The notes beneath the pieces are model-generated. The model was given only the letters and a program-made list of their open reading frames with translations. It had not been told where the DNA came from and did no database searches. The position numbers and the translations under genes were made by a program. This document shows, one piece after another, positions 1-64,000 of a DNA stretch of 64,000 nucleotides (within the stretch, counting starts at the first letter, position 1; each line of letters begins with the position of its first letter). Source of the DNA: Alcanivoracaceae bacterium (lineage in GTDB: Bacteria; Pseudomonadota; Gammaproteobacteria; Pseudomonadales; Alcanivoracaceae); the NCBI GenBank assembly GCA_029210325.1, contig JARGPU010000006.1:1-64000 (forward strand), given 5' to 3'.

Positions 1-73
1 TATCGCCCCATCAGAGCTCACACGTTTGTCTGCCTGATTGTTAAAGAGCTGCGGGGTCACCCCCGTCGAGAGA
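1..73 (-). other. rRNA operon leader with boxA antitermination site (partial)
   Basis: Read on the minus strand, positions 50-37 give GCTCTTTAACAAT, the boxA element of gammaproteobacterial rrn leaders that loads the Nus antitermination complex. It lies downstream of a strong minus-strand promoter (80-107), so the transcript runs off the left edge of the window. No 16S rRNA sequence is visible yet; the mature 5' end should lie beyond position 1. In Pseudomonas, as I recall, one rRNA operon also follows tyrS, which agrees with this order. Confidence 0.85.
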
Positions 74-79
74 GGCGCC

Positions 80-107
80 ATTCTACTCAGACGACTCTCC
101 CTGTCAA
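80..107 (-). promoter_or_regulatory. Strong sigma-70 rRNA promoter
   Basis: On the minus strand there is a perfect -35 TTGACA (107-102), a 16-base spacer and a -10 TAGAAT (85-80). A GC-rich discriminator (GGCGCC) follows, as expected for a promoter under stringent (ppGpp/DksA) control. An A/T-rich tract at about 108-130 sits where an UP element would be. It lies immediately downstream of the tyrS stop and drives the boxA leader. Confidence 0.85.
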
Positions 108-138
108 ACGTTTTTTAAAAACTTTTCATTAGCCGGGG

Positions 139-1341
139 CTAAGCCAGTCGCACTCGGGCAATCTGTTTCTTGCCCGCCTGAAGCACCGGATTCTGACCCC
201 GAGCCAGACGCCGGTCAGGGGCGCATTGCTGGCCATCCACGTACACAGCACCGCGCTCCAGCAGATCACGAGCCGCCGCGCTGTTCTTGACCAGGCCAGC
301 CATGCGTAGCACCGCTGCCACCGGCAGCTCCTCTACACCGGACTCCAGCACCACCTCTACCTCCGGCACCTGATCCGGAATTTCGCCGAGCGCAATCTGA
401 TTGCCCGCCGCATTCGGCGCCTGCGCCGCTGCATCAGCCCCATGGAACCGGGTCACCATCTCAATCGCCAACAGGCGCTTGGGCTCACGAGGATCACCAG
501 TTTGCTCCGCACGCTGGCGCCATTCATTGATTTCGGTCATAGGGCGGGCACTGAGCAACTCAAAGTAGCGCCACACCAGCTGGTCCGGCATGGACACCAG
601 CTTTCTATACATTTCCCCGGGCTGATCGCTGACACCTATATAATTGCCGAGCGACTTTGACATCTTCTGCACCCCGTCCAACCCCTCAAGGATCGGCATG
701 GTTATACAGACCTGGGGTTCCTGCCCGTAATGCTTCTGCAGGGTTCGCCCCATCAACAGGTTGAACTTCTGATCGGTACCGCCTAGCTCGACATCCGCCA
801 GCAGGGCCACCGAGTCATAGCCCTGAACCAGCGGATAGAGAAACTCATGGATGGCAATCGGCTGCTCACCCCTAAAGCGCTTGCTGAAGTCGTCTCGCTC
901 CAACATCCGGGCCACGGTGTACTGGCCAGCCAGCCTTATCATGTCGGACGCGCCCAGCTTGTCCATCCACTCGGAGTTAAACACCACCCGGGTCCGGGAC
1001 GGGTCCAGAATCTTGAAGACCTGCTCCTGATAGGAGGCGGCATTGGCCAGCACGTCTTCCCGGGTGAGCGGCGGCCGAGTCACACTCTTGCCGGTAGGGT
1101 CACCGATCATGCCTGTGAAGTCCCCGATCAGGAACATGACCTCATGGCCGAGCTCCTGAAACTGACGCAGCTTGTTAATCAACACTGTGTGGCCAAGATG
1201 GAGATCCGGCGCAGTGGGATCAAAGCCTGCCTTTATACGTAGCGGCCGGCCACTCTCCATTTTGCGAATCAGGTCTTCCTCCTGAATGATTTCCGCGGTG
1301 CCACGCCGAATCAGGGCGAGCGCATCTTGCAGCGTGGACAT
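139..1341 (-). CDS. tyrS: Tyrosyl-tRNA synthetase (TyrZ type)
   Basis: Cytoplasmic enzyme that charges tRNA-Tyr with tyrosine using ATP. The 400-residue product has the class I signature HLGH near residue 48, a KMSKS loop (KMSKSLGNY, about residue 226) and a C-terminal S4-like RNA-binding domain (about 335-395). The ATG start is preceded by GGGAG. The lysine-type KMSKS loop and length fit the TyrZ subfamily found in Pseudomonas. The gene lies directly upstream of the rrn promoter and is divergent from the M23 peptidase gene. The 153-base divergent spacer (1342-1494) contains a TACAAT on the minus strand (1389-1384) and a TAGAAT on the plus strand (1479-1484) as weak -10 candidates without good -35 boxes. 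Confidence 0.97.
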
Positions 1342-1494
1342 GTATACTCCCGTCAGCTGTTAGGTTAGGTCGAAAGGTTGCCGATTGTAACATCTGCATC
1401 GGCTCACAGAAGGCTGCAAGATTAGCCCAATCAGGTCACCTTCCTATATATTTCGGTCAGTTATCCGGAAAAATTCAATAGAATCTGCAGGATC

Positions 1495-2823
1495 ATGACT
1501 AAGCGACTGTCATCATTCATATTTTTGCTAGGCCGCTTTCCTCGCGCCCATGTGGCCGCGACGCTAGCCCTTGCCGCTCTGTTAGGCGCCGCCATGCTGG
1601 TGCCAGAAACGGGCTCATCGGTACCCAGTCAGATGGAGTCCTTTGAGCTGGCACTCCCCGAAAGAGCAGGCTCGGAAACGGATGCCGACGCCAGCATCAG
1701 CCGGGCGCCCGAGCGACAATGGCGTGAAGTCACCATCCGTAGCGGCGACACCCTTGGCAACCTGCTGCGCAATAATGGTATATCAGCGGCGCAAGTTCAT
1801 ACTCTGGTTTCTGCCGACCCCACTCTCAAACAGATCGCCAACCTCCGGGTCGGCCAGACCTTACGCATTGATATTGACCAATACGGCACCCTTCAGGCCA
1901 TTGAACAGCAGATTAGTCGGGTAGAAACCCGTCGCGGAATCCTTGAGAACGGCGAGTGGCAGGCAGAGCACATCAAGCGGGATTACGAGCGGCAAGTGAG
2001 CTACGCCGAAGCCGTTATTGAAGACTCGCTGTTTATTGCCGGGCAACAAGCCGGGATGACAGATAATCTGATCATGCAGCTCGCCAACATCTTCGCCTGG
2101 GATATCGATTTTATTCTCGATATCCGCCGCGGCGATCATTTTCGGGTGCTTTACGAAGAGCTGCTACTGGACGGAGAGAAAGTCGCAGATGGCGACATTC
2201 TGATGGCAGAGTTCTGGAACCGCGATCGGCAAGTAACAGCCTTTCGTTTTGAAACAGCAAACGGCCAAACCGAGTACCTTGATGCACTAGGCAACTCCAT
2301 GCGCCGCGAATTCATCCGCACGCCAGTGGAGTTTGCACGAATTAGTTCGCGCTTCAACCCCAATCGACGACACCCGGTCCTGAATACCATTCGCGCTCAT
2401 CGCGGGGTGGATTACGCAGCTCCAAGCGGCACCCCCATCCGTGCAGCGGGCGAAGGCAGAGTGGAGTTTGTAGGAAAAAAAGGCGGCTATGGCAACGTGA
2501 TTATTATTCGCCATGGCCAAGCCTACAGCACTCTCTACGCACATATGCGCAGCTTCGCCCGGGGCATGCGTAATGGAACACGCGTCAAACAGGGACAAAC
2601 CATTGGCTATGTAGGCATGACTGGCCTCGCCAGCGGACCGCATTTGCATTACGAGTTTCTCGTCAACGGCGTTCACCGCGACCCCCTTACCGTAAAGCTA
2701 CCCAAAGCGCAGGGCATTCCCGAGGGTGAACGCAAAGCTTTTCTGGTTCACGCCAACCGACTGCGTAACCAACTTGCGCTGTATTCTGATGCCAATACAC
2801 TCGCCGCAAACGAAAACCGCTGA
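1495..2823 (+). CDS. LysM/M23 family murein metallopeptidase (MepM/OapA-like)
   Basis: Predicted periplasmic cell-wall endopeptidase (442 aa) anchored by an N-terminal signal/membrane segment (about residues 18-36). A LysM-like or OapA-like peptidoglycan-binding domain follows (about 78-130), then a long central linker, then a C-terminal M23 (lysostaphin-type) domain. The zinc and catalytic residues are visible as H302-x3-D306 (HRGVD) and H383-x-H385 (HLHYE). The family cleaves peptidoglycan cross-bridges, probably D-Ala-mDAP, to allow sacculus expansion. Its 3' end overlaps anmK by 35 bases, so wall cleavage and anhydro-MurNAc recycling are coupled; the same pairing exists in Pseudomonas. 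The SD before the ATG is weak (AGGA). Confidence 0.92.
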   Translation: MTKRLSSFIFLLGRFPRAHVAATLALAALLGAAMLVPETGSSVPSQMESFELALPERAGSETDADASISRAPERQWREVTIRSGDTLGNLLRNNGISAAQVHTLVSADPTLKQIANLRVGQTLRIDIDQYGTLQAIEQQISRVETRRGILENGEWQAEHIKRDYERQVSYAEAVIEDSLFIAGQQAGMTDNLIMQLANIFAWDIDFILDIRRGDHFRVLYEELLLDGEKVADGDILMAEFWNRDRQVTAFRFETANGQTEYLDALGNSMRREFIRTPVEFARISSRFNPNRRHPVLNTIRAHRGVDYAAPSGTPIRAAGEGRVEFVGKKGGYGNVIIIRHGQAYSTLYAHMRSFARGMRNGTRVKQGQTIGYVGMTGLASGPHLHYEFLVNGVHRDPLTVKLPKAQGIPEGERKAFLVHANRLRNQLALYSDANTLAANENR

Positions 2824-3898
2824 CGGACTCTATGTCGGACTGATGTCCGGCACGAGTCTGGACGCCATTGATGCTGTGATAGTCCAGTGCGGAAAAGATA
2901 TTCGGCTGCTGGCAAGCCATAGCCATTCGATACCACCAGATCTGCGCGCTGAGATTCTCTCGCTGTGCCAGCCCGGCGAAAATGAAATTGACCGCGCCGG
3001 TCCTGCTCACATCGCTCTGGGCAATCTGTTTGCAGATGCCACCGTTGCCCTGCTTGAGGGTGCAGGCGTTGCCGCCGCAGACATCCATGCCATTGGCTGC
3101 CATGGCCAGACCATTCGCCACCGACCGGGAAGCGGTGGCTTTACCGTACAGATCGGTAGCGCAGATGTGTTAGCGGTACGTACCGGCATATCGGTAGTAA
3201 GCGACTTTCGCAACCGCGATATGGCTCTGGGAGGTCAAGGCGCCCCTCTGGTTCCTGCCTTCCATCAGGCCATGTGGGGGCAACATCCTCGCTGCGCAAT
3301 CGTCAATATCGGCGGCATGGCAAACATCACCTGTTTGGATATGGGGGGTATCGTCAGCGGTTTCGACACAGGGCCGGGCAATGTACTGATGGATTACTGG
3401 GCACAGAAGCAGCACAACGTGCCTTTCGATCGTGACGGCACCTGGGCCGCCAGCGGCCAAGTCGAGAAAGAGCTGCTCGGGCGCTTGCTGGGCGAGCCTT
3501 ATTTCTCCCAGCCCCCCCCAAAAAGCACTGGCAGAGAGCTGTTTAACGGTGCTTGGCTGGAACAACACCTTGGCGGCCAGAGCACAAACGATGTTCAAGC
3601 GACGCTACTTGAGTTAACGGCAGCTTCTATTAGCAGCGCACTGTCCGCCTTCACCCCTGCACAAGTACTGGTATGTGGCGGCGGAGCGCATAACAGCCGA
3701 CTAATGCACAGGCTGCAGACCCTGATGGGCAGCGTTCCGGTAAGAATGACAAATGACGCTGGAATGCCCGCGGATTGGGTCGAGGCGGCCGCTTTCGCCT
3801 GGCTGGCCTGGGCCAGGTTAAACGGCGTTACCGGCAATGCCGTAGAAGTCACCGGCGCCAGCCGTCCGGCAATTCTCGGCGCCCTCTACCTGCCCTGA
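2789..3898 (+). CDS. anmK: Anhydro-N-acetylmuramic acid kinase
   Basis: Phosphorylates and hydrates 1,6-anhydro-MurNAc released by lytic transglycosylases to MurNAc-6-phosphate during peptidoglycan recycling in the cytoplasm. The N-terminal nucleotide-binding motif GLMSGTSLDAIDAV and the internal DTGPGN and CGGGAHN motifs are diagnostic. I place the start at ATG 2789, giving 369 residues, which is the usual length. An upstream in-frame start at 2726 would add 21 residues lying wholly inside the upstream peptidase gene. There is no strong SD, consistent with translational coupling. The 3' end overlaps the convergent AraC gene by 13 bases. Confidence 0.95.
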   Translation: MPIHSPQTKTADGLYVGLMSGTSLDAIDAVIVQCGKDIRLLASHSHSIPPDLRAEILSLCQPGENEIDRAGPAHIALGNLFADATVALLEGAGVAAADIHAIGCHGQTIRHRPGSGGFTVQIGSADVLAVRTGISVVSDFRNRDMALGGQGAPLVPAFHQAMWGQHPRCAIVNIGGMANITCLDMGGIVSGFDTGPGNVLMDYWAQKQHNVPFDRDGTWAASGQVEKELLGRLLGEPYFSQPPPKSTGRELFNGAWLEQHLGGQSTNDVQATLLELTAASISSALSAFTPAQVLVCGGGAHNSRLMHRLQTLMGSVPVRMTNDAGMPADWVEAAAFAWLAWARLNGVTGNAVEVTGASRPAILGALYLP

Positions 3899-4899
3899 TT
3901 GTTGCGCCGATAGGCTGCCGGCGTGGTGCCAGTCCAGCGTTGAAAGGCACGAATAAAAGATGCGGGCTCTGCATAGCCAAGCCGGCGCGCCACGGCGTCC
4001 ACTGACAGCGTCCCGCCACCAAGAAGCTTCTTTGCTTTTTCCGCCAGCACTTCGTCCAGCAACTGCCGAAAAGAAGTCTGATCGACACTCAGCTGACGAC
4101 GTAATGTGCGCTCAGAGATGCCCAATGTTGCGGCCACTTCATGGGCCGCGGGGAAGTAATCACTGAACAGGGAAAGATGAGCCCGCACTCGCTCAGCCAG
4201 ACCATCACCGTTCTGACTGCGACTCTGTAGCAACGCATCACACTGCGCCAGATACATGCGGTGAGCAACCGGGTCAGCGGTGGGCATGCGGATGGCGAGA
4301 TATTCATTGGGTATCCAGATACGCGCCCGATCCGACGCAAAGCTCACCGGACAACCAAAGTGCTCCTCATAAGCCGCCGCCTCCAGCGGTACCGGATATG
4401 GCATCTCCAACCGCTGAGGCCCGATATTGGTGCCAAGCCCGGCCTGCATGTCCCGCAGCAACTTGACCGTCCCCGACACCTCTCCATCAATTCTCACCCG
4501 GCGCACCGCTGCAGGCAGAGCTGGCGGAGTCAGCACCAAGGCACTGCAGTGATCGCCCGGCTCAAAGCCGAGGCGGCCAAACAGGAAGGTCAGATCCTGA
4601 TAACGAATGCCAACCTGAACTGCCTGATAGGCATTGTCACAGGTCATCAGCAGCATAATGAAGGGTCCATAGCCAGCCAAAGCGAAATGCTGACCCACTT
4701 TGAGTCCCGCCAGCGGATCACGAATCCGCAGAGCAGCTTCAGTGAGAATACGCATCTCCAAACCGCGATCAATCTCCGCCCCCGGATCGATACTATCGAG
4801 ATCCATGCCAAACCGGGCCAACACTGAATCCATATCCTCGCCCAACGCTCGAAAGCCCTGAAGCATATAGACCATTCCGAGAATCGAGTGCTTACTCAC
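3886..4899 (-). CDS. AraC-family transcriptional regulator (arabinose-binding-type N-domain)
   Basis: About 337 residues. The N-terminal effector domain (about 15-200) resembles the Arabinose_bd/OruR-type domain. The C-terminal double helix-turn-helix of AraC type follows (ISERTLRRQL and about VDAVARRLGYAEPASFIRAFQRW). GTG 4899 is chosen because AGGTGG lies nine bases upstream; ATG 4932 and TTG 4947 are alternatives. It is transcribed divergently from the Baeyer-Villiger monooxygenase across a short gap. Regulators of this subfamily often sit beside hydrocarbon, ketone or lipid catabolic genes, so control of the monooxygenase is likely but inferred. Confidence 0.85.
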   Translation of the reverse strand: MSKHSILGMVYMLQGFRALGEDMDSVLARFGMDLDSIDPGAEIDRGLEMRILTEAALRIRDPLAGLKVGQHFALAGYGPFIMLLMTCDNAYQAVQVGIRYQDLTFLFGRLGFEPGDHCSALVLTPPALPAAVRRVRIDGEVSGTVKLLRDMQAGLGTNIGPQRLEMPYPVPLEAAAYEEHFGCPVSFASDRARIWIPNEYLAIRMPTADPVAHRMYLAQCDALLQSRSQNGDGLAERVRAHLSLFSDYFPAAHEVAATLGISERTLRRQLSVDQTSFRQLLDEVLAEKAKKLLGGGTLSVDAVARRLGYAEPASFIRAFQRWTGTTPAAYRRNNQGR

Positions 4900-4955
4900 T
4901 TGATGGCACCACCTGCATAGCCCGGCCACCATGGCCGAAAATATCAATTTCTAGT

Positions 4956-4977
4956 GCAAGCGTAGCATATACGTTGC
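4956..4977. promoter_or_regulatory. Possible operator dyad between the AraC gene and the monooxygenase
   Basis: An imperfect inverted repeat (CGTA-N5-TACG flanked by GCAA and TTGC) lies in the divergent gap. It could be the binding site of the neighbouring AraC-type regulator. This is based on symmetry and position alone. Confidence 0.3.
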
Positions 4978-5046
4978 CTCAGTAAAGCCCGCAAAATGAC
5001 GCCATCAACAAGTGGTCCGACAAGAACAATGCCAGCGGAGAAACAT

Positions 5047-6582
5047 ATGACCAGCAAAGCCCGTATCCCGGAAACCACCACCGAAATCGTCGACATGGTT
5101 ATTGTCGGCAGCGGCTTTGGCGGCCTCGGCATGGCTATAAAGCTGAAAGAGTCAGGCAACCACAACTTCGTTATTCTGGAGAAGGACAATGAGGTCGGCG
5201 GCACCTGGCGGGATAATAGCTACCCCGGTTGTGCCTGCGACGTGCAGTCACATATGTATTCGTTTTCTTTCGCTGGCAAAGCGGACTGGACTAAACGATA
5301 CGCGCCGTGGAACGAAATTCAGAAATACATTCTCGACACCACAGACAAATACGGCTTGCGCCCGCACATCCGCTTTGGTCAAGAGGTGGTAGGTGCCAAC
5401 TTTGATGAAAGCACTGGTCAGTGGACAATCCGCACTGCCACTGGCGACACACTGATTGCCCGGCACTGGGTATTAGCCTCAGGCCCGCTGCATGAGCCCC
5501 AGTACCCGAAGATCAAGGGGCTGGAAAAATTCCAAGGCAAGGTATTTCATTCCGCTCGCTGGGATCATGATTACAACCTGAAAGGCAAGAACGTGGTTTC
5601 CATCGGCACCGGAGGTTCCGCCGTTCAGTACATCCCCGAGATCGCTCCCGACGTTAAAAACCTGTATGTCTTCCAGCGCTCGCCGGCTTGGGTAATCCCC
5701 CGTGATGAGCGACTTTACTCGCCACTAAACAAGAAGCTTTTTTCCTCATTCCCGGCACTGCGGAAATTACACCGGGCACGCCTTTACTGGAGCAATGAGT
5801 CTCGCGTCTGGCCAATCTTTAATCCCGCCATCGCACGGACCTTGCAGAAACTGGCAGAGGCCTTTATCCGCTTCCAGGTCAAGGATAAGGAGACAGCCAA
5901 AAAACTGACACCAGACTACACCCTTGGCTGCAAGCGCATCCTGATTTCCAATAAATACTACCCGGCCTTTAATCGGGAAAATGTTGAACTGGTAACCGAT
6001 GGCATCCTCGAAGTGCGTGAAAATAGCATCGTCACAAGTGATGGTATTGAGCGTCCTGCAGACTGCATCATTCTTGGCACCGGGTTTATCGTCGACCCGC
6101 GTATCTATATGAAGGACTTCGAGCTCACTGGGCTTGGTGGTCGCTCACTTAGTCAGGACTGGAAGGATGGCGCAGAGGCCTACTACGGCACCACGGTCAG
6201 TGGCTACCCGAACATGTATCAACTGGTTGGCCCGAATACTGCCCTGGGGCATAACTCGATTATTTTCATGATTGAGTGTCAGGTTCAACACATCCTTAAC
6301 TGCATCAACCTGCTAAAGGAAAAGGGCGGCGATTACATTGATGTACGGCCAGAAGTGCAGAAGAAGTTCAACACAAGGATACAAGAGAAGCTCAAGGGCA
6401 CAGTTTGGTCTTCAGGCTGCCAGAGCTGGTACCAACAGGCCGATGGCAAGAACTTTACCATCTGGCCTGCTTCTACATGGCGCTTCTGGATGGAAACACG
6501 AAACCTCCAACCAGGCGCCTACAACATCGTGCGCTGCAAACAAACCAGCACAACGGCTAAAACGCAAACCTTGCCGGCTTAA
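5047..6582 (+). CDS. Flavin-dependent Baeyer-Villiger monooxygenase
   Basis: 511 residues. Predicted to insert one oxygen from O2 next to a carbonyl, using FAD and NADPH, turning ketones into esters or lactones. There is an FAD Rossmann motif GSGFGG at about residue 21, the Baeyer-Villiger fingerprint F162-x-G-x3-H-x3-W173 (FQGKVFHSARWD) and the NADPH motif GTGGSA at about 187. The segment YPGCACDVQSHMYSFSF is typical of class I BVMOs of the 4-hydroxyacetophenone or cycloalkanone kind, and unlike the AlmA alkane hydroxylases. ATG 5047 is preferred over 4996 because GGAG lies seven to eight bases upstream. Regulation by the divergent AraC protein is likely. The substrate cannot be told from sequence. 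Confidence 0.92.
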   Translation: MTSKARIPETTTEIVDMVIVGSGFGGLGMAIKLKESGNHNFVILEKDNEVGGTWRDNSYPGCACDVQSHMYSFSFAGKADWTKRYAPWNEIQKYILDTTDKYGLRPHIRFGQEVVGANFDESTGQWTIRTATGDTLIARHWVLASGPLHEPQYPKIKGLEKFQGKVFHSARWDHDYNLKGKNVVSIGTGGSAVQYIPEIAPDVKNLYVFQRSPAWVIPRDERLYSPLNKKLFSSFPALRKLHRARLYWSNESRVWPIFNPAIARTLQKLAEAFIRFQVKDKETAKKLTPDYTLGCKRILISNKYYPAFNRENVELVTDGILEVRENSIVTSDGIERPADCIILGTGFIVDPRIYMKDFELTGLGGRSLSQDWKDGAEAYYGTTVSGYPNMYQLVGPNTALGHNSIIFMIECQVQHILNCINLLKEKGGDYIDVRPEVQKKFNTRIQEKLKGTVWSSGCQSWYQQADGKNFTIWPASTWRFWMETRNLQPGAYNIVRCKQTSTTAKTQTLPA

Positions 6583-6601
6583 GTGCCGGGGAAACTAAAT
6601 T

Positions 6602-6626
6602 AAAGGCAGCTTTCGCTGCCTTTTTT
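6602..6626. terminator. Intrinsic terminator, probably bidirectional
   Basis: A nine-base stem (AAAGGCAGC/GCTGCCTTT) with a TTTC loop and a T run follows the monooxygenase. On the other strand it abuts the stop of the convergent PAP2 gene. Confidence 0.85.
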
Positions 6627-7161
6627 ATATCAGCGCAAAGGCCAACAGCGCGCTGCCAACACCAAGAATCGCGCCGGCAAGAATATCGCTGGGAAAGTGG
6701 ACCCCGAGAAGAACTCGCGAAAGACCAATGGCAACGGCCAAGGCGAAAACCAGCGGCGCCCATGCTGAAAAAAATGCGGTCACTGCGACGGCGAAAACGA
6801 ACGCCGCTGCTGTATGCCCGGAAGGAAAGCTGAAACGATCAGAGGGACGGATGAATGCCGACAGGCTCTCCACTGCGTCCGACGGGCGTGACCGCCGAAT
6901 CAGGTTCTTCAACAGCAGATACAGCGGCAGCTCAATCAGGAATGCCGCCAGCAGTAACTGGGTAAATGGTGCCACCTCAGGCACCGCCAGATACCACAGC
7001 ATTGCCGCCACAACGGCATAAAAAGGGCCATCACCAAGCCTTGAAACCTGCCTGGCAATACGCGCTATTCGGGCGGCGGAAGGTCGCCCCAGCAGCCAGT
7101 GCATGGCACGCAAGTCATAGTCCGTTAGTCTGTCGAATGCTTTGTCTCGTGGTGTATTCAT
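6625..7161 (-). CDS. PAP2-family membrane phosphatase
   Basis: 178-residue inner-membrane protein with about five hydrophobic segments and the complete PAP2 catalytic signature: KNLIRRSRP (K-x6-RP), PSGH and SRVLLGVHFPSD (SR-x5-H-x3-D). Members dephosphorylate lipid phosphates such as undecaprenyl pyrophosphate, phosphatidic acid or PG-phosphate at the periplasmic face. ATG 7161 is preferred because the longer reading frame begins with TTG. The isoprenyl-lipid link to the HMG-CoA reductase in the same block is suggestive only. Confidence 0.88.
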   Translation of the reverse strand: MNTPRDKAFDRLTDYDLRAMHWLLGRPSAARIARIARQVSRLGDGPFYAVVAAMLWYLAVPEVAPFTQLLLAAFLIELPLYLLLKNLIRRSRPSDAVESLSAFIRPSDRFSFPSGHTAAAFVFAVAVTAFFSAWAPLVFALAVAIGLSRVLLGVHFPSDILAGAILGVGSALLAFALI

Positions 7162-7226
7162 GCCTACATACTGACCCCACACAGGGACGGAAATATGACG
7201 GCAACACGACAATATGATTACAGAGT

Positions 7227-7823
7227 TCAGGGAGTCTGCTGATTCCAGACCTCCTCCAAACGCTGATCACGGCCACAGCGGGAGCGATAGTAGTTGTAGC
7301 GTAACGGGTTACGCTTGGCGTAATTCTGATGATACTCCTCCGCCGGCCAGAAACTCGTACCCGGGAGAATAAGCGTTGTTATCTCTGCCACCAACCTACC
7401 CGAGGAAGCTAGCGCCCGCTTGGATGCCTCGGCCAACAGGCGCTGATTATCATCCATATAAAAAATTGCGCTGCGATAATGATAGCCGCGATCGCAAAAT
7501 TGCCCGCCAGCATCGACAGGGTCTACGGTCGGCCAGTAAGCTTCCAACAATCCAGAGTAGCCGATCTTCTCGGGATCAAACACGACCTTAACTGCTTCCA
7601 GATGGCCGGTTCCCCCGCGGGATACTTGTTCATAGGTGGGGCGCTCAAGATCTCCACCAATATAGCCCGACGTCGTTGAAATGACTCCCGGGATCTTGTC
7701 GAAATCAGCTTCCGTGCACCAGAAGCAGCCACCTGCGAAGATCGCCACACCCTGTTCGGCTGTTGGCTCAGCGGCCACCAGCCATGTTGGCAACGACATC
7801 AGCACGGCAAGGAAATATTTCAT
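7227..7823 (-). CDS. msrA: Peptide-methionine (S)-S-oxide reductase MsrA, exported
   Basis: Reduces the S-epimer of methionine sulfoxide in oxidised proteins. The catalytic GCFWC motif is at about residues 32-36. The family core (GYIGG, YHYRSAIF, EEYHQNY) and a late cysteine in YRSRCGR are present. The first 18 residues form a Sec-type signal peptide (hydrophobic core, then AEP), so the enzyme should act in the periplasm, unlike cytoplasmic MsrA of E. coli. It starts four bases after the msrB stop and forms an operon with it. Confidence 0.94.
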   Translation of the reverse strand: MKYFLAVLMSLPTWLVAAEPTAEQGVAIFAGGCFWCTEADFDKIPGVISTTSGYIGGDLERPTYEQVSRGGTGHLEAVKVVFDPEKIGYSGLLEAYWPTVDPVDAGGQFCDRGYHYRSAIFYMDDNQRLLAEASKRALASSGRLVAEITTLILPGTSFWPAEEYHQNYAKRNPLRYNYYRSRCGRDQRLEEVWNQQTP

Positions 7824-7827
7824 AGAT

Positions 7828-8334
7828 TTATCCTCTCAGTGCCGGCAAAGCTTCGCCTTTCACAACAAAGCGCAGCGCCACACCATTGTTGCACCATCGC
7901 TCTCCCCGGGGCGGAGGACCATCGTTGAACACGTGGCCCTGATGGCCGCCACAGCGAGCACAGTGATATTCGGTACGCGGAATAATCAATTTGAAGTCGC
8001 GCTTGGTGCCGATGCTTCCATCCTCGATCGGCCGAGTGAAGCTTGGCCAGCCGGTACCGCTTTCATATTTATGCTCGCTGGAGAACAGCGGCAAATAGCA
8101 TGCCGCACACACGAAAGTGCCCTCACGTTTTTCATCATTCAGGGGGCTGCTGCCGGCCCGCTCTGTAGCCTCACGAAACAGTACCTGCCAGGCCTCATCA
8201 GAGACCTTGCCGCGCCAGCTATCTGCGGGCACATCAAGCTCCAGCACTGGCGAGGCTGCGCGGGCCAGCATGGTGGGAGCGCCGCTGGCTACGCCCAGCA
8301 ACAGAGCACTTTGAAGAAAACGACGTCGCTGCAT
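7828..8334 (-). CDS. msrB: Peptide-methionine (R)-S-oxide reductase MsrB, Tat-type signal
   Basis: Reduces the R-epimer of methionine sulfoxide. Two CxxC zinc pairs (CAAC and CARC) and the catalytic R-W-C-N-N segment are present. The N-terminus MQRRRFLQSALLLG looks like a twin-arginine signal, so export is likely. ATG 8334 has an excellent SD (AAGGAG, seven bases), better than the upstream ATG 8352. First gene of an msrB-msrA operon; with msrA it forms a periplasmic repair pair for both sulfoxide epimers. The 110 bases upstream to rsuA (8335-8444) show no clear terminator. Confidence 0.93.
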   Translation of the reverse strand: MQRRRFLQSALLLGVASGAPTMLARAASPVLELDVPADSWRGKVSDEAWQVLFREATERAGSSPLNDEKREGTFVCAACYLPLFSSEHKYESGTGWPSFTRPIEDGSIGTKRDFKLIIPRTEYHCARCGGHQGHVFNDGPPPRGERWCNNGVALRFVVKGEALPALRG

Positions 8335-8444
8335 GGCTTGTCTCCTTAACATGCGTTGCAGTGAACCGCACAGGCTGTGAGGAATCCATCAAGCCTGACC
8401 TACTGGCTGTTTGATGCCTGACAGGAAGATTTGTTACGGGTCGG

Positions 8445-9134
8445 TCAGAACAGCGCTACCTCCTGATCCGTCAGAGCCCGGTAATCACCGGCCAGCAGAG
8501 CTGGATCAAGTGACAATGGCCCTATTCTTTCACGATGAAGCGCCTCGACATGATTGCCCACCGCCGCCAGCATCCGCTTAACCTGATGGTAGCGACCCTC
8601 ATCAATGGTCAGCCGCAGGCAGCAGACATCAAGCTGTTCCACCTGTGCCGGCAGCGTCGGGCGAGCCTCCCCACGCAGCACAACGCCATTGCATAACTGC
8701 TCAGTCATCTGCCCGGTGAGTGGCCGCGCAGTGCGGACGTGGTAGACCTTGCTGCAAGAGGATTTGGGAGAGGTAATGCGGTGCGACCACTGACCGTCCG
8801 AGCTCAGCAAGAGCAAGCCGGTTGTATCAGCATCAAGGCGGCCGACAATATGCAGGTCCCGACGCAACTCGACAGGCAACAACTGTAGTACAGATGCCCC
8901 ATCTCGGTCGGAAGTCGAACTGACCATAGCGGCAGGCTTATGCAGCATCAGGTAACGGTGTCCCGGCAAGCTCAGCAGCTCGCCACGACAATGCACCAGC
9001 TGGCCACTTTGAAGCTGCAGATTTGCCTTCGGCCTCAGCTCACCATCGACACTGACCTCACCACGGCCGATCAGCACCTTTACCTCGCGGCGTGACAAAC
9101 CAGTTGCATGGGCGATATAGAAATCAAGTCTCAT
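8445..9134 (-). CDS. rsuA: 16S rRNA pseudouridine(516) synthase
   Basis: 229 residues, matching E. coli RsuA in length. It has an N-terminal S4 domain (LSRREVKVLIGRGEVSVDG) and the RsuA/RluB catalytic motif GRLDADTTGLLLLSSDG with the nucleophilic Asp. It isomerises uridine 516 of 16S rRNA during small-subunit assembly. The ATG has only a weak SD. It lies 19 bases downstream of the PhoD-like gene on the same strand. Other small-pseudouridine-synthase family members are less likely given the length. Confidence 0.9.
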   Translation of the reverse strand: MRLDFYIAHATGLSRREVKVLIGRGEVSVDGELRPKANLQLQSGQLVHCRGELLSLPGHRYLMLHKPAAMVSSTSDRDGASVLQLLPVELRRDLHIVGRLDADTTGLLLLSSDGQWSHRITSPKSSCSKVYHVRTARPLTGQMTEQLCNGVVLRGEARPTLPAQVEQLDVCCLRLTIDEGRYHQVKRMLAAVGNHVEALHRERIGPLSLDPALLAGDYRALTDQEVALF

Positions 9135-9153
9135 GTAGGCATTCTAGACCGGC

Positions 9154-10641
9154 TCAACGCAAACCGGTGATAAATGGCTGATGAAAATCTGCTACCGGCA
9201 TATTGTCTGGCCCCGACCGCTCACGCACCCTCCAGGCGTGGGCCTCAAGACTGACACCGCCCAGGCCATCGCGGCGAAAACCGACGGTCATAAAGTGCTC
9301 TCGCGTACGAGTCTTTGGATAAGCCGATAGCAAGAAGCCTGGGCGAGTCGACACCGTCCAGCTGCCATTATGATAGTCCACCGCGCTGACCGGCCAGCCC
9401 AGCCGTGCGGCGCTGGCATTGTCAGGAAATAGTTTCGGCTTGAGCGCCGCAGAGGCGGTGGCAACGCCATTTAAGCCGGTCAGATTCGATAGTGGTGAGG
9501 AGATGATCTCCACCAGCTTGCCGCCCTGAGAACCCAGAGGCACCGAGGCAATCCGACCAAAGTGCACGTCGCCGCTTAGCAGCACCACGTCATGACCACT
9601 GCTACCCAGCGCGGCCAGCAGCGCTGAGTACTGCTCAGGAAAGCCACGCAGATTACGCTCCAGTGATTGGTCACCGACGATCACTGGCTGCGGAACCAAC
9701 AGCACACCCGGGCACGCGAGACCCCGCGCCCAATCACATAGCCGGGCAAATGCCTGATCTGGCAGAAACCGCTTACCACGCCGATATGAACGCAGATCGG
9801 CAACGCAAAATGAAAGCTCATTGCCAATAGAAAAGGTTTCAATAAGAGCGCTACGTTGGATATTGCTGACACCATCACGGGACGCGCGAGACCATGCTCG
9901 GCGCACCGATGACAACTTAAGTGGCAACAGGGTTGGCAACAGCGAATCGTAAAATGGATAGTCGTTCCAGTACTCATGATCATCCGGCAGCATCCAGGTG
10001 CCACCACGAGTCAGGATGCTGCCCAGCGCCTGCCAGTGGAGGGCATAATCCATGGCGATACGCTCGCGAATTTCCTTTGCAATCAGGGATAGCGAGTCAA
10101 AGCCGATATCCAGATATACCTGATCCCCACTGAGGAAAGTAATATCCGGGCTGGCATGACCGCCATTCTCATAAATAGCCCTGTACGCCGCTGCCGCATG
10201 ACCACCATCGCGGTGATTATAGAAGCAGCTACCAAGACCAATGGTAAAGGGCGCCTCGTCTTTATCAGGCAGAGAGCCCGGCAAGGTGCCAAACTCTCCA
10301 TCACGCAGGCATTGCCAAAAGGGTTCTGGACGAATATCCACAAGCGCTTCTATGCGCCGCTCAAAACGCACCTGATACTGCTTTCCCGGTGACAAGTCAG
10401 TCACAGTGACTAGCGCACAAAAACGCTGGCTCATTTGCCGAAACGGCCGCTGCCAATCACTACGGTTCAGATAATATTCGGTTTCCTGATCATCTGTGTC
10501 GCGGATCACCACTCGTGCGTGATCCGGCATTTTCATAAACGGAAACAGGGTCCCCACCCATATTTCCGCTGAACTTTGTGTGACTCGATGTATCGCCAAC
10601 GACCACTGGCTGGTGTTGGTATTTAGTGAATCCTGACTCAT
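9154..10641 (-). CDS. PhoD-like metallophosphatase
   Basis: 495 residues resembling the alkaline phosphatase D superfamily. An N-terminal beta-sandwich (about 1-125) precedes a metallophosphoesterase domain. Metal-binding motifs visible are GSCFYNH, LSGDQVYLD, DDHEYWNDY and LLSGDVHFG. No signal peptide is apparent, unlike secreted PhoD, so it may be cytoplasmic. A strong SD (GGGAGG) precedes the ATG. It is 26 bases downstream of the HMG-CoA reductase gene, probably one transcript. The substrate (phosphodiester or phosphomonoester) is unknown. Confidence 0.82.
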   Translation of the reverse strand: MSQDSLNTNTSQWSLAIHRVTQSSAEIWVGTLFPFMKMPDHARVVIRDTDDQETEYYLNRSDWQRPFRQMSQRFCALVTVTDLSPGKQYQVRFERRIEALVDIRPEPFWQCLRDGEFGTLPGSLPDKDEAPFTIGLGSCFYNHRDGGHAAAAYRAIYENGGHASPDITFLSGDQVYLDIGFDSLSLIAKEIRERIAMDYALHWQALGSILTRGGTWMLPDDHEYWNDYPFYDSLLPTLLPLKLSSVRRAWSRASRDGVSNIQRSALIETFSIGNELSFCVADLRSYRRGKRFLPDQAFARLCDWARGLACPGVLLVPQPVIVGDQSLERNLRGFPEQYSALLAALGSSGHDVVLLSGDVHFGRIASVPLGSQGGKLVEIISSPLSNLTGLNGVATASAALKPKLFPDNASAARLGWPVSAVDYHNGSWTVSTRPGFLLSAYPKTRTREHFMTVGFRRDGLGGVSLEAHAWRVRERSGPDNMPVADFHQPFITGLR

Positions 10642-10667
10642 GACTATCCTCCCTGATGATCATCCCT

Positions 10668-11846
10668 TTATGGCCGATTGCGACCATACTTGTCATGACT
10701 CGATACCCACTCATCGGCGACAATCGCCGCACCCAGCGACAGCTCACCACAGAGCACCACTGCAGCAATGATTTCCGCCAACTTGTTAACCTTTCCAGAG
10801 CCATAACATCCCAGCACCTCAAGACTCTCGCGCTGAGTCGGCAGACCGGTTCCGCCACCGTATGTCGCCACTATCAGCGCAGGAATGGTGATGGAAAAAT
10901 AATAGTCTCCGTTATCCTTCAACTCGCTATACACCAGCCCCGCAGAAGCCTCTGCTACGTTGGCTACGTCCTGTCCGCAAGCGATAAACATGGCAGTAAT
11001 GCCATTGGCAAAATGGGAGCCATTATTTACTGACCCCGCCAGCATTGCTCCCATATTCGACAGCTGGCGCTGATAGTGCATTGCATGACTGCTTGTGTGC
11101 AGCACGCTTGTTACCATTTCGGCCGGAAGGGTTACTTCTGCCACAACACGTTTGCCACGACTATGCATGGCATTAACGGTGGAGTGCTTCTTGTCGGTAT
11201 CAAAGTTAGCTGCCAGCGTAAAATGCTCAAGCCCGGCTGGCTTTTGCTGCAGAATCCACTGGCAGGCATGGTGAGTTGCCTTACTGACCATGTTCTGACC
11301 GGCCGCATCTCCAGTAGTAAAGTTAAACCGCAGCCAGCGCATTTTGCTCTGTGAAAATTGCTGTATATCGCGCAGCTTTCCACTACTAGTCGTCTGTTCC
11401 GCCAGCGCGGCGATGGTCGGGAATTGGGCCTCAACCCACAAGCCGAAATCCCGCGCCGAGCGGGCATTATCAAAAACAAATAGCGGAGCTCGCTGCATGC
11501 AATCGTCGATCACTGTGGCCGTGATCCCACCTGCAGCACTGGCGATGCGCATGCCGCGATTGTAGCTGGCCAGCAAGGTACCCTCGGTGGTTGCCATGGG
11601 AATATAGAACTCCCCATTAGCATGCTCTCCGCACACCTTTAATGGACCTGCAAAGCCGAGAGGAATCTGGGCGACGCCAGAAAAGTTTTCGATATTTCCT
11701 GGCAGGAAGGCTGGATCGAAAGAAAAACTACCAACATGATCCAGCTTTGCACCGGTCTTGCCGGTAATAAACACACGCCGACTGGCGGCCATTTCAACGC
11801 TGTAATCATTATCAGCGTGACGAGGAATTTTGTTGTTATCAGACAC
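10668..11846 (-). CDS. Class I hydroxymethylglutaryl-CoA reductase (soluble)
   Basis: Catalyses (S)-HMG-CoA plus 2 NADPH to mevalonate. The 392-residue protein carries the class I set: ENFSGVAQIPLGFAGPL, MATTEGTL (catalytic E88), FTTGDAAGQNMVSKAT, DTDKK (K219), CGQDVANV (D293) and a C-terminal SSH (H384) matching the flap histidine. It lacks the eukaryotic membrane domain. The start is GTG 11846 with GGAG about eight bases upstream. No other mevalonate-pathway gene is in the window. Gammaproteobacteria normally use the MEP route, so acquisition by transfer or a specialised role is inferred. Confidence 0.93.
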   Translation of the reverse strand: MSDNNKIPRHADNDYSVEMAASRRVFITGKTGAKLDHVGSFSFDPAFLPGNIENFSGVAQIPLGFAGPLKVCGEHANGEFYIPMATTEGTLLASYNRGMRIASAAGGITATVIDDCMQRAPLFVFDNARSARDFGLWVEAQFPTIAALAEQTTSSGKLRDIQQFSQSKMRWLRFNFTTGDAAGQNMVSKATHHACQWILQQKPAGLEHFTLAANFDTDKKHSTVNAMHSRGKRVVAEVTLPAEMVTSVLHTSSHAMHYQRQLSNMGAMLAGSVNNGSHFANGITAMFIACGQDVANVAEASAGLVYSELKDNGDYYFSITIPALIVATYGGGTGLPTQRESLEVLGCYGSGKVNKLAEIIAAVVLCGELSLGAAIVADEWVSSHDKYGRNRP

Positions 11847-11930
11847 CGCTGGCTCCGCAGGAAAAAAGGAGCGCTATGGATAGCACGATGGCACAGCCGG
11901 CACAACGCGCCAGTGCAACTGACAAATCAA

Positions 11931-12269
11931 TCAGATGGAGAAGGAGGAACCGCAGCCACAGGTGGAAGTAGCGTTCGGGTTCTGGACCACAAAACGGCTA
12001 CCCATAAGGCCCTGCTCATAATCCACTTCAGAACCGGACAGATATTGAATGCTCATGGCATCGACCAACAACGTGACGTCACCATTATCTACAACGGTGT
12101 CGTCTTCGTTAACGCGTTCGTCGAAGGTAAAGCCGTAGGAAAAGCCAGAACAGCCGCCACCCGTTATATACACCCGAAGCTTGAGGGCATTATTACCCTC
12201 TTCTTCACGTAGTTCGTGGACCTTGGCGGCAGCACGGTCAGTAAACGAAATGGCAGCAGAGTCACTCAT
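11931..12269 (-). CDS. erpA: Iron-sulfur cluster insertion protein ErpA
   Basis: A-type Fe-S carrier (112 aa; E. coli ErpA is 114) that delivers clusters to apo-enzymes such as IspG/IspH. The three conserved cysteines are in GGGCSGF and the C-terminal STCGCG. The start is at ATG 12269 (MSDSAAISF), agreeing with the family N-terminus, rather than GTG 12299. The order erpA-bactofilin-coiled-coil protein-argC is as in Pseudomonas, where anmK lies next to erpA; here about 8 kb of other genes separates them. Confidence 0.95.
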
Positions 12270-12337
12270 GGCAACAATCAGGTTGGAGACAGACTGCACA
12301 TGGTGTAATACCCGACAAAAACAGTCAAGTATTAGCC

Positions 12338-12763
12338 TTATTTACCATCTTTGCCCTTATCGCCATTGCCCACCTGATCCGGATGAGGCAGATGCTTGCG
12401 CTCGTTCTGCCTGACCAGCTTGCCGTCTACCTGAGCGCCCATGACCATTTCAATCATGTTGTAGTAGACATTGCCTTCAATAACGGCCTTCTCAGCAAGT
12501 TCCAGGTGCTCGGAAGCATGTATATCCCCCTCGACCTTACCGTTGACGACAATTTTCGGAACCCGTATCTCGCCCTGCACGCGACCGCTCTCGCCAATCA
12601 CCAGTCGGCCACCTTCGGCTCCGACACTAATATTGCCGGTAACAGTACCCAACACATGCAGGCCGCCGGTGAACTCCACATCACCGCAGATGCGGGCGCT
12701 TGGCGCGATCAGGGTATGGTTGCTGTAGTTCTCTTTTGACTGTTTTTTATCCCGCCCAAGCAC
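12338..12763 (-). CDS. Bactofilin-family polymer-forming protein
   Basis: 141 residues. The central part (about 15-115) is a right-handed beta-helix (DUF583) seen as hydrophobic/Gly repeats such as [21 protein letters not shown] and [17 protein letters not shown], flanked by short polar tails. Bactofilins self-assemble without nucleotide and act as cytoskeletal scaffolds for cell-wall enzymes or polar organisation. The start is GTG 12763 because AGGAG lies seven bases upstream; it overlaps the end of the upstream gene by 17 bases, implying coupling. Confidence 0.88.
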
Positions 12764-13502
12764 CGCTTCTCTCCTGTAACTGCCATATATAGGTTTTTTC
12801 GGTTTTCTGGTTTCGCCGGGCACCATTGATTGCCTCAACGGTAATCTGCTCCGGCTGCAAGCCCTCAGGCAAGCGCAATCTGCCAGTCAGCTCCTGAAAG
12901 TAACGGAAACGGAACCTCGTTTCACTGCCTTCGACAAGAATGTCACTACCGCTGAGCTGCACCTGCTGCTCGGCCTGCATGCCGGACAGCTTGAGCAACA
13001 CATCACCAGCCACATTATTGCGGTTATCACCGACCTGGGTGAGCACCAGTCTGAAGGCAAATTCCCCCGCAGTAGCCGCGGCAGCCAGATCAAACTTCTC
13101 GATCCGCAACCCCTGCTCAATGGAGCCGGGTGCCATAACGTTCTTATAGAAGGCCACGGCCTCCTCAAGTTCAGCCAATTGACCGCGCAGATCACGGATT
13201 TCGCTACGCACCTGCTCCTGAGCCTGCTGTGACACCTCGGTACCGGTACGATGCAGCGCCAATTCGTTACGAGCAGACTGCAAAGCGCTGTCCAGCACGC
13301 GGACCTGATCAGTTAGTCGACTGCGGTCGCGTTCCAGACGACTGGTATTTTCTCGGGCAGTAATCTGCCCTGCAATAAAGGCAGCGATGATCGCCAGGAT
13401 AACAAACAGGGAACCGTAGACGCGCACCCGGCGCCGGCGCCGGCGGTCCAGCGGCACCAGCACCATGTCTTCCATCAGGCTTGCCGAACGCTTCTTGGCC
13501 AT
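12747..13502 (-). CDS. Coiled-coil inner-membrane protein (DUF6776-like)
   Basis: 251 residues. A basic cytoplasmic N-terminus with an RRRRRR run precedes a single transmembrane helix (about 29-47), a coiled coil (about 52-122) and a C-terminal globular, probably periplasmic domain. No enzymatic motif is seen. The family sits between argC and bactofilin genes in Pseudomonas. The link to bactofilin suggests a membrane anchor or partner for cell-envelope scaffolding, but no function is proven. The ATG lies two bases after the argC stop without a clear SD, so translation is probably coupled. Confidence 0.8.
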   Translation of the reverse strand: MAKKRSASLMEDMVLVPLDRRRRRRVRVYGSLFVILAIIAAFIAGQITARENTSRLERDRSRLTDQVRVLDSALQSARNELALHRTGTEVSQQAQEQVRSEIRDLRGQLAELEEAVAFYKNVMAPGSIEQGLRIEKFDLAAAATAGEFAFRLVLTQVGDNRNNVAGDVLLKLSGMQAEQQVQLSGSDILVEGSETRFRFRYFQELTGRLRLPEGLQPEQITVEAINGARRNQKTEKTYIWQLQERSGAWAG

Positions 13503-13504
13503 GA

Positions 13505-14563
13505 TCAGGGCAGCAACGCAGCGCCGTTGAGACCGGCGGTCTCCGGCAGATCAAACATAATATTCATGTTCTGCACCGCCTGACCTGCAGCACCCTTGGT
13601 CAGGTTATCGATCACCGAAAGAATCACCAGTACATCCCGCCCCTGAGGCCGGTGTATGGCAATCCGGCAGTGATTGGCCCCTTTAACAAAGCGAGTCTCC
13701 GGATGACTGCCAACTGGCATAACATCGACAAAGTGCTCGTTCGCATAGCGGGATTCATAAGCCGCCTGTATCTCATCAAGCGCAGGCGTTTTGCTCGTCA
13801 CCGGCGCGTACAGCGTGGAATGAATGCCACGAATCATCGGCAGCAGATGCGGCACAAAAGTAATATTCACTGGCGACCCAGCGATATCACCAAGACCCTG
13901 CTCGATCTCAGGCAGGTGACGATGGCCGGCGACAGCATAGGCCTTGAAGTTGTCGCTGGCCTCGGCCATAAGCATGGGGATCTTGGCCTGACGCCCTGCA
14001 CCACTGATTCCGGAAGCACTATTCGAGATCAGCCGAGCATTGTCAGTCCAGCCATTTTCCAGCAGTGGCAGCAAACCAAGCTGTACCGAGGTCGGATAAC
14101 AACCGGCACAGGCGACCAGCCGTGCAGCGCGAATTTTGTCCCGGTGCACCTCAGGCAAACCATAGACCGCCTCTGCCAACAACTCAGGGCAGGTGTGTGG
14201 CTCGCCATACCAGTCACTCCACAAGGCGGCATCGCGAATGCGGAAATCCGCAGACAGATCCACTACCCGGACATTTTCGGCCAGCAGTTCCGGCATCATG
14301 CGCATGGCCACGTTGTGCGGAGTCGCAAAGAACACCACGTCACAGCTGGCCAGCAACTTCACATCCGGCACCGAAAAGCGCAGATCGTAGTGACCACGCA
14401 GGCTTGGGAACATATCTGCCACTGCCAAGCCGTCTTCCGAGCGAGAAGTAATTGCCACCACCTCTGCCTGAGGATGCGCGGCAAGCAGACGCAGCAACTC
14501 AACGCCGGTATATCCAGTGCCACCTACAATACCGATCCGCAACCGGGACGACGCCGAAGTCAT
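13505..14563 (-). CDS. argC: N-acetyl-gamma-glutamyl-phosphate reductase
   Basis: NADPH-dependent reduction of N-acetylglutamyl-phosphate to the semialdehyde in arginine biosynthesis. The 352-residue product has the Rossmann motif [17 protein letters not shown] at residue 10, the active-site cysteine in ACAGCYPTS and the conserved [13 protein letters not shown] lies eight bases before the ATG. It is the first gene of the argC-coiled-coil protein-bactofilin run and is divergent from hemJ. Confidence 0.97.
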
Positions 14564-14739
14564 TTACTGCTCTCCAGAAAACATTGTGAAGGCAGGCATA
14601 ATAGGAAGCTGCCGCCTGCCGGGCAACCGCGCAGTAGCGCAGATGTGATGTGCATTGCCCGGTATAGACCTTTTTCAGCACGATCACGCCGCGCCCCAGC
14701 GCCTTTGCTATGATGTCGCCCCCTTTACGGAGAGACCTT

Positions 14740-15162
14740 ATGTACCTGTGGATCCAAGCCCTGCACCTGATTGCCGTGGTGACCTGGTTTGCTGCCCTGT
14801 TCTACCTGCCGCGTCTGTTCGTGTATCACGCCCTGTCAGAGGATCAGGTCAGCCGCGACCGCTTTAAGATCATGGAGAGAAAACTCTATCGCGGCATCAT
14901 GACACCGTCGATGATCGCGGTACTGGTATTTGGCTTCTGGCTTCTCTACCTGAATCCGGGCCTGATGAAGAGTGGCTGGATGCACGCCAAACTGACGCTG
15001 GTGTTCCTGCTGATCGGCTATCACCACGTGTGTCTGGCGTATATGAAGAAGTTCGAGCGAGACGCCAACACCAAGAGTCATGTTTTCTACCGCTGGTTCA
15101 ATGAGGCTCCGGTGGTCATCCTGATTGCCGTGGTCTGCCTTGCCGTGGTGAAACCCTTCTGA
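14740..15162 (+). CDS. hemJ: Protoporphyrinogen IX oxidase HemJ
   Basis: 140-residue inner-membrane protein with about four transmembrane helices. It oxidises protoporphyrinogen IX to protoporphyrin IX in haem synthesis. The diagnostic N-terminus (MYLWIQALHLIAVVTWFAAL) holds the conserved histidine and tryptophan, and the RLFVYH and GWMHAKL segments are present. ATG 14740 has GGAG about seven bases upstream; the longer frame from 14710 does not fit the family. It is followed by thiD, thiE and hemL on the same strand, which puts haem genes on both sides of a thiamine pair. Confidence 0.93.
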   Translation: MYLWIQALHLIAVVTWFAALFYLPRLFVYHALSEDQVSRDRFKIMERKLYRGIMTPSMIAVLVFGFWLLYLNPGLMKSGWMHAKLTLVFLLIGYHHVCLAYMKKFERDANTKSHVFYRWFNEAPVVILIAVVCLAVVKPF

Positions 15163-15189
15163 GAACGTGGCTAGAGGATGGATCACACC

Positions 15190-15951
15190 ATGAAACCGAA
15201 CATTCTCGTCATTGCCGGGCACGACCCCTCCGGGGGCGCCGGCATCCATGCAGATATTGAGGCGATCCATAGCCTTGGCGGCCTGGCCGCCACTCTGATT
15301 ACCGGGCTGACCGTGCAAAACAGTCAAAATGTGCGAGGCTTTGAGCTGGTCGACCTGAACCTGCTTGAGCGTCAGGCGGAGGCGCTGCTGGAGGACATGC
15401 AGTTCAGCGCCGTCAAGATCGGCATGACTGGCAGTCCAACCATCATTCGCTTTATTGCCAGGCTACTCGACCAACTGCCTGGCGTGCCGGTGATACTTGA
15501 TCCGGTGCTGGCGGCGGAAGCAGGTGGCAGTCTCGGCGAGCAATCGGTACCAGAGGTTTTGCTCGCCGAGCTATTCCCACGGGCCATGCTGGCCACCCCT
15601 AACCTGCCGGAAGCGGAGCGACTGGCAGGGGTCAGCGGCGTTGTTGCCGCCGGCGAAGCACTGCTTCAGTACGGCTGTCCGAACGTGCTGATTACCGGCA
15701 CCCATGACGATACCGACGCGGTGCTTAATCATCTGTTCAGCGAGAATCAGATGCGCAACTGGTCCTGGCCAAGGCTGGCCGGCAGCTTCCATGGCTCCGG
15801 CTGTACTCTGGCGTCTGCCTGCGCCGTGCTGATAGCCAAAGGCCTGCCATTGGAGCAAGCACTCACTGACGCTCAAAGCTACGTATACCGAAGCCTGCAG
15901 AACGCTTGGCAGGCAGGTAGCGGACAACTGATCCCGGACCGTCGTGGCTAA
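15190..15951 (+). CDS. thiD: Hydroxymethylpyrimidine/phosphomethylpyrimidine kinase
   Basis: Phosphorylates HMP and HMP-P to HMP-PP for thiamine synthesis. Ribokinase-fold motifs are GHDPSGGAGIHADIEA near the N-terminus and FHGSGCTLASA near residue 206, containing the catalytic cysteine/anion-hole region. ATG 15190 is chosen because the purine-rich AGAGG touches the earlier ATG 15178 directly and cannot serve it. The 3' end overlaps thiE by eight bases. Confidence 0.95.
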   Translation: MKPNILVIAGHDPSGGAGIHADIEAIHSLGGLAATLITGLTVQNSQNVRGFELVDLNLLERQAEALLEDMQFSAVKIGMTGSPTIIRFIARLLDQLPGVPVILDPVLAAEAGGSLGEQSVPEVLLAELFPRAMLATPNLPEAERLAGVSGVVAAGEALLQYGCPNVLITGTHDDTDAVLNHLFSENQMRNWSWPRLAGSFHGSGCTLASACAVLIAKGLPLEQALTDAQSYVYRSLQNAWQAGSGQLIPDRRG

Positions 15952-16564
15952 AATCCGCGGTCTTTACGCCATTACCGATCCCACGCTGATTCCACCTGAG
16001 AGTCTGCTGGTGGCTTGCCAGGCCGCCCTGAATGGAGGCGTCCGGCTGCTGCAATACCGCGACAAGCCGGCCAGCAGTACGGAGCGCCGAAAGCGTGCCA
16101 TCAACCTGCGCGACCTGTGCCGCGACCACGACGCCCTGCTACTGATCAATGATGACCCACAACTGGCTGCCGACATCGGTGCCAGCGGCGTGCATATCGG
16201 CCAATCCGATGGTGCTATCCAACGCGCCCGCCAACTAATGGGGCCGGACGCTATTATCGGCGTCACCTGTCATAACGACCCTGATCTGGCCATGGCTGCG
16301 GCTCGGGCGGGTGCCGACTACGTTGCCTTCGGCCGATTCTATACGTCGCACAGCAAACCAGCAGCGCCGCCAGCGAACCCGGCTGTACTCTCCACTCCCC
16401 TGACCCTGCCGAAGGTGGCCATTGGCGGCATCACCCCGGATAATGCGTCCGCCCTGATTGCTGCCGGTGCCGACGCCGTGGCGGTAATACACAGCCTGTT
16501 TTCTGCTGCGGACATCGAGGCCCAGGCCCGCCTGTTCGCCAATCTGTTTTCTGTCAAGGAGTAG
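15944..16564 (+). CDS. thiE: Thiamine-phosphate synthase
   Basis: Joins HMP-PP and thiazole phosphate to thiamine monophosphate. A 206-residue TIM barrel with [30 protein letters not shown] and AIGGIT, all ThiE signatures. The start is GTG 15944, inside the end of thiD, so the two are translationally coupled. hemL follows after two bases. Confidence 0.95.
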
Positions 16565-16566
16565 CC

Positions 16567-17853
16567 ATGAGCCGCATTCATTCCGAAGACCTGTTCCGCA
16601 AGGCACAGCTGCACATCCCCGGCGGCGTCAATTCACCGGTAAGAGCCTTTCGCGGCGTCGGTGGTCAGCCGGTTTTTTTCCATCGAGCTGAAGGTCCTTA
16701 CCTGTTTGATGAAGACGACAACCGCTACATCGACTACATCGGTTCATGGGGACCGATGATTCTCGGCCACGGCAATGCCCAAGTGTTGGCCGCTGTGATT
16801 GACGCCGCCCGTAATGGCCTGAGCTTCGGCGCCCCCACCGCAGCAGAAGTGGAAATGGCCGATCTGGTCTGCGAGCTGGTACCGTCAATGGACATGGTGC
16901 GGATGGTCAGCTCCGGCACCGAAGCGACCATGAGTGCGATCCGTCTGGCCCGCGGTTACACCGGCCGTGACACCTTTATCAAGTTCGAGGGCTGCTACCA
17001 TGGCCACGCCGACTCACTACTGGTGAAAGCCGGCTCTGGCGCCCTGACCCTCGGCGTGCCGAGCTCACCCGGAGTGCCGGCGGCACTGGCGGAACACACC
17101 CTGACACTGGAATACAACAATGCGGCTCAGGTGGAAGAAACCTTTGCCAGGATGGGCGACCAGATTGCCTGCGTGATCGTCGAGCCTGTGGCCGGTAACA
17201 TGAACTGCGTGCCGCCGATGAATAACTTTCTCAGCACGTTGCGCAAATGCTGCGATGAGCATGGTGCGGTGCTGATCTTTGACGAAGTCATGACCGGATT
17301 CCGTGTTGCCCTTGGCGGGGCCCAGTCGATCTACAACGTCACTCCCGATCTGACCACGCTTGGCAAGGTCATTGGTGGCGGCATGCCGGTTGGCGCTTTT
17401 GGCGGCAAGCGGGAGATCATGGAACACCTTGCCCCGCTCGGCCCCGTGTATCAGGCCGGCACCCTGTCCGGCAACCCGGTGGCGATGGCCGCCGGCATGG
17501 CCACCCTGAAGCAGATCAGTGCGCCGGGCTTCTTCGAAGAGCTTGGTCGCCTGACCACGCGGCTGACTCAGGGACTGGAAACCATGGCGCGAGAAAAAGG
17601 CATTGCCATGACCACCAATCAGGTCGGCGGAATGTTCGGACTGTTCTTTACAGACCAAACACGAATTGCCTCTCTCAACGATGTCATGGGCTGTGATCAG
17701 GAACGTTTCAAGAAGTTTTTCCATGCCATGCTTGATCGTGGTGTCTATCTGGCACCGAGTGCATTTGAAGCCGGCTTTGTCTCAATTACCCATACCGATG
17801 CGGTGATTGATGAGACGCTGGAGCGAGCACGGGAAGCTTTTCGGGCCCTGTAA
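16567..17853 (+). CDS. hemL: Glutamate-1-semialdehyde 2,1-aminomutase
   Basis: PLP enzyme that converts glutamate-1-semialdehyde to 5-aminolevulinate, the tetrapyrrole precursor (C5 route). The PLP-binding lysine is K267 in TLGKVIGGG, equivalent to E. coli K265. N-terminal [10 protein letters not shown] and the SGTEATMSA motif are present. AAGGAG precedes the ATG. The 125-base gap to egtB (17854-17978) holds no obvious terminator or gene. Confidence 0.98.
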
Positions 17854-17978
17854 AATTTGGCGCAGGTGCGTCGGCAACGTTGACCTGACCATCAATTAAC
17901 GGCACGGTGACGCTGTAACAAGGCAGCCGCTGAAGCATTCAGGCGGCATCCTCCACCACGGAAGGAAAGAGCGCGGCC

Positions 17979-19265
17979 GTGACCTCCTCTCTACCCCCGG
18001 ATATCAGTCAAAGTCTGCTGCAGCGATTCACCTCGGTGCGGCAGCGTTCCGTCGACTACTGCGCACCACTGCATCCGGAAGACTGTAACCTGCAGGCCAT
18101 GCCAGAGACTAGTCCGGCCAAATGGCACTTGGCCCACACTGCCTGGTTCTTCGAAACCTTTTTGCTGAAGCCGTATCTGCGCGACTACCAGCGCTTTCAT
18201 GACCGTTTCGAGTATCTGTTTAACTCCTACTACAACGGTGTCGGCAGCCAATATCCGCGCGCTCGGCGTGGACTCCTGTCGCGGCCAGCTTTGGATGAAG
18301 TACTTCACTACCGTTTGCATGTTGACCAGGCGATGACAACGCTACTGTCACAGATTGATCACCCTGCACGTGAGGACATTATTCGCCGCACCGAGCTAGG
18401 CATGCACCATGAATATCAGCATCAGGAGCTTTTTTTTACCGACATCAAATACAACCTCGCCTGCAATCCGCTGGCGCCGCAATATCGTCCCCATGAGGGA
18501 TTGGCGCCTTCTGCAGAACCTGCTGATGCCATCCAATGGCAGTCTTTCAACGCCGGGCTGATCAGCATCGGCAGCGATGCTCAAAACGGTTTTGTTTTTG
18601 ATAATGAAACCCCTGTACATCAGCGCTTTCTTGCACCATTCCAGCTCGCCTCACGACCAGTGTGCAACGCAGAAGTACTGGCCTTCATTAATGACGGTGG
18701 TTATCGCACCCCGTCACTTTGGTTAGCCGATGGCTGGGCCAAGGTTCAGCAAGAGCAGTGGCAACATCCACTCTACTGGCAACAGCATGATAACCAATGG
18801 CAAGTTTTTACCTTGCACGGTCTAGCGGGGCTTAATCCGGCTGACACAGCCGTGCACCTCAGTGCCTATGAGGCAGATGCCATAGCCCGTTGGCTTGGTG
18901 CCCGCCTGCCCGATGAAGCCGAGTGGGAGCTGGCAGCGCAATCATTGCCCGTACAGGGGCATTTCCTGTCCGGCAACGGGTTACTGCAGCCGGGAAGCGC
19001 AGATGGCACACCACTGTCACAGATGTTTGGCAGCGTCTGGGAGTGGACCGCCTCCAGTTACGCGCCATACCCCGGCTACCGCGCGGCGGCAGGTGCTCTG
19101 GGTGAGTACAATGGCAAGTTCATGTGCAACCAGCTGGTATTACGTGGCGGCTCCTGCGTCAGTGATCGCGAACAGCTTAGACCAAGCTACCGCAACTTTT
19201 TCTACCCGCCGGACCGCTGGCAATTCAGCGGCCTGCGACTGGCCAGGGACGGAAACAACACATGA
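17979..19265 (+). CDS. egtB: Ergothioneine biosynthesis protein EgtB (sulfoxide synthase)
   Basis: 428 residues. Non-haem iron enzyme that couples a thiol (gamma-glutamylcysteine or cysteine) to the C2 of hercynine with O2. The N-terminal DinB-like domain supplies the iron ligands: a histidine in HLAHTAWFFE and H143-H144-E-Y-Q-H148. The C-terminal half is a formylglycine-generating-enzyme/sulfatase-modifying fold ending in VLRGGSC and FSGLRLAR. The start is GTG with AAGGAAAG upstream. It overlaps egtD by four bases (ATGA). Whether it is the type using gamma-Glu-Cys or Cys cannot be decided by eye. Confidence 0.92.
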   Translation: MTSSLPPDISQSLLQRFTSVRQRSVDYCAPLHPEDCNLQAMPETSPAKWHLAHTAWFFETFLLKPYLRDYQRFHDRFEYLFNSYYNGVGSQYPRARRGLLSRPALDEVLHYRLHVDQAMTTLLSQIDHPAREDIIRRTELGMHHEYQHQELFFTDIKYNLACNPLAPQYRPHEGLAPSAEPADAIQWQSFNAGLISIGSDAQNGFVFDNETPVHQRFLAPFQLASRPVCNAEVLAFINDGGYRTPSLWLADGWAKVQQEQWQHPLYWQQHDNQWQVFTLHGLAGLNPADTAVHLSAYEADAIARWLGARLPDEAEWELAAQSLPVQGHFLSGNGLLQPGSADGTPLSQMFGSVWEWTASSYAPYPGYRAAAGALGEYNGKFMCNQLVLRGGSCVSDREQLRPSYRNFFYPPDRWQFSGLRLARDGNNT

Positions 19266-20242
19266 GCAACAGCCCACAGAAGCAGGCCCCGTTTCAATAT
19301 CAGGATCTGGGCCCGGCCAATAGCAATAGTCGTGCAGAAATTCTTGCTGGTCTGCGTGAAGAGCGAAAACGGATTAGCCCGAAATATTTTTATGACGATA
19401 CCGGCTCAGCTCTGTTTGAAGAGATTACTCGACAGCCAGAGTATTACCCAACCCGCACAGAGCGGCACATTCTCACTGAGCACGCAATGGACATGGCGGC
19501 AGCTATTGGTACCGGCACGGTACTAATGGAACCCGGTGCAGGCAGCTGCGAAAAAGTACGGCTGCTACTTGATGCACTCAAGCCCACCGCCTATGTGCCA
19601 ATGGATATCGCCGGTGAGTTTCTGCAACGCTCCGCCGCCAGATTGCAGAGCGACTTTCCCTGGCTGCACATCGCCGCGCTACGGGCCGATTTTGCAGTTA
19701 TGCCATCGCTCCCCCAGGGGCTGCCGGCCGGCCCGAGAACGCTTTTTTACCCGGGCTCCACACTAGGTAATTTCTCGCCTCTGCAAGCCACCAGCTTCCT
19801 GCGCCATGCCAGACGGCTTGTCGGTGACGGGGGCGCCATGCTGATCGGCGTTGACCTGCACAAAGACAGCGCCATCCTGAATCGCGCATACAATGATAGC
19901 GCTGGCGTGACGGCGCGCTTCAACCGCAACGCCCTGCACCACCTGAACCGAATTCTGCCGGCCGATTTTCAGCCATTACAGTTTCGTCATGTGGCCTTCT
20001 ACAATGGCGACCGCCACCGTATCGAGATGTATCTGGAGAGCCAGATTGAGCAGACTGTGACTGCGGCAGGAGAGGTGATTTATTTTTCTCCAGGGGAGAA
20101 AATCCACACGGAAATTTCCTGCAAGTACTCGCAGGAAAGCTTCACTTCATTGGCGGCTGCCGCCGATCTGAATGTGCAAAATTGCTGGCAGGACGCTGAC
20201 AATCTTTTTGCTGTATTCCTGCTCACCTCAGACAGCCCCTAA
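19262..20242 (+). CDS. egtD: L-histidine N(alpha)-methyltransferase EgtD
   Basis: Trimethylates histidine to hercynine with SAM, the first step of ergothioneine synthesis. The 326-residue protein has ISPKYFYDDTGSALFEEI, EPGAGSCEKVRLLLDAL (SAM site), FYPGSTLGNF and KIHTEISCKYS, all characteristic of the family. With egtB it makes a minimal two-gene pathway; egtA, egtC and egtE are not in the window. The 3' end overlaps the convergent small Cys-rich gene by four bases. Confidence 0.95.
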   Translation: MSNSPQKQAPFQYQDLGPANSNSRAEILAGLREERKRISPKYFYDDTGSALFEEITRQPEYYPTRTERHILTEHAMDMAAAIGTGTVLMEPGAGSCEKVRLLLDALKPTAYVPMDIAGEFLQRSAARLQSDFPWLHIAALRADFAVMPSLPQGLPAGPRTLFYPGSTLGNFSPLQATSFLRHARRLVGDGGAMLIGVDLHKDSAILNRAYNDSAGVTARFNRNALHHLNRILPADFQPLQFRHVAFYNGDRHRIEMYLESQIEQTVTAAGEVIYFSPGEKIHTEISCKYSQESFTSLAAAADLNVQNCWQDADNLFAVFLLTSDSP

Positions 20243-20499
20243 ACCAAAATCAGCGGGATCATCTGTGGCATGCTGGCCGGGATATTGCGTACCCCCCTGT
20301 GCCATTGCTCCAGAAGCCAGTCTGCATGCACCATCATGGTGGGACGTAGCCAAAGAGGAATATCCTCCACCGCCCAACTGGCGGCAAGCCGAAATCTGGC
20401 ACAACCGGTGCAATCCTGAAGACAAAAACGACGCTGGTAAACTGGCCCGGTACCCCGCTCCTGAGGGCTTTGGCACTGTTCCATGTAAGGGCAACGCAT
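20239..20499 (-). CDS. Small cysteine-rich conserved protein of unknown function
   Basis: 86 residues. Five cysteines are arranged as C3-x5-C9 near the N-terminus and C26-x3-C30-x2-C33 in a FCLQDCTGCARFRLA segment, suggesting a metal site. The second half (about residues 42-60) has a proline/leucine pattern seen in a widespread family of small proteins of unknown function. The reading frame ends against egtD (four-base convergent overlap), and codon use looks coding. ATG 20499 has only a weak purine tract before it. The 118 bases upstream (20500-20617) contain a minus-strand TTGACA but no convincing -10. No function is claimed. Confidence 0.65.
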   Translation of the reverse strand: MRCPYMEQCQSPQERGTGPVYQRRFCLQDCTGCARFRLAASWAVEDIPLWLRPTMMVHADWLLEQWHRGVRNIPASMPQMIPLILV

Positions 20500-20617
20500 C
20501 AGCTAGTCTCTACGAGAATGGGCTGAACAGAGTACGACCAATCCGTTCACGCAAACAATGCTGTCAAAGTAATCTCATTGAATAGGGAGGTTTCGAAGGG
20601 GAGATACTTTTCTGTAC

Positions 20618-21499
20618 TCAGCTGTCGGCGATGGCTGGCCGTACCAACCCCATTTTCCGGCTAAACATAACCAGCAGACCGCCGAGAAAAAACATCACCA
20701 TGCCATATACCGCACTGGGCACCGACATCTCGTTTGAGTGCAGCAGTGTCAGGGTGATCATCAGACCAAGCGTAGCGTTTTTCAGGCCAAGCTCAACGGC
20801 GATAGTAAACGACTGCTTCAGATCCAGACCAATCAGGCGGCCACCACCAAGGCCAATGGTAATACCGACAATGTTAAGAGCCACCGCAATATAAGTACCA
20901 TCACGCGCCAGAGTCACAACCCGGTCGCCGAGTGATAACAGGATCGCGACAATCACCAGCACCAACACGGTCATGCCAAACGCGCCGACAAAGCGCTCTG
21001 CTCTGGCGGCAAAAACCGGAGCCCACTTACGCAAGGCCATGCCGATAATCAATGGAACGATCACGATCACGACCAGGGAGGCGATGGTTCGCCCAACCGG
21101 CAACTGGATGGCAACGCTGGCATCCTGAAACAGGTCCAGAGCCAGGCCAGCAAACAACGGCAAGGTCACGATTGCGGCAAGACTGGCAAGCACAGTGAGC
21201 ACTACCGACAGGGCCACATCTCCACCGCCAAGATAGGTAAAGATATTTGAGGTAGTGCCGCCCGGGCAGGCGGCAATAATGACCAGGCCCACGGCCAGCA
21301 GTGGGTCAAGCTGCATCACCCAGGCCAACGCAAACGCAGCTAGCGGCACGATCAGCACCTGAGCAAACAAACCAAACAAAGTTGCCTTCGGGGCGATCAG
21401 GACTTCACGAAAATCCTTCGGGGTCAGCGTCAGCCCCATACCGATCATGATCAGAAACAGCGCAGCCGGTAGACCGATGTCAACTAATCCACCCTGCAT
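20618..21499 (-). CDS. Bile acid:sodium symporter (BASS) family transporter
   Basis: 293-residue inner-membrane protein with nine to ten hydrophobic helices. The family signature ACPGGTTSNIFTYLGGGDVALSVVLT and the later GLKNATLGLMI are clear. BASS proteins import organic anions (pantoate, pyruvate, bile-acid-like compounds) with sodium. The substrate is unknown here. GGGGGA precedes the ATG. It lies downstream of the amidase gene by 46 bases on the same strand and could take up a product or substrate of that enzyme. Confidence 0.87.
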   Translation of the reverse strand: MQGGLVDIGLPAALFLIMIGMGLTLTPKDFREVLIAPKATLFGLFAQVLIVPLAAFALAWVMQLDPLLAVGLVIIAACPGGTTSNIFTYLGGGDVALSVVLTVLASLAAIVTLPLFAGLALDLFQDASVAIQLPVGRTIASLVVIVIVPLIIGMALRKWAPVFAARAERFVGAFGMTVLVLVIVAILLSLGDRVVTLARDGTYIAVALNIVGITIGLGGGRLIGLDLKQSFTIAVELGLKNATLGLMITLTLLHSNEMSVPSAVYGMVMFFLGGLLVMFSRKMGLVRPAIADS

Positions 21500-21545
21500 G
21501 CCCGTCCCCCGATATTGTTATTATCTGTTTATGCCAGACGCTGGC

Positions 21546-22961
21546 CTACAGCGCCACGATGCGCTGCCAAGGCTTGGCCTGCTCTATTTCAAATGCCAAT
21601 TCCAGCAATGTACGCTCTGCACCGTGCGCTGACGAGAACTGTACGGCAATCGGCAGACCTTTCTCAGACTGCCCCACTGGCAAAGAAATTGCCGGGCTGC
21701 CACTGGCGTTGTTCATTGGTGTAAAGCTGACGTAGCCCATCAACCTCTGGAACAGCTCATCAAACGGCACTTCCGGGCTAATATAGCCGATCTCCGGGGT
21801 GACATGAGCAAGCACCGGGGACAGTACCACATCATAATTCTGCATGGCTTTTTCATACTGCTGCCATGTCCGTTGCAAGCGCACCAACACCAATGGCAAT
21901 CGCCAGCCACGCTTACGGAAGCGCTCCGCCAGGCCTTTGCTGAGACCATCAAGCTGCTCGGCATCAAAGCCCTTGCCGAAGCTGTGTTGGCCGAAACGAC
22001 TGGCCATAAATGCCAGAAAACCCCAGTAGTCGGAAAAATCATCGACGAATGAAGGCTTCACCGGCAGCGGCATGATTTCAACGCGATGACCCATACTCTC
22101 AAGCAGGGCCACGGTTTGCTCGACCGTTGCTCGGGTTTCCGGACAGGCCTGGGCAGTAAGTGAATCCATGACCAAGCCGACTTTCAGGCGTTTCTTGCCA
22201 GCGCCTTCCACCAAGCCGACTTGCGGTAGCTTGCGGTTCTGCCAGTACTGCTCAGCACCGGCAAAGAAATGGGCGGTATCCCGCACCGAACGGGTCACAA
22301 CACCGTCGCAGACCACATTGACCGGCAAGGTCTTCGACATCTCGTTGGTAACAAAACGGCCTCGGGTGGATTTAAGCCCAATCAGGCCGCAGCAAGCCGC
22401 CGGAATGCGAATCGACCCGCCACCATCATTGGCGTGAGCAATGGGCACGGCCCCGGCCGCCACTAACGCTGCGGATCCGCCGGAGCTGCCGCCACAGGAA
22501 TGATCCGTGTGCCAGGGATTACGGGTCGGCGCGTTGCCTTCATATTCGGTGGTACCGTTAAAGCCGAACTCGGGCAGGGTGGTTTTGCCAAGCAGCGTGA
22601 AACCTTGGGCCAGATACTGCTTGGCAAAAGCGCCATGCTTCAGCGCCGGGGTCGCAGGTACTGCTCGGGAACCATGACGAGTCGGCATACCCGCGATGTC
22701 GGTATTGTCCTTGATGAAAGTAGGCACACCAGCAAATATGCCCGAGCCACGCTCCTCCCCGGCAGCGCGCTGTCTTGCTTGATCATAGTCAGCAACCTGA
22801 ACCGCATTGAGCGCCCCATTTACCTTCTCAACCCGGGCGATGGCCGCTTCCGCCAACTCCAGAGCGCTAACCTCGCCACGGCGGACCAGGTCCGCCAGTG
22901 CTACTGCATCAAAATCCGCCAGCAGGTCATCGCTGAAAGCATGGATTCGGTTGTCACTCAT
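21546..22961 (-). CDS. Amidase signature family hydrolase
   Basis: 471 residues with the full Ser-cisSer-Lys triad: lysine in FIKDNTD, the Ser cluster in SCGGSSGGSAA and the serine in GGGSIRIPA. Members hydrolyse amides (acylamides, nylon oligomers, fatty amides); GatA is a homologue but gatB/gatC are absent here and the sequence fits a general amidase. GGAG stands about eight bases before the ATG. The substrate is not predictable. Confidence 0.9.
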   Translation of the reverse strand: MSDNRIHAFSDDLLADFDAVALADLVRRGEVSALELAEAAIARVEKVNGALNAVQVADYDQARQRAAGEERGSGIFAGVPTFIKDNTDIAGMPTRHGSRAVPATPALKHGAFAKQYLAQGFTLLGKTTLPEFGFNGTTEYEGNAPTRNPWHTDHSCGGSSGGSAALVAAGAVPIAHANDGGGSIRIPAACCGLIGLKSTRGRFVTNEMSKTLPVNVVCDGVVTRSVRDTAHFFAGAEQYWQNRKLPQVGLVEGAGKKRLKVGLVMDSLTAQACPETRATVEQTVALLESMGHRVEIMPLPVKPSFVDDFSDYWGFLAFMASRFGQHSFGKGFDAEQLDGLSKGLAERFRKRGWRLPLVLVRLQRTWQQYEKAMQNYDVVLSPVLAHVTPEIGYISPEVPFDELFQRLMGYVSFTPMNNASGSPAISLPVGQSEKGLPIAVQFSSAHGAERTLLELAFEIEQAKPWQRIVAL

Positions 22962-23046
22962 GACTGGCTCCGTAGTTTGTACGATAGTGCAAGGATGGAA
23001 CCACAGCAGGGCGACACAGGAAAGCCCACGACTCTATTTTGGCCCA

Positions 23047-24138
23047 TCACAACAGTTCGCGCTGCTGATAGATGGCCTGCCATGCCTTACCCGGCTTCTG
23101 GCTGATCTCATTTTCAAAGTAGTACTTGAGCCGGCGGCGGTCGTCCGGTTTGTCCTTTAATGCGGCACCAATGATGAAGTGGACCAGATCCTCCACTCGC
23201 ATCACTCCCTCATGGTAGTAAAACGCATACACACTAAGAGCGTGGGCAACGTTGATGGCCTCCGCCGTAGACAGTGCCGCACCAGCCAGCCGGTGGGTGC
23301 TGCGCCCATCCAGGGACTGGCCGCTACGCAGCTCATGGAACATGGTCACCAGCACTTCAATCACGGTCGGCTCCGGGACCAGATGTATGCCGGAGTTTTC
23401 ATTCAGCATGGCCAGCTCCTGCAGAACCACGTCGATCTCATCCTGCAGGCGGCGGATCGGCCGAATGGTTTCAAAGTTGAGCCGGCGACGTAATGCCACG
23501 CTCATCTTATTCACACCCTCATCAACGCTATTGCTGGTGCCAACAATATTGAACCCAGGCGCCGCATACAAAGTCCCGTCATCATCTCCGAGCTCGGGAA
23601 TGCTGATAATCCGCTCTGACAAAACTGACAAGATCGCATCCTGAAGGCTTTGCGGGCAACGGCTTAGCTCCTCGAAACGAACCAGCTTGCCATCTCGCAT
23701 ACCACGATAAAGAGGTCCGGGAATCAATGCCTGACGATGAGGACCAGAGCGAGCTAAGGCAGCGCGATCCCAGTCATATAGAAGCTGACTTACCGAGCTG
23801 ACCGCACTGCCCTGAATTAACAGTGTGGAATCTCCAGACACCGCTGCAGCCAGCAGTTCGGAAACCCAGGACTTGGCCGTGCCTGGCTCGCCAACCAAAA
23901 AACAGCCTCGGTTGGTGCAAAGCGAAATCACGATACGTCGCACCACCCCTTCTTCCGCGACAAATTTTCTGCCGACACCAAGAGCGGCATCACCGCTAAT
24001 AAACTTCTCCACAGCAATTGGAGACATCTGCCAACCGGGTGGCACAGGTGAGTCATCGTGCTGGCGAAGTTTTTCAAGCTCGGCTGCGAAACGCACTTCA
24101 GCTGGCAGTCTCTGCACTCGTTCCGATTTTTTCATCAT
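23047..24138 (-). CDS. MoxR-type AAA+ ATPase
   Basis: 363 residues. An N-terminal helical region (1-50) precedes an AAA+ core with Walker A GEPGTAKS (83-90), a variant Walker B in VRFEELSRCP and the sensor-like GTSNSVDEGVNKMSVALRRRL. The GxPGTAKS loop and following C-terminal helical lid place it in the MoxR/RavA clade, which usually works with a von Willebrand factor A protein as a chaperone. No such partner is visible here. Its ATGATG start overlaps the stop of the methyltransferase-GspE fusion by four bases, so the two are translationally coupled and probably act together. Confidence 0.85.
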   Translation of the reverse strand: MMKKSERVQRLPAEVRFAAELEKLRQHDDSPVPPGWQMSPIAVEKFISGDAALGVGRKFVAEEGVVRRIVISLCTNRGCFLVGEPGTAKSWVSELLAAAVSGDSTLLIQGSAVSSVSQLLYDWDRAALARSGPHRQALIPGPLYRGMRDGKLVRFEELSRCPQSLQDAILSVLSERIISIPELGDDDGTLYAAPGFNIVGTSNSVDEGVNKMSVALRRRLNFETIRPIRRLQDEIDVVLQELAMLNENSGIHLVPEPTVIEVLVTMFHELRSGQSLDGRSTHRLAGAALSTAEAINVAHALSVYAFYYHEGVMRVEDLVHFIIGAALKDKPDDRRRLKYYFENEISQKPGKAWQAIYQQRELL

Positions 24139-26396
24139 TCTTCTCTCACTCCGCCACGCGCTTCTGGCGCCATCCTTTCCGCCGGCAATATGCGGGGTAA
24201 TTCAGACATCGGAATCACGCCTTGAACGACCAGATCCACCGCACTGTCTCGCATAGTTACCAGGCCTGCATCCAGAGCGCGCCAGCGCAGTTCGCCAAGA
24301 GGAGGCTGGCGGCTGATAATGTCACGAAAATCCGCATTAACCTGCATATACTCGACCACTGAAACCCGACCACGAGTGCCACGTTGGCCACACTGATCAC
24401 AGCCTTTTCCGGCAAAGCAACGGAAGTTATCCGGCACCTCATCAGGGAATAGCTCATGCAGGACTTTCGCGTCAGGCTCCGCCGGCTCACGGCAGTGAGT
24501 ACAGATACGTTTGGCCAAACGCTGCGCAATAACGGCGAGAAGCTCACTGGCAATAGAGTTGCGATGCAGACCAAGGTCGTACAATCGCTGAATCGCATCG
24601 ACAGCATCATTGCAATGCAGTGTAGACAATACCAAGTGCCCTGTTTGAGAAGCGCGCACCGCTTCAAGGGCTGTCTCGGAATCCCGAATCTCTCCCACCA
24701 GAATTACATCAGGATCCTGCCGGACAAAAGAGCGCATGGCATCGGCGAAGCCAAAGCCTATCTTGGTTCTAACCCTGGTCTGTTGAATATTATCGATGGC
24801 ATATTCAATTGGATCTTCTACCGTAATCACCTTGCGGCGACCATCATCGGCCAGCTCCTGCAGTCCTGCCGACAGGGTGGTGGACTTACCCGACCCGGTG
24901 GGCCCGACGATCAATACCAAACCGGCTGGATTATCCAATAGCCGACGGTACTGAACAGCAATGCGCGGGGACAAGCCAAGCTCATCAAGCCCCATCGCGC
25001 GACCGCTTTGCGGCAGCAGACGAATAACCACATGCTCGCCATGCAAGGACGGCTGGGTCTGGATGCGCAGGTCATAGGTGACCTGGCCGACTTTTAATCG
25101 CGAACGACCGCCCTGGGGCAGCCGGCGCTCAGCAATATTCAGTTCTGCCCGGGTTCTGATTACATTGATCACTCCGGCCATTTCCGTCGGCGTGAGCTGA
25201 TAGTGATTCAAATCCGACAGCTCACCATCAACTCGCAAACGAACACGCACGCGCTGGTGATAACGCTCGATATGAATGTCACTGGCCTTTTCACTCACCG
25301 CATCAAGCAAGATGGCCTCATACACAGCGACCAGATAAGGACTGATGTGGTTATCCAGTTGCTCAGCAAAATCCTCATGCTCCAAATTCCCTGCTGATGG
25401 TGCTGCCTGGGCAATAGCACGGGCACCCTTGTCGCTGATATTGATCGCAGACCAGAGCCGACGATAATCCGTCGGCGTTACCAAAATCCTCTCCACCACT
25501 CTGCCTGGCATCATTGCCTCAAGTGACAAGGTTTGTATTTCCGGATTATCAGAGGCCACCTGCAGACAGTCGCCCTTTTGAGCAATCGGAAGCATTCGGT
25601 AATGATCAAGAAAAGTTCGGGAAAACTGACGGACAAGAGACCGGTCAATCTGAGGAAATAATCTGTCCGCCTCTTCAAAAGTAATTCCCAGACGTTTAGC
25701 CACCGCCCGATAAACAGATATATCCTCGGCGCCAAGGTGCCGCTGCACGACTGTCATCAGTGGCAAACTGAGCCGGTCGGCTTCCTCCTTGGCACTGGCT
25801 ATCAAATGCTCATCCACCAGCCCCATGTCCATCAGCGCTGCACTGATATCACTGGTAAAATCTACAGGCCCCAGGTCCTGACGACGCACATTGCCCTGCG
25901 CATCACGCTCGCATAACTCCAGAGAGGTCCAATGGCCGTCCCCACCACCAAGCATCACCAACGAACCACCGGTAACCAGCTGCTCAAGCAGCGCGTCGAT
26001 GGTGGTCAGCTCGCATAGCGCAATTACCCGGTCAAACGGGGCAAGATCCGCAGCCCCCGACTCACCCTCAGATACTCGGACAGTGACATTGCCCGACTTG
26101 AACGCGGAGAGATTTTTCTGGGCAATATCGGCAATCACCTGATTGCGCTCAACAACCACCAGCTGGGCCACCAGCCTTGACAGGATCATGGCAAAGTACC
26201 CGGATCCAGCACCGATCAGCAAAACCTTGTCAGAGGCACGCAAAGGAGGAATACGAGAGAGGATTGACCTCACCGCTGCCTGCGACGGGATACTATGGCC
26301 GGACATCAGCTCACCGATGTCTGGCGAAGACACAAAGGCACTGCGAGGAACAGCATGCACCATCTGAATAGTACGAAGATCAGTGTTGGCCGGCAT
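24135..26396 (-). CDS. Fusion of PCMT-like methyltransferase and GspE/PilB-type secretion ATPase
   Basis: 753 residues. Residues 1-180 resemble protein-L-isoaspartate O-methyltransferase: VPRSAFV, GHSIPSQAAV and SAM motif I LLIGAGSGYFAM (60-71). Residues about 186-315 match the MshEN/GspE N-terminal domain. The rest is a complete T2SS/T4P ATPase: Walker A GPTGSGKS (498-505), Asp box, Walker B VILVGEIRD (564-572), His box and a zinc tetracysteine (C632, C635, C666, C669). GGGAG precedes the ATG. No pseudopilin, GspF/PilC or secretin gene is near. Whether the methyltransferase is active is unknown. I do not recall this architecture as described. Confidence 0.88.
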   Translation of the reverse strand: MPANTDLRTIQMVHAVPRSAFVSSPDIGELMSGHSIPSQAAVRSILSRIPPLRASDKVLLIGAGSGYFAMILSRLVAQLVVVERNQVIADIAQKNLSAFKSGNVTVRVSEGESGAADLAPFDRVIALCELTTIDALLEQLVTGGSLVMLGGGDGHWTSLELCERDAQGNVRRQDLGPVDFTSDISAALMDMGLVDEHLIASAKEEADRLSLPLMTVVQRHLGAEDISVYRAVAKRLGITFEEADRLFPQIDRSLVRQFSRTFLDHYRMLPIAQKGDCLQVASDNPEIQTLSLEAMMPGRVVERILVTPTDYRRLWSAINISDKGARAIAQAAPSAGNLEHEDFAEQLDNHISPYLVAVYEAILLDAVSEKASDIHIERYHQRVRVRLRVDGELSDLNHYQLTPTEMAGVINVIRTRAELNIAERRLPQGGRSRLKVGQVTYDLRIQTQPSLHGEHVVIRLLPQSGRAMGLDELGLSPRIAVQYRRLLDNPAGLVLIVGPTGSGKSTTLSAGLQELADDGRRKVITVEDPIEYAIDNIQQTRVRTKIGFGFADAMRSFVRQDPDVILVGEIRDSETALEAVRASQTGHLVLSTLHCNDAVDAIQRLYDLGLHRNSIASELLAVIAQRLAKRICTHCREPAEPDAKVLHELFPDEVPDNFRCFAGKGCDQCGQRGTRGRVSVVEYMQVNADFRDIISRQPPLGELRWRALDAGLVTMRDSAVDLVVQGVIPMSELPRILPAERMAPEARGGVREE

Positions 26397-26464
26397 AAGG
26401 CTCCCAACAGTATTGGCTTAAGTGTGATATCAATAGGTTATCGTTTTATCCGAGTGAGGTAATG

Positions 26465-27124
26465 ATGGAAATCAGTTTTTGGCACGAGCGCTGGGAAAAG
26501 GGCGAGATCGGCTTCCATCTTTCCAAAGTCAACCCGCTACTAACACGATGGTGGCCCTCTCTGGGCGCCGGCGACAGAGATGCCGTGTGGGTGCCACTGT
26601 GCGGCAAAAGTCTCGACATGATCTGGCTACACCAGCAGGGACATCCGGTTACCGGAGTGGAGCTATCCAGGCAAGCACTACAATCCTTTGGCACAGAGCA
26701 AGGTCTGGATTTGCACTGGCATCAGGGCGGAGCCATGGAGGTTGCTGAAAGCTCAGGGTTCACGCTCTACTGCGGCGACTACTTTGCGGTAACCGCCGCA
26801 CAGCTTGCCGATATCCGTCTGGTTTACGACCGGGCAGCATTGGTCGCCCTGCCAGCAGCTATGCGGCAGCGCTATGTTGCTCATATGCGAAGCGTATTGG
26901 CTGCCGGCTGGCGCTTGCTACTACTGACCTTCGAGTATCCGCAGGAACAGCGGCCAGGACCACCATTCAGCGTGGCCGACAGCGAGGTGCAGCAACTTTT
27001 TCAAGGCTGCTCCATTGAGCTAATCAGCGAACAGCAGGTCATTGACCGCCATCCCGGTTTTCGCGAGCAAGGTATGACCAGCATGATTGAAAGGGCATAC
27101 CGTATTAGCGACAGCTCGACCTGA
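26465..27124 (+). CDS. tpm: Thiopurine S-methyltransferase
   Basis: SAM-dependent methyltransferase (219 aa) of the bacterial Tpm family, which methylates thiopurines and also confers tellurite/selenite methylation in some bacteria. The N-terminus FWHERWEKGEIGFH, the VPLCGKSLDMIWL SAM-binding segment, GVELS and VYDRAALVALP are diagnostic. ATG 26465 is preferred to ATG 26462 because GAGG is only two bases before the latter. It is divergent from the fusion gene across 68 bases, and convergent with lpoP. Confidence 0.93.
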   Translation: MEISFWHERWEKGEIGFHLSKVNPLLTRWWPSLGAGDRDAVWVPLCGKSLDMIWLHQQGHPVTGVELSRQALQSFGTEQGLDLHWHQGGAMEVAESSGFTLYCGDYFAVTAAQLADIRLVYDRAALVALPAAMRQRYVAHMRSVLAAGWRLLLLTFEYPQEQRPGPPFSVADSEVQQLFQGCSIELISEQQVIDRHPGFREQGMTSMIERAYRISDSST

Positions 27125-27149
27125 TAGCTGAAGCTGTCACTATCTGAAA

Positions 27150-27599
27150 CTAGCGTCGACGGACTAGCATTTCGGCCTCAAGGCGGGCCCGTTCGGCGCC
27201 CTGCTCATCTCCCTGACGCATCCTTGCGGTGGCCAATAGTTGCCACAATGCGGCCTGATAAGTCGGGCGAGGAGGAGCCAGGCGCAGCGCCCGCTGGATC
27301 ATAACCTCAGCACTTTGCGGATCGTCCTCGCGCAGGCGCAGCTCAGCCAGCTCGCGATACAACCAGGATGACTCGGGCTGCAGGTAAAGAGCCCGCTCCA
27401 GATAGCGTCCGGCGGCGGCCAGATTGTTTTGCTCCCGGGCGGCAACTGCCATCTGCCAGAGGCTTTCTGCCGCGCTACCTTTTAACGGATCTCCCGCAGG
27501 CATCTCCATCGGCATCGACATGTCACCCGGCGTTACCGCGCAGGCCGCCAGCGACACCACCGCAACCATTACAATCAGTCGAACAACCCTTTGAACCAT
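27150..27599 (-). CDS. lpoP: TPR lipoprotein, LpoP-like PBP1b activator
   Basis: 149 residues with a lipoprotein signal (lipobox LAAC, Cys at about 20), a short Met/Pro-rich linker and tetratricopeptide-like helices (about 45-145; LAAAGRYLERALYLQPESSWL and similar). In P. aeruginosa the outer-membrane lipoprotein LpoP, also TPR-containing and encoded with PBP1b, activates that synthase. Here the gene overlaps the 3' end of mrcB by 25 bases, the same arrangement. The function is inferred from family and context. Confidence 0.82.
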   Translation of the reverse strand: MVQRVVRLIVMVAVVSLAACAVTPGDMSMPMEMPAGDPLKGSAAESLWQMAVAAREQNNLAAAGRYLERALYLQPESSWLYRELAELRLREDDPQSAEVMIQRALRLAPPRPTYQAALWQLLATARMRQGDEQGAERARLEAEMLVRRR

Positions 27600-29905
27600 C
27601 TTTTTACGCCTCCGGGTACAGACTGAACTTTGCCACAGGCACTGGTCTGCTGTGGTATTGATGACGTCATCAACGGGTACTCACGGGCACCCTCGCAGCC
27701 CTGACCGCTGCGCCGTACTCCATCCGCATCCAACCACACCATCTCGACGCCAGCCGGCGGGGTCAGGCGCATGGGCCGCTGAGGTAACGCCGCCATGATG
27801 CTGGTCCATATGCGTAGTGGCCCACTGCTGCCGGTAAAGCCGGTATCCCCATTGTCATCACGGCCAAGCCACACCAGTGCCAGATGGCTACCACTAAAAC
27901 CGGCAAACCAGGCATCACGCTGACCATCGCTGGTGCCTGTTTTGCCAGCCACCAGCAGATTTGCCGGCAACTGGGCAACCGCATAGCGCCCGGTTCCACG
28001 AATCATTGCCTGCCGCAAAGCCCATTGCAGCAGGTAGCCCTGTTGTGGATCGAAGACCTGTTCCGGGCGCACCGGGTAACGGGCCAGCGGCTGACCATGA
28101 CGGTCCAGCACATCAGTAATTGAGCGCAAAGGAGTGCGCTGGCCGCCGGTGGCGATGGTCTGATACATCACCGCAGTTTCGAATGGACTCAGGTTCAAAC
28201 TACCCAAAAAAATGCTTGGATAGGGAGGAATACGGCTCTGCACACCAAGCTTTTGCAAGGTACGGATCACCTCGCCCAGACCGGCGTCCAGCCCAAGACG
28301 AGCAATCGCCTGATTACGCGACTGGGCCAGCGCATCAGTCAGCGACATGGCGCCCAGTGACTGATTATCAAAATTTTTCGGCTGCCAGACCTGCCCGTCT
28401 TCCATGCGCACCTCGAACGGACCATCCGTGACCCGCGTGCCAAGATGAAATTTTGTCGGCTGTTGCAGAGCCGCCAGCACCACCGCCGGCTTGGCCAGTG
28501 AACCAATGGGGCGCTGCGCGTCAAGAGCCCGATTAAACCCCGCTCTACGGGGCGACTTGTCACCCACCAAAGCAAGCACATCACCCTGATCCGGGGCGGT
28601 AATGATCACCGCACCGTTAAGCGCCGTATGCGGAACAAGAAAATCACTCAATTTCTGTTCGGCAACCAGTTGCGCCAAAACATCCAGAGTTGAGTGGATC
28701 ACCAAGCCTTCCGAGGCTAGAACTTCTGCCGGGTAATCGCGCCCCAGCTGACGCCGCACCAAGTCAATAAAATGAGGAAATGCATACAGCGCCGAGCCCC
28801 CCTTGGGCACCACCTCTAGCGGTTTGTTACGCAAGTAACTAAGTAACTTGTCATCCAGCAAGCCCTGACTGGCCGCCGCCTGAAGCACTGTATCGCGGCG
28901 CTGCCGTGCACGCTCCGGATGGCGACGCGGGTCATAATAACTGGGGCCTTTCAGCAGACCGATCAGCATCGCCAACTGATGCGGCTCCAGCTCCGCCAGA
29001 GGCCGGCCAAAATAAAACTGCGCTGCCAACCCCATCCCGTGAATAGCACGACCACCGTCCTGCCCGAGATACACCTCATTCAGGTAGGTTTCCAGAATCT
29101 GCGCCTTGCTGTAATGCAGCTCCAGCAACAACGCCATGGGAATCTCGGTCAACTTGCGCGACAGAGTGCGCTCACGGGTCAGCCAGAAATTCTTAACCAG
29201 CTGCTGGGTCAGGGTGCTGCCTCCCTGCTCCATCTGGCCAGCACGCAGGTTGGCAAACACAGCCCGCATCAAGCCTCGAATGGAAATGCCATGGTGCTCA
29301 TGAAAGCTGCGGTCCTCGGTGGCCATCAGCATATGTACCAGCAGCGGCGGCACATCCTCGAGTTTTACCAGCACCCGATCCTCACTATGGCCGGGATGAA
29401 TGCTGCCGATCTGCAGCGGCTCCAGACGTGCAACCGGCAACGGCTGACCACTGGCATCAGTCAATTTGCCAATGCGCTGACTATCAATAAGCAAACGAAT
29501 CTGCTGCGCCGGCTCACCTCCATCACTGTCTTGAAAGCCCCGGGTATACAGGGACACACCGCCATTAAAGCGAGCGTAGCTGCCCGGCTCTCGGGCCGCA
29601 TCACCACGTCGATAGCGCAGCAACGTCAACAACTGGTCAAGGTTCTCGGCGGTCATCTCCCGACCGCTGAATAGCTCCACCGGCCGCGCATAGACCCGCG
29701 CTGGCAACTGCCATTGATGGTTATCGAAACGCTGACGCACTCGGGCATCCAGCCACGCCAAACCAAGCAGACCGATAACCAGACTCACCAGCATCAGCTG
29801 CCAGACAAGCCGACGCCAGCCTATGCCAGAGGACGCAGCAGCACGACCCGGCGCCTTGCGGGCCGGAGACCTTTTTCCGGGAGGGGACTTCTTCGCTTTA
29901 CTCAT
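27575..29905 (-). CDS. mrcB: Penicillin-binding protein 1B (bifunctional peptidoglycan synthase)
   Basis: About 776 residues. A basic cytoplasmic tail and one transmembrane helix (about 33-54) precede a UB2H-like domain. The GT51 glycosyltransferase follows (catalytic ATEDRSFHEHHG; GGSTLTQQLVKN), then the transpeptidase with SLAK (nucleophile), SRN and KTGTSDGQRDAWFAGF. It polymerises lipid II and cross-links the glycan strands at the periplasmic face. ATG 29905 is chosen; upstream ATGs would add residues overlapping a possible promoter (TTGCCA/TATACT on the minus strand, about 29915-29941). It is followed by the overlapping lpoP. Confidence 0.95.
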   Translation of the reverse strand: MSKAKKSPPGKRSPARKAPGRAAASSGIGWRRLVWQLMLVSLVIGLLGLAWLDARVRQRFDNHQWQLPARVYARPVELFSGREMTAENLDQLLTLLRYRRGDAAREPGSYARFNGGVSLYTRGFQDSDGGEPAQQIRLLIDSQRIGKLTDASGQPLPVARLEPLQIGSIHPGHSEDRVLVKLEDVPPLLVHMLMATEDRSFHEHHGISIRGLMRAVFANLRAGQMEQGGSTLTQQLVKNFWLTRERTLSRKLTEIPMALLLELHYSKAQILETYLNEVYLGQDGGRAIHGMGLAAQFYFGRPLAELEPHQLAMLIGLLKGPSYYDPRRHPERARQRRDTVLQAAASQGLLDDKLLSYLRNKPLEVVPKGGSALYAFPHFIDLVRRQLGRDYPAEVLASEGLVIHSTLDVLAQLVAEQKLSDFLVPHTALNGAVIITAPDQGDVLALVGDKSPRRAGFNRALDAQRPIGSLAKPAVVLAALQQPTKFHLGTRVTDGPFEVRMEDGQVWQPKNFDNQSLGAMSLTDALAQSRNQAIARLGLDAGLGEVIRTLQKLGVQSRIPPYPSIFLGSLNLSPFETAVMYQTIATGGQRTPLRSITDVLDRHGQPLARYPVRPEQVFDPQQGYLLQWALRQAMIRGTGRYAVAQLPANLLVAGKTGTSDGQRDAWFAGFSGSHLALVWLGRDDNGDTGFTGSSGPLRIWTSIMAALPQRPMRLTPPAGVEMVWLDADGVRRSGQGCEGAREYPLMTSSIPQQTSACGKVQSVPGGVKRWFKGLFD

Positions 29906-29992
29906 GGGCCGGCAGTATATAGCACCTTCACGTTTGGCAATGGACCCTGGCATCACCATAATGTTCGCTCTTTGCTTAGAGGAAGCCGACAA

Positions 29993-30997
29993 ATGACCCA
30001 GCGCTACGATATCTACGCCATTGGTAACGCCCTCGTCGACACTGAAGTCGAGGTTAGCGATGCCTTTCTCGAACGCATGGGCATCGGCAAGGGCATCATG
30101 ACGCTAGTTGACGAGGCCCGTCAGCACGAGCTAGTGGCGGCTCTGAACAGCGAGACCCGGGTTCACCGCCGCGCCAGCGGCGGCTCGGCTTGCAACACCG
30201 CGGTGGCGGCCCAGTATTTCGGCGCCCAGACCTTCTATGCCTGTCGGGTCGCCGATGACGACACCGGTCACTTTTTCGTCGATGACCTGCATGCCGCTGG
30301 CGTCGATACCAATATGGCCGGCGACAAAAGCTCCGGCGTCAGTGGCAAGTGCCTGGTAATGATCACCCCGGATGCCGAACGGACCATGAACACTTTTCTG
30401 GGCATTTCCGAAACCGTCGGCGCAGAAGCAGTTATTGAAGATCAGGTGGCAGCATCCCGGTTTGCCTATATCGAAGGCTATCTGGTTACCTCGCCAAGCG
30501 CCCGCGCTGCAGCCATCCGCCTGCGTGAAACAGCGAAACAGGCCGGCGTGCGCACGGCTCTGACCTTCTCCGACCCGGCCATGGTGCAGTTCTTCGCTGA
30601 TGGTTTGCGAGAAATGATCGGCGACGGCGTAGACATTTTGTTCTGCAATGAAGCCGAAGCTTTGGGATTTTCTGGTGCTGATAACATTGATGCCGCTATC
30701 GACGTCCTCAGGACTCACGCCAACGCACTGGTAATTACTCGCGGTGCGCAAGGCGCCCGGCTTTGGGATGGCGAAAGAATTATTGATATCGAGCCATTCC
30801 CGGTAAAGGCGGTGGATAGTAACGGTGCCGGCGACATGTTTGCCGGGGCCTTTCTCTACGCCCTGAGCCAGAATCACGACTTTGCCACTGCTGGCCGGCT
30901 GGCCAGCGCTGCAGCCGCGCGGGTAGTTAGCGATTTTGGGCCGCGCTTACCTGCGGCAGAGCACTTGGCCATTCGCCGCGATATTCTTGGCCACTAA
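29993..30997 (+). CDS. PfkB-family carbohydrate/adenosine kinase
   Basis: 334 residues. The ribokinase fold is indicated by the N-terminal YAIGNALVDTEVEV, the GGSACNTAVAAQYFG motif and the C-terminal anion-hole motif DSNGAGDMFAGAF with catalytic Asp. Bacterial members of this branch are usually annotated as adenosine kinase, but the nucleoside or sugar specificity is uncertain. GAGGA lies about eight bases before ATG 29993. A longer in-frame extension back to 29714 runs through mrcB and is not credible. Divergent from mrcB. Confidence 0.88.
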   Translation: MTQRYDIYAIGNALVDTEVEVSDAFLERMGIGKGIMTLVDEARQHELVAALNSETRVHRRASGGSACNTAVAAQYFGAQTFYACRVADDDTGHFFVDDLHAAGVDTNMAGDKSSGVSGKCLVMITPDAERTMNTFLGISETVGAEAVIEDQVAASRFAYIEGYLVTSPSARAAAIRLRETAKQAGVRTALTFSDPAMVQFFADGLREMIGDGVDILFCNEAEALGFSGADNIDAAIDVLRTHANALVITRGAQGARLWDGERIIDIEPFPVKAVDSNGAGDMFAGAFLYALSQNHDFATAGRLASAAAARVVSDFGPRLPAAEHLAIRRDILGH

Positions 30998-31030
30998 GCC
31001 AGCCTAGAACTGCCAATACAGGACTCGATC

Positions 31031-31363
31031 ATGCATATGCTTTGCCGTGTTGATGAACTGCCGGATGATGGCGCCCGTGAATTCACAGCCGGCGGCCAGT
31101 CAATCGTTGTTGTGCGCCGGGATGGTCAGATACATGCCTACCTGAACTGGTGCCCGCACCTTGGCATTGAGCTGAACTTCCAGCCGGACGTATTTCTTGA
31201 CTCTGACAACCAGTTTATCCAGTGCGCAAATCATGGTGCGCTGTTTGAAATCGATACTGGCCATTGTCTTTCCGGGCCGTGCAGCGGCGACAAACTGGTG
31301 GCGGTAAAACACAGCATACGTAGCGACGAACTGTGGATTGACGAGCTCCCCCAACCAGCATGA
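31031..31363 (+). CDS. Rieske [2Fe-2S] ferredoxin-like protein
   Basis: 110 residues. The two cluster-binding motifs are CPHLGIEL (C-x-H) and CANHGALF (C-x2-H), which ligate a Rieske [2Fe-2S] centre. It resembles the small stand-alone Rieske proteins related to nitrite reductase small subunit or dioxygenase ferredoxins, without a signal peptide. AGGA precedes the ATG by seven bases. Its stop overlaps the srkA start (ATGA). The electron-transfer partner is unknown. Confidence 0.88.
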   Translation: MHMLCRVDELPDDGAREFTAGGQSIVVVRRDGQIHAYLNWCPHLGIELNFQPDVFLDSDNQFIQCANHGALFEIDTGHCLSGPCSGDKLVAVKHSIRSDELWIDELPQPA

Positions 31364-32349
31364 CATCCTCGCCGTCCAGCCACCCGTTTGATGCATTGAC
31401 CCCGGATGTCATTCTTGACGCTGTCGAACAACAGGGCTGGCAAACAAGCGGTCACTTTCTTGCCCTGAACAGCTATGAGAACCGGGTTTATCAGATCGGC
31501 ATTGAAGAGGGCACGCCGATCATCGCCAAGTTTTATCGTCCAGGGCGCTGGAGCGATCTACAAATTCTTGAAGAGCATTCCTTTACCGCGGAACTGGTGA
31601 ACCAGGAGCTACCCGTGGTGCCGCCATTGCAGGACGCAAGCGGCCAGACACTTTTTCGTCACGGTGATTTCCGCTTCAGCCTGTTTGCCCGTCGTGGCGG
31701 CCACGCGCCACCACTGGATGATGACAACTGCCTGGAGTCCATGGGGCGCTGGCTGGCCCGCTTTCACAATGTGGGCGCAGTACGTTCATTCAGTACCCGC
31801 CCAGCGCTGACCATCGAAAGCTTCGGCCATCAATCGGTGCGCTTTCTCAGCGAGCACTTTGTTCCCAAGGATTTACTGCCTGCGTGGCAAAGTATCAGCC
31901 GCGATCTACTGGCCATGGTGGAAGACCGCTTCGCCAGTGGGCGCAGCATCGGCATGCTGCGCACCCATGGCGACTGTCACCCCGGCAACGTACTTTGGCG
32001 CGATGAAGCCCCCCACTTTATTGATTTGGACGACGCGCGCATGGCGCCGGCACTCCAGGATTTATGGATGCTGCTGTCGGGTGAACGGGAACAGCAACAG
32101 CAGCAGGTTGGCGCGATACTGGACGGCTACAACGAGTTTCGTGATTTCGATACCGCCGAGCTGCGCTTGATCGAACCACTACGCACACTGCGGATGCTGC
32201 AGTTCTCAGCATGGATCGGGCAGCGTTGGGATGATCCAGCGTTCCCGCGAGCCTTTCCCTGGTTTAATAGCCCACGTTACTGGGGAGAGTTCATTCTCGA
32301 CCTGCGCATGCAAATGTCAGCATTGCAGGAACCGGCGCTGATTTACTGA
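31360..32349 (+). CDS. srkA: Stress response serine/threonine kinase SrkA (YihE family)
   Basis: 329 residues, matching E. coli SrkA (328). Choline-kinase-like fold with HGDCHPGNVLW (catalytic loop) and FIDLDDARMAPALQDLWMLL (metal-binding segment). SrkA protects cells against stress-induced death linked to MazEF and reactive oxygen. Translationally coupled to the upstream Rieske gene. Ends 19 bases before the convergent sfsA; no terminator is evident between them. Confidence 0.92.
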   Translation: MTSSPSSHPFDALTPDVILDAVEQQGWQTSGHFLALNSYENRVYQIGIEEGTPIIAKFYRPGRWSDLQILEEHSFTAELVNQELPVVPPLQDASGQTLFRHGDFRFSLFARRGGHAPPLDDDNCLESMGRWLARFHNVGAVRSFSTRPALTIESFGHQSVRFLSEHFVPKDLLPAWQSISRDLLAMVEDRFASGRSIGMLRTHGDCHPGNVLWRDEAPHFIDLDDARMAPALQDLWMLLSGEREQQQQQVGAILDGYNEFRDFDTAELRLIEPLRTLRMLQFSAWIGQRWDDPAFPRAFPWFNSPRYWGEFILDLRMQMSALQEPALIY

Positions 32350-32367
32350 TTTATCTCGCCACAAAGA

Positions 32368-33084
32368 TCAAAGAACTACTTTTACCGCGCCCTTAAGAAA
32401 AAACTCTTGTGGCGAAATCTGAGTTTTCCATGCCATAACAGACACACCGCTGGCGGCGGCCTCTCGCAGTAACTCGCCATATTTAGGGTCAACTTCATCT
32501 GCCGGACGCATCGCTTTGGCTCCGGTATGCTGCACACAGAAAAACAGTACAGCTTTGTGTCCCTGTCTCACCGCCTCCATCAACGTTAACAGATGCTTTT
32601 GACCACGTTCAGTGACTGAATCTGGAAAAGCAATAACACCATGATCCGGTTCATCTTCAGCCGGCCCCAATGTCACGTTTTTGACTTCGATATAGGTGCA
32701 CCTAGCATCAACATGATCCAGGGCGATATCGAAACGGCTGTCTGTAAAAGTCACCTCACGGCGCAGCGCGGTGAAACGCTTCAATCCTGGAATACGCTTC
32801 GCCAGAATCGCTTCAGCTACCAGCTGATTGGTGCGCGATGTGTTTATCCCCGCCCAATGGCCATGGGCCACCTGTACAGCCTCAAGTGTGTGACGGTATT
32901 TACGCGCCGGATTACCACTATCGGAATACAACACGTCGGCACCGGGTGGCTGGCAATTCTTCATTGAACCGGTGTTTGGACAGTGCACGGTAATCATGCT
33001 GCCATCCGCCAGCTCAACATCGGCCATAAAGCGCTTATAGCGACGCAGCAATTTCCCCTGTTGTAGTGGTGGGTCAAATTTCAT
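32368..33084 (-). CDS. sfsA: Sugar fermentation stimulation protein SfsA
   Basis: 238 residues with the family's N-terminal OB-like domain (LLRRYKRFMADVEL, CPNTGSMKNC) and the C-terminal nuclease-like domain (DIALDH, YIEVKNVTL, FPDSVTERGQKHL). The D/E-x-K arrangement is that of restriction-nuclease folds, though the biochemical role is unsettled; in E. coli it binds DNA and affects maltose metabolism. It overlaps the aminotransferase stop by four bases (ATGA) and is translated after it. Confidence 0.93.
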   Translation of the reverse strand: MKFDPPLQQGKLLRRYKRFMADVELADGSMITVHCPNTGSMKNCQPPGADVLYSDSGNPARKYRHTLEAVQVAHGHWAGINTSRTNQLVAEAILAKRIPGLKRFTALRREVTFTDSRFDIALDHVDARCTYIEVKNVTLGPAEDEPDHGVIAFPDSVTERGQKHLLTLMEAVRQGHKAVLFFCVQHTGAKAMRPADEVDPKYGELLREAAASGVSVMAWKTQISPQEFFLKGAVKVVL

Positions 33085-34247
33085 TTGCCGTTACCGGTAA
33101 TAAAACGACGCAATCTTTCCAGCGCCTCGATCAAACGTGCCTCATCGGTGGTGTAGGCAATACGCAGGCACTTTTCCGGCCCATGCACGGTGCCAAAGTC
33201 GGCGCCGGGTGTCAGGGCAACAAACTCCTGCTCTAGCAACTGCTCGCAGAAGGCAAAGCTGTTATCTGTGACCGAGCTGACATCCAGATAGATATAGAAC
33301 GCGCCCTGCGGCTCACCGATAACGCGCAAGCCCAACCCTGGCAACGCTTCCAGCAGTAGCTTGCGACGAGCATTCAGCACGTCCCGACGACGATCCAGTT
33401 CAAGCCGGGTCTCCGGCAAGAACGCCGCCAGCGCGGCGTGCTGGGACATGGTTGGCGGAGCGATAAAAAAGTTTTGCGCCATCCGTTCCAGTGCGGCCAG
33501 ATGTTGTTGCGGCGCCACCATCCAGCCGAGCCGCCAGCCGGTCATGCCAAAATATTTACTGAAGCTGTTTATCACCAGGGCATCCGGCGCCTCGCTCAGC
33601 ACGGTATGCTCTGGCTGGTCATAGACCAGACCCTGATAGATTTCATCGACAATCAGCGAACCGCCCAGCTCGGCGACGGCGGTCGCAATGGCCGCGCACT
33701 CCTTTGCTGGCAGAACCGCTCCGGTGGGGTTATCCGGAGAGGCCAGCAAAGTACACACGGTATTCGCCTGCCAGTGTTGGCGAACCTTCTCGGCGGTCAC
33801 CTGGGCGTCACCTGCCAATGGCAGTCTCTGCGGAATACCATTGACCAGTTCGACAAAGTGGCGGTTACACGGATAGCCAGGGTCACTCAGCAGCACCCCA
33901 TCACCCGGGTCGACTAGCAGGGCCAGCGCCAACTGCAAGGCTCCCGAGGCGCCGGGAGTGACGATAATCCGCTCCGGGTCCAACGAAACCGCAAAGCGTT
34001 CATGGTAATAGTTAGCAATGGCACGGCGCAGCGCTGGCAGCCCGGTAGCTGGAGTGTAGCGGGTCAGGCCCGCGGACAATGCCCGCTGGCCGGCCTCAAG
34101 AATCGGCGTTGGGGTGGGAAAGTCAGGCTCCCCCACCTCCAGATGAATGACATCGTGGCCGGCGGCCTGCAACGCCTGAGCACGGCCCAGCAGAGCCATT
34201 ACATGAAACGGTGCGATACGGTCATTACGAGAGGCCTGGCGAACCAT
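33081..34247 (-). CDS. Class I/II PLP-dependent aminotransferase
   Basis: 388 residues of fold-type I. The PLP lysine is in NSFSKYFGMTGWRLGW, with SPDNPTG and VDEIYQGLVYD upstream. It resembles the aspartate/aromatic aminotransferase family member found upstream of dksA in Pseudomonas; the amino-acid substrate is not predictable. GAAGGA lies about ten bases before the ATG. It is divergent from dksA; the shared 200-base region contains the dksA promoter. Confidence 0.9.
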   Translation of the reverse strand: MVRQASRNDRIAPFHVMALLGRAQALQAAGHDVIHLEVGEPDFPTPTPILEAGQRALSAGLTRYTPATGLPALRRAIANYYHERFAVSLDPERIIVTPGASGALQLALALLVDPGDGVLLSDPGYPCNRHFVELVNGIPQRLPLAGDAQVTAEKVRQHWQANTVCTLLASPDNPTGAVLPAKECAAIATAVAELGGSLIVDEIYQGLVYDQPEHTVLSEAPDALVINSFSKYFGMTGWRLGWMVAPQQHLAALERMAQNFFIAPPTMSQHAALAAFLPETRLELDRRRDVLNARRKLLLEALPGLGLRVIGEPQGAFYIYLDVSSVTDNSFAFCEQLLEQEFVALTPGADFGTVHGPEKCLRIAYTTDEARLIEALERLRRFITGNGK

Positions 34248-34270
34248 GATAAATCAGTCCTTCGGTTGGC

Positions 34271-34298
34271 TTTCAGTTTGCAAATGTCCCGCTATAAT
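34271..34298 (+). promoter_or_regulatory. dksA promoter with stringent-type discriminator
   Basis: A perfect -10 TATAAT (34293-34298) is followed directly by GCGCCCC. The -35 is weak: TTTCAG (34271-34276) with a 16-base spacer. The GC-rich discriminator is typical of promoters inhibited by ppGpp and DksA, so autoregulation is plausible. About 145 bases of leader follow, including GC-rich inverted repeats (about 34375-34406), before the dksA SD. Confidence 0.65.
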
Positions 34299-34449
34299 GC
34301 GCCCCGCTTTTACCGGGTGGTGCATCAAAGGTGACAGGACTCAGTGCTACGGGTATTGTCGGACGTTTAGTTGGGCCGAGGGGCCCAAGCCGGCGGAGCC
34401 GGTGGCACACTAACAGCGAGCAGTGAGTATGTTAAGGGAGTTGATCAGA

Positions 34450-35640
34450 ATGGCTACCCGCACCAAGAACAACAGCAAAAAACCGGCAGCCAAAGCCACC
34501 CCGAAGGCAGAAGCAGCCAAGAAAACGGCAGCCAAACCCGTCGCAAAAGCGGCTAAAAAGGCCACCCCTACGAAAAAAGCGGCGGCCAAACCTGCTGCGG
34601 CTAAAAAGGCCAGCAGTAGCAAAGCCAGCAAACCTGTCGCCAAGAAAACAGCTGTTAAACCGGCACCCAAGAAGCCCACAACTAAACCGGCGGCTAAAGT
34701 AGCGAAAAAGGCTGCAGCAAAGCCGGCCGCCGCCAAACCGGCCAGCAAGGCCAAAGCTCCGGCAAAAGCCGCAGCAAAAGCTAAAGCCAGCACCGTGAAA
34801 GCTGCTCCGGCAAAAGCCGCAAAAGCCACCTCGAACAAAAAAGCAGCGCCCGCTAAAGCGAAGGCCGCTGCCCCGGCAAAGGCCAAAGCAACTCCGGCAA
34901 AAGCCAGCACAACCAAGAAAGCCCCGGCCAAGGCAGCCGCTGCGAAAGCGCCTGCCAAGGCAAAAGCAACACCCAAGGCGCCCGCACCGAAGCCGGCCGC
35001 CGCCAAACCTGCGGCCAGCAAGCCGCCGGTAAAACAGGAAACCGCCAAACCGAAAACCGCCAGGAAGGCAGCGGTGAAGAAACCGACCCAAGCGTCGGCT
35101 ATTCCCGCCCGGCCCGCTTCCGCTTTACCGGCGAAACCGAGTGTGGGGAGAGCAACGCAGTCCTCCGTACAGGTATCGACACCCGTGAAACGCCAGAACA
35201 ATAGCGGCACTTTGCCCGCTTCCACCACTCCTATTTTTGGCATGGCACCGTACCAGCCGAGCAAAAACGAGGAGTACATGAATCCGGCTCAACATCAGCA
35301 CTTCCGCAAGATTTTGATGGCCTGGCGCCAGGAATTGATGGAAGAAGCAGATCGCACCATGCACCACCTGCAGGACGAGGCAGCCAATCTGCCGGACCCG
35401 AATGATCGTGCCACCCAGGAAGAAGAGTTCGCTCTGGAACTGCGCGCGCGCGACCGTGAGCGCAAACTTCTGAAAAAGATCGAGAAGGCGCTCGATATGA
35501 TCGACAAGGATGAATATGGCTGGTGCGAAGCCTGCGGCATTGAGATCGGCATTCGCCGCCTTGAAGCCCGGCCGACCGCCGAACTTTGCATCGATTGCAA
35601 AGAACTAGCCGAGATCAAGGAACGGCAGCTCGCCAGCTGA
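34450..35640 (+). CDS. dksA: DksA with long histone-H1-like Lys/Ala/Pro N-terminal extension
   Basis: 396 residues against about 150 for normal DksA. Residues about 1-225 are low-complexity repeats of K, A and P like AlgP/histone H1 tails, followed by a Ser/Pro-rich linker. Residues about 260-396 form a full DksA: APYQPSKNEEYM, coiled coil with tip DPNDRA, RDRERKLLKKIEKALDMI, and the zinc finger WCEACG...LCIDCK. DksA enters the RNA polymerase secondary channel with ppGpp. The start is ATG 34450 with GGGAG nine bases upstream; GTG 34423 and ATG 34429 are worse. The tail probably binds DNA non-specifically (inferred). Confidence 0.93.
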   Translation: MATRTKNNSKKPAAKATPKAEAAKKTAAKPVAKAAKKATPTKKAAAKPAAAKKASSSKASKPVAKKTAVKPAPKKPTTKPAAKVAKKAAAKPAAAKPASKAKAPAKAAAKAKASTVKAAPAKAAKATSNKKAAPAKAKAAAPAKAKATPAKASTTKKAPAKAAAAKAPAKAKATPKAPAPKPAAAKPAASKPPVKQETAKPKTARKAAVKKPTQASAIPARPASALPAKPSVGRATQSSVQVSTPVKRQNNSGTLPASTTPIFGMAPYQPSKNEEYMNPAQHQHFRKILMAWRQELMEEADRTMHHLQDEAANLPDPNDRATQEEEFALELRARDRERKLLKKIEKALDMIDKDEYGWCEACGIEIGIRRLEARPTAELCIDCKELAEIKERQLAS

Positions 35641-35663
35641 TCGGCATGCCGTACCTGAATACC

Positions 35664-35695
35664 CGCAAAACGCCGGATTACTCCGGCGTTTTGCG
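35664..35695. terminator. Intrinsic terminator after dksA
   Basis: A perfect 14-base inverted repeat (CGCAAAACGCCGGA / TCCGGCGTTTTGCG) with a four-base loop lies between dksA and gluQ. The SD of gluQ starts just after it, so some readthrough or a separate promoter is needed for gluQ. Confidence 0.85.
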
Positions 35696-35710
35696 TTGTC
35701 GGAGTCAGTC

Positions 35711-36523
35711 ATGACCTCACCCGGATACCGTGGTCGGTTTGCCCCAACCCCCTCCGGCCCGCTGCACCTTGGCTCGCTGGTCATGGCGCTGGCCAGCTGG
35801 CTGGATGCTCGCCGGCAGCAGGGCGAGTGGCTGGTGCGCATTGACGATATTGACCCGCCCAGAGAAACGCCCGGCGCAGCGGACACGATTCTACGTCAGC
35901 TGGAGGCCTTTGCTCTGTACTGGGATGGCCCGGTGCACTATCAAAGCCAGCACCACGAAGCCTATCGGGCAGCTGTGCAGCAACTGCTGCTGCAAGGTGA
36001 TGCATTTTACTGCCGCCTATCGCGAAAAGATCTGGCTGCATTAAACAACCTGCACCCGGGCAAACATCTTGCGGTTAGCTCTTCGAGAGATGCCAGTGTG
36101 CGATTGTCCATACCTGCCGAGCCACTGTGCTTTGATGACCGCTTTCAGGGCAGACAGTGTTTCCGGCTCGACCAGCAGGAAGGCGCTTTCGTTATCCGTC
36201 GCCGCGACGGCCTGTTCGCCTACCAACTCGCCTGCGCCGTGGATGATGCTGACATGGCCGTTACCGATGTAATCCGGGGCATGGACCTACTTGAGTCCAC
36301 CCCGCGACAGATGCATGTTCTTAACTGCCTGCAGCAGCCAGCACCACGCTATGGCCATCTGCCGGTGGTGCTTGATAAAAACGGCGACAAACTTTCCAAG
36401 TCTTCCGGTGCAGCAGCGATCAAACCCGATCAGGCCCCTGTGGCGCTGCAACGAGCACTCGCACATCTGGGCATAAAAGTGGAGATAGACAGCCCGGAGC
36501 AGATGCTGCTGGCCGCCCTCTAG
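35711..36523 (+). CDS. gluQ: Glutamyl-Q tRNA(Asp) synthetase
   Basis: 270-residue paralogue of the GluRS catalytic core that attaches glutamate to the queuosine of tRNA-Asp. Class I signatures are APTPSGPLHLGSL and KLSKSSG, with no anticodon-binding domain, as expected. The usual zinc site (CxC...Y...C after the catalytic insertion) appears degenerate: only one cysteine (FYCRLSRKDL) is left. ATG 35711 has GGAG six bases upstream. Follows dksA as in E. coli and Pseudomonas. Confidence 0.94.
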   Translation: MTSPGYRGRFAPTPSGPLHLGSLVMALASWLDARRQQGEWLVRIDDIDPPRETPGAADTILRQLEAFALYWDGPVHYQSQHHEAYRAAVQQLLLQGDAFYCRLSRKDLAALNNLHPGKHLAVSSSRDASVRLSIPAEPLCFDDRFQGRQCFRLDQQEGAFVIRRRDGLFAYQLACAVDDADMAVTDVIRGMDLLESTPRQMHVLNCLQQPAPRYGHLPVVLDKNGDKLSKSSGAAAIKPDQAPVALQRALAHLGIKVEIDSPEQMLLAAL

Positions 36524-36608
36524 TCGCAGCGATGGCCTGAGTAACCCTGCGCCTACAAAATCTCCGGCAGTGCGTTTACCATGCCAGAACCCTGTTACGG
36601 ATACCCCG

Positions 36609-36785
36609 ATGTATACCGATCGCCTGCTGATCATTTTTATTCTCGGCACCTACCTGCTGTCACCAGCCATTATTGAGTGGTGGAGTGACGGCGGAAGAGC
36701 TTGGTTTCGCCCGTTTCTGGTGTGGATGCTATTGATCGGATTGAGCTACTGGATTGGCCGCAGCCGGGACTTCGATGGACTTTAA
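36609..36785 (+). CDS. cbrX: Small membrane protein CbrX-like
   Basis: 58 residues with two hydrophobic helices (LLIIFILGTYLLSPAII and FLVWMLLIGLSYWI). It immediately precedes cbrA and overlaps it by 11 bases. In Pseudomonas a small open reading frame, CbrX, occupies this position and is translationally coupled to cbrA. Sequence similarity cannot be checked here; the assignment rests on position, size, hydrophobicity and overlap. Its role is unknown, perhaps to set cbrA translation. Confidence 0.72.
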   Translation: MYTDRLLIIFILGTYLLSPAIIEWWSDGGRAWFRPFLVWMLLIGLSYWIGRSRDFDGL

Positions 36786-39732
36786 TTTCTACTTTCTGCT
36801 GGCCCTGGCTGCCGGCTACCTGTTTTTCCTGTTTCTGGTGGCATGGATCACCGACCGTGGCTGGCTGCCAGCCAGGCTGGTGCGCCACCCTGTGGTGTAT
36901 GTGTTTTCCCTGGGAGTTTACTGCAGTGCCTGGGCGATTTACGGCAGCGTTGGCTACGCCTATCAATATGGCTACAACTATCTGGCCTACTTTCTCGGCA
37001 TTTCTGGCGTGTTTCTGCTGGCGCCTATCTTGCTGGCCCCAATTCTGCGCCTGACCACCACCTATCAGCTCGGCTCTCTGGCCGACCTGTTTGCATTTCG
37101 CTATCGCAGCCGCGCAGCCGGGGCGCTAACCACCCTGATCATGCTGGTCAGCATGCTGCCGCTGCTAGCCATGCAGATTAAAGCAGTGTCCGAGTCAGTG
37201 GTAATTATGAGCGGCGACTCCCAACCGCTGGATGTCGCCATCTGGTTCTGCATGCTACTGACTCTGTTCGCTATTTTGTTTGGTGCCCGCCACGCCACCG
37301 CCCGAGAGAAGCACGAGGGCCTAGTGGTAGCGATGGCGACGGAATCACTGATTAAACTGGTCGCCTTTGTTGGCGTAGCACTGATTGGTCTGTTTGGCGT
37401 GTTTGACGGACCCAGCGGCCTCAACGAGTGGCTTGACCAGCACCCGGAAATGCTCGCCCGGCTGTACTTCCCGCTGCAAGACGGCACATGGCACAGCCTG
37501 ATTCTGGCGTTCTTTGTCTCTGCCGTAGTCATGCCACACATGTTTCATATGGCGTTTGCTGAAAACCTCAACCCGCGCGCGCTGGTCACCGCCAGCTGGG
37601 CAGTGCCAACAATGTTGTTGGTGATGGCCATCTGTGTGCCGGTAATCCTCTGGGCGGCCATGGCTAAAGACGTCGCCACGCCGGCGGATTATTTTGCCCT
37701 CGGCCTGAGCAGCCGATTTGGTGGGCAAGGCGCCCTACTGGCTTACATTGCCGGCCTGGCAGGCGCCACCGGCATGCTCATCGTTGCCACGCTAGCGCTG
37801 TCAGGTATGACTCTGCACCATCTGGTTCTGCCTCTGCGCCGGCCGGAGCCGGGAGAAGATCTCTACCGCTGGCTGCTTTGGGCCAGACGCATTTTGATTG
37901 TCGCAATTATTGGCTTGGCCTACCTGTTTTACTCCTGGGTCGGCCACCGCCACAGCCTGACAACTCTGGGTGTAATGTCGTTTGTCGCCACCTTGCAGTT
38001 TGTTCCCGGGCTGGTAGGCACACTGTTCTGGCCCGGGGGTAACCGCCGCGGAGTGCTAGCGGGCCTGGTGATCGGCTCCTCACTCTGGTTACTGCTGCTG
38101 GTGCTACCTGCGCTATCACCAGTCTGGCACTGGACCGCACTTTCCGAATTTCTCGGCCTGCGCTTTGCCAGCCCTGTTGACCAATGGCATACCATCGCAT
38201 TGATGTCTGTGGGAGCCAACGGCGCCGTGTTTGCGGTTATCTCCCTGCTCACTACCGCCAGCAGCGCCGAGCAGAATGCTGCCCAGACATGTGCGGTTGA
38301 TAGCCTGCGCCGCCCTTATCGCTGGAAGCTGGAGTCCAGCAATGTGGACGATTTTATCGGCTCACTGACAGCCCCCCTCGGCCCAGTCACCGCCGAACGG
38401 GAAATTGAGCTGGCCCTGCGTGATCTTGGCCTGAGCCGCAATGAAACCCGCCCCTACGCCCTGCGACGCCTGCGCGATCAACTGGAGACCAACCTGTCCG
38501 GCCTACTCGGCCCCTCAGTTGCTCATCAGCTTGTCGACGATCACCTTCCGTATAAGGCCCAGGGCGACGAAGAGAGCAACGAAGACATTCAGTTTATCGA
38601 GTCGCGTCTAGAGCAGTATCGCAGCCGCCTTTCTGGCCTTGCCGCCGAGCTCGACAGCCTGCGTCGTTTCCATCGGCAGACCCTGCTGGAACTGCCCATG
38701 GGGGTTGTCTCACTGGGTGCCGACGGCGAGATTATCGGCTGGAATCTGGCCATGGAGAAACTTACTGGCATCTCCGGCCAACGCATGACTGGCTCGCGTC
38801 TGGCAAATTTACCCAGCAACTGGCGCGAGCCTCTGCTGCGCTTTGCCACCGGGCCGGTACAGCATATGCCGCAACAGGAAATTGCCATTCGTGGTGTCAA
38901 CCGCTGGCTTAGCCTGCACAAGTCACGGGTGCATGAGTCGATTCACGGCGAACGGGACGCCGGTCAAGTTATCGTTGTTGAGGACATTACTGAGATTCGC
39001 GCATTGGAACTACGTGCTGCGCATAACGAACGCCTTGCCTCCATTGGCCGACTGGCAGCAGGGGTTGCCCATGAAATCGGCAACCCGGTGACAGCTATTG
39101 CCTGCCTGACGCAAAATATGGCGCTTGGCGCAACGGATGAGGAATTGCAACAAGGTACCGAGCAGATTCTGGAGCAAACCCGTCGCATCAGTCGTATCGT
39201 GGAATCCCTGGTAACCTTCAGCCATAGCGGTCAGCTGCCGCAGCAGCATCACTTGCCAGTGGATATTCATGACAGTGCGGCCGAAGCCATCGCCCTGCTA
39301 GCCATGGATCCGGACCGTCGCCAACAGCGATTTGTCAACGACTGCACCACCGGTCTGAAAGTGTCTGGCGATCCGCAGCGATTACTGCAGGTGTTTGTTA
39401 ACCTGTTTGCCAACGCTGCAGATGCCAGCCCCGACAACCAGCCAGTACGCATTACTACCAAAGCGCAGGACGGCCATGTGGAAGTCAATATTGAAGACCA
39501 CGGCCATGGCATCCCGGCAGCCCTGCTTGATACCCTGTTCGAACCCTTCGTGACCAGCAAGCCACCTGGCCGCGGAACCGGACTGGGACTGGCGCTGGTA
39601 TACAGCATCATTGAGGATCACAGCGGCAGCATTCGGGCAGAGAGCCCGATTGAGGGTGATCATGGCACCCGCTTTGTTATCAGACTGCCCGCCGTCGCGG
39701 CAGACACGGCAAGTAACGGGATCACCGCATGA
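36775..39732 (+). CDS. cbrA: Sensor histidine kinase CbrA with SLC5-transporter domain
   Basis: 985 residues, close to the P. aeruginosa length. Residues about 1-500 form a sodium/solute symporter-like (SLC5) membrane domain with about 13 helices. A STAC-like linker, a coiled coil and a PAS domain (about 630-745) follow, then HisKA with H766 in GVAHEIGNP, and a HATPase (NLFANAADAS, DHGHGIP, GRGTGLGLALV). It senses carbon/nitrogen status and histidine uptake and phosphorylates CbrB. The start at ATG 36775 fits the family. Ends overlapping cbrB by four bases. Confidence 0.93.
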   Translation: MDFNFYFLLALAAGYLFFLFLVAWITDRGWLPARLVRHPVVYVFSLGVYCSAWAIYGSVGYAYQYGYNYLAYFLGISGVFLLAPILLAPILRLTTTYQLGSLADLFAFRYRSRAAGALTTLIMLVSMLPLLAMQIKAVSESVVIMSGDSQPLDVAIWFCMLLTLFAILFGARHATAREKHEGLVVAMATESLIKLVAFVGVALIGLFGVFDGPSGLNEWLDQHPEMLARLYFPLQDGTWHSLILAFFVSAVVMPHMFHMAFAENLNPRALVTASWAVPTMLLVMAICVPVILWAAMAKDVATPADYFALGLSSRFGGQGALLAYIAGLAGATGMLIVATLALSGMTLHHLVLPLRRPEPGEDLYRWLLWARRILIVAIIGLAYLFYSWVGHRHSLTTLGVMSFVATLQFVPGLVGTLFWPGGNRRGVLAGLVIGSSLWLLLLVLPALSPVWHWTALSEFLGLRFASPVDQWHTIALMSVGANGAVFAVISLLTTASSAEQNAAQTCAVDSLRRPYRWKLESSNVDDFIGSLTAPLGPVTAEREIELALRDLGLSRNETRPYALRRLRDQLETNLSGLLGPSVAHQLVDDHLPYKAQGDEESNEDIQFIESRLEQYRSRLSGLAAELDSLRRFHRQTLLELPMGVVSLGADGEIIGWNLAMEKLTGISGQRMTGSRLANLPSNWREPLLRFATGPVQHMPQQEIAIRGVNRWLSLHKSRVHESIHGERDAGQVIVVEDITEIRALELRAAHNERLASIGRLAAGVAHEIGNPVTAIACLTQNMALGATDEELQQGTEQILEQTRRISRIVESLVTFSHSGQLPQQHHLPVDIHDSAAEAIALLAMDPDRRQQRFVNDCTTGLKVSGDPQRLLQVFVNLFANAADASPDNQPVRITTKAQDGHVEVNIEDHGHGIPAALLDTLFEPFVTSKPPGRGTGLGLALVYSIIEDHSGSIRAESPIEGDHGTRFVIRLPAVAADTASNGITA

Positions 39733-41072
39733 GTCATGTTCTGATTGTTGAAGATGAGCCGGTCATTCGCGGCGCACTGCGCAAATTACTTGAGCGCCAC
39801 GATCATAGCGTTGTCGAGGCCGAATCTGTGGAGCAGGCGGACGATCACGACCTGCAAGATTTCGATTTAATCATCAGTGATCTGCGACTGCCCGGCGCGC
39901 CCGGCACTAATCTTATCCTGCAGGCCAAACCGACTCCGGTGCTGATCATGACCAGCTACGCCAGCCTGCGCTCCGCCGTCGACGCGATGAAACTGGGCGC
40001 GGTGGACTACATTGCCAAACCTTTCGATCACGACGAGATGGTCATGGCGGTAAGCCGCATCCTTAAGGAGCGTGTCCTTAGGCGGGGCCATGATGTCCTG
40101 CGAGCGGATCTGGAGCAGCGCTACCCGGTCAGCGATATGGTTGGCGAGAGCCCGGTTATGCAGCAACTGGTACAACAGTTAGAGCGCATTGCCGCTACCG
40201 ATAGCAGCGTGCTGATCTGTGGCGAATCCGGCACTGGCAAGGAACTGGTAGCACGAACCCTGCATGACCGCAGCGAACGTAATCGCGGGCCCATGGTGTC
40301 AGTAAACTGCGCGGCCTTGGCCAGCGAGGAGCTGGAGCAACAATTATTCGGTACCGAGCGTGATGGTAACAACGGCCACAGCCGTCGCGGACTGGCCGAG
40401 ACTGCCGATGGTGGCACACTGTTTCTTGATGAGATTGACGAGCTGTCCGGGCCGGCCCAGGGGCGTCTGCTGCAGCTCCTGGAAAGCCAGATGGTTCAGC
40501 GTCTCGGTGCAACGGATGCGCGCCGCATAGATACGCGGGTGGTTGGCGCCAGCCACCGCGACCTCTCCCGGCTGGCAACAGAAGGACACTTCCGCAAGGA
40601 CCTCTACTACCGCCTGCAGGTTATCCAGCTGGCGCTGCCGCCACTGCGCGAGCGCGGTGAAGATATCCTGCTACTAGCGGACAGCCTGCTGGAGCGCATC
40701 AGCGTGCGACTCAACCTGAAGACAGGCGGCTTTAGCACCGATGCTCGCCGGGCCATGAGCCACTACTCCTGGCCTGGCAATGTCCGCGAGCTCGAGAATG
40801 CCATTGAGCGCGCGGTGATTCTTGCAGACGGCCAGCCTATTGGTGCCGACTTGCTAGGCATTGACCTGTCTGTCGTGCCAACACGCACCTTCCAGGACCC
40901 TGCCGAAGACCTGTCACTAGAGGATTACTTCGCTCGCTTCGTCATGGAGAATCAGGATCACATGACAGAGACCGAGCTGGCCCGCAAGCTGGGCATCAGC
41001 CGCAAGTGCCTGTGGGAACGCCGCCAACGACTTGGCATTCCGCGCAGCCGCAACAGTTCAACGGGTAGCTAA
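39729..41072 (+). CDS. cbrB: NtrC-family response regulator CbrB, lacking the GAFTGA loop
   Basis: 447 residues: receiver domain (phospho-acceptor D51 in LIISDLRLPGAPG), AAA+ ATPase with Walker A GESGTGKE (165-172) and Walker B GGTLFLDEIDEL, arginine fingers, and a Fis-type helix-turn-helix (TETELARKLGISRKCLWERRQRLG). Where sigma-54 activators have GAFTGA, this protein reads DGNNGH (212-217), two residues shorter overall in that loop. It may therefore not remodel sigma-54 holoenzyme and may act on sigma-70 promoters, as do other GAFTGA-less NtrC relatives. The D-x-D and ATPase residues seem intact. Confidence 0.93.
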   Translation: MSHVLIVEDEPVIRGALRKLLERHDHSVVEAESVEQADDHDLQDFDLIISDLRLPGAPGTNLILQAKPTPVLIMTSYASLRSAVDAMKLGAVDYIAKPFDHDEMVMAVSRILKERVLRRGHDVLRADLEQRYPVSDMVGESPVMQQLVQQLERIAATDSSVLICGESGTGKELVARTLHDRSERNRGPMVSVNCAALASEELEQQLFGTERDGNNGHSRRGLAETADGGTLFLDEIDELSGPAQGRLLQLLESQMVQRLGATDARRIDTRVVGASHRDLSRLATEGHFRKDLYYRLQVIQLALPPLRERGEDILLLADSLLERISVRLNLKTGGFSTDARRAMSHYSWPGNVRELENAIERAVILADGQPIGADLLGIDLSVVPTRTFQDPAEDLSLEDYFARFVMENQDHMTETELARKLGISRKCLWERRQRLGIPRSRNSSTGS

Positions 41073-41083
41073 CCAGCGTCAGA

Positions 41084-41100
41084 CGTAACCGAAGTGTTAC
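41084..41100. promoter_or_regulatory. Possible CbrB binding dyad upstream of the CrcZ-like RNA
   Basis: GTAAC (41085-41089) and GTTAC (41096-41100) form an inverted repeat six bases apart, right after the cbrB stop; the right half reads TGTTAC. As I remember it, the Pseudomonas CbrB recognition element is built on TGTTAC. The site lies about 100 bases before the likely 5' end of the small RNA. A further AT-rich dyad (AAAACA...TGTTGTTTT) is at 41156-41180. Confidence 0.4.
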
Positions 41101-41198
41101 CGTCCTACACAGAAAGTAAGTATGCGTATTGAGGGGTATTGCCCCGATTTGCGAAAAAAAACATAACCTGTTGTTTTTTATATACTTATGCTGTCATT

Positions 41199-41434
41199 GC
41201 AAAGACCAGCGCAGGGCGGCACCATAACTTCCAAGCCGGCTAACAATAAAAAACGGCGATGTGGCTCCCGGGTCAAATAATAAAAAGCCGGCAGAAATAA
41301 CAAAAACAACAGTTCTACGAGCCAATACAGCATGGTCAGCCAAACTGGCGGACCGAAGGCAAAACCAGAAAACGAAAAACAATAACAATAGAATCAGCGC
41401 AATAGGGATCACAGCGGAGCTGTGGTCCCTTTTT
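41199..41434 (+). ncRNA. crcZ: CrcZ-like small RNA titrating Hfq/Crc (5' end approximate)
   Basis: Lies between cbrB and pcnB, the exact locus of CrcZ in Pseudomonas. The plus strand has A-rich motifs matching the Crc/Hfq recognition AAYAAYAA exactly at 41242, 41276, 41296, 41378 and 41381, plus near-matches at 41305 and 41384. These are separated by short GC-rich stems; AAGCCGGC occurs twice (41233, 41285). It ends in a strong intrinsic terminator. No open reading frame is plausible. The 5' end is guessed from TATGCT (41187-41192); no sigma-54 -24/-12 element (GG-N10-GC with TTGC) is present. CrcZ sequesters Hfq-Crc and so relieves carbon-catabolite repression. Confidence 0.78.
41405..41434 (+). 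terminator. Intrinsic terminator of the CrcZ-like RNA
   Basis: An 11-base-pair stem with one G-T wobble (GGGATCACAGC / GCTGTGGTCCC), a GGA loop and five T residues. Confidence 0.9.
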
Positions 41435-41553
41435 AATTTCCGGGCACCCGTTCCTGACTAATCGCCAGCTCAGAGTCATTGTCATTACCTGACTGTGCCG
41501 CGGCAGTGTTAACATCCACCGTTCCCATGACACCCGCAAGGTCATTTCGTTTC

Positions 41554-42933
41554 ATGCTTCGCAAGATTGCCAGTTACCTGACGCAACCTCTGGACTCTGT
41601 GACCAGGCTGCTGGGACGAAGTTCCAGTTCTGTCCTGCCGGTTCCAGAAATCCATTCCCGTGAGCATCACGACATCTCTCGCCGCGACATGAGTCGTGCT
41701 GCGCTGAATGTCCTGTACGGCCTGAACAAAGGTGGCTTTGAAGCCTACCTCGTCGGCGGCTGCCTCCGCGATATCCTTAACGGTGTGACACCCAAAGACT
41801 TCGACGTGGTCACCAACGCGAGACCAGAAGAAGTACAGAAACTGTTTCGTCGTGCCCGGGTTATTGGTCGTCGCTTCAAGATCGCCCATGTCTACTTTGG
41901 TCAGGATGTTATCGAAGTGGCCACCTTCCGCGCGCTGTCAGAGCCTGACGAGCGCGAGGAATCCGAGCATGGCATGATCCTGCGCGACAACATTTACGGC
42001 TCTATAGAAGAAGACGCACTGCGTCGCGACTTCACCCTCAACGCCCTGTATTACAACATTGAAAACTTTGCCCTGTACGATTTCATGGGCAGCCTTGACG
42101 ATATTCGTGAAAGGCGCATCCGCATCATCGGCGACCCGGAGCGACGCTATCGCGAAGATCCGGTGCGCATGCTACGTGCCGCACGCTTTGCCGCAAAGAT
42201 GCAGTTTGAGCTGGAACCGGAAACCGAAAAGCCGATTCATCAGCTCGGGTTGAGCCTGCATCAGGTGCCCGCACCGCGAATGTTTGATGAAGTGTTAAAA
42301 CTGTTTCTCACCGGGCACGCCCTTGCATCAATGAAATCCCTGCAGCAACTGGGCCTGCTTGAGATCCTGATACCGGAGTCCGGCAAGCACCTGCACGAGC
42401 CCGGCGTTGGCCCAGTGTGGCATAGCCTGATTGAGCAGGCCTGCATCAATACTGACAAACGAATTGCCGAGAATCGCCCGGTCACACCGGCGTTTCTATT
42501 TGCAGTGCTACTGTGGCCCGCAGTGGTCGCTCGCACAGAGAAACATATTGAACATGGCGTTCCTTTTGCACCGGCACGACAGAAAGCAGCTGGCCAGGTC
42601 ATACATAGCCAGAATGAAATTACCGCCATCCCAAAACGTTTTGCCCAAGTAATTCGGGAAATCTGGGACATACAGTTACGCCTCGATAAACGTCAGGGCC
42701 GACATGCCGAGGTTTTGGTTGCCGACACTCGGTTTCGGGCCGGCTACGACTTCCTTCTGCTGCGCGAACAGGCCGGCGAAATTGAACCTGGTCTGGGAGA
42801 CTGGTGGACCCGCTATCAAGAAGAGGATGAACACGGCCGCATGGAAATGGTGCGCCAGCTGGGCAAATCTGCAGCGCCGGCGAAGAAAAAAAGGCGCCGG
42901 CGGCGCAAGCCGGCTGGCTCCGGAAGCCAATGA
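41554..42933 (+). CDS. pcnB: Poly(A) polymerase I
   Basis: Adds 3' poly(A) tails to RNAs to promote decay. 459 residues of the class II nucleotidyltransferase family: LVGGCLRDILNG and KDFDVVT give the GG and DxD catalytic residues. The family's RRDFTLNALYYN and RYREDPVRMLRAARFAAK segments follow. The C-terminus is Arg/Lys-rich, as in other PcnB. The ATG 41554 (MLRKIASYLTQP) matches the Pseudomonas N-terminus; upstream in-frame starts lack SDs. Overlaps folK by four bases. Confidence 0.96.
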   Translation: MLRKIASYLTQPLDSVTRLLGRSSSSVLPVPEIHSREHHDISRRDMSRAALNVLYGLNKGGFEAYLVGGCLRDILNGVTPKDFDVVTNARPEEVQKLFRRARVIGRRFKIAHVYFGQDVIEVATFRALSEPDEREESEHGMILRDNIYGSIEEDALRRDFTLNALYYNIENFALYDFMGSLDDIRERRIRIIGDPERRYREDPVRMLRAARFAAKMQFELEPETEKPIHQLGLSLHQVPAPRMFDEVLKLFLTGHALASMKSLQQLGLLEILIPESGKHLHEPGVGPVWHSLIEQACINTDKRIAENRPVTPAFLFAVLLWPAVVARTEKHIEHGVPFAPARQKAAGQVIHSQNEITAIPKRFAQVIREIWDIQLRLDKRQGRHAEVLVADTRFRAGYDFLLLREQAGEIEPGLGDWWTRYQEEDEHGRMEMVRQLGKSAAPAKKKRRRRRKPAGSGSQ

Positions 42934-43433
42934 CCGACGCCTTTATTGGCCTCGGTAGTAATCTTGGCGACAGCGTAGCGTTGCTCAGTGAAGCGCGCAT
43001 CGCCATTGACCAACTAGCTGGCTGCTGTATTGTCGCAGCGTCCTCCCTGTATCGCAGCGCACCGGTCGGCCCTCAGGATCAACCTGACTATTTTAATGCG
43101 GTGCTGCTCATCGACACATCCATGAGCGCACCCGCCCTGCTCGCTGCTTTACAACATCTTGAACAACAGGCCGGCCGAGTGCGTGTACGCCACTGGGGCG
43201 AGCGCACACTTGATCTGGACATTCTGCTGTACGGCGGACAAGTCATTAATCAGACCAATCTGCAAATACCCCACCCGCGCCTGACAGAACGAGCCTTCGT
43301 GCTCAAGCCGTTACTGGAAATATCCAGCCACCTGACATTACCTGACGGCCAATCACTGGCAGCAAGTTGCGCCGCCACCGCGGACCAGCCAATCTGCCTG
43401 CATAACGATAGCCGCTGGAGCGTCGTCCCGTGA
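42930..43433 (+). CDS. folK: HPPK: 2-amino-4-hydroxy-6-hydroxymethyldihydropteridine pyrophosphokinase
   Basis: Transfers pyrophosphate to 6-hydroxymethyl-dihydropterin for folate synthesis. 167 residues with IGLGSNLGD, the substrate loop and RTLDLDILLYG plus IPHPRLTERAFVLKPL. ATGA and GTGA overlaps join it to pcnB and the downstream kinase. The next folate step, folP, is about 18 kb away in this window. Confidence 0.97.
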   Translation: MTDAFIGLGSNLGDSVALLSEARIAIDQLAGCCIVAASSLYRSAPVGPQDQPDYFNAVLLIDTSMSAPALLAALQHLEQQAGRVRVRHWGERTLDLDILLYGGQVINQTNLQIPHPRLTERAFVLKPLLEISSHLTLPDGQSLAASCAATADQPICLHNDSRWSVVP

Positions 43434-44098
43434 GTGAACTGATACCCCCGGATGTGAAGCCACCTCGATATATCGTTGTCGAAGGCCCCATTGGCGTTGG
43501 CAAGACCTCACTGGCACGCAAACTGGCGATGACGTTTAACGTGGAAATGCTGTTGGAGCAGGCGGAGGAAAATCCGTTTCTGGCGCGCTTTTATCAATCC
43601 CCCAGTCAGTATGCCCTGCAGACCCAGCTGTTTTTTCTGTTCCAGCGCACCGAGCAGGTACGGGCACTGGCACAGAACGAGTTGTTCAGCCCGGTCCGGG
43701 TCAGTGATTTCCTGCTACAAAAGGACCGGTTGTTTGCAGAGCTGAATCTGGATCAGGATGAGTTCACACTTTACGACAATGTATACCGGCATCTTGCCCC
43801 ACAGACACCCAAGCCTGATCTGGTGATCTACCTGCAGGCTCCCAGCCAGGTACTGCTGCAGCGCATCCAGCGTCGCGGTCTCAGCCATGAGAAATCAATC
43901 AGTGCTGACTATCTGAACCGTCTTAACGAAGCCTATGCCCGCTTTTTTCATTTTTACGATGAGGCGCCGCTACTAATCGTCAATGCTGCAGATATTGACC
44001 CGATCCACCGCGATGATGACTATGCGCAGTTACTGCGCCGGGTGCTGGACATCCGCTCCGGCCGGCACTACTTTAACCCGCGCTCGCTGGCCGACTGA
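43430..44098 (+). CDS. Deoxynucleoside kinase-family protein
   Basis: 222 residues. P-loop EGPIGVGKTS, the VSDFLLQKDRLFAELNLDQDE segment, YLQAPSQVLLQRIQRRG (LID arginines) and YLNRLNEAY fit the deoxyadenosine/deoxyguanosine kinase (dNK) family. It would phosphorylate a deoxynucleoside for salvage. It starts at GTG 43430, overlapping the folK stop (GTGA), and is followed 37 bases later by panB. P. aeruginosa, as I recall, has folK-panB without it. The specificity is unknown. Confidence 0.85.
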   Translation: MSELIPPDVKPPRYIVVEGPIGVGKTSLARKLAMTFNVEMLLEQAEENPFLARFYQSPSQYALQTQLFFLFQRTEQVRALAQNELFSPVRVSDFLLQKDRLFAELNLDQDEFTLYDNVYRHLAPQTPKPDLVIYLQAPSQVLLQRIQRRGLSHEKSISADYLNRLNEAYARFFHFYDEAPLLIVNAADIDPIHRDDDYAQLLRRVLDIRSGRHYFNPRSLAD

Positions 44099-44135
44099 CC
44101 TGCCAGCAGCCAGCTGACTCACCGGAGACCAGACC

Positions 44136-44924
44136 ATGGCCGTGACGGTTCGCACCCTGCAACAGCGCAAACAGAACGGTGAAAAGTTCTCCGTACTGAC
44201 GGCCTATGACGCCTGTTTCTCACGGTTGATCAGTGAGGCAGGGGTTGATGTCATGCTAGTCGGCGACTCCCTCGGCATGGTTCTTCAGGGCCATGACAGC
44301 ACCCTGCCGGTGACCACCGAGCAGCTTGCCTACCACACTTCCGCTGTGGCCCGCGGCAACCAGGGCAGCCTGATCATGGCAGACATGCCCTTTATGAGCG
44401 GAGCAACGGTCGACAGAGCACTGACGGCAGCCCACACCCTAATGCAGGCCGGCGCCAATCTGGTCAAGCTGGAAGGGGCGGGCTGGCTGGCCGAAACCAT
44501 CACTGTGCTAAAACGCAATGGGGTACCGGTTTGCGCTCATCTCGGCCTGACCCCGCAATCGGTAAACACCCTTGGCGGCTATCGGGTGCAAGGCCGTGAA
44601 AAAACAGAAGCCGAACAACTGATTGAAGACGCCAGACTGCTTGAGCAGGCCGGCGCTGATGTTCTGCTTTTAGAGTGCGTGCCACGGGATGTCAGCGCCC
44701 AACTCTGCCAGAGCGTTCAAGTGCCCGTAATAGGCATCGGCGCTGGCCCTGAATGCGACGGCCAAGTGCTGGTGATGCACGATATGCTCGGCATCACCCC
44801 CGGCAAGCCGGCGCGCTTTGTGCGAAATTTTGCCGGCGAAGGCCATGATATCCGGGCCAGCTTTGCCGCCTACGACAAAGCGGTTAAGGACGGCAGTTTC
44901 CCAGCCTCCGGGCACTGTTTCTGA
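44136..44924 (+). CDS. panB: Ketopantoate hydroxymethyltransferase
   Basis: Converts 2-ketoisovalerate and methylene-THF to ketopantoate, the first committed step to pantothenate. 262 residues, with [44 protein letters not shown] and [21 protein letters not shown] motifs. CCGGAGACCAGACC precedes the ATG. panC follows after 23 bases. Confidence 0.97.
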
Positions 44925-44947
44925 TCACGCCGACCCTGAGAGCGCCA

Positions 44948-45802
44948 ATGAAAACCGTGCACACCATTGCCGAACTCCGTCAGCAGGTCCGAGCCTGGCG
45001 TCAGGCCGGCCTGAAAATCGGCTTTGTGCCCACCATGGGCAACCTGCATGCCGGCCATATCAGTCTGATCGACGAGGCGCGGCGCCATGCAGACAAAGTT
45101 GTCGCCAGTATTTTCGTCAATCCAACCCAGTTCGGCCCAAGCGAAGACTTTGATAGCTACCCGCGCACCCTTGAGGCAGACAGCGAAAAGCTCGGCACAG
45201 CCCACTGTGATCTGCTGTTTGCGCCCTCTGTGGAAGAGATGTACCCGCAGCAGAACCGCACCTGGGTCGATGTCGATGAGCTGGGCGATCACCTGTGTGG
45301 TGCCAGCCGACCAGGCCACTTTCGCGGCGTCAGCACAGTGGTCAGCAAACTGTTTAACATTGTGCTGCCAGATATCGCCTGCTTCGGCGAGAAAGACTTC
45401 CAGCAACTGGCGATCATCCGCCGCATGGTACAGGACCTTTTTTTCCCGGTTGAGATCATTGGCGTAGCCACAGCCCGTGAAGCCAATGGCCTTGCCCTCA
45501 GCTCGCGCAACGGCTACCTGAGCGCTGCGGAAAAGCATCAGGCCGCGGCAATCTACGCCACCCTGCAGGACCTCAAGGCACGAATACAAGGCGGGGAACG
45601 GGATTTCCCGGCACTGGTCAAACTCGGCACTGACAAATTGATTCAGGCCGGCTTTGCCGTCGATTACCTGAATATAAGCAACGCGGATACACTGGTCTCC
45701 GCCAGTTCGCCCGACAGCCATTTACTGATCGCCGTAGCGGCCAAGCTGGGGACCACGCGATTGATAGACAATGTCAGCATGTCAATTGCGTGTGACCAGT
45801 GA
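44948..45802 (+). CDS. panC: Pantoate-beta-alanine ligase
   Basis: ATP-dependent joining of pantoate and beta-alanine. 284 residues. Motifs are PTMGNLHAGH (nucleotidyl-transferase HIGH-like), SIFVNPTQFGPSEDFDSYPRT, FRGVSTVVSKLFNIV and LALSSRNGYL. The last is the KMSKS-equivalent region. panD lies 106 bases further, in the same direction, with no terminator evident between. Confidence 0.97.
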   Translation: MKTVHTIAELRQQVRAWRQAGLKIGFVPTMGNLHAGHISLIDEARRHADKVVASIFVNPTQFGPSEDFDSYPRTLEADSEKLGTAHCDLLFAPSVEEMYPQQNRTWVDVDELGDHLCGASRPGHFRGVSTVVSKLFNIVLPDIACFGEKDFQQLAIIRRMVQDLFFPVEIIGVATAREANGLALSSRNGYLSAAEKHQAAAIYATLQDLKARIQGGERDFPALVKLGTDKLIQAGFAVDYLNISNADTLVSASSPDSHLLIAVAAKLGTTRLIDNVSMSIACDQ

Positions 45803-45908
45803 TTCATAGATACTGACGCCCCATTTTTAGTACCAATGCCGTAGTAGGATGCTCCACGTTGGTAGGAAACCTGCTGTATACCATGGGTAGCTGAGAGAGG
45901 TATTAGCC

Positions 45909-46289
45909 ATGCAGTGCACTATGCTGAAAGCCAAACTGCACCAGGCCCGCGTAACCCATGCGGAGCTTGAGTATGAGGGCTCCTGCGCCATTGATGGCAA
46001 TCTGCTGGATATGGCCGGCATTCTGGAGTACGAACAGATCCAGGTTTACAACATTGATAACGGTGAGCGCTTTACCACCTATGCAATTCGTGGGGAAGAA
46101 GGCTCGAGGATGATCTCCGTGAACGGTGCTGCCGCCCATAAGGCGAGCGTTGGCCATAGAGTGATCATCTGTGCCTACGCTAACTACAGCGCCGCAGAGC
46201 TGATCAACTTTAAGCCACGGTTGATCTATATGGCCGAGGGCAACGCCGTCAAGGGTGCCAGCAACGCCATTCCTGTGCAGGTTGCCTAA
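45909..46289 (+). CDS. panD: Aspartate 1-decarboxylase
   Basis: Makes beta-alanine from aspartate for pantothenate. 126-residue pro-enzyme with the self-cleavage site G24-S25 in [10 protein letters not shown], where Ser25 becomes the pyruvoyl cofactor. The N-terminus [24 protein letters not shown] agrees with the family. AGAGG lies eight bases before ATG 45909. A strong terminator follows. Confidence 0.97.
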
Positions 46290-46304
46290 TCTGCACAGTC
46301 CGTT

Positions 46305-46330
46305 AAAAGCCGGCCTCTGGCCGGCTTTTT
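46305..46330 (+). terminator. Intrinsic terminator after panD
   Basis: An 11-base stem (AAAAGCCGGCC / GGCCGGCTTTT) with a TCT loop and a T-rich end closes the pan genes. Confidence 0.9.
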
Positions 46331-46445
46331 ATTGCCCAGCCAAACGCTCCCACATCCAGGCCAAACTCTTACCTGCTAGCGCTTGTCCCACGGCATATGA
46401 TGGTCAATAGTTATTCCTTCGCTAAAAATCATAACAGGAGCGACC

Positions 46446-48398
46446 ATGTCAGGTAGCAAGCTTTATCCAGTTCCGGAAACTGCCAAACGCGACGCTTTAA
46501 TAGACCGGGCAACCTACGATGCCTGGTATCGCGAATCTATCAACAGTCCGGACACCTTCTGGGCCGCCCGGGCCAACGAGCTGCTCGACTGGATGACCCC
46601 CTGGCATACCGTTCACAGCGGTGACTTTAGCAAAGGCGAGGCGCGCTGGTTTGATGGCGCCACGCTCAACGTCAGCGTCAACTGTATTGACCGCCACCTA
46701 GCCACGCGTGCTGATCAAACCGCTATCATCTGGGAAGGCGACGAGCCGGACCAGAGCAAAAATATCAGCTACCGGGAACTGCATGAGCAGGTTTGTAAAC
46801 TTGCCAACGTGCTGAGGACGCGCGGGGTAAAAAAAGGTGATCGGGTGTGCATTTATATGCCGATGATCCCCGAAGCCAGCTACGCCATGTTGGCCTGCGC
46901 TCGCATCGGTGCGATCCACTCCGTGGTGTTCGGAGGATTCTCCCCGGAGGCCCTGAAAGACCGCCTGCAGGACGCTGAGGCTGGCGTATTAATCACTGCC
47001 GATGAAGGTGTGCGCGGCGGCAAAGCCGTGCCACTGAAAGTAAATGCGGACAAGGCGCTGGCAGATTGCCCCGCCGTACACACCTGTCTGGTGGTGCAGC
47101 GCACTGCTGGCAAGATCGACTGGCAGGACGGCCGGGACATCTGGTATCACGAGGCACTGATGCAAGCCGATGGCAGCTGTGCAGCGGAGCCCATGGCCGC
47201 CGAAGACCCGCTGTTTATTCTTTATACCTCAGGCTCCACGGGCAAACCAAAAGGCGTGCTACACACCACCGCCGGATATCTGCTCGGTGCCGCATTGACC
47301 CACAAATATGTGTTCGATTATCACGATGGTGACATTTACTGGTGTACCGCAGATGTCGGCTGGGTAACGGGACACAGCTATATCGTTTATGGCCCACTAG
47401 CCAACGGTGCGACAACCCTGATGTTTGAGGGAGTACCAACCTACCCTGACGCATCGCGCTGTTGGCAGGTGATCGACAAGCACCAGGTCAACATCTTCTA
47501 CACCGCCCCCACTGCAATCCGTGCATTGATGGGTGCCGGCGATGCATTGGTCGAGAGAACCTCCCGTGCCAGCCTGAAACTGCTGGGCAGTGTCGGCGAG
47601 CCAATCAACCCTGAAGCCTGGCAGTGGTATCACCGGGTGGTAGGAGATGGCCGCTGCCCCATCGTCGACACCTGGTGGCAGACTGAAACCGGCTCCATCC
47701 TGATTTCACCCCTGCCCGGTGTGACTGATATGAAGCCGGGCTCCGCCACCCTGCCCATGTTTGGCGTAGAGCCCGCTCTGATGGACGAAAATGGCAATGA
47801 ACTAAGCGGCGCAACCAGTGGCAACCTGATAATCAAACGCAGCTGGCCAAGCCAGATTCGCAGCATTTACGGTGATCACCAACGTATGCTGGAAACCTAT
47901 TTCTCCACCTACAAAGGCAATTACTTTACCGGTGACGGCGCCCGCCGCGATGAAGACGGCTACTACTGGATTACCGGCCGGGTCGATGATGTCCTGAACA
48001 TCTCCGGCCATCGTCTTGGCACAGCGGAAGTAGAGTCAGCACTGGTGCTACATAGCGCCATTGCTGAAGCCGCCGTAGTGGGCTACCCGCACGACATTAA
48101 AGGTCAGGGGATCTATGCCTATGTGGCATTGATGAGCGGAGTCAAGCCGGATGAACGGCTGATCGGCGAATTGCGCGATCTGGTAGCCAAGGAAATTGGC
48201 GCAATTGCCAAGCCAGACTTAATCCATATAGCGCCCGGTCTGCCCAAAACTCGCTCTGGTAAGATCATGCGCCGCATCCTGCGCAAGATCGCTGCCAACG
48301 AGCTGGATACTCTGGGGGACACCTCAACCCTGGCCGATCCAGCAGTGGTGGATCAACTGATTTCTGGCAGGATGAACAGCGGCACGGCAAATAACTGA
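46446..48398 (+). CDS. acs: Acetyl-CoA synthetase
   Basis: Converts acetate, ATP and CoA to acetyl-CoA via acetyl-AMP. 650 residues, with P-loop-like [34 protein letters not shown] (tryptophan that restricts the acyl pocket to acetate), [23 protein letters not shown] and [11 protein letters not shown] (lysine that is reversibly acetylated). AGGAG precedes the ATG. A TATGAT (46396-46401) is the best -10 candidate. In Pseudomonas pgi and an acs gene follow panD; here pgi is absent. Confidence 0.97.
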
Positions 48399-48430
48399 GC
48401 TACACCATATTGCCTCAGGGCACTTCGTGG

Positions 48431-48470
48431 ACAAATAAAAAGCCCCGGAAAACCGGGGCTTTTTATTTGT
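48431..48470. terminator. Bidirectional intrinsic terminator between acs and pnp
   Basis: A perfect 18-base inverted repeat (48431-48448 and 48453-48470) with GC-rich centre, A/T-rich arms and an AAAA loop separates the convergent acs and pnp genes. Confidence 0.93.
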
Positions 48471-48486
48471 CGCGTCACTCTGAAAA

Positions 48487-50592
48487 TCAGCCTTCGCTGG
48501 CTTCCAGCTGAGCTTCTTTCATTGACAGCTTGATACGGCCACGCTGGTCCACGTCCAGCACCTTGACCTTGATCATGTCGCCTTCCTTGACGTAATCGCT
48601 GACTTTTTCGACGCGCTCCTGAGCGATCTGGGAGATATGCAGAAGGCCTTCAGTGCCCGGCATGATTTCAACGAAAGCACCGAAATCAACCACACGAGTC
48701 ACGCGCCCTTCATAGATCTCGCCTACTTCTGGCTCAGCAGTAATCTCTTCAATGCGACGAACAGCATCCAGCGCCGATTCACGGGTAGCGCCGTACACTT
48801 TAATGGAGCCATCATCATTGATGTCGATGTTGGCGCCAGTGGCTTCGGTCAACGCACGAATAGTGGCGCCGCCCTTGCCGATCACGTCACGGATCTTCTC
48901 AGCATTGATCTTGATGGTAATCAGGGTCGGGGCATTCTCGCTCAGCTCGCTACGCGGCGACGACATGGTCTTGGCCATTTCGCCAAGAATATGCATGCGA
49001 CCTTCGCGGGCCTGATTCAAGGCCACTTCCATGATTTCCTCGTTAATCCCTTCGATTTTGATGTCCATCTGCAGGGCAGTTACGCCATTAGCAGTACCGG
49101 CCACCTTGAAATCCATATCACCGAGGTGATCTTCGTCACCGAGGATGTCAGACAGCACCGCGAAGCGACCGTCTTCTTCCTTCACCAGACCCATGGCAAT
49201 ACCAGCTACCGGGGCCTTGATTGGTACGCCGGCATCCATCAGAGCCAGCGAGGTGCCGCACACTGATGCCATTGATGAGGAACCATTCGACTCGGTGATT
49301 TCCGATACAACTCGGATGGCATAAGGGAAGGTAGCTTCATCCGGCAGCACCGCTTGAACGCCACGACGGGCAAGACGGCCATGACCGATTTCACGGCGCT
49401 TAGGGCTGCCAACCATACCGGTTTCACCAACGCAGTACGGAGGGAAGTTGTAATGCAGCATAAAGCGGTCAGTGCGCGAACCTTCCAGAGCATCAATATT
49501 CTGGGCATCGCGCATACCACCCAAGGTGGCCGCCACAATGGCCTGGGTTTCACCGCGGGTAAACAGGGCAGAACCGTGGGTCTTCGGTAATACCGTGACT
49601 TCGGTTTCAATGCGACGCACAGTTTTCAGATCACGGCCGTCAATACGCGGCTTGCCATCCAGAATGGCGTCACGCACGGTACGGTACTCCAGCTCGGAGA
49701 ACTGCTTGGAAACCGCACCCTTTTCCGGCGCGCCATCTTCACCGGTAACCAGCGCCTCAACAACGGCAGCCTTCAGTTCGCCGATGCGAGTATAACGCTG
49801 CTTCTTGTCAGTGATGCTGTAAGCAGCAGCCAGATCAGCGCCAACTTTTGCCTTAACCGCGTCATAGACGGCGGTATCTGCGGCAGGAGCCTGCCATTCC
49901 CACTGCGGCGTACCCACCTCAGCAGCGAAGTCACGCACAGCCTTGACCACGGCCTGCATTTCCAGATGGCCAAACAATACGGCGCCAAGCATCTGATCTT
50001 CGCTCAGCTCCTTGGCTTCGGACTCAACCATGAGTACCGCCTTCTCAGTGCCAGCCACAACCAGGTCCAGTGCCGAGGTCTTCAGCTCAGTAAAGGTCGG
50101 GTTGAGCACGTACATGTCGTCAATGAAGCCAACACGAGCAGCACCGATCGGGCCACTAAAAGGAATGCCAGAAATGGCCAGAGCCGCAGAAGTACCGATC
50201 ATGGCAGCGATATCCGGATCAGCATCTTTGCTCGCCGACATGACCGTGGCGATAACCTGCACTTCATTCATGAAGCCTTCGGGAAACAGCGGGCGGATCG
50301 GACGATCGATCAGGCGGCTGGTCAGCGTTTCCTTCTCGGACGGACGACCTTCACGCTTAAAAAAACCACCCGGAATACGGCCGGCAGCGTAGGTCTTTTC
50401 CTGATAATTGACGGTTAGCGGGAAGAAGCCCTTGGAGGGATCTGCTTCTTTCTTGCCAACCACGGTAACAAGCACGGCGATCTCGCCGATGGTGACCATG
50501 ACAGCACCGGTGGCCTGACGGGCAATACGACCCGTTTCCAGTACCACGGTGTCACGGCCAAACTGGAATTCCTTGCGAACGATCTTGAACAT
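48487..50592 (-). CDS. pnp: Polynucleotide phosphorylase
   Basis: 3'-5' phosphorolytic RNase and degradosome component. 701 residues: two RNase PH domains (the second with [28 protein letters not shown]), a KH domain ([21 protein letters not shown]) and an S1 domain ([33 protein letters not shown]). GAGAAGAG precedes the ATG. It is the last gene of the leftward cluster, downstream of rpsO and its terminator, the usual order. Confidence 0.98.
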
Positions 50593-50720
50593 GTCTTCTC
50601 TTCTCTCGGTTTCTTTGTTAGTTGCTTTTCACATTAGCCTGAGGCGTGCGCTGGGGATGATACGGCAAAGGGGGCCTTTTTTCACCCGTTATCCAGCGGC
50701 AAATGCCAGCGCCAGAACGA

Positions 50721-50746
50721 CAAAAGCCCGGCATGCCGGGCTTTTG
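50721..50746 (-). terminator. Intrinsic terminator after rpsO
   Basis: A 26-base perfect palindrome (CAAAAGCCCGGCA / TGCCGGGCTTTTG) in the gap between rpsO and pnp. In E. coli this gap also holds a partial terminator and RNase III sites; readthrough into pnp is likely. The remaining pnp leader (50593-50720) shows no gene. Confidence 0.8.
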
Positions 50747-50772
50747 CGTGATGATCGTAGGGGATTGGTCGA

Positions 50773-51042
50773 TTAACGACGCAGGCCCAGACGCTCGATC
50801 AGGGTCAGGTAACGCTCACGGTCCTTACGAACCAGGTAGTCCAGCAACTTGCGACGCTGGTTTACCATGCGGATCAGGCCACGACGGCTGTGGTGATCCT
50901 TCTTGTGCTCCTTGAAGTGACCCTGCAGGTAGTTAATGTTGTGGGTCAGCAAAGCGACCTGAACTTCCGGTGAACCGGTGTCGCCATCTTTACGGCCATA
51001 TTCCTTAAGCAGGGTAGCCTTCTGTTCTACGGTTAATGCCAT
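50773..51042 (-). CDS. rpsO: 30S ribosomal protein S15
   Basis: 89 residues that match bacterial S15 along the full length ([37 protein letters not shown]). Binds the central domain of 16S rRNA early in 30S assembly. GGAG precedes the ATG. Between truB and pnp, as in all related genomes. Confidence 0.99.
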
Positions 51043-51132
51043 GTTACTTCTCCAATTAAATATGCGATCAAAGATTCACGCACAGCCGCGCATATTTACA
51101 GCTGTCGTGATGTGCCAGTCATGAGGATGACC

Positions 51133-52050
51133 TCATGCCTCGGCTACCAGGCGACGGGGCGCGATACGCCCGTCCTCCAGTATTTCGCCAACCCCCAGAA
51201 AACGTTTGTCTGAGGCCTGATAAAGAGTTACCCAACCGTCTCGCGGTCGGTCGCTAGCCATCACCGCCTGACCCTGCATCAGGTAGAACGCTGCATTGTC
51301 ACCCAGCTCAACGGCCGGCCAGTCTGCCACGGATGTAGATAAAGGCAAGAGCTGTTCGTCGATTGCTTCAAAACCACCCTGCTCCTTCATGGCGCCAAGC
51401 TGATCCAGGGTCAGCATCCGGTCCGCCGGGTAGGGGCCGGCAGACAGGCGGCGCAGGGACTGAACGTGGCCGCCACAACCCAGTTTTTCGCCAAGGTCTT
51501 CCACCAGCGAGCGAACATAGGTTCCCTTGCTACAGGCGACCTCGAAGTCCAGCTCATCAGCACGCACATCCAGCACCGATATGCGGTGAATGGTCACCCG
51601 GCGCACCTTGCGCTCCACCTCAATGCCCTGACGGGCCAACTTATAAAGTGGCTGACCATTGTGCTTGATAGCCGAGAACATGGATGGTGTCTGATCAATT
51701 TCGCCGACAAACTCCATCAGCGCCGCTGTGATCGTGGCCGCATCGGAAGTCACCGGGGTCTCACGTAACACCTGACCATCCGCATCGCCAGTATCAGTCA
51801 CCACACCGAGCTTGGCGGTGACCAGATAGCTCTTGTCGGCATCAAGCAGAAACTGGCTGAACTTGGTGGCCTCGCCGAAACAGATCGGCAGCATACCTGT
51901 TGCCAGCGGGTCGAGGCTGCCGGTATGCCCTGCCTTGGCGGCACCGAACATGCGCTTTACGGTCTGCAAAGCACCGTTACTGGTAATCCCGGCGGGCTTA
52001 TCGAGCAACAGAATACCGTTGACCGCACGGCCACGATGACGTTTCGCCAA
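51133..52050 (-). CDS. truB: tRNA pseudouridine(55) synthase
   Basis: Makes pseudouridine 55 in the T-loop of tRNAs. 305 residues with catalytic Asp in GHTGSLDPLATGMLP, DKSYLVTAKLGVVTDTGDADG and CSKGTYVRSLVEDLG, and a PUA-like C-terminus. The start is TTG 52050 with AGGAG nine bases upstream, the best SD in the region; no in-frame ATG upstream fits. It lies six bases after the rbfA stop. Confidence 0.95.
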   Translation of the reverse strand: MAKRHRGRAVNGILLLDKPAGITSNGALQTVKRMFGAAKAGHTGSLDPLATGMLPICFGEATKFSQFLLDADKSYLVTAKLGVVTDTGDADGQVLRETPVTSDAATITAALMEFVGEIDQTPSMFSAIKHNGQPLYKLARQGIEVERKVRRVTIHRISVLDVRADELDFEVACSKGTYVRSLVEDLGEKLGCGGHVQSLRRLSAGPYPADRMLTLDQLGAMKEQGGFEAIDEQLLPLSTSVADWPAVELGDNAAFYLMQGQAVMASDRPRDGWVTLYQASDKRFLGVGEILEDGRIAPRRLVAEA

Positions 52051-52056
52051 GTGAGA

Positions 52057-52488
52057 TTACTCCTGCTCGTCCAGAGAGTCCGGGTCATCGAGCCTGTCCG
52101 GATCCTGCGGATGCATACTATCTTCATGCAACGCCTTCTGAATCAGCGCCGAAATTTCAATGGCGCGCTCAGGCAGGTCGTCATAGTGGAAGCGCAGCCG
52201 TGGCGTGGTGCGGGTGTTTAACACCTGGGCCAGCTCGGTACGGAAAAAACCGGCTGCGTTATTGAGTACTTGCTGCGCATTACGGCCTTCTTCGGCACCC
52301 TCACCCAGCAGGGTAAAGTAGACGTCCGCCCAACCAAGGTCCTTGGCCACACGGACGTCCTGCACAGTAACGTTGCCGATACGAGGGTCTTTCATCTCCT
52401 CGCGAAACAGCCGCGCCAGCTCCCGCTGAATATGATCGGCGATCCGGTCGGTGCGCTGAAAGCCCTGCGGGCGGCGATGTCTCGTCAT
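52057..52488 (-). CDS. rbfA: 30S ribosome-binding factor A
   Basis: Small KH-like factor (143 aa) needed for 16S maturation and cold adaptation. IADHIQRELARLFREEMKDPRIG and WADVYFTLLG are characteristic. An acidic C-terminal tail (about 122-143) extends beyond the fold. The ATG lies two bases after the infB stop codon. Confidence 0.96.
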   Translation of the reverse strand: MTRHRRPQGFQRTDRIADHIQRELARLFREEMKDPRIGNVTVQDVRVAKDLGWADVYFTLLGEGAEEGRNAQQVLNNAAGFFRTELAQVLNTRTTPRLRFHYDDLPERAIEISALIQKALHEDSMHPQDPDRLDDPDSLDEQE

Positions 52489-52490
52489 GA

Positions 52491-55220
52491 TTAAAGCGTG
52501 CGAGCGATCTCGCGCACCTCAAACACTTCGATCTTGTCGCCTTCGCGGACATCGTTGTAGCTCTTCACCGCAAGACCACATTCCATGCCATTACGCACTT
52601 CTGCAACGTCTTCCTTGAATCGACGTAGCGATTCCAGCGAGCCTTCAAATACCACCACATCGTCGCGTAGCACTCGAATTGGCCGGTTTCGATACAAAGT
52701 ACCCTCGATCACCATGCAGCCCGCGACCGCACCAAACTTCGATGAGCGGAATACATCGCGTACCTGAGCCACGCCAAGAATTTCCTCGCGACGCTCCGGC
52801 GCCAGCAGGCCAGACATTGCCTTTTTAACATCATCAATCATCTCGTAGATGATCGAGTAGTAACGCAGGTCAATACCTTCGCGCTCGCATAGCTTCTTGG
52901 CAGCAGAGTCCGCTCGAACATTAAAACCAAGCAGGACACCGGAGGAAGTCATGACCAAGTTAACGTCGGATTCATTAATCGCGCCGACGCCGCCGGAAAT
53001 AATATTGACCTTCACTTCATCGGTCGACAAATCGTTCAGCGCGCCGATAATTGCTTCCAGCGAACCACGTACATCCGCCTTCAGAACAATATTCACCTGC
53101 TTCTGCTCGGCAGTATCCATGGTGGCAAAGACGTTCTCGAGCTTGGATGTCTGCTGACGCTTGAGCTTGGTATCACGCTCTCGGTCTTGACGAGACTCAG
53201 CCACTTCACGGGCCTTGCGCTCATCCGGCACCACGAGGAACTGCTCGCCAGCATCCGCAGCACCATCCATCCCCAGAACCTCAACCGGAATCGAGGGCCC
53301 AGCAGACTTAATCGGCTTGCCATTTTCGTCGTTCATAGCGCGAACGCGGCCAAAGTTGCCACCAGCCAACAAGATGTCACCGATCTTCAGCTCACCTTCC
53401 TGCACTAACACTGAGGAAACCGCACCGCGACCTTTTTCAATGCGGGATTCGATCACCACACCACGGGCCGCACCAGCTGGGCAAGCTTGCAGCTCAAGCA
53501 ACTCCGCCTGCATCAGAATCGCGTCAAGCAAGTCATCAATGCCGAGACCCGTGTGAGCAGATACGTAGCGGAACTGGTACTCGCCACCCCACTCTTCCGA
53601 GATCACCTCATGTTGCGACAACTCACTCTTAACACGCTCGATATCAGCGCCTTCTTTGTCCATCTTGTTGACGGCAACAATAATCGGCACACCGGCAGCT
53701 TTGGCGTGATTAATCGCTTCCACGGTCTGCGGCATAACGCCGTCATCGGCGGCGACAACAATGATGACAATGTCAGTAGCCTTGGCACCACGAGCCCGCA
53801 TAGCGGTAAACGCTGCGTGACCGGGGGTATCGAGGAAAGTGATCATGCCCTTGTCAGTGGTCACATGATAGGCGCCGATATGCTGGGTAATACCACCTGC
53901 TTCGCCCTCTGCCACTTTAGCGCGACGAATATAGTCGAGCAGAGAAGTCTTGCCGTGATCAACATGACCCATAATGGTTACTACAGGAGCGCGCGCCACC
54001 TGATCACCCGAGGATGGCAACTGGCTGACCAGATCATCTTCCAGCGTAGCGTGGGTATCCTTTACGGCTCTCGGCGTGTGGCCCATTTCCTCCACCAACA
54101 ACATCGCCGTTTCCTGATCGATATGCTGGTTGACGGTGGCCATTTCGCCCATCTGCATCAGAGTTTTCAATACTTCGCGGGCTTTTACGCTCATGCGCTG
54201 AGCGAGGTCAGCGACAGTAATGGTCTCTGGAACTTCAACGTCGTAAACCATCTTCTCCGTCGGGCTTTTAAAGCCATGCTGTTTGTGAAACGAACTCTTC
54301 ATCTGGCCGTGAGCGACCACGGGCATACTGCCCTCACGCTCTTTACCGCCTGGCTTACGGCGACGACGCTTGGACGAACGCTCTTCATCACGCCAGCTGG
54401 CTTCCATCGCCTCAACTACGATGCTGGCGCCGGAATCATCTTCTTCCTCGCGGGCAGGCTGCTCACCTTCGCCACGCTTTTCCAACTCGGCAGCAAGTCG
54501 CAGAGCTTCTTCTGAGGTGCGGCGGGCCGCTTCCTCTTCGGCCTTACGACGGGCTTCTGCCTCGACCTTGCGACGGGCCTCTTCGGCCTCGCGCTTGCGC
54601 TTTTCTTCGGCTTCGCGCTCTGCGCGCTGCTCCGGGGTTTCATTGATGACTTTTTCTTCAACCTTCTTGCCACCAACTTTAGGCACGTGCAAACGCTTGG
54701 CTTTTTCTTCCGCCGCTTTGCGTACCTTGTTTTCAGCTTCCTTCTGCGCTTCAGGAGTCATTGCCGCGCGCTCAGCTTCCTCTCGCTGACGGCGTGCAGC
54801 ATCCTCGTCTGCCTGACGACGGGCTTCTTCTGCTGCCTTGCGGGCTGCATCTTCAGCCGCAATGCGCTCCGCCTCAAGACGCTCCTGCTCTTCGCGCTCT
54901 CGCTCTTCAGCTTCCAGCACTTCACGCTTCACGTAGGTGCGCTTCTTACGCACTTCCACGGCCACCGTCTTGGCTTTGCCAGAAGTGCCCGTAGTCTTGA
55001 TGGTGCTGGTGGTTTTGCGTGTCAGAGTAATCTTCTTCGGCTCGGCCTCAGCCCCGCCGTGAGATTTACGCAGATGAGCGAGAAGCTGCTGCTTCTGCTC
55101 ATCAGATACACCTTCGCCTGCTGCCTTGTGAGGCAACCCCGCATCACTCATCTGCGTCAGCAAGGTATCAACCGGTGTACCTACCAGCTCTGCCAACTTC
55201 TGAACCGTCGTTTCTGCCAT
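52491..55220 (-). CDS. infB: Translation initiation factor IF-2
   Basis: GTPase (909 aa) that places initiator tRNA on the 30S subunit. N-terminal IF2_N fold (1-50), long charged Lys/Glu/Ala/Arg coiled linker (about 95-290), second IF2_N, G domain ([27 protein letters not shown]), then domains II-IV. The length is near the 890 of E. coli. The ATG is preceded by AGGAGCAAGG. Large open frames on the opposite strand are shadows of the repetitive linker and G domain. Confidence 0.98.
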
Positions 55221-55270
55221 ATCCCAACCTTGCTCCTGTTCGTTTCGTCACTTACCGGCCCTACAGCGAA

Positions 55271-56782
55271 TTATTGGCCGGCAGCTTCCTCATTCTCGAA
55301 CCAGGGCGCACGCGCCGTCATGATTAGCTCTGCAGCACGTTGTTCGTCCATCCCGTCAACTTCAAGCAGGTCATCCACCGCCTGCTCGGCGAGATCTTCC
55401 ATCGTCACGATACCGCGCGATGCCAGCTCTACCGCCAGCTTGCGATCCATGCCATCCATATTCAGCAGGTCGTCGGCAGGGCCGGCATTTTCCAGCTGCT
55501 CTTCAGACGCCAATGCACGAGTCAGCAGTACATCTTTGGCTCGCTGACGAAGGGCTTCGACAATGTCTTCATCGAATCCGTCAATGCCAAGCATTTCTTC
55601 AACCGGCACATAGGCGACTTCTTCAAGCGTGGTAAAACCTTCCGCCACCAGCACTTCGGCAATATCTTCGTCAACATCAAGCTCGCGAATAAACACATCC
55701 ATGGACTGCTGTGCTTCTTCTTCCTGCTTTTCCTGAGCCTTGTCGAGAGTCATCACGTTCAACTCCCAGCCAGTCAGCTCGGACGCCAGACGGATGTTCT
55801 GGCCGCCGCGGCCAATGGCCTGTGCCAACGCGGACTCATCTTCTACCGCGACGTCCATGGAGTGCTTTTCTTCATCGACGACGATTGAGGCCACTTCTGC
55901 AGGTTGCATGGCGTTAATTACCAGCTGTGCGGGATTGTCATCCCACTGGATAATATCAACCCGCTCACCTGCCAACTCGTTGGAAACCGCCTGAACGCGG
56001 GCGCCACGCATACCTACACAAGCACCAATCGGATCGATGCGTTGGTCGTTAGTCTTGACCGCAATCTTTGCTCTGGCACCTGGATCACGGGCAGCACCCT
56101 TGATCTCGATAAGCTCTTCACCGATCTCCGGCACCTCAATCTTGAACAGCTCGATAAGCATCTCAGGACAAGCACGGCTAGCAAAAAGCTGCGGTCCTCG
56201 GTTCTCTTCATTCACACCGAGCAAGTAAGCGCGCAGGCGGTCGTTCTGACGCACCATTTCACGGGGAATCATATGCTCGCGCGTAATCAAGGCCTCGGCG
56301 TTCCCACCAAGGTCCAGAATAATGCTATCGCGGGTAACTTTCTTGACGATGCCACTGATCAGTTCGCCGATACGTGGACGATACTCTTCGACGATCTGGG
56401 CCCGCTCTGCCTCGCGCACTTTCTGCACGATAACCTGCTTGGCTGCCTGGGCGCCGATCCGGCCAAAGGCCACGGACTCAACTTCCTCTTCCCAGACATC
56501 ACCAAGCTGCAACTTGGGATCTTTTTCATGGGCTTCATCGAGAGTCAACTGACGACCAAATTCGTAAAGCTCTTCGTCAGGCACTACATGCCAGACCCGG
56601 TAAGAGTGGTATCCACCCGTTACCCGGTCAATTCTGACACGTATCTCAACGTCTTCCTCTTCGTGGAAACGCTTGCGCGTCGCCGCTGCCAGAGCAAGCT
56701 CAATGGCTTCAAAAATGACGTCACGGCTGACGCCTTTTTCATTCGATACAGATTCTGCAACTAACAGGATTTCTTTGTTCAT
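55271..56782 (-). CDS. nusA: Transcription termination/antitermination factor NusA
   Basis: 503 residues: N-terminal RNA polymerase-binding domain ([21 protein letters not shown]), S1, two KH domains ([40 protein letters not shown]) and two acidic helix-hairpin-helix repeats at the end, as in E. coli. It controls pausing, rho-independent termination and rrn antitermination at boxA sites such as the one at 37-50. ATG 56782 has AAAGG upstream; a 16-residue upstream extension is rejected. Confidence 0.97.
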
Positions 56783-56830
56783 GGCCAAGCCTTTACAAAG
56801 ACAAACAGTCCTTGGACGACACCGGGACAA

Positions 56831-57292
56831 TCAGTCGAATTTTGCGACCAAATTTGCCCGATCCACCTGTGCGAAAGGCACTCGCAGTGCCTCGCCTTTT
56901 ACGTCCAGCAGCACATCATCACCCTCAATAGCAGTGAGCGTTGCTGTCAGACGCCGCTTCCCAGCCACCGGGGCCAGCAAACGAATCTGGATATCTTCGC
57001 CGACATAACGGGCCCACTGGTCAATGATGAACAGCGGCCGCTCCATGCCTGGAGAAGATACTTCAAGGTTGTACTCACCAGAAATTGGGTCCTCAACATC
57101 AAGAACTCCACTTACCTGGTGACTGACCAAGGCACAGTCGTCAACACTAATGCCTTCATCTGAATCACGATCAATATAAATGCGCAAAGTCGCGCCGCGG
57201 CCCTGAATATATTCAAGCCCCCAGAACTCATAGCCGAGGCTCTCTACCACCGGCTGCAACATTGCTTGAATTTCGTCGCTTCTGCGTGACAC
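56831..57292 (-). CDS. rimP: Ribosome maturation factor RimP
   Basis: 153 residues, with GYEFWGLEYIQGRGATLRIYID, EYNLEVSSPGMERPL and an SH3-like C-terminal half. Acts in 30S assembly. The start is GTG with GGGTGAG just upstream. It is the first protein gene of the rimP-nusA-infB-rbfA-truB-rpsO-pnp run; an initiator-tRNA gene and two terminators precede it, as at the E. coli metY-rimP junction. Confidence 0.95.
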   Translation of the reverse strand: MSRRSDEIQAMLQPVVESLGYEFWGLEYIQGRGATLRIYIDRDSDEGISVDDCALVSHQVSGVLDVEDPISGEYNLEVSSPGMERPLFIIDQWARYVGEDIQIRLLAPVAGKRRLTATLTAIEGDDVLLDVKGEALRVPFAQVDRANLVAKFD

Positions 57293-57310
57293 AGCTCACC
57301 CAAACGCCAA

Positions 57311-57338
57311 AAACAAAAAATGGGCGCAACGCCCATTT
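57311..57338 (-). terminator. Attenuator-like terminator just before rimP
   Basis: On the minus strand a nine-base stem (AAATGGGCG / CGCCCATTT), TTG loop and a T-rich tail lie about 20 bases before the rimP start codon. It must be read through for rimP expression from the tRNA promoter. Confidence 0.82.
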
Positions 57339-57380
57339 CACGTTGCGAGCCCGCCGACTGAGGCAGCCGGCCCGCAAGAC

Positions 57381-57406
57381 AAAAAAGCCCCTGCAAGAGG
57401 GGCTTT
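57381..57406 (-). terminator. Terminator downstream of the initiator tRNA gene
   Basis: On the minus strand: AAAGCCCCT, CTTGC loop, AGGGGCTTT followed by T residues. It is the first of two terminators between the tRNA and rimP. A nine-base inverted repeat (57426-57434 / 57448-57456), whose right arm includes the tRNA 3' CCA, lies between it and the tRNA and may guide 3' processing. Confidence 0.85.
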
Positions 57407-57453
57407 GGTAATACCAGGCCGCCTGCCAAACAGAACCGCAGACTTCCTCTGTT

Positions 57454-57530
<77 letters not shown>

Positions 57531-57575
57531 ACTTAACTTGATGCCGTTTTTACGCCCCGCATCGGGCGATTACTT

Positions 57576-57595
57576 ATTCGGATGCGCATCCGAAT
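57576..57595. repeat. 20-base perfect palindrome in the initiator tRNA leader
   Basis: ATTCGGATGCGCATCCGAAT lies just downstream of the predicted transcription start and about 45 bases before the tRNA. It would form a hairpin in the precursor, perhaps an RNase processing signal, or bind a dimeric regulator. Confidence 0.6.
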
Positions 57596-57605
57596 CAGGT
57601 GCAGC

Positions 57606-57634
57606 ACTATAGTTAGCTGACTTTAGACTGTCAA
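57606..57634 (-). promoter_or_regulatory. Sigma-70 promoter of the initiator tRNA-rimP-nusA operon
   Basis: Minus strand: -35 TTGACA (57634-57629), 17-base spacer, -10 TATAGT (57611-57606), followed by GCTGCAC. It is the best consensus promoter in the gap between the two tRNA genes and is oriented toward tRNA-fMet, rimP and nusA. Confidence 0.82.
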
Positions 57635-57792
57635 TGTATATCAGACGATTTGGCCACGGATTCAGAGGAAAACCATGCAACCAGGCAACTCTGCATGAAG
57701 GCAGGACTGCTTCGCAAATCTCATCGAGCAGAGACCAGCAGTGACTGTTCGAGGGGATCACTGGCAACGCCCCGCTGGAAAGCCGAAAAAGT

Positions 57793-57818
57793 AAAAAGGC
57801 GTCCAAAGGACGCCTTTT
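57793..57818 (-). terminator. Terminator after tRNA-Leu
   Basis: Minus strand: 11-base stem (AAAAGGCGTCC / GGACGCCTTTT), TTT loop and T run, six bases past the tRNA-Leu 3' end. It ends the rlmE-to-tRNA-Leu transcript. The rest of 57635-57792 holds no recognisable gene. Confidence 0.9.
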
Positions 57819-57823
57819 CAGAT

Positions 57824-57909
57824 TGGTGCCGAAGGCCGGACTCGAACCGGCACGGGCTGCGCCCACTACCCCCTCAAGATAGCGTGTCTACCAATTTCAC
57901 CACTTCGGC
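57824..57909 (-). tRNA. leuU: tRNA-Leu (GAG)
   Basis: 86-nt class II tRNA with encoded CCA on the minus strand. The acceptor stem is GCCGAAG/CTTCGGC, the anticodon loop TTGAGGG gives GAG, and there is a long variable arm (GTGGGCGCAGCCCGT). It starts seven bases after the secG stop, so it is co-transcribed with secG, as leuU is in E. coli. Confidence 0.96.
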
Positions 57910-57916
57910 TATGTAC

Positions 57917-58306
57917 TTACTCAACCACCGGCACATCGGAGGCCGGCGATTCTACCTCAACCTGCGGAACTTCTGCAGCGCTTTCTTCGACCACCGGCAC
58001 CCCGGTATCGACCTGCGGAACTTCCTGTTGAATTTTCTGCAAAGCGGGCAGCAGGTCGGCATCTTCGTTGGCAATCTGACGTGCCTGCCATGCCAATGCC
58101 AGACTGGTGAGCATAAATACTGCGGCCAGAATAGCTGTAGAGCGGGTCAAGAAATTTGCCGCGCCTGCACTACCGAAAAAGCTCTGCGACGCACCGCCGC
58201 CGAATGAAGCGCCTGCATCGGCGCCCTTGCCATGCTGAATCAGCACCAGACCGATCAAGCCGAGAGCCGCTAGCACATGCACCACATGAAGAAAGATAGT
58301 ATCCAT
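57917..58306 (-). CDS. secG: Protein translocase subunit SecG
   Basis: 129-residue inner-membrane component of SecYEG. Two transmembrane helices (about 5-23 and 53-73) flank the conserved [23 protein letters not shown] loop. The C-terminal tail (about 80-129) is long and acidic with repeated VPVVE/VPQV. The ATG is near the tpiA stop and has only a weak SD. Confidence 0.95.
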
Positions 58307-58318
58307 GACTGTCCGTTA

Positions 58319-59074
58319 TTACGCTGTTGCCGCCTGACAAATGGCGAGGAATGTCTCTGCGTCAAGTGACGCCCCCCCGATTAGGCCGCCGTCAATGTCA
58401 GCACCGGCGAAAAGGGACGCGGCATTATCCGCCTTTACACTGCCGCCGTAAAGAAGCCGTAACGATTCAGCCAGCTCAGAGCCGAATGCAGCACTCAGCC
58501 TGGCCCGAATATGAGCATGCACCGCCTGTGCCTGTTCCGGCGAGGCCGTCATGCCTGTACCAATCGCCCAAACGGGCTCATAGGCGATTACCGCGCCCGC
58601 CAGCTGGGCTGCGGTGACCCGTGAAAAAACCGCATCAAGCTGAGCATTGACCACCTGCTCGGTCTGCCCGGCCTCACGCTCAGCCAACGTTTCACCTACA
58701 CAAAGTACCGGGCGCAGGCCTGCATCTAGGGCCCGGCAGAACTTGTCTGCCACCTGAGCATTATCTTCGGCAAACAGGGCACGGCGCTCGGAGTGACCGA
58801 CAAGCACATACTGACAACCAGCATCGACGAGCATTTCAGCGGAGATTTCGCCCGTGAACGCACCATCGCTGGTGGCGGCGAGATTTTGCCCCGCAAAACA
58901 GAGTCCACTGCCTTTTGCCGCAGCAGAGACCGTATCAAGGTAAACCAGAGGCGGACACAACAGCACCTCGACACCAGCGGGAGCGCCTGCGGCAACCTCG
59001 GCCGCCAGCTGCGCAGCCATGGCACGGCGGCCGTTCATCTTCCAGTTGCCGGCCACCAACGGGATCCGGGTCAT
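58319..59074 (-). CDS. tpiA: Triose-phosphate isomerase
   Basis: Interconverts glyceraldehyde-3-phosphate and dihydroxyacetone phosphate. 251-residue TIM barrel with NWKMNG (catalytic Lys), VGHSERR (His), AYEPVWAIGTG (Glu) and the phosphate-binding YGGSVK. GGGAG precedes the ATG. It lies 60 bases downstream of glmM, with secG following. Confidence 0.98.
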   Translation of the reverse strand: MTRIPLVAGNWKMNGRRAMAAQLAAEVAAGAPAGVEVLLCPPLVYLDTVSAAAKGSGLCFAGQNLAATSDGAFTGEISAEMLVDAGCQYVLVGHSERRALFAEDNAQVADKFCRALDAGLRPVLCVGETLAEREAGQTEQVVNAQLDAVFSRVTAAQLAGAVIAYEPVWAIGTGMTASPEQAQAVHAHIRARLSAAFGSELAESLRLLYGGSVKADNAASLFAGADIDGGLIGGASLDAETFLAICQAATA

Positions 59075-59134
59075 CTGTCTCTCCCTGTTTTCAGTGGCCG
59101 CGAAGGATAGCGACAGGTTTGTTGCCCGACAACC

Positions 59135-60484
59135 TCAGGCGATGACTTCAGTGACCACGTCGGCGAGCGAGCGACAAACCTGCTGCACCAGTGCCCGGTC
59201 TTCGCCCTCAACCATCACCCGTACCAAAGGCTCAGTGCCGGAGGGCCGTAGCAGCACACGGCCACGCCCTGCCAGCTGATGATCAGCGTCGGCAAGCGCC
59301 TTCTTGACCCATTCGTTTTGCATGAGCCCGGTTCGATTCGGACCACGGACATTGATCATGACCTGAGGCACGGTTTTTAAGCCCGCCAGCGCCTCGCGCA
59401 AGGAACAGTCCTGGCCAATCAGTGCCGACAACACCTGCAGCGCGGAGACAATACCGTCGCCGGTGCTGGTACGATCAAGACAGACAATATGTCCAGAGGA
59501 CTCGCCTCCCAGTGACCAGCCATGCCGGTCCAGTGCCTCCATAACATAGCGGTCGCCAACGCCGGCACGATGGAAAGGAATCTGCGCATCACTCAGCGCA
59601 AGCTCAAGGCCAAAGTTGCTCATCAACGTGCCAACCACACCGCCACACAAAGCACCGCGTCGCGCCCGGTCTATTGCCAGCACATAAAGAAGCTGATCGC
59701 CGTCTACCAGCTCTCCCTGGTCGTCCACCATCAAGACCCGGTCTGCATCGCCGTCCAGCGCGATGCCGAGATCCGCACGAACCTCAATTACTTTCTGTTG
59801 CAATACCTCCGGGTGGGTGCTGCCACAATCAAGATTGATATTGACGCCGTCCGGCTCCCTGCCGATGGCGATCACTTCAGCACCCAGCTCCTCAAACACA
59901 TCTGGAGCAATGTGATAGCTGGCACCATGAGCGCAATCGACCACGATGCGCAGCCCCTTCAGGCTGAACGGGTGCGGTACAGTGCTTTTACAGAACTCGA
60001 TATAGCGCCCACGGGCGTCATTGATACGTCGAACTTTTCCAAGCCGGTCTGCACTGACCATGCGCATAGGCTCATCAAGCATGCGCTCAATCTCATGCTC
60101 TACGTCATCCGCTAATTTGCGACCATCCGGACCAAAGAACTTGATGCCGTTATCGGTATAGGGATTGTGGGATGCAGAAATAACAATGCCCGCCTGAGCG
60201 CGGAAGGTGCGAGTCAGGTAGGCAACCGCCGGGGTAGGCATGGGGCCCAGCAGGCGCACATCAACGCCTGCGGAAGATATGCCAGCCTCCAGAGTAGACT
60301 CAAAAATATAGCCGGAACTGCGAGTGTCCTTGCCAATCAGTATCTTGTTTTCCAGCTCCTGATCACCGCGCGCCTGCATAACCTTGCCAACGGCCCAGCC
60401 AAGTTTGAGAACAAACTCCGGAGTGATCGGCGGGTGTCCGACTGGCCCACGAATACCATCTGTACCGAAGTACTTTCTTGTCAT
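59135..60484 (-). CDS. glmM: Phosphoglucosamine mutase
   Basis: Converts glucosamine-6-phosphate to glucosamine-1-phosphate for peptidoglycan and LPS. 449 residues. YFGTDGIRG at the N-terminus, phosphoserine loop [16 protein letters not shown], metal-binding DGDADR and sugar-binding GGESSGH are present. The start overlaps the folP stop by four bases (ATGA). Confidence 0.98.
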
Positions 60485-61332
60485 CCCTGCCCAGCCTCCA
60501 CCTGATTAACAACCTGCAGCAGCCGTAATGCATCCACGGTTTCAGCCACATCATGCACACGAACAATCCGAGCACCGCGCTGTGCAGCTAACAACGCAAG
60601 GACCACACTACCAATCAGCCGATCTGTCACTGGTCGCTCCAGCAACCGACCAATCATTGATTTACGCGACAACCCGGCCAGCACCGGCATGCCGCGAGCA
60701 GCAATCTGGGGCAACGACGCCAGCAAGGCCAAGTTATGCTGGTCGGTTTTACCAAAACCGAAACCGGGATCCAGCACCAACTTACGATGCTCGATACCGG
60801 CAGCAACGCAGGCGTCCACCCGCCCAGCCAGAAACGCTTCAACCTCTGCCACTACATCAGCATAGACGGGCGCCTGCTGCATGTTGCCTGGCTCGCCCTG
60901 CATGTGCATTAAACACACCGCCAGCCCGGTTGCCGCTGCCGCTTGCAAGGCCCCCGGGCGAGTTAGGGCGCGGATATCATTGATCATACCCGCACCCAGC
61001 GCCGCAGCTTCGCGCATAACTTCTGGCGTAGAAGTATCAACAGAAATTACCACATCACATTCCGCAGCAACGGCCTCAACAGCGACCACCACCCGGTCGA
61101 GCTCCTCGCCAACAGACACCGTTGCCGCACCGGGTCGCGTTGACTCCCCGCCGATGTCGATGATTTTCGCGCCGGCCTGAATCATTGACTGGGCATGCAT
61201 GAGCGCTGCATCACGGCCGAGATAACGACCGCCATCGGAAAACGAGTCGGGGGTGACATTCAGCACCCCCATAACGACAGGCGCGGACAAATTCAGTGTC
61301 CGCGCCCCGCATTGCAATGTGTTATCGGTCAT
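60481..61332 (-). CDS. folP: Dihydropteroate synthase
   Basis: Joins p-aminobenzoate to HMDHP-PP; the sulfonamide target. 283 residues. [44 protein letters not shown] and GLSRKSMIG motifs are all intact. Start and ftsH stop share one base (TGATG), so it is translated after ftsH. Confidence 0.98.
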
Positions 61333-63275
61333 CAGTGTGTATTGGCTGGACCACCAATTGGCTTATCACTGTCACGCCCCTCATCACGAGCCTCCGGCTC
61401 ATCGGCATCACCGGTGGCCGCACCGCCCGAGGTGCCACTGTCATTCCAGTCCTTTGGCGGACGGGGTGGCTTGCCAGACATAATGTCCTCAATCTGATCA
61501 GCATCAATGGTTTCATACTGCATCAACGCCTGCGCCATGGCCTCAAGCTTGTCACGGTTCTCCTCAAGAATCTTTTGGGCGCGGCCATAGCACAAGTCGA
61601 TAATTGCGCGTACTTCGCGATCAATCTCTTCAGAGGTTTGCTCGGAAACATGTTTGCTCTGGGTGACTGACTTACCCAGAAACACCTCGCCTTCATCTTC
61701 TTCATAGGCCAGCGGGCCAAGCTTTGCAGACAAGCCCCACTTGGTCACCATGGCGCGAGCCATTTTGGTAGCTCGCTCAATATCATTCGACGCGCCAGTG
61801 GTGACACCATCAACACCCAGAGTCAGCTCCTCTGCAATCCGACCGCCAAAAAGCGAGGAAATCATGCTTTCCAGAGCACGTTTGGATTGTGAGTACTTAT
61901 CTTCCTCTGGCAGATACATGGTCACACCCAACGCACGACCGCGTGGAATAATGCTGACCTTATAGACAGGGTCATGCTCTGGCACCAGACGACCAACAAT
62001 GGCGTGGCCAGCTTCATGATAGGCGGTGTTGAGCTTCTCTTTTTCATTCATCACCATGGAGCGGCGCTCAGCCCCCATCATGATTTTGTCTTTGGCCTTC
62101 TCAAACTCTTCCATGTTGACCACACGCTTGTTGGCGCGAGCAGCGAACAGGGCGGCTTCATTAACCAGGTTGGCAAGATCTGCCCCAGAGAAACCCGGCG
62201 TGCCACGGGCAATCAATGCCGGCTTAACGTCGTCGGCAATTGGCACGCTGCGCATATGCACTTTCAGAATCTGCTCACGACCACGCACATCGGGCAGCGG
62301 CACTACTACCTGACGGTCAAACCGTCCAGGACGCAGCAAGGCAGCATCGAGCACGTCAGGACGGTTGGTAGCAGCGATCACGATCACGCCTTCGGTGCCT
62401 TCAAAACCGTCCATTTCCACCAGCAGCTGGTTCAGGGTTTGCTCACGCTCATCATGACCACCACCCAGGCCTGCCCCGCGGGAACGGCCGACCGCATCAA
62501 TTTCATCAATAAAGATGATGCAAGGAGCATGTTTCTTGGCCTGTTCGAACATGTCACGCACTCGGGAGGCGCCGACACCCACAAACATCTCAACGAAATC
62601 AGAGCCAGAGATAGAGAAGAACGGCACCTTGGCCTCACCCGCGATGGCCTTGGCCAGCAAGGTTTTACCAGTACCCGGCGAACCGACCATCAGCACGCCA
62701 CGGGGAATTTTGCCGCCAAGACGCTGGAACTTGCCCGGGTCACGGAGAAACTCGACCAGCTCCTGAACTTCCTCCTTGGCCTCTTCAACACCGGCGACGT
62801 CCGCAAAGGTCGTCTTGATCTGATCTTCGCCAAGCAGACGAGCACGGCTCTTGCCGAAGGTCATGGGCCCTCCAGCGCCACCACGACCACCACCCTGCAT
62901 CTGCCGCATAAAGAAGATAAAGATGGCCAGAATCAGCAGTATTGGCAGAATAGAAAGAAATAACTGGGTCAGGAAACCCTGACGCTCCGGCTCCTGGCCA
63001 ACAATAACCACGCTGTTGTTGTGCAGGGTCGGTAGCAAATCAAGATCCAGAATCGGCGGCTTGACCGTTTCAAAACGCCCACCACCAGACAACTCACCCG
63101 CAATACGGGTGTCATTGATAGTGACTTTGGCCACATCACCATTCTCAACCCGGGTAATAAACTCGGAATAGTCCATACGCTGGCTGACAGCCTGCGGACT
63201 GATGCTCTGTGCAACCACATAAAGAACCCCGGCGATTACCAACCAGAGAAGGATATTGCGGGTCATGTCGTTCAA
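61332..63275 (-). CDS. ftsH: ATP-dependent zinc metalloprotease FtsH
   Basis: Membrane-bound AAA+ protease (647 aa). Two transmembrane helices (about 8-24 and 107-124) flank a periplasmic domain. The AAA module has Walker A GSPGTGKT (a serine where most FtsH have proline: GPPGTGKT), Walker [13 protein letters not shown] and [11 protein letters not shown]. The zinc site is HEAGH and the C-terminus is flexible. The start is TTG 63275 ([10 protein letters not shown]): AGAGG is six bases from it but 15 from ATG 63266. Confidence 0.97.
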
Positions 63276-63331
63276 ACTACACCTCTTGCCCGGCGCTGAC
63301 CGGGAGATTCTGGGACGTTCGGATATCCAAA

Positions 63332-63955
63332 TTACACCATTTTGAGGCCTGACCCCAGCAGATAGACCTCATTGGAGCGCGGCCGACTGGCCGCAGGCTT
63401 ACGGGTTACCACGCTACGAAAGGTGTCGTGAAGAAGCCGTCGGAACTCCTCGATCCCCTCACCCTGAAACACCTTGACCAGAAACCGACCATCCGGTTCC
63501 AGCACCCGCGACGCCATATCCAGCGCCAACTCCGCCAAATATATGGCGCGCGGCATATCCACCGCACGGTTACCACTCATATTGGGGGCCATATCCGAAA
63601 TAACAAGGTCTACCTTGCCACCTCCGAGGACATCAAGCAGCTGCTGGAATACCTCGTCCTCACGAAAGTCACCCTGGATAAAGGTCACCCCCGGCAAAGG
63701 CTCCATGGGCAGGATGTCTGAGGCCAGCACCAGCCCCTTGTCACCGACCAGTCGGGCCGCCACCTGAGACCAGCCTCCAGGTGCCGCACCAAGGTCCAGC
63801 ACCCGCATTCCCGGCCGCAGCAACTTATCTTTATCGTTGACCTCAAGGAGCTTGTAGCATGCCCGCGAGCGGTAGCCCTCAGCCTGGGCGCGAGCTACCC
63901 AAGGGTCATCAAAATGCTCCCTGAGCCAGCGATCACTGCTTTTTGAACGTGCCAT
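63332..63955 (-). CDS. rlmE: 23S rRNA (uridine2552-2'-O)-methyltransferase
   Basis: Methylates the A-loop U2552 late in 50S assembly. 207 residues with SAM motif [13 protein letters not shown] and the K-D-K-E catalytic tetrad visible in [22 protein letters not shown] and RSNEVYLL. It heads the leftward cluster; the 45 bases to the window edge (63956-64000) show no gene. Confidence 0.97.
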
Positions 63956-64000
63956 CGGTTACCGTATCGGGATTGCTTCGTGACAGTTAGAATAGCCGCC

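Follow-up and report, generated by a model that had tools for sequence, protein, structure and literature searches.

A CrcZ-like RNA at the cbrB-pcnB locus of Alcanivoracaceae, a candidate Hfq decoy in a family in which Crc was not found

The cbrB-pcnB gap and its RNA

We analyzed a window of 64,000 nucleotides from an Alcanivoracaceae bacterium (GCA_029210325.1, contig JARGPU010000006.1, positions 1 to 64,000), in which a first-pass annotation had placed a CrcZ-like RNA in the gap between cbrB and pcnB. The neighbors agree with this placement, with cbrA and cbrB upstream of the proposed interval and pcnB downstream. The features of the genes and of the RNA are as follows.

36754 to 39732, + strand: cbrA-like sensor kinase (HisKA, HATPase_c, and PAS domains), start codon uncertain
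39729 to 41072, + strand: cbrB (receiver, AAA+ domain, and CbrB-type HTH; Walker A GESGTGKE kept)
41226 to 41434, + strand: CrcZ-like RNA, 5' end inferred rather than mapped
41235 to 41257, + strand: hairpin P1 with an AAN-rich loop, from local folds
41242 to 41249, + strand: AAYAAYAA motif 1
41263 to 41323, + strand: P2, GGCTC/GAGCC around an AAN-rich loop, from the consensus fold (folding of the window sequence offers alternatives)
41276 to 41283, + strand: AAYAAYAA motif 2
41296 to 41303, + strand: AAYAAYAA motif 3
41333 to 41355, + strand: hairpin P3, from local folds, widely divergent in sequence among genomes
41378 to 41388, + strand: overlapping AAYAAYAA motifs 4 and 5, inside a conserved AAN tail
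41390 to 41401, + strand: 12-mer AGAATCAGCGCA, a possible seed, the same in 34/35 aligned RNAs, the remaining one having a single substitution
41404 to 41434, + strand: intrinsic terminator (hairpin 41404 to 41430 of 12 pairs, then T-rich)
41554 to 42933, + strand: pcnB, poly(A) polymerase, ATG start assumed (a TTG further upstream is possible)

The five exact AAYAAYAA motifs that had been reported (starting at 41242, 41276, 41296, 41378, and 41381) are all present at these positions on the + strand, and they exceed chance: five occur in 41199 to 41434 versus 0.19 expected, and none of 2,000 dinucleotide shuffles reached five. The two near-matches reported beside them were an undercount, since seven further positions carry one mismatch. 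The whole window holds 12 motifs on both strands versus a mean of 4.06 in window shuffles. The end of the interval first proposed, 41199 to 41434, is correct, and its start belongs about 27 nt further downstream: the RNA is conserved over 41226 to 41434, and 41197 to 41225 is promoter-like. The strong terminator described at its end is present, with 12 pairs and a T-rich run, and is conserved in the family. Because a terminator scan of 40900 to 41700 gave one terminator-like site versus 0.9 in shuffles, the terminator call rests on conservation and not on the scan.

The interval first proposed folds more stably than 200 shuffles (z, -3.27). P2 and the terminator were the only helices predicted by RNAalifold from an alignment of 35 genomes; the arms of P1 and P3 were placed by a best-helix search, which finds a helix in any sequence, and the only support that we counted is covariation in the terminator. 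Elsewhere in the window, DksA (34423 to 35640) has its Pfam domains at residues 290 to 397 behind a histone-H1-like N-terminal extension of about 265 residues rich in Lys, Ala, and Pro, and a ribosomal S15 leader (50986 to 51109, - strand) scores 39.7 bits against an Rfam cut-off of 39.5.

Conservation of the RNA and comparison with CrcZ

All family counts refer to Alcanivoracaceae (f1), the family of the window genome; "order" denotes the genome-database grouping that includes Pseudomonas-like genomes, whereas NCBI puts Alcanivoracaceae in Oceanospirillales. A first search of 36 f1 genomes gave cbrB at an E value of 1e-90 or better in 35, the miss (G002) being 64% complete. The alignment and the promoter and CbrB counts cover 35 family genomes, with 10 further family genomes held out as a test.

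A covariance-model scan of relatives, one of the checks proposed with the first-pass annotation, gave a match in 45/46 family genomes, with one 64% complete genome as the exception, and in all 41 good ones, including 10 outside model building; one genome (G322) gave two matches. The RNA lies inside the cbrB-pcnB gap in 35/35 family genomes with cbrB, with pcnB downstream on the same strand in all 35 and cbrA upstream in 34, the contig being cut in the remaining one. The alignment of 35 family genomes has a common order of P1 and P2 with A-rich loops, the variable P3, the AAN tail, AGAATCAGCGCA, and the terminator. Each RNA carries 3 to 10 AAYAAYAA motifs, more than its dinucleotide shuffles in 35/35 cases. 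Furthermore, in the last five triplets of the tail, positions 1 and 2 are A in at least 33 of the 35 RNAs, and position 3 is variable, as expected if the triplets fit the A-R-N pockets of the Hfq distal face. The claim that locus and motif density are retained outside Pseudomonas is thus borne out by genome comparison, which shows conservation of an AAN-rich, separately terminated RNA at the crcZ locus.

With pcnB next downstream and in the same orientation, the arrangement is the one expected if the gap were merely a pcnB leader or a decaying crcZ relic. We regard this as highly improbable, since a terminator with a covarying stem stands between the RNA and pcnB (pairing is kept at one position where 16/35 sequences have changed on both sides), and since the RNA, its motifs, and its promoter are conserved across the family.

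The near-invariant AGAATCAGCGCA may be a seed or a protein site. The RNA might be an Hfq-dependent, trans-acting, base-pairing sRNA with this 12-mer as its seed, the AAN tracts merely loading Hfq. Consistent with this, the 12-mer hardly varies although the hairpins diverge, and it is unpaired in the consensus fold. We consider this account unlikely: several separate AAN tracts under selection exceed the needs of loading, the fold of the interval first proposed pairs some of the 12-mer, albeit with bases that precede the inferred RNA start, and 11-mer complements in the window with at most two mismatches number 35 versus 28.8 expected, a count reached by 15 of 100 shuffles. Decoy and seed roles can coexist.

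Compared with Pseudomonas CrcZ (RF01675, with CrcY and CrcX), the family RNA shares the cbrB-pcnB locus, the strand, AAN tracts between hairpins, the terminator, an IHF-like site and the CbrB subsite TGTTAC upstream (with GTAACA at about -91 in 30/35), and the presence of Hfq. It differs in being about half as long and in its additional near-invariant 12-mer, and it departs from CrcZ on three marks, namely the Rfam score, the sigma-54 promoter, and Crc, besides a CbrB without GAFTGA. Filing under RF01675 was rejected at 9.9 bits against a cut-off of 95; the same model gave 212 to 355 bits for four named Pseudomonadaceae loci and the Pseudomonas-like genome G055, and no match for the Alcanivorax loci L087 and L119. 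We therefore regard the RNA as a CrcZ-like, positionally homologous variant, which by inference may also work as CrcZ does.

No paper on CrcZ in Alcanivorax was found in the literature collection searched. The main text of a dRNA-seq study of A. dieselolei B-5 (PMC9788540) names neither CrcZ, cbrB, pcnB, nor such an RNA, and its supplements may list it under a coordinate name. By description alone, sRNA99 of Acinetobacter baumannii, with three AAN motifs and CrcZ-like behavior in RIL-seq (PMC12802169, in part), resembles the family RNA.

The promoter and the sigma-54 loop of CbrB

Upstream of the RNA and in CbrB itself, the window contains the following features.

40353 to 40388, + strand: CbrB loop L1, TERDGNNGHSRR at the place of GAFTGA in other families
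41095 to 41100, + strand: predicted CbrB forward subsite TGTTAC, 102 bp before the -35-like box (subsite definition, PMC6296734, in part)
41116 to 41121, + strand: predicted degenerate reverse CbrB subsite GTAAGT (same definition)
41164 to 41176, + strand: IHF-like site TAACCTGTTGTTT, one mismatch to the consensus, starting 33 bp before the -35-like box
41197 to 41202, + strand: -35-like TTGCAA, where relatives have the -24 box of a sigma-54 promoter
41220 to 41225, + strand: -10-like CACCAT (family consensus CANNAT; spacer of 17 in 35/35)

The motif TTGCAW-N17-CANNAT is found in 44 of 45 family genomes versus 0 of 54 elsewhere. As it was read off the alignment, its 34/35 there is descriptive, and the 10/10 in held-out genomes is the test. 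Promoter and motif counts outside the family refer to the 800 nt after cbrB in 54 of 56 stretches, those with at least 350 nt of sequence. Within this distance, a sigma-54 box with at most one mismatch occurs in 45/54 elsewhere versus 1/35 in the family, and the sole family match (G026, offset 720) lies beyond the RNA terminator. No such box precedes the RNA in 35/35 aligned or 10/10 held-out family genomes, which speaks against a promoter still of the sigma-54 class. Judged from its motifs, the promoter class seems converted, the sigma-54 box being replaced by a sigma-70-like motif whose sigma factor is predicted. A general sigma-70 scan of 40900 to 41700 returned no promoter, and the -10-like hexamer is a weak match to TATAAT.

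For the IHF-like site we used the consensus YAAN4TTGATW. The site starts 33 bp before TTGCAW in 34/35 family genomes (within two mismatches and one bp) and elsewhere most often 32 bp before TGGCAC (19/45), which implies that TTGCAW occupies the place of the -24 box. TGTTAC is retained in 35/35 family genomes, 112 to 114 bp before the -35-like box in 30 and 101 to 102 bp before it in 5, two spacing classes that differ by about one helical turn. GTAACA is present at about -91 in 30/35; genomes G000, G001, G003, G006, and G010, the window included, have no clean copy. More than 90 bp separate these predicted sites from the -35-like box downstream, a distance unusual for direct sigma-70 activation.

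The GAFTGA loop of CbrB-type activators makes the contact with sigma-54. This loop is altered or deleted in 45/45 family CbrB proteins (35/35 and 10/10 held out) and present in 55/55 CbrB of other families, P. aeruginosa PA7 included, with GSFTGA and GAFSGA scored as intact. Three family loops are near intact, GAFAAA (G003), GAFEGA (G006), and GAFAGA (G010), and in these, where only one or two residues differ, lost contact with sigma-54 is a less secure conclusion. The receiver and HTH are kept, as is the Walker A form except in G008, and Walker B (FLDE) fits 28/35 proteins. The family proteins thus look like bacterial enhancer-binding proteins without GAFTGA (loop L1 altered or deleted, Walker A and HTH kept), the exceptions being G008 and the three near-intact genomes. 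Their DNA-binding domain is nearly identical to that of other families. In a tree of 90 rows, a branch with 100/99 support separates the family proteins from the rest. The CbrB of G008 (locus L083) has a very long branch, a Walker A of GEASTGKQ, and an altered Walker B, and it may be losing its ATPase. RpoN is still present in 54/57 relatives, the three misses being incomplete genomes. The first-pass annotation mentioned neither the changed CbrB nor the replaced promoter box.

NtrC-type proteins without GAFTGA are described as acting at sigma-70 promoters (PMC10274813, in part). The family resembles the cases of NtrC in Rhodobacter capsulatus and Caulobacter and of VpsR in Vibrio cholerae, discussed in that source, in the deleted or altered loop L1 and the sigma-70-like target promoter; it differs in that the activator is CbrB, the target is a predicted Hfq-decoy RNA, and activation is predicted from promoter geometry. 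It is also conceivable that the Hfq decoy is no longer driven by CbrB and is constitutive or under another regulator, the CbrB sites serving, for example, autoregulation. The universal loss of an intact sigma-54 loop, the altered Walker B in 7/35, the reverse subsite missing at -91 in 5/35 (the window included), and the sigma-70-like promoter are compatible with such uncoupling. Nevertheless, TGTTAC is kept in every genome at helically phased spacing, the IHF-like site is in place in all genomes but one, and the DNA-binding domain of CbrB is nearly unchanged, and we hold uncoupling to be rather unlikely.

CbrB matches were found in 224 of 293 order genomes at an E value of 1e-95, in contradiction to the published statement that CbrAB is unique to Pseudomonadaceae (PMC8871633 and PMC6296734, each in part). 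In many families of the order, there are CrcZ-like gaps that combine CbrB sites with a sigma-54 box and AAN tracts; among 54 non-family gaps, 45 contain TGTTAC, 46 GTAACA, and 48 at least two AAYAAYAA motifs. Part or all of these features are missing in G182, G044, G042, G043, G052, and G070, and pcnB was found downstream in 41/56, some stretches being short. Two successive sigma-54 boxes follow cbrB in L072, L179, L184, L196, L198, and L201, which suggests tandem CrcZ-like RNAs. In G060 (locus L178), of another family of the order, the RNA is like the family RNA in locus, AAN tracts, and CbrB sites, contains the GCCAATGCAGTGC present in many family members, and reaches 36.0 bits (E value, 8e-5) with the family covariance model, whereas its sigma-54 promoter, GAFTGA, and Crc are all present.

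Crc, Hfq, and the predicted decoy

Crc was not detected in any of 46 family genomes (P. aeruginosa Crc query verified against PDB 4jg3; E value, 1e-15). The same query matches 241/293 order genomes at 1e-20. Among 21 other-family genomes compared, 19 have Crc; G037 and G053 do not, and those of G051 and G052 have only 30 to 32% identity. Weaker matches inside the family reach at most about 39 bits. None of the four PF03372 proteins of the window genome is Crc: one, the weak match of that genome, is XthA (scoring 382.9 bits with exonuclease III of E. coli versus 38.1 with Crc 4jg3), and the other three nuclease-fold proteins were judged unrelated by eye. The gene order is pyrE-crc-rph in two Crc-positive relatives, and pyrE adjoins rph without crc between them in 3/3 family genomes tested, 0 to about 81 nt apart from stop to start. 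The absence of a Crc homologue from Alcanivorax is already in print, in a 2022 sRNA survey that turned to CsrA instead (PMC9788540, in the part available).

The adjacency of pyrE and rph without crc recurs in G100, of family f29, where, of 11 genomes listed with CbrB, 10 are without a Crc match and all 10 keep GAFTGA. Eight of these 10 gaps (L167, L169 to L174, and L176, from G100, G203, G223, G242, G280, G261, G158, and G131) have a sigma-54 box and 9 to 15 AAYAAYAA motifs; of the other two, that of G299 is cut short and that of G182 holds other genes. This pattern speaks against Crc loss alone as the driver of the rewiring, and it indicates that the losses of Crc and of the sigma-54 contact and box are separable.

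Hfq was found in 55/57 relatives, the two misses being incomplete genomes, and its Sm core is conserved in the family. Position 25, the tyrosine altered in the P. aeruginosa Y25D work, is F in 28/28 family sequences read; F is also found in the Crc-positive relative G049, and tyrosine in G039. A search for motifs before ATG gave 66 AACAAYAA-ATG versus 28 for the reversed pattern, an excess that may only reflect A-rich leaders, and 10 proteins scanned from the candidates had no clear catabolic theme.

The first-pass annotation had proposed a decoy that sequesters Hfq together with Crc and had named an absent crc as evidence against it. The absence tells against the Crc half only, because in P. 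aeruginosa Hfq is described as the RNA-binding repressor titrated by CrcZ, with Crc ancillary or elusive in role (PMC4063720, in part). The Hfq half is compatible with the presence of Hfq and the conservation of an AAN-rich RNA. Another protein may have taken over from Crc beside Hfq on AAN-rich RNA, as the whole family keeps the RNA with no Crc found, and full repression in P. aeruginosa requires Crc (PMC4063720, in part). The search, which covered PF03372 proteins and Crc matches, yielded no candidate, and we consider such a replacement quite improbable.

We consider it moderately probable that the RNA is a CrcZ-type decoy that titrates Hfq alone, with its CbrB-activated promoter rewired from sigma-54 to sigma-70; action through Hfq only is proposed because no Crc was found in the family. 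The gap would encode an independently started and terminated RNA of about 200 nt, whose two hairpin loops and single-stranded tail display the AAN triplets. Carbon stress would be signaled through CbrA to CbrB, which, at the retained TGTTAC/GTAACA sites and aided by IHF bending, would activate the housekeeping sigma-70 polymerase. The RNA would then bind the Hfq distal face through its AAN tracts and titrate Hfq, and mRNAs with AAN tracts at their start regions would be freed from repression, with a consequent effect on carbon use.

We consider it about as likely as not that the whole family runs a Crc-free catabolite decoy. In this scenario the sigma-54 loop would have disappeared from CbrB, the -24 box of the decoy promoter would have turned into a sigma-70 -35 box, crc would have been cleanly lost between pyrE and rph, and the RNA would have stayed under strong selection as an Hfq-only sponge. 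If this is true, the Hfq decoy, and not Crc, would be the ancient core of carbon-catabolite control. A Crc-less family with a strongly selected decoy would offer a natural test of the role of Crc beside Hfq, and a case in which a regulatory RNA is kept while the type of activator and the class of promoter seem to be swapped. As Alcanivorax members are key oil degraders, the RNA may offer the missing post-transcriptional switch for their choice of carbon.
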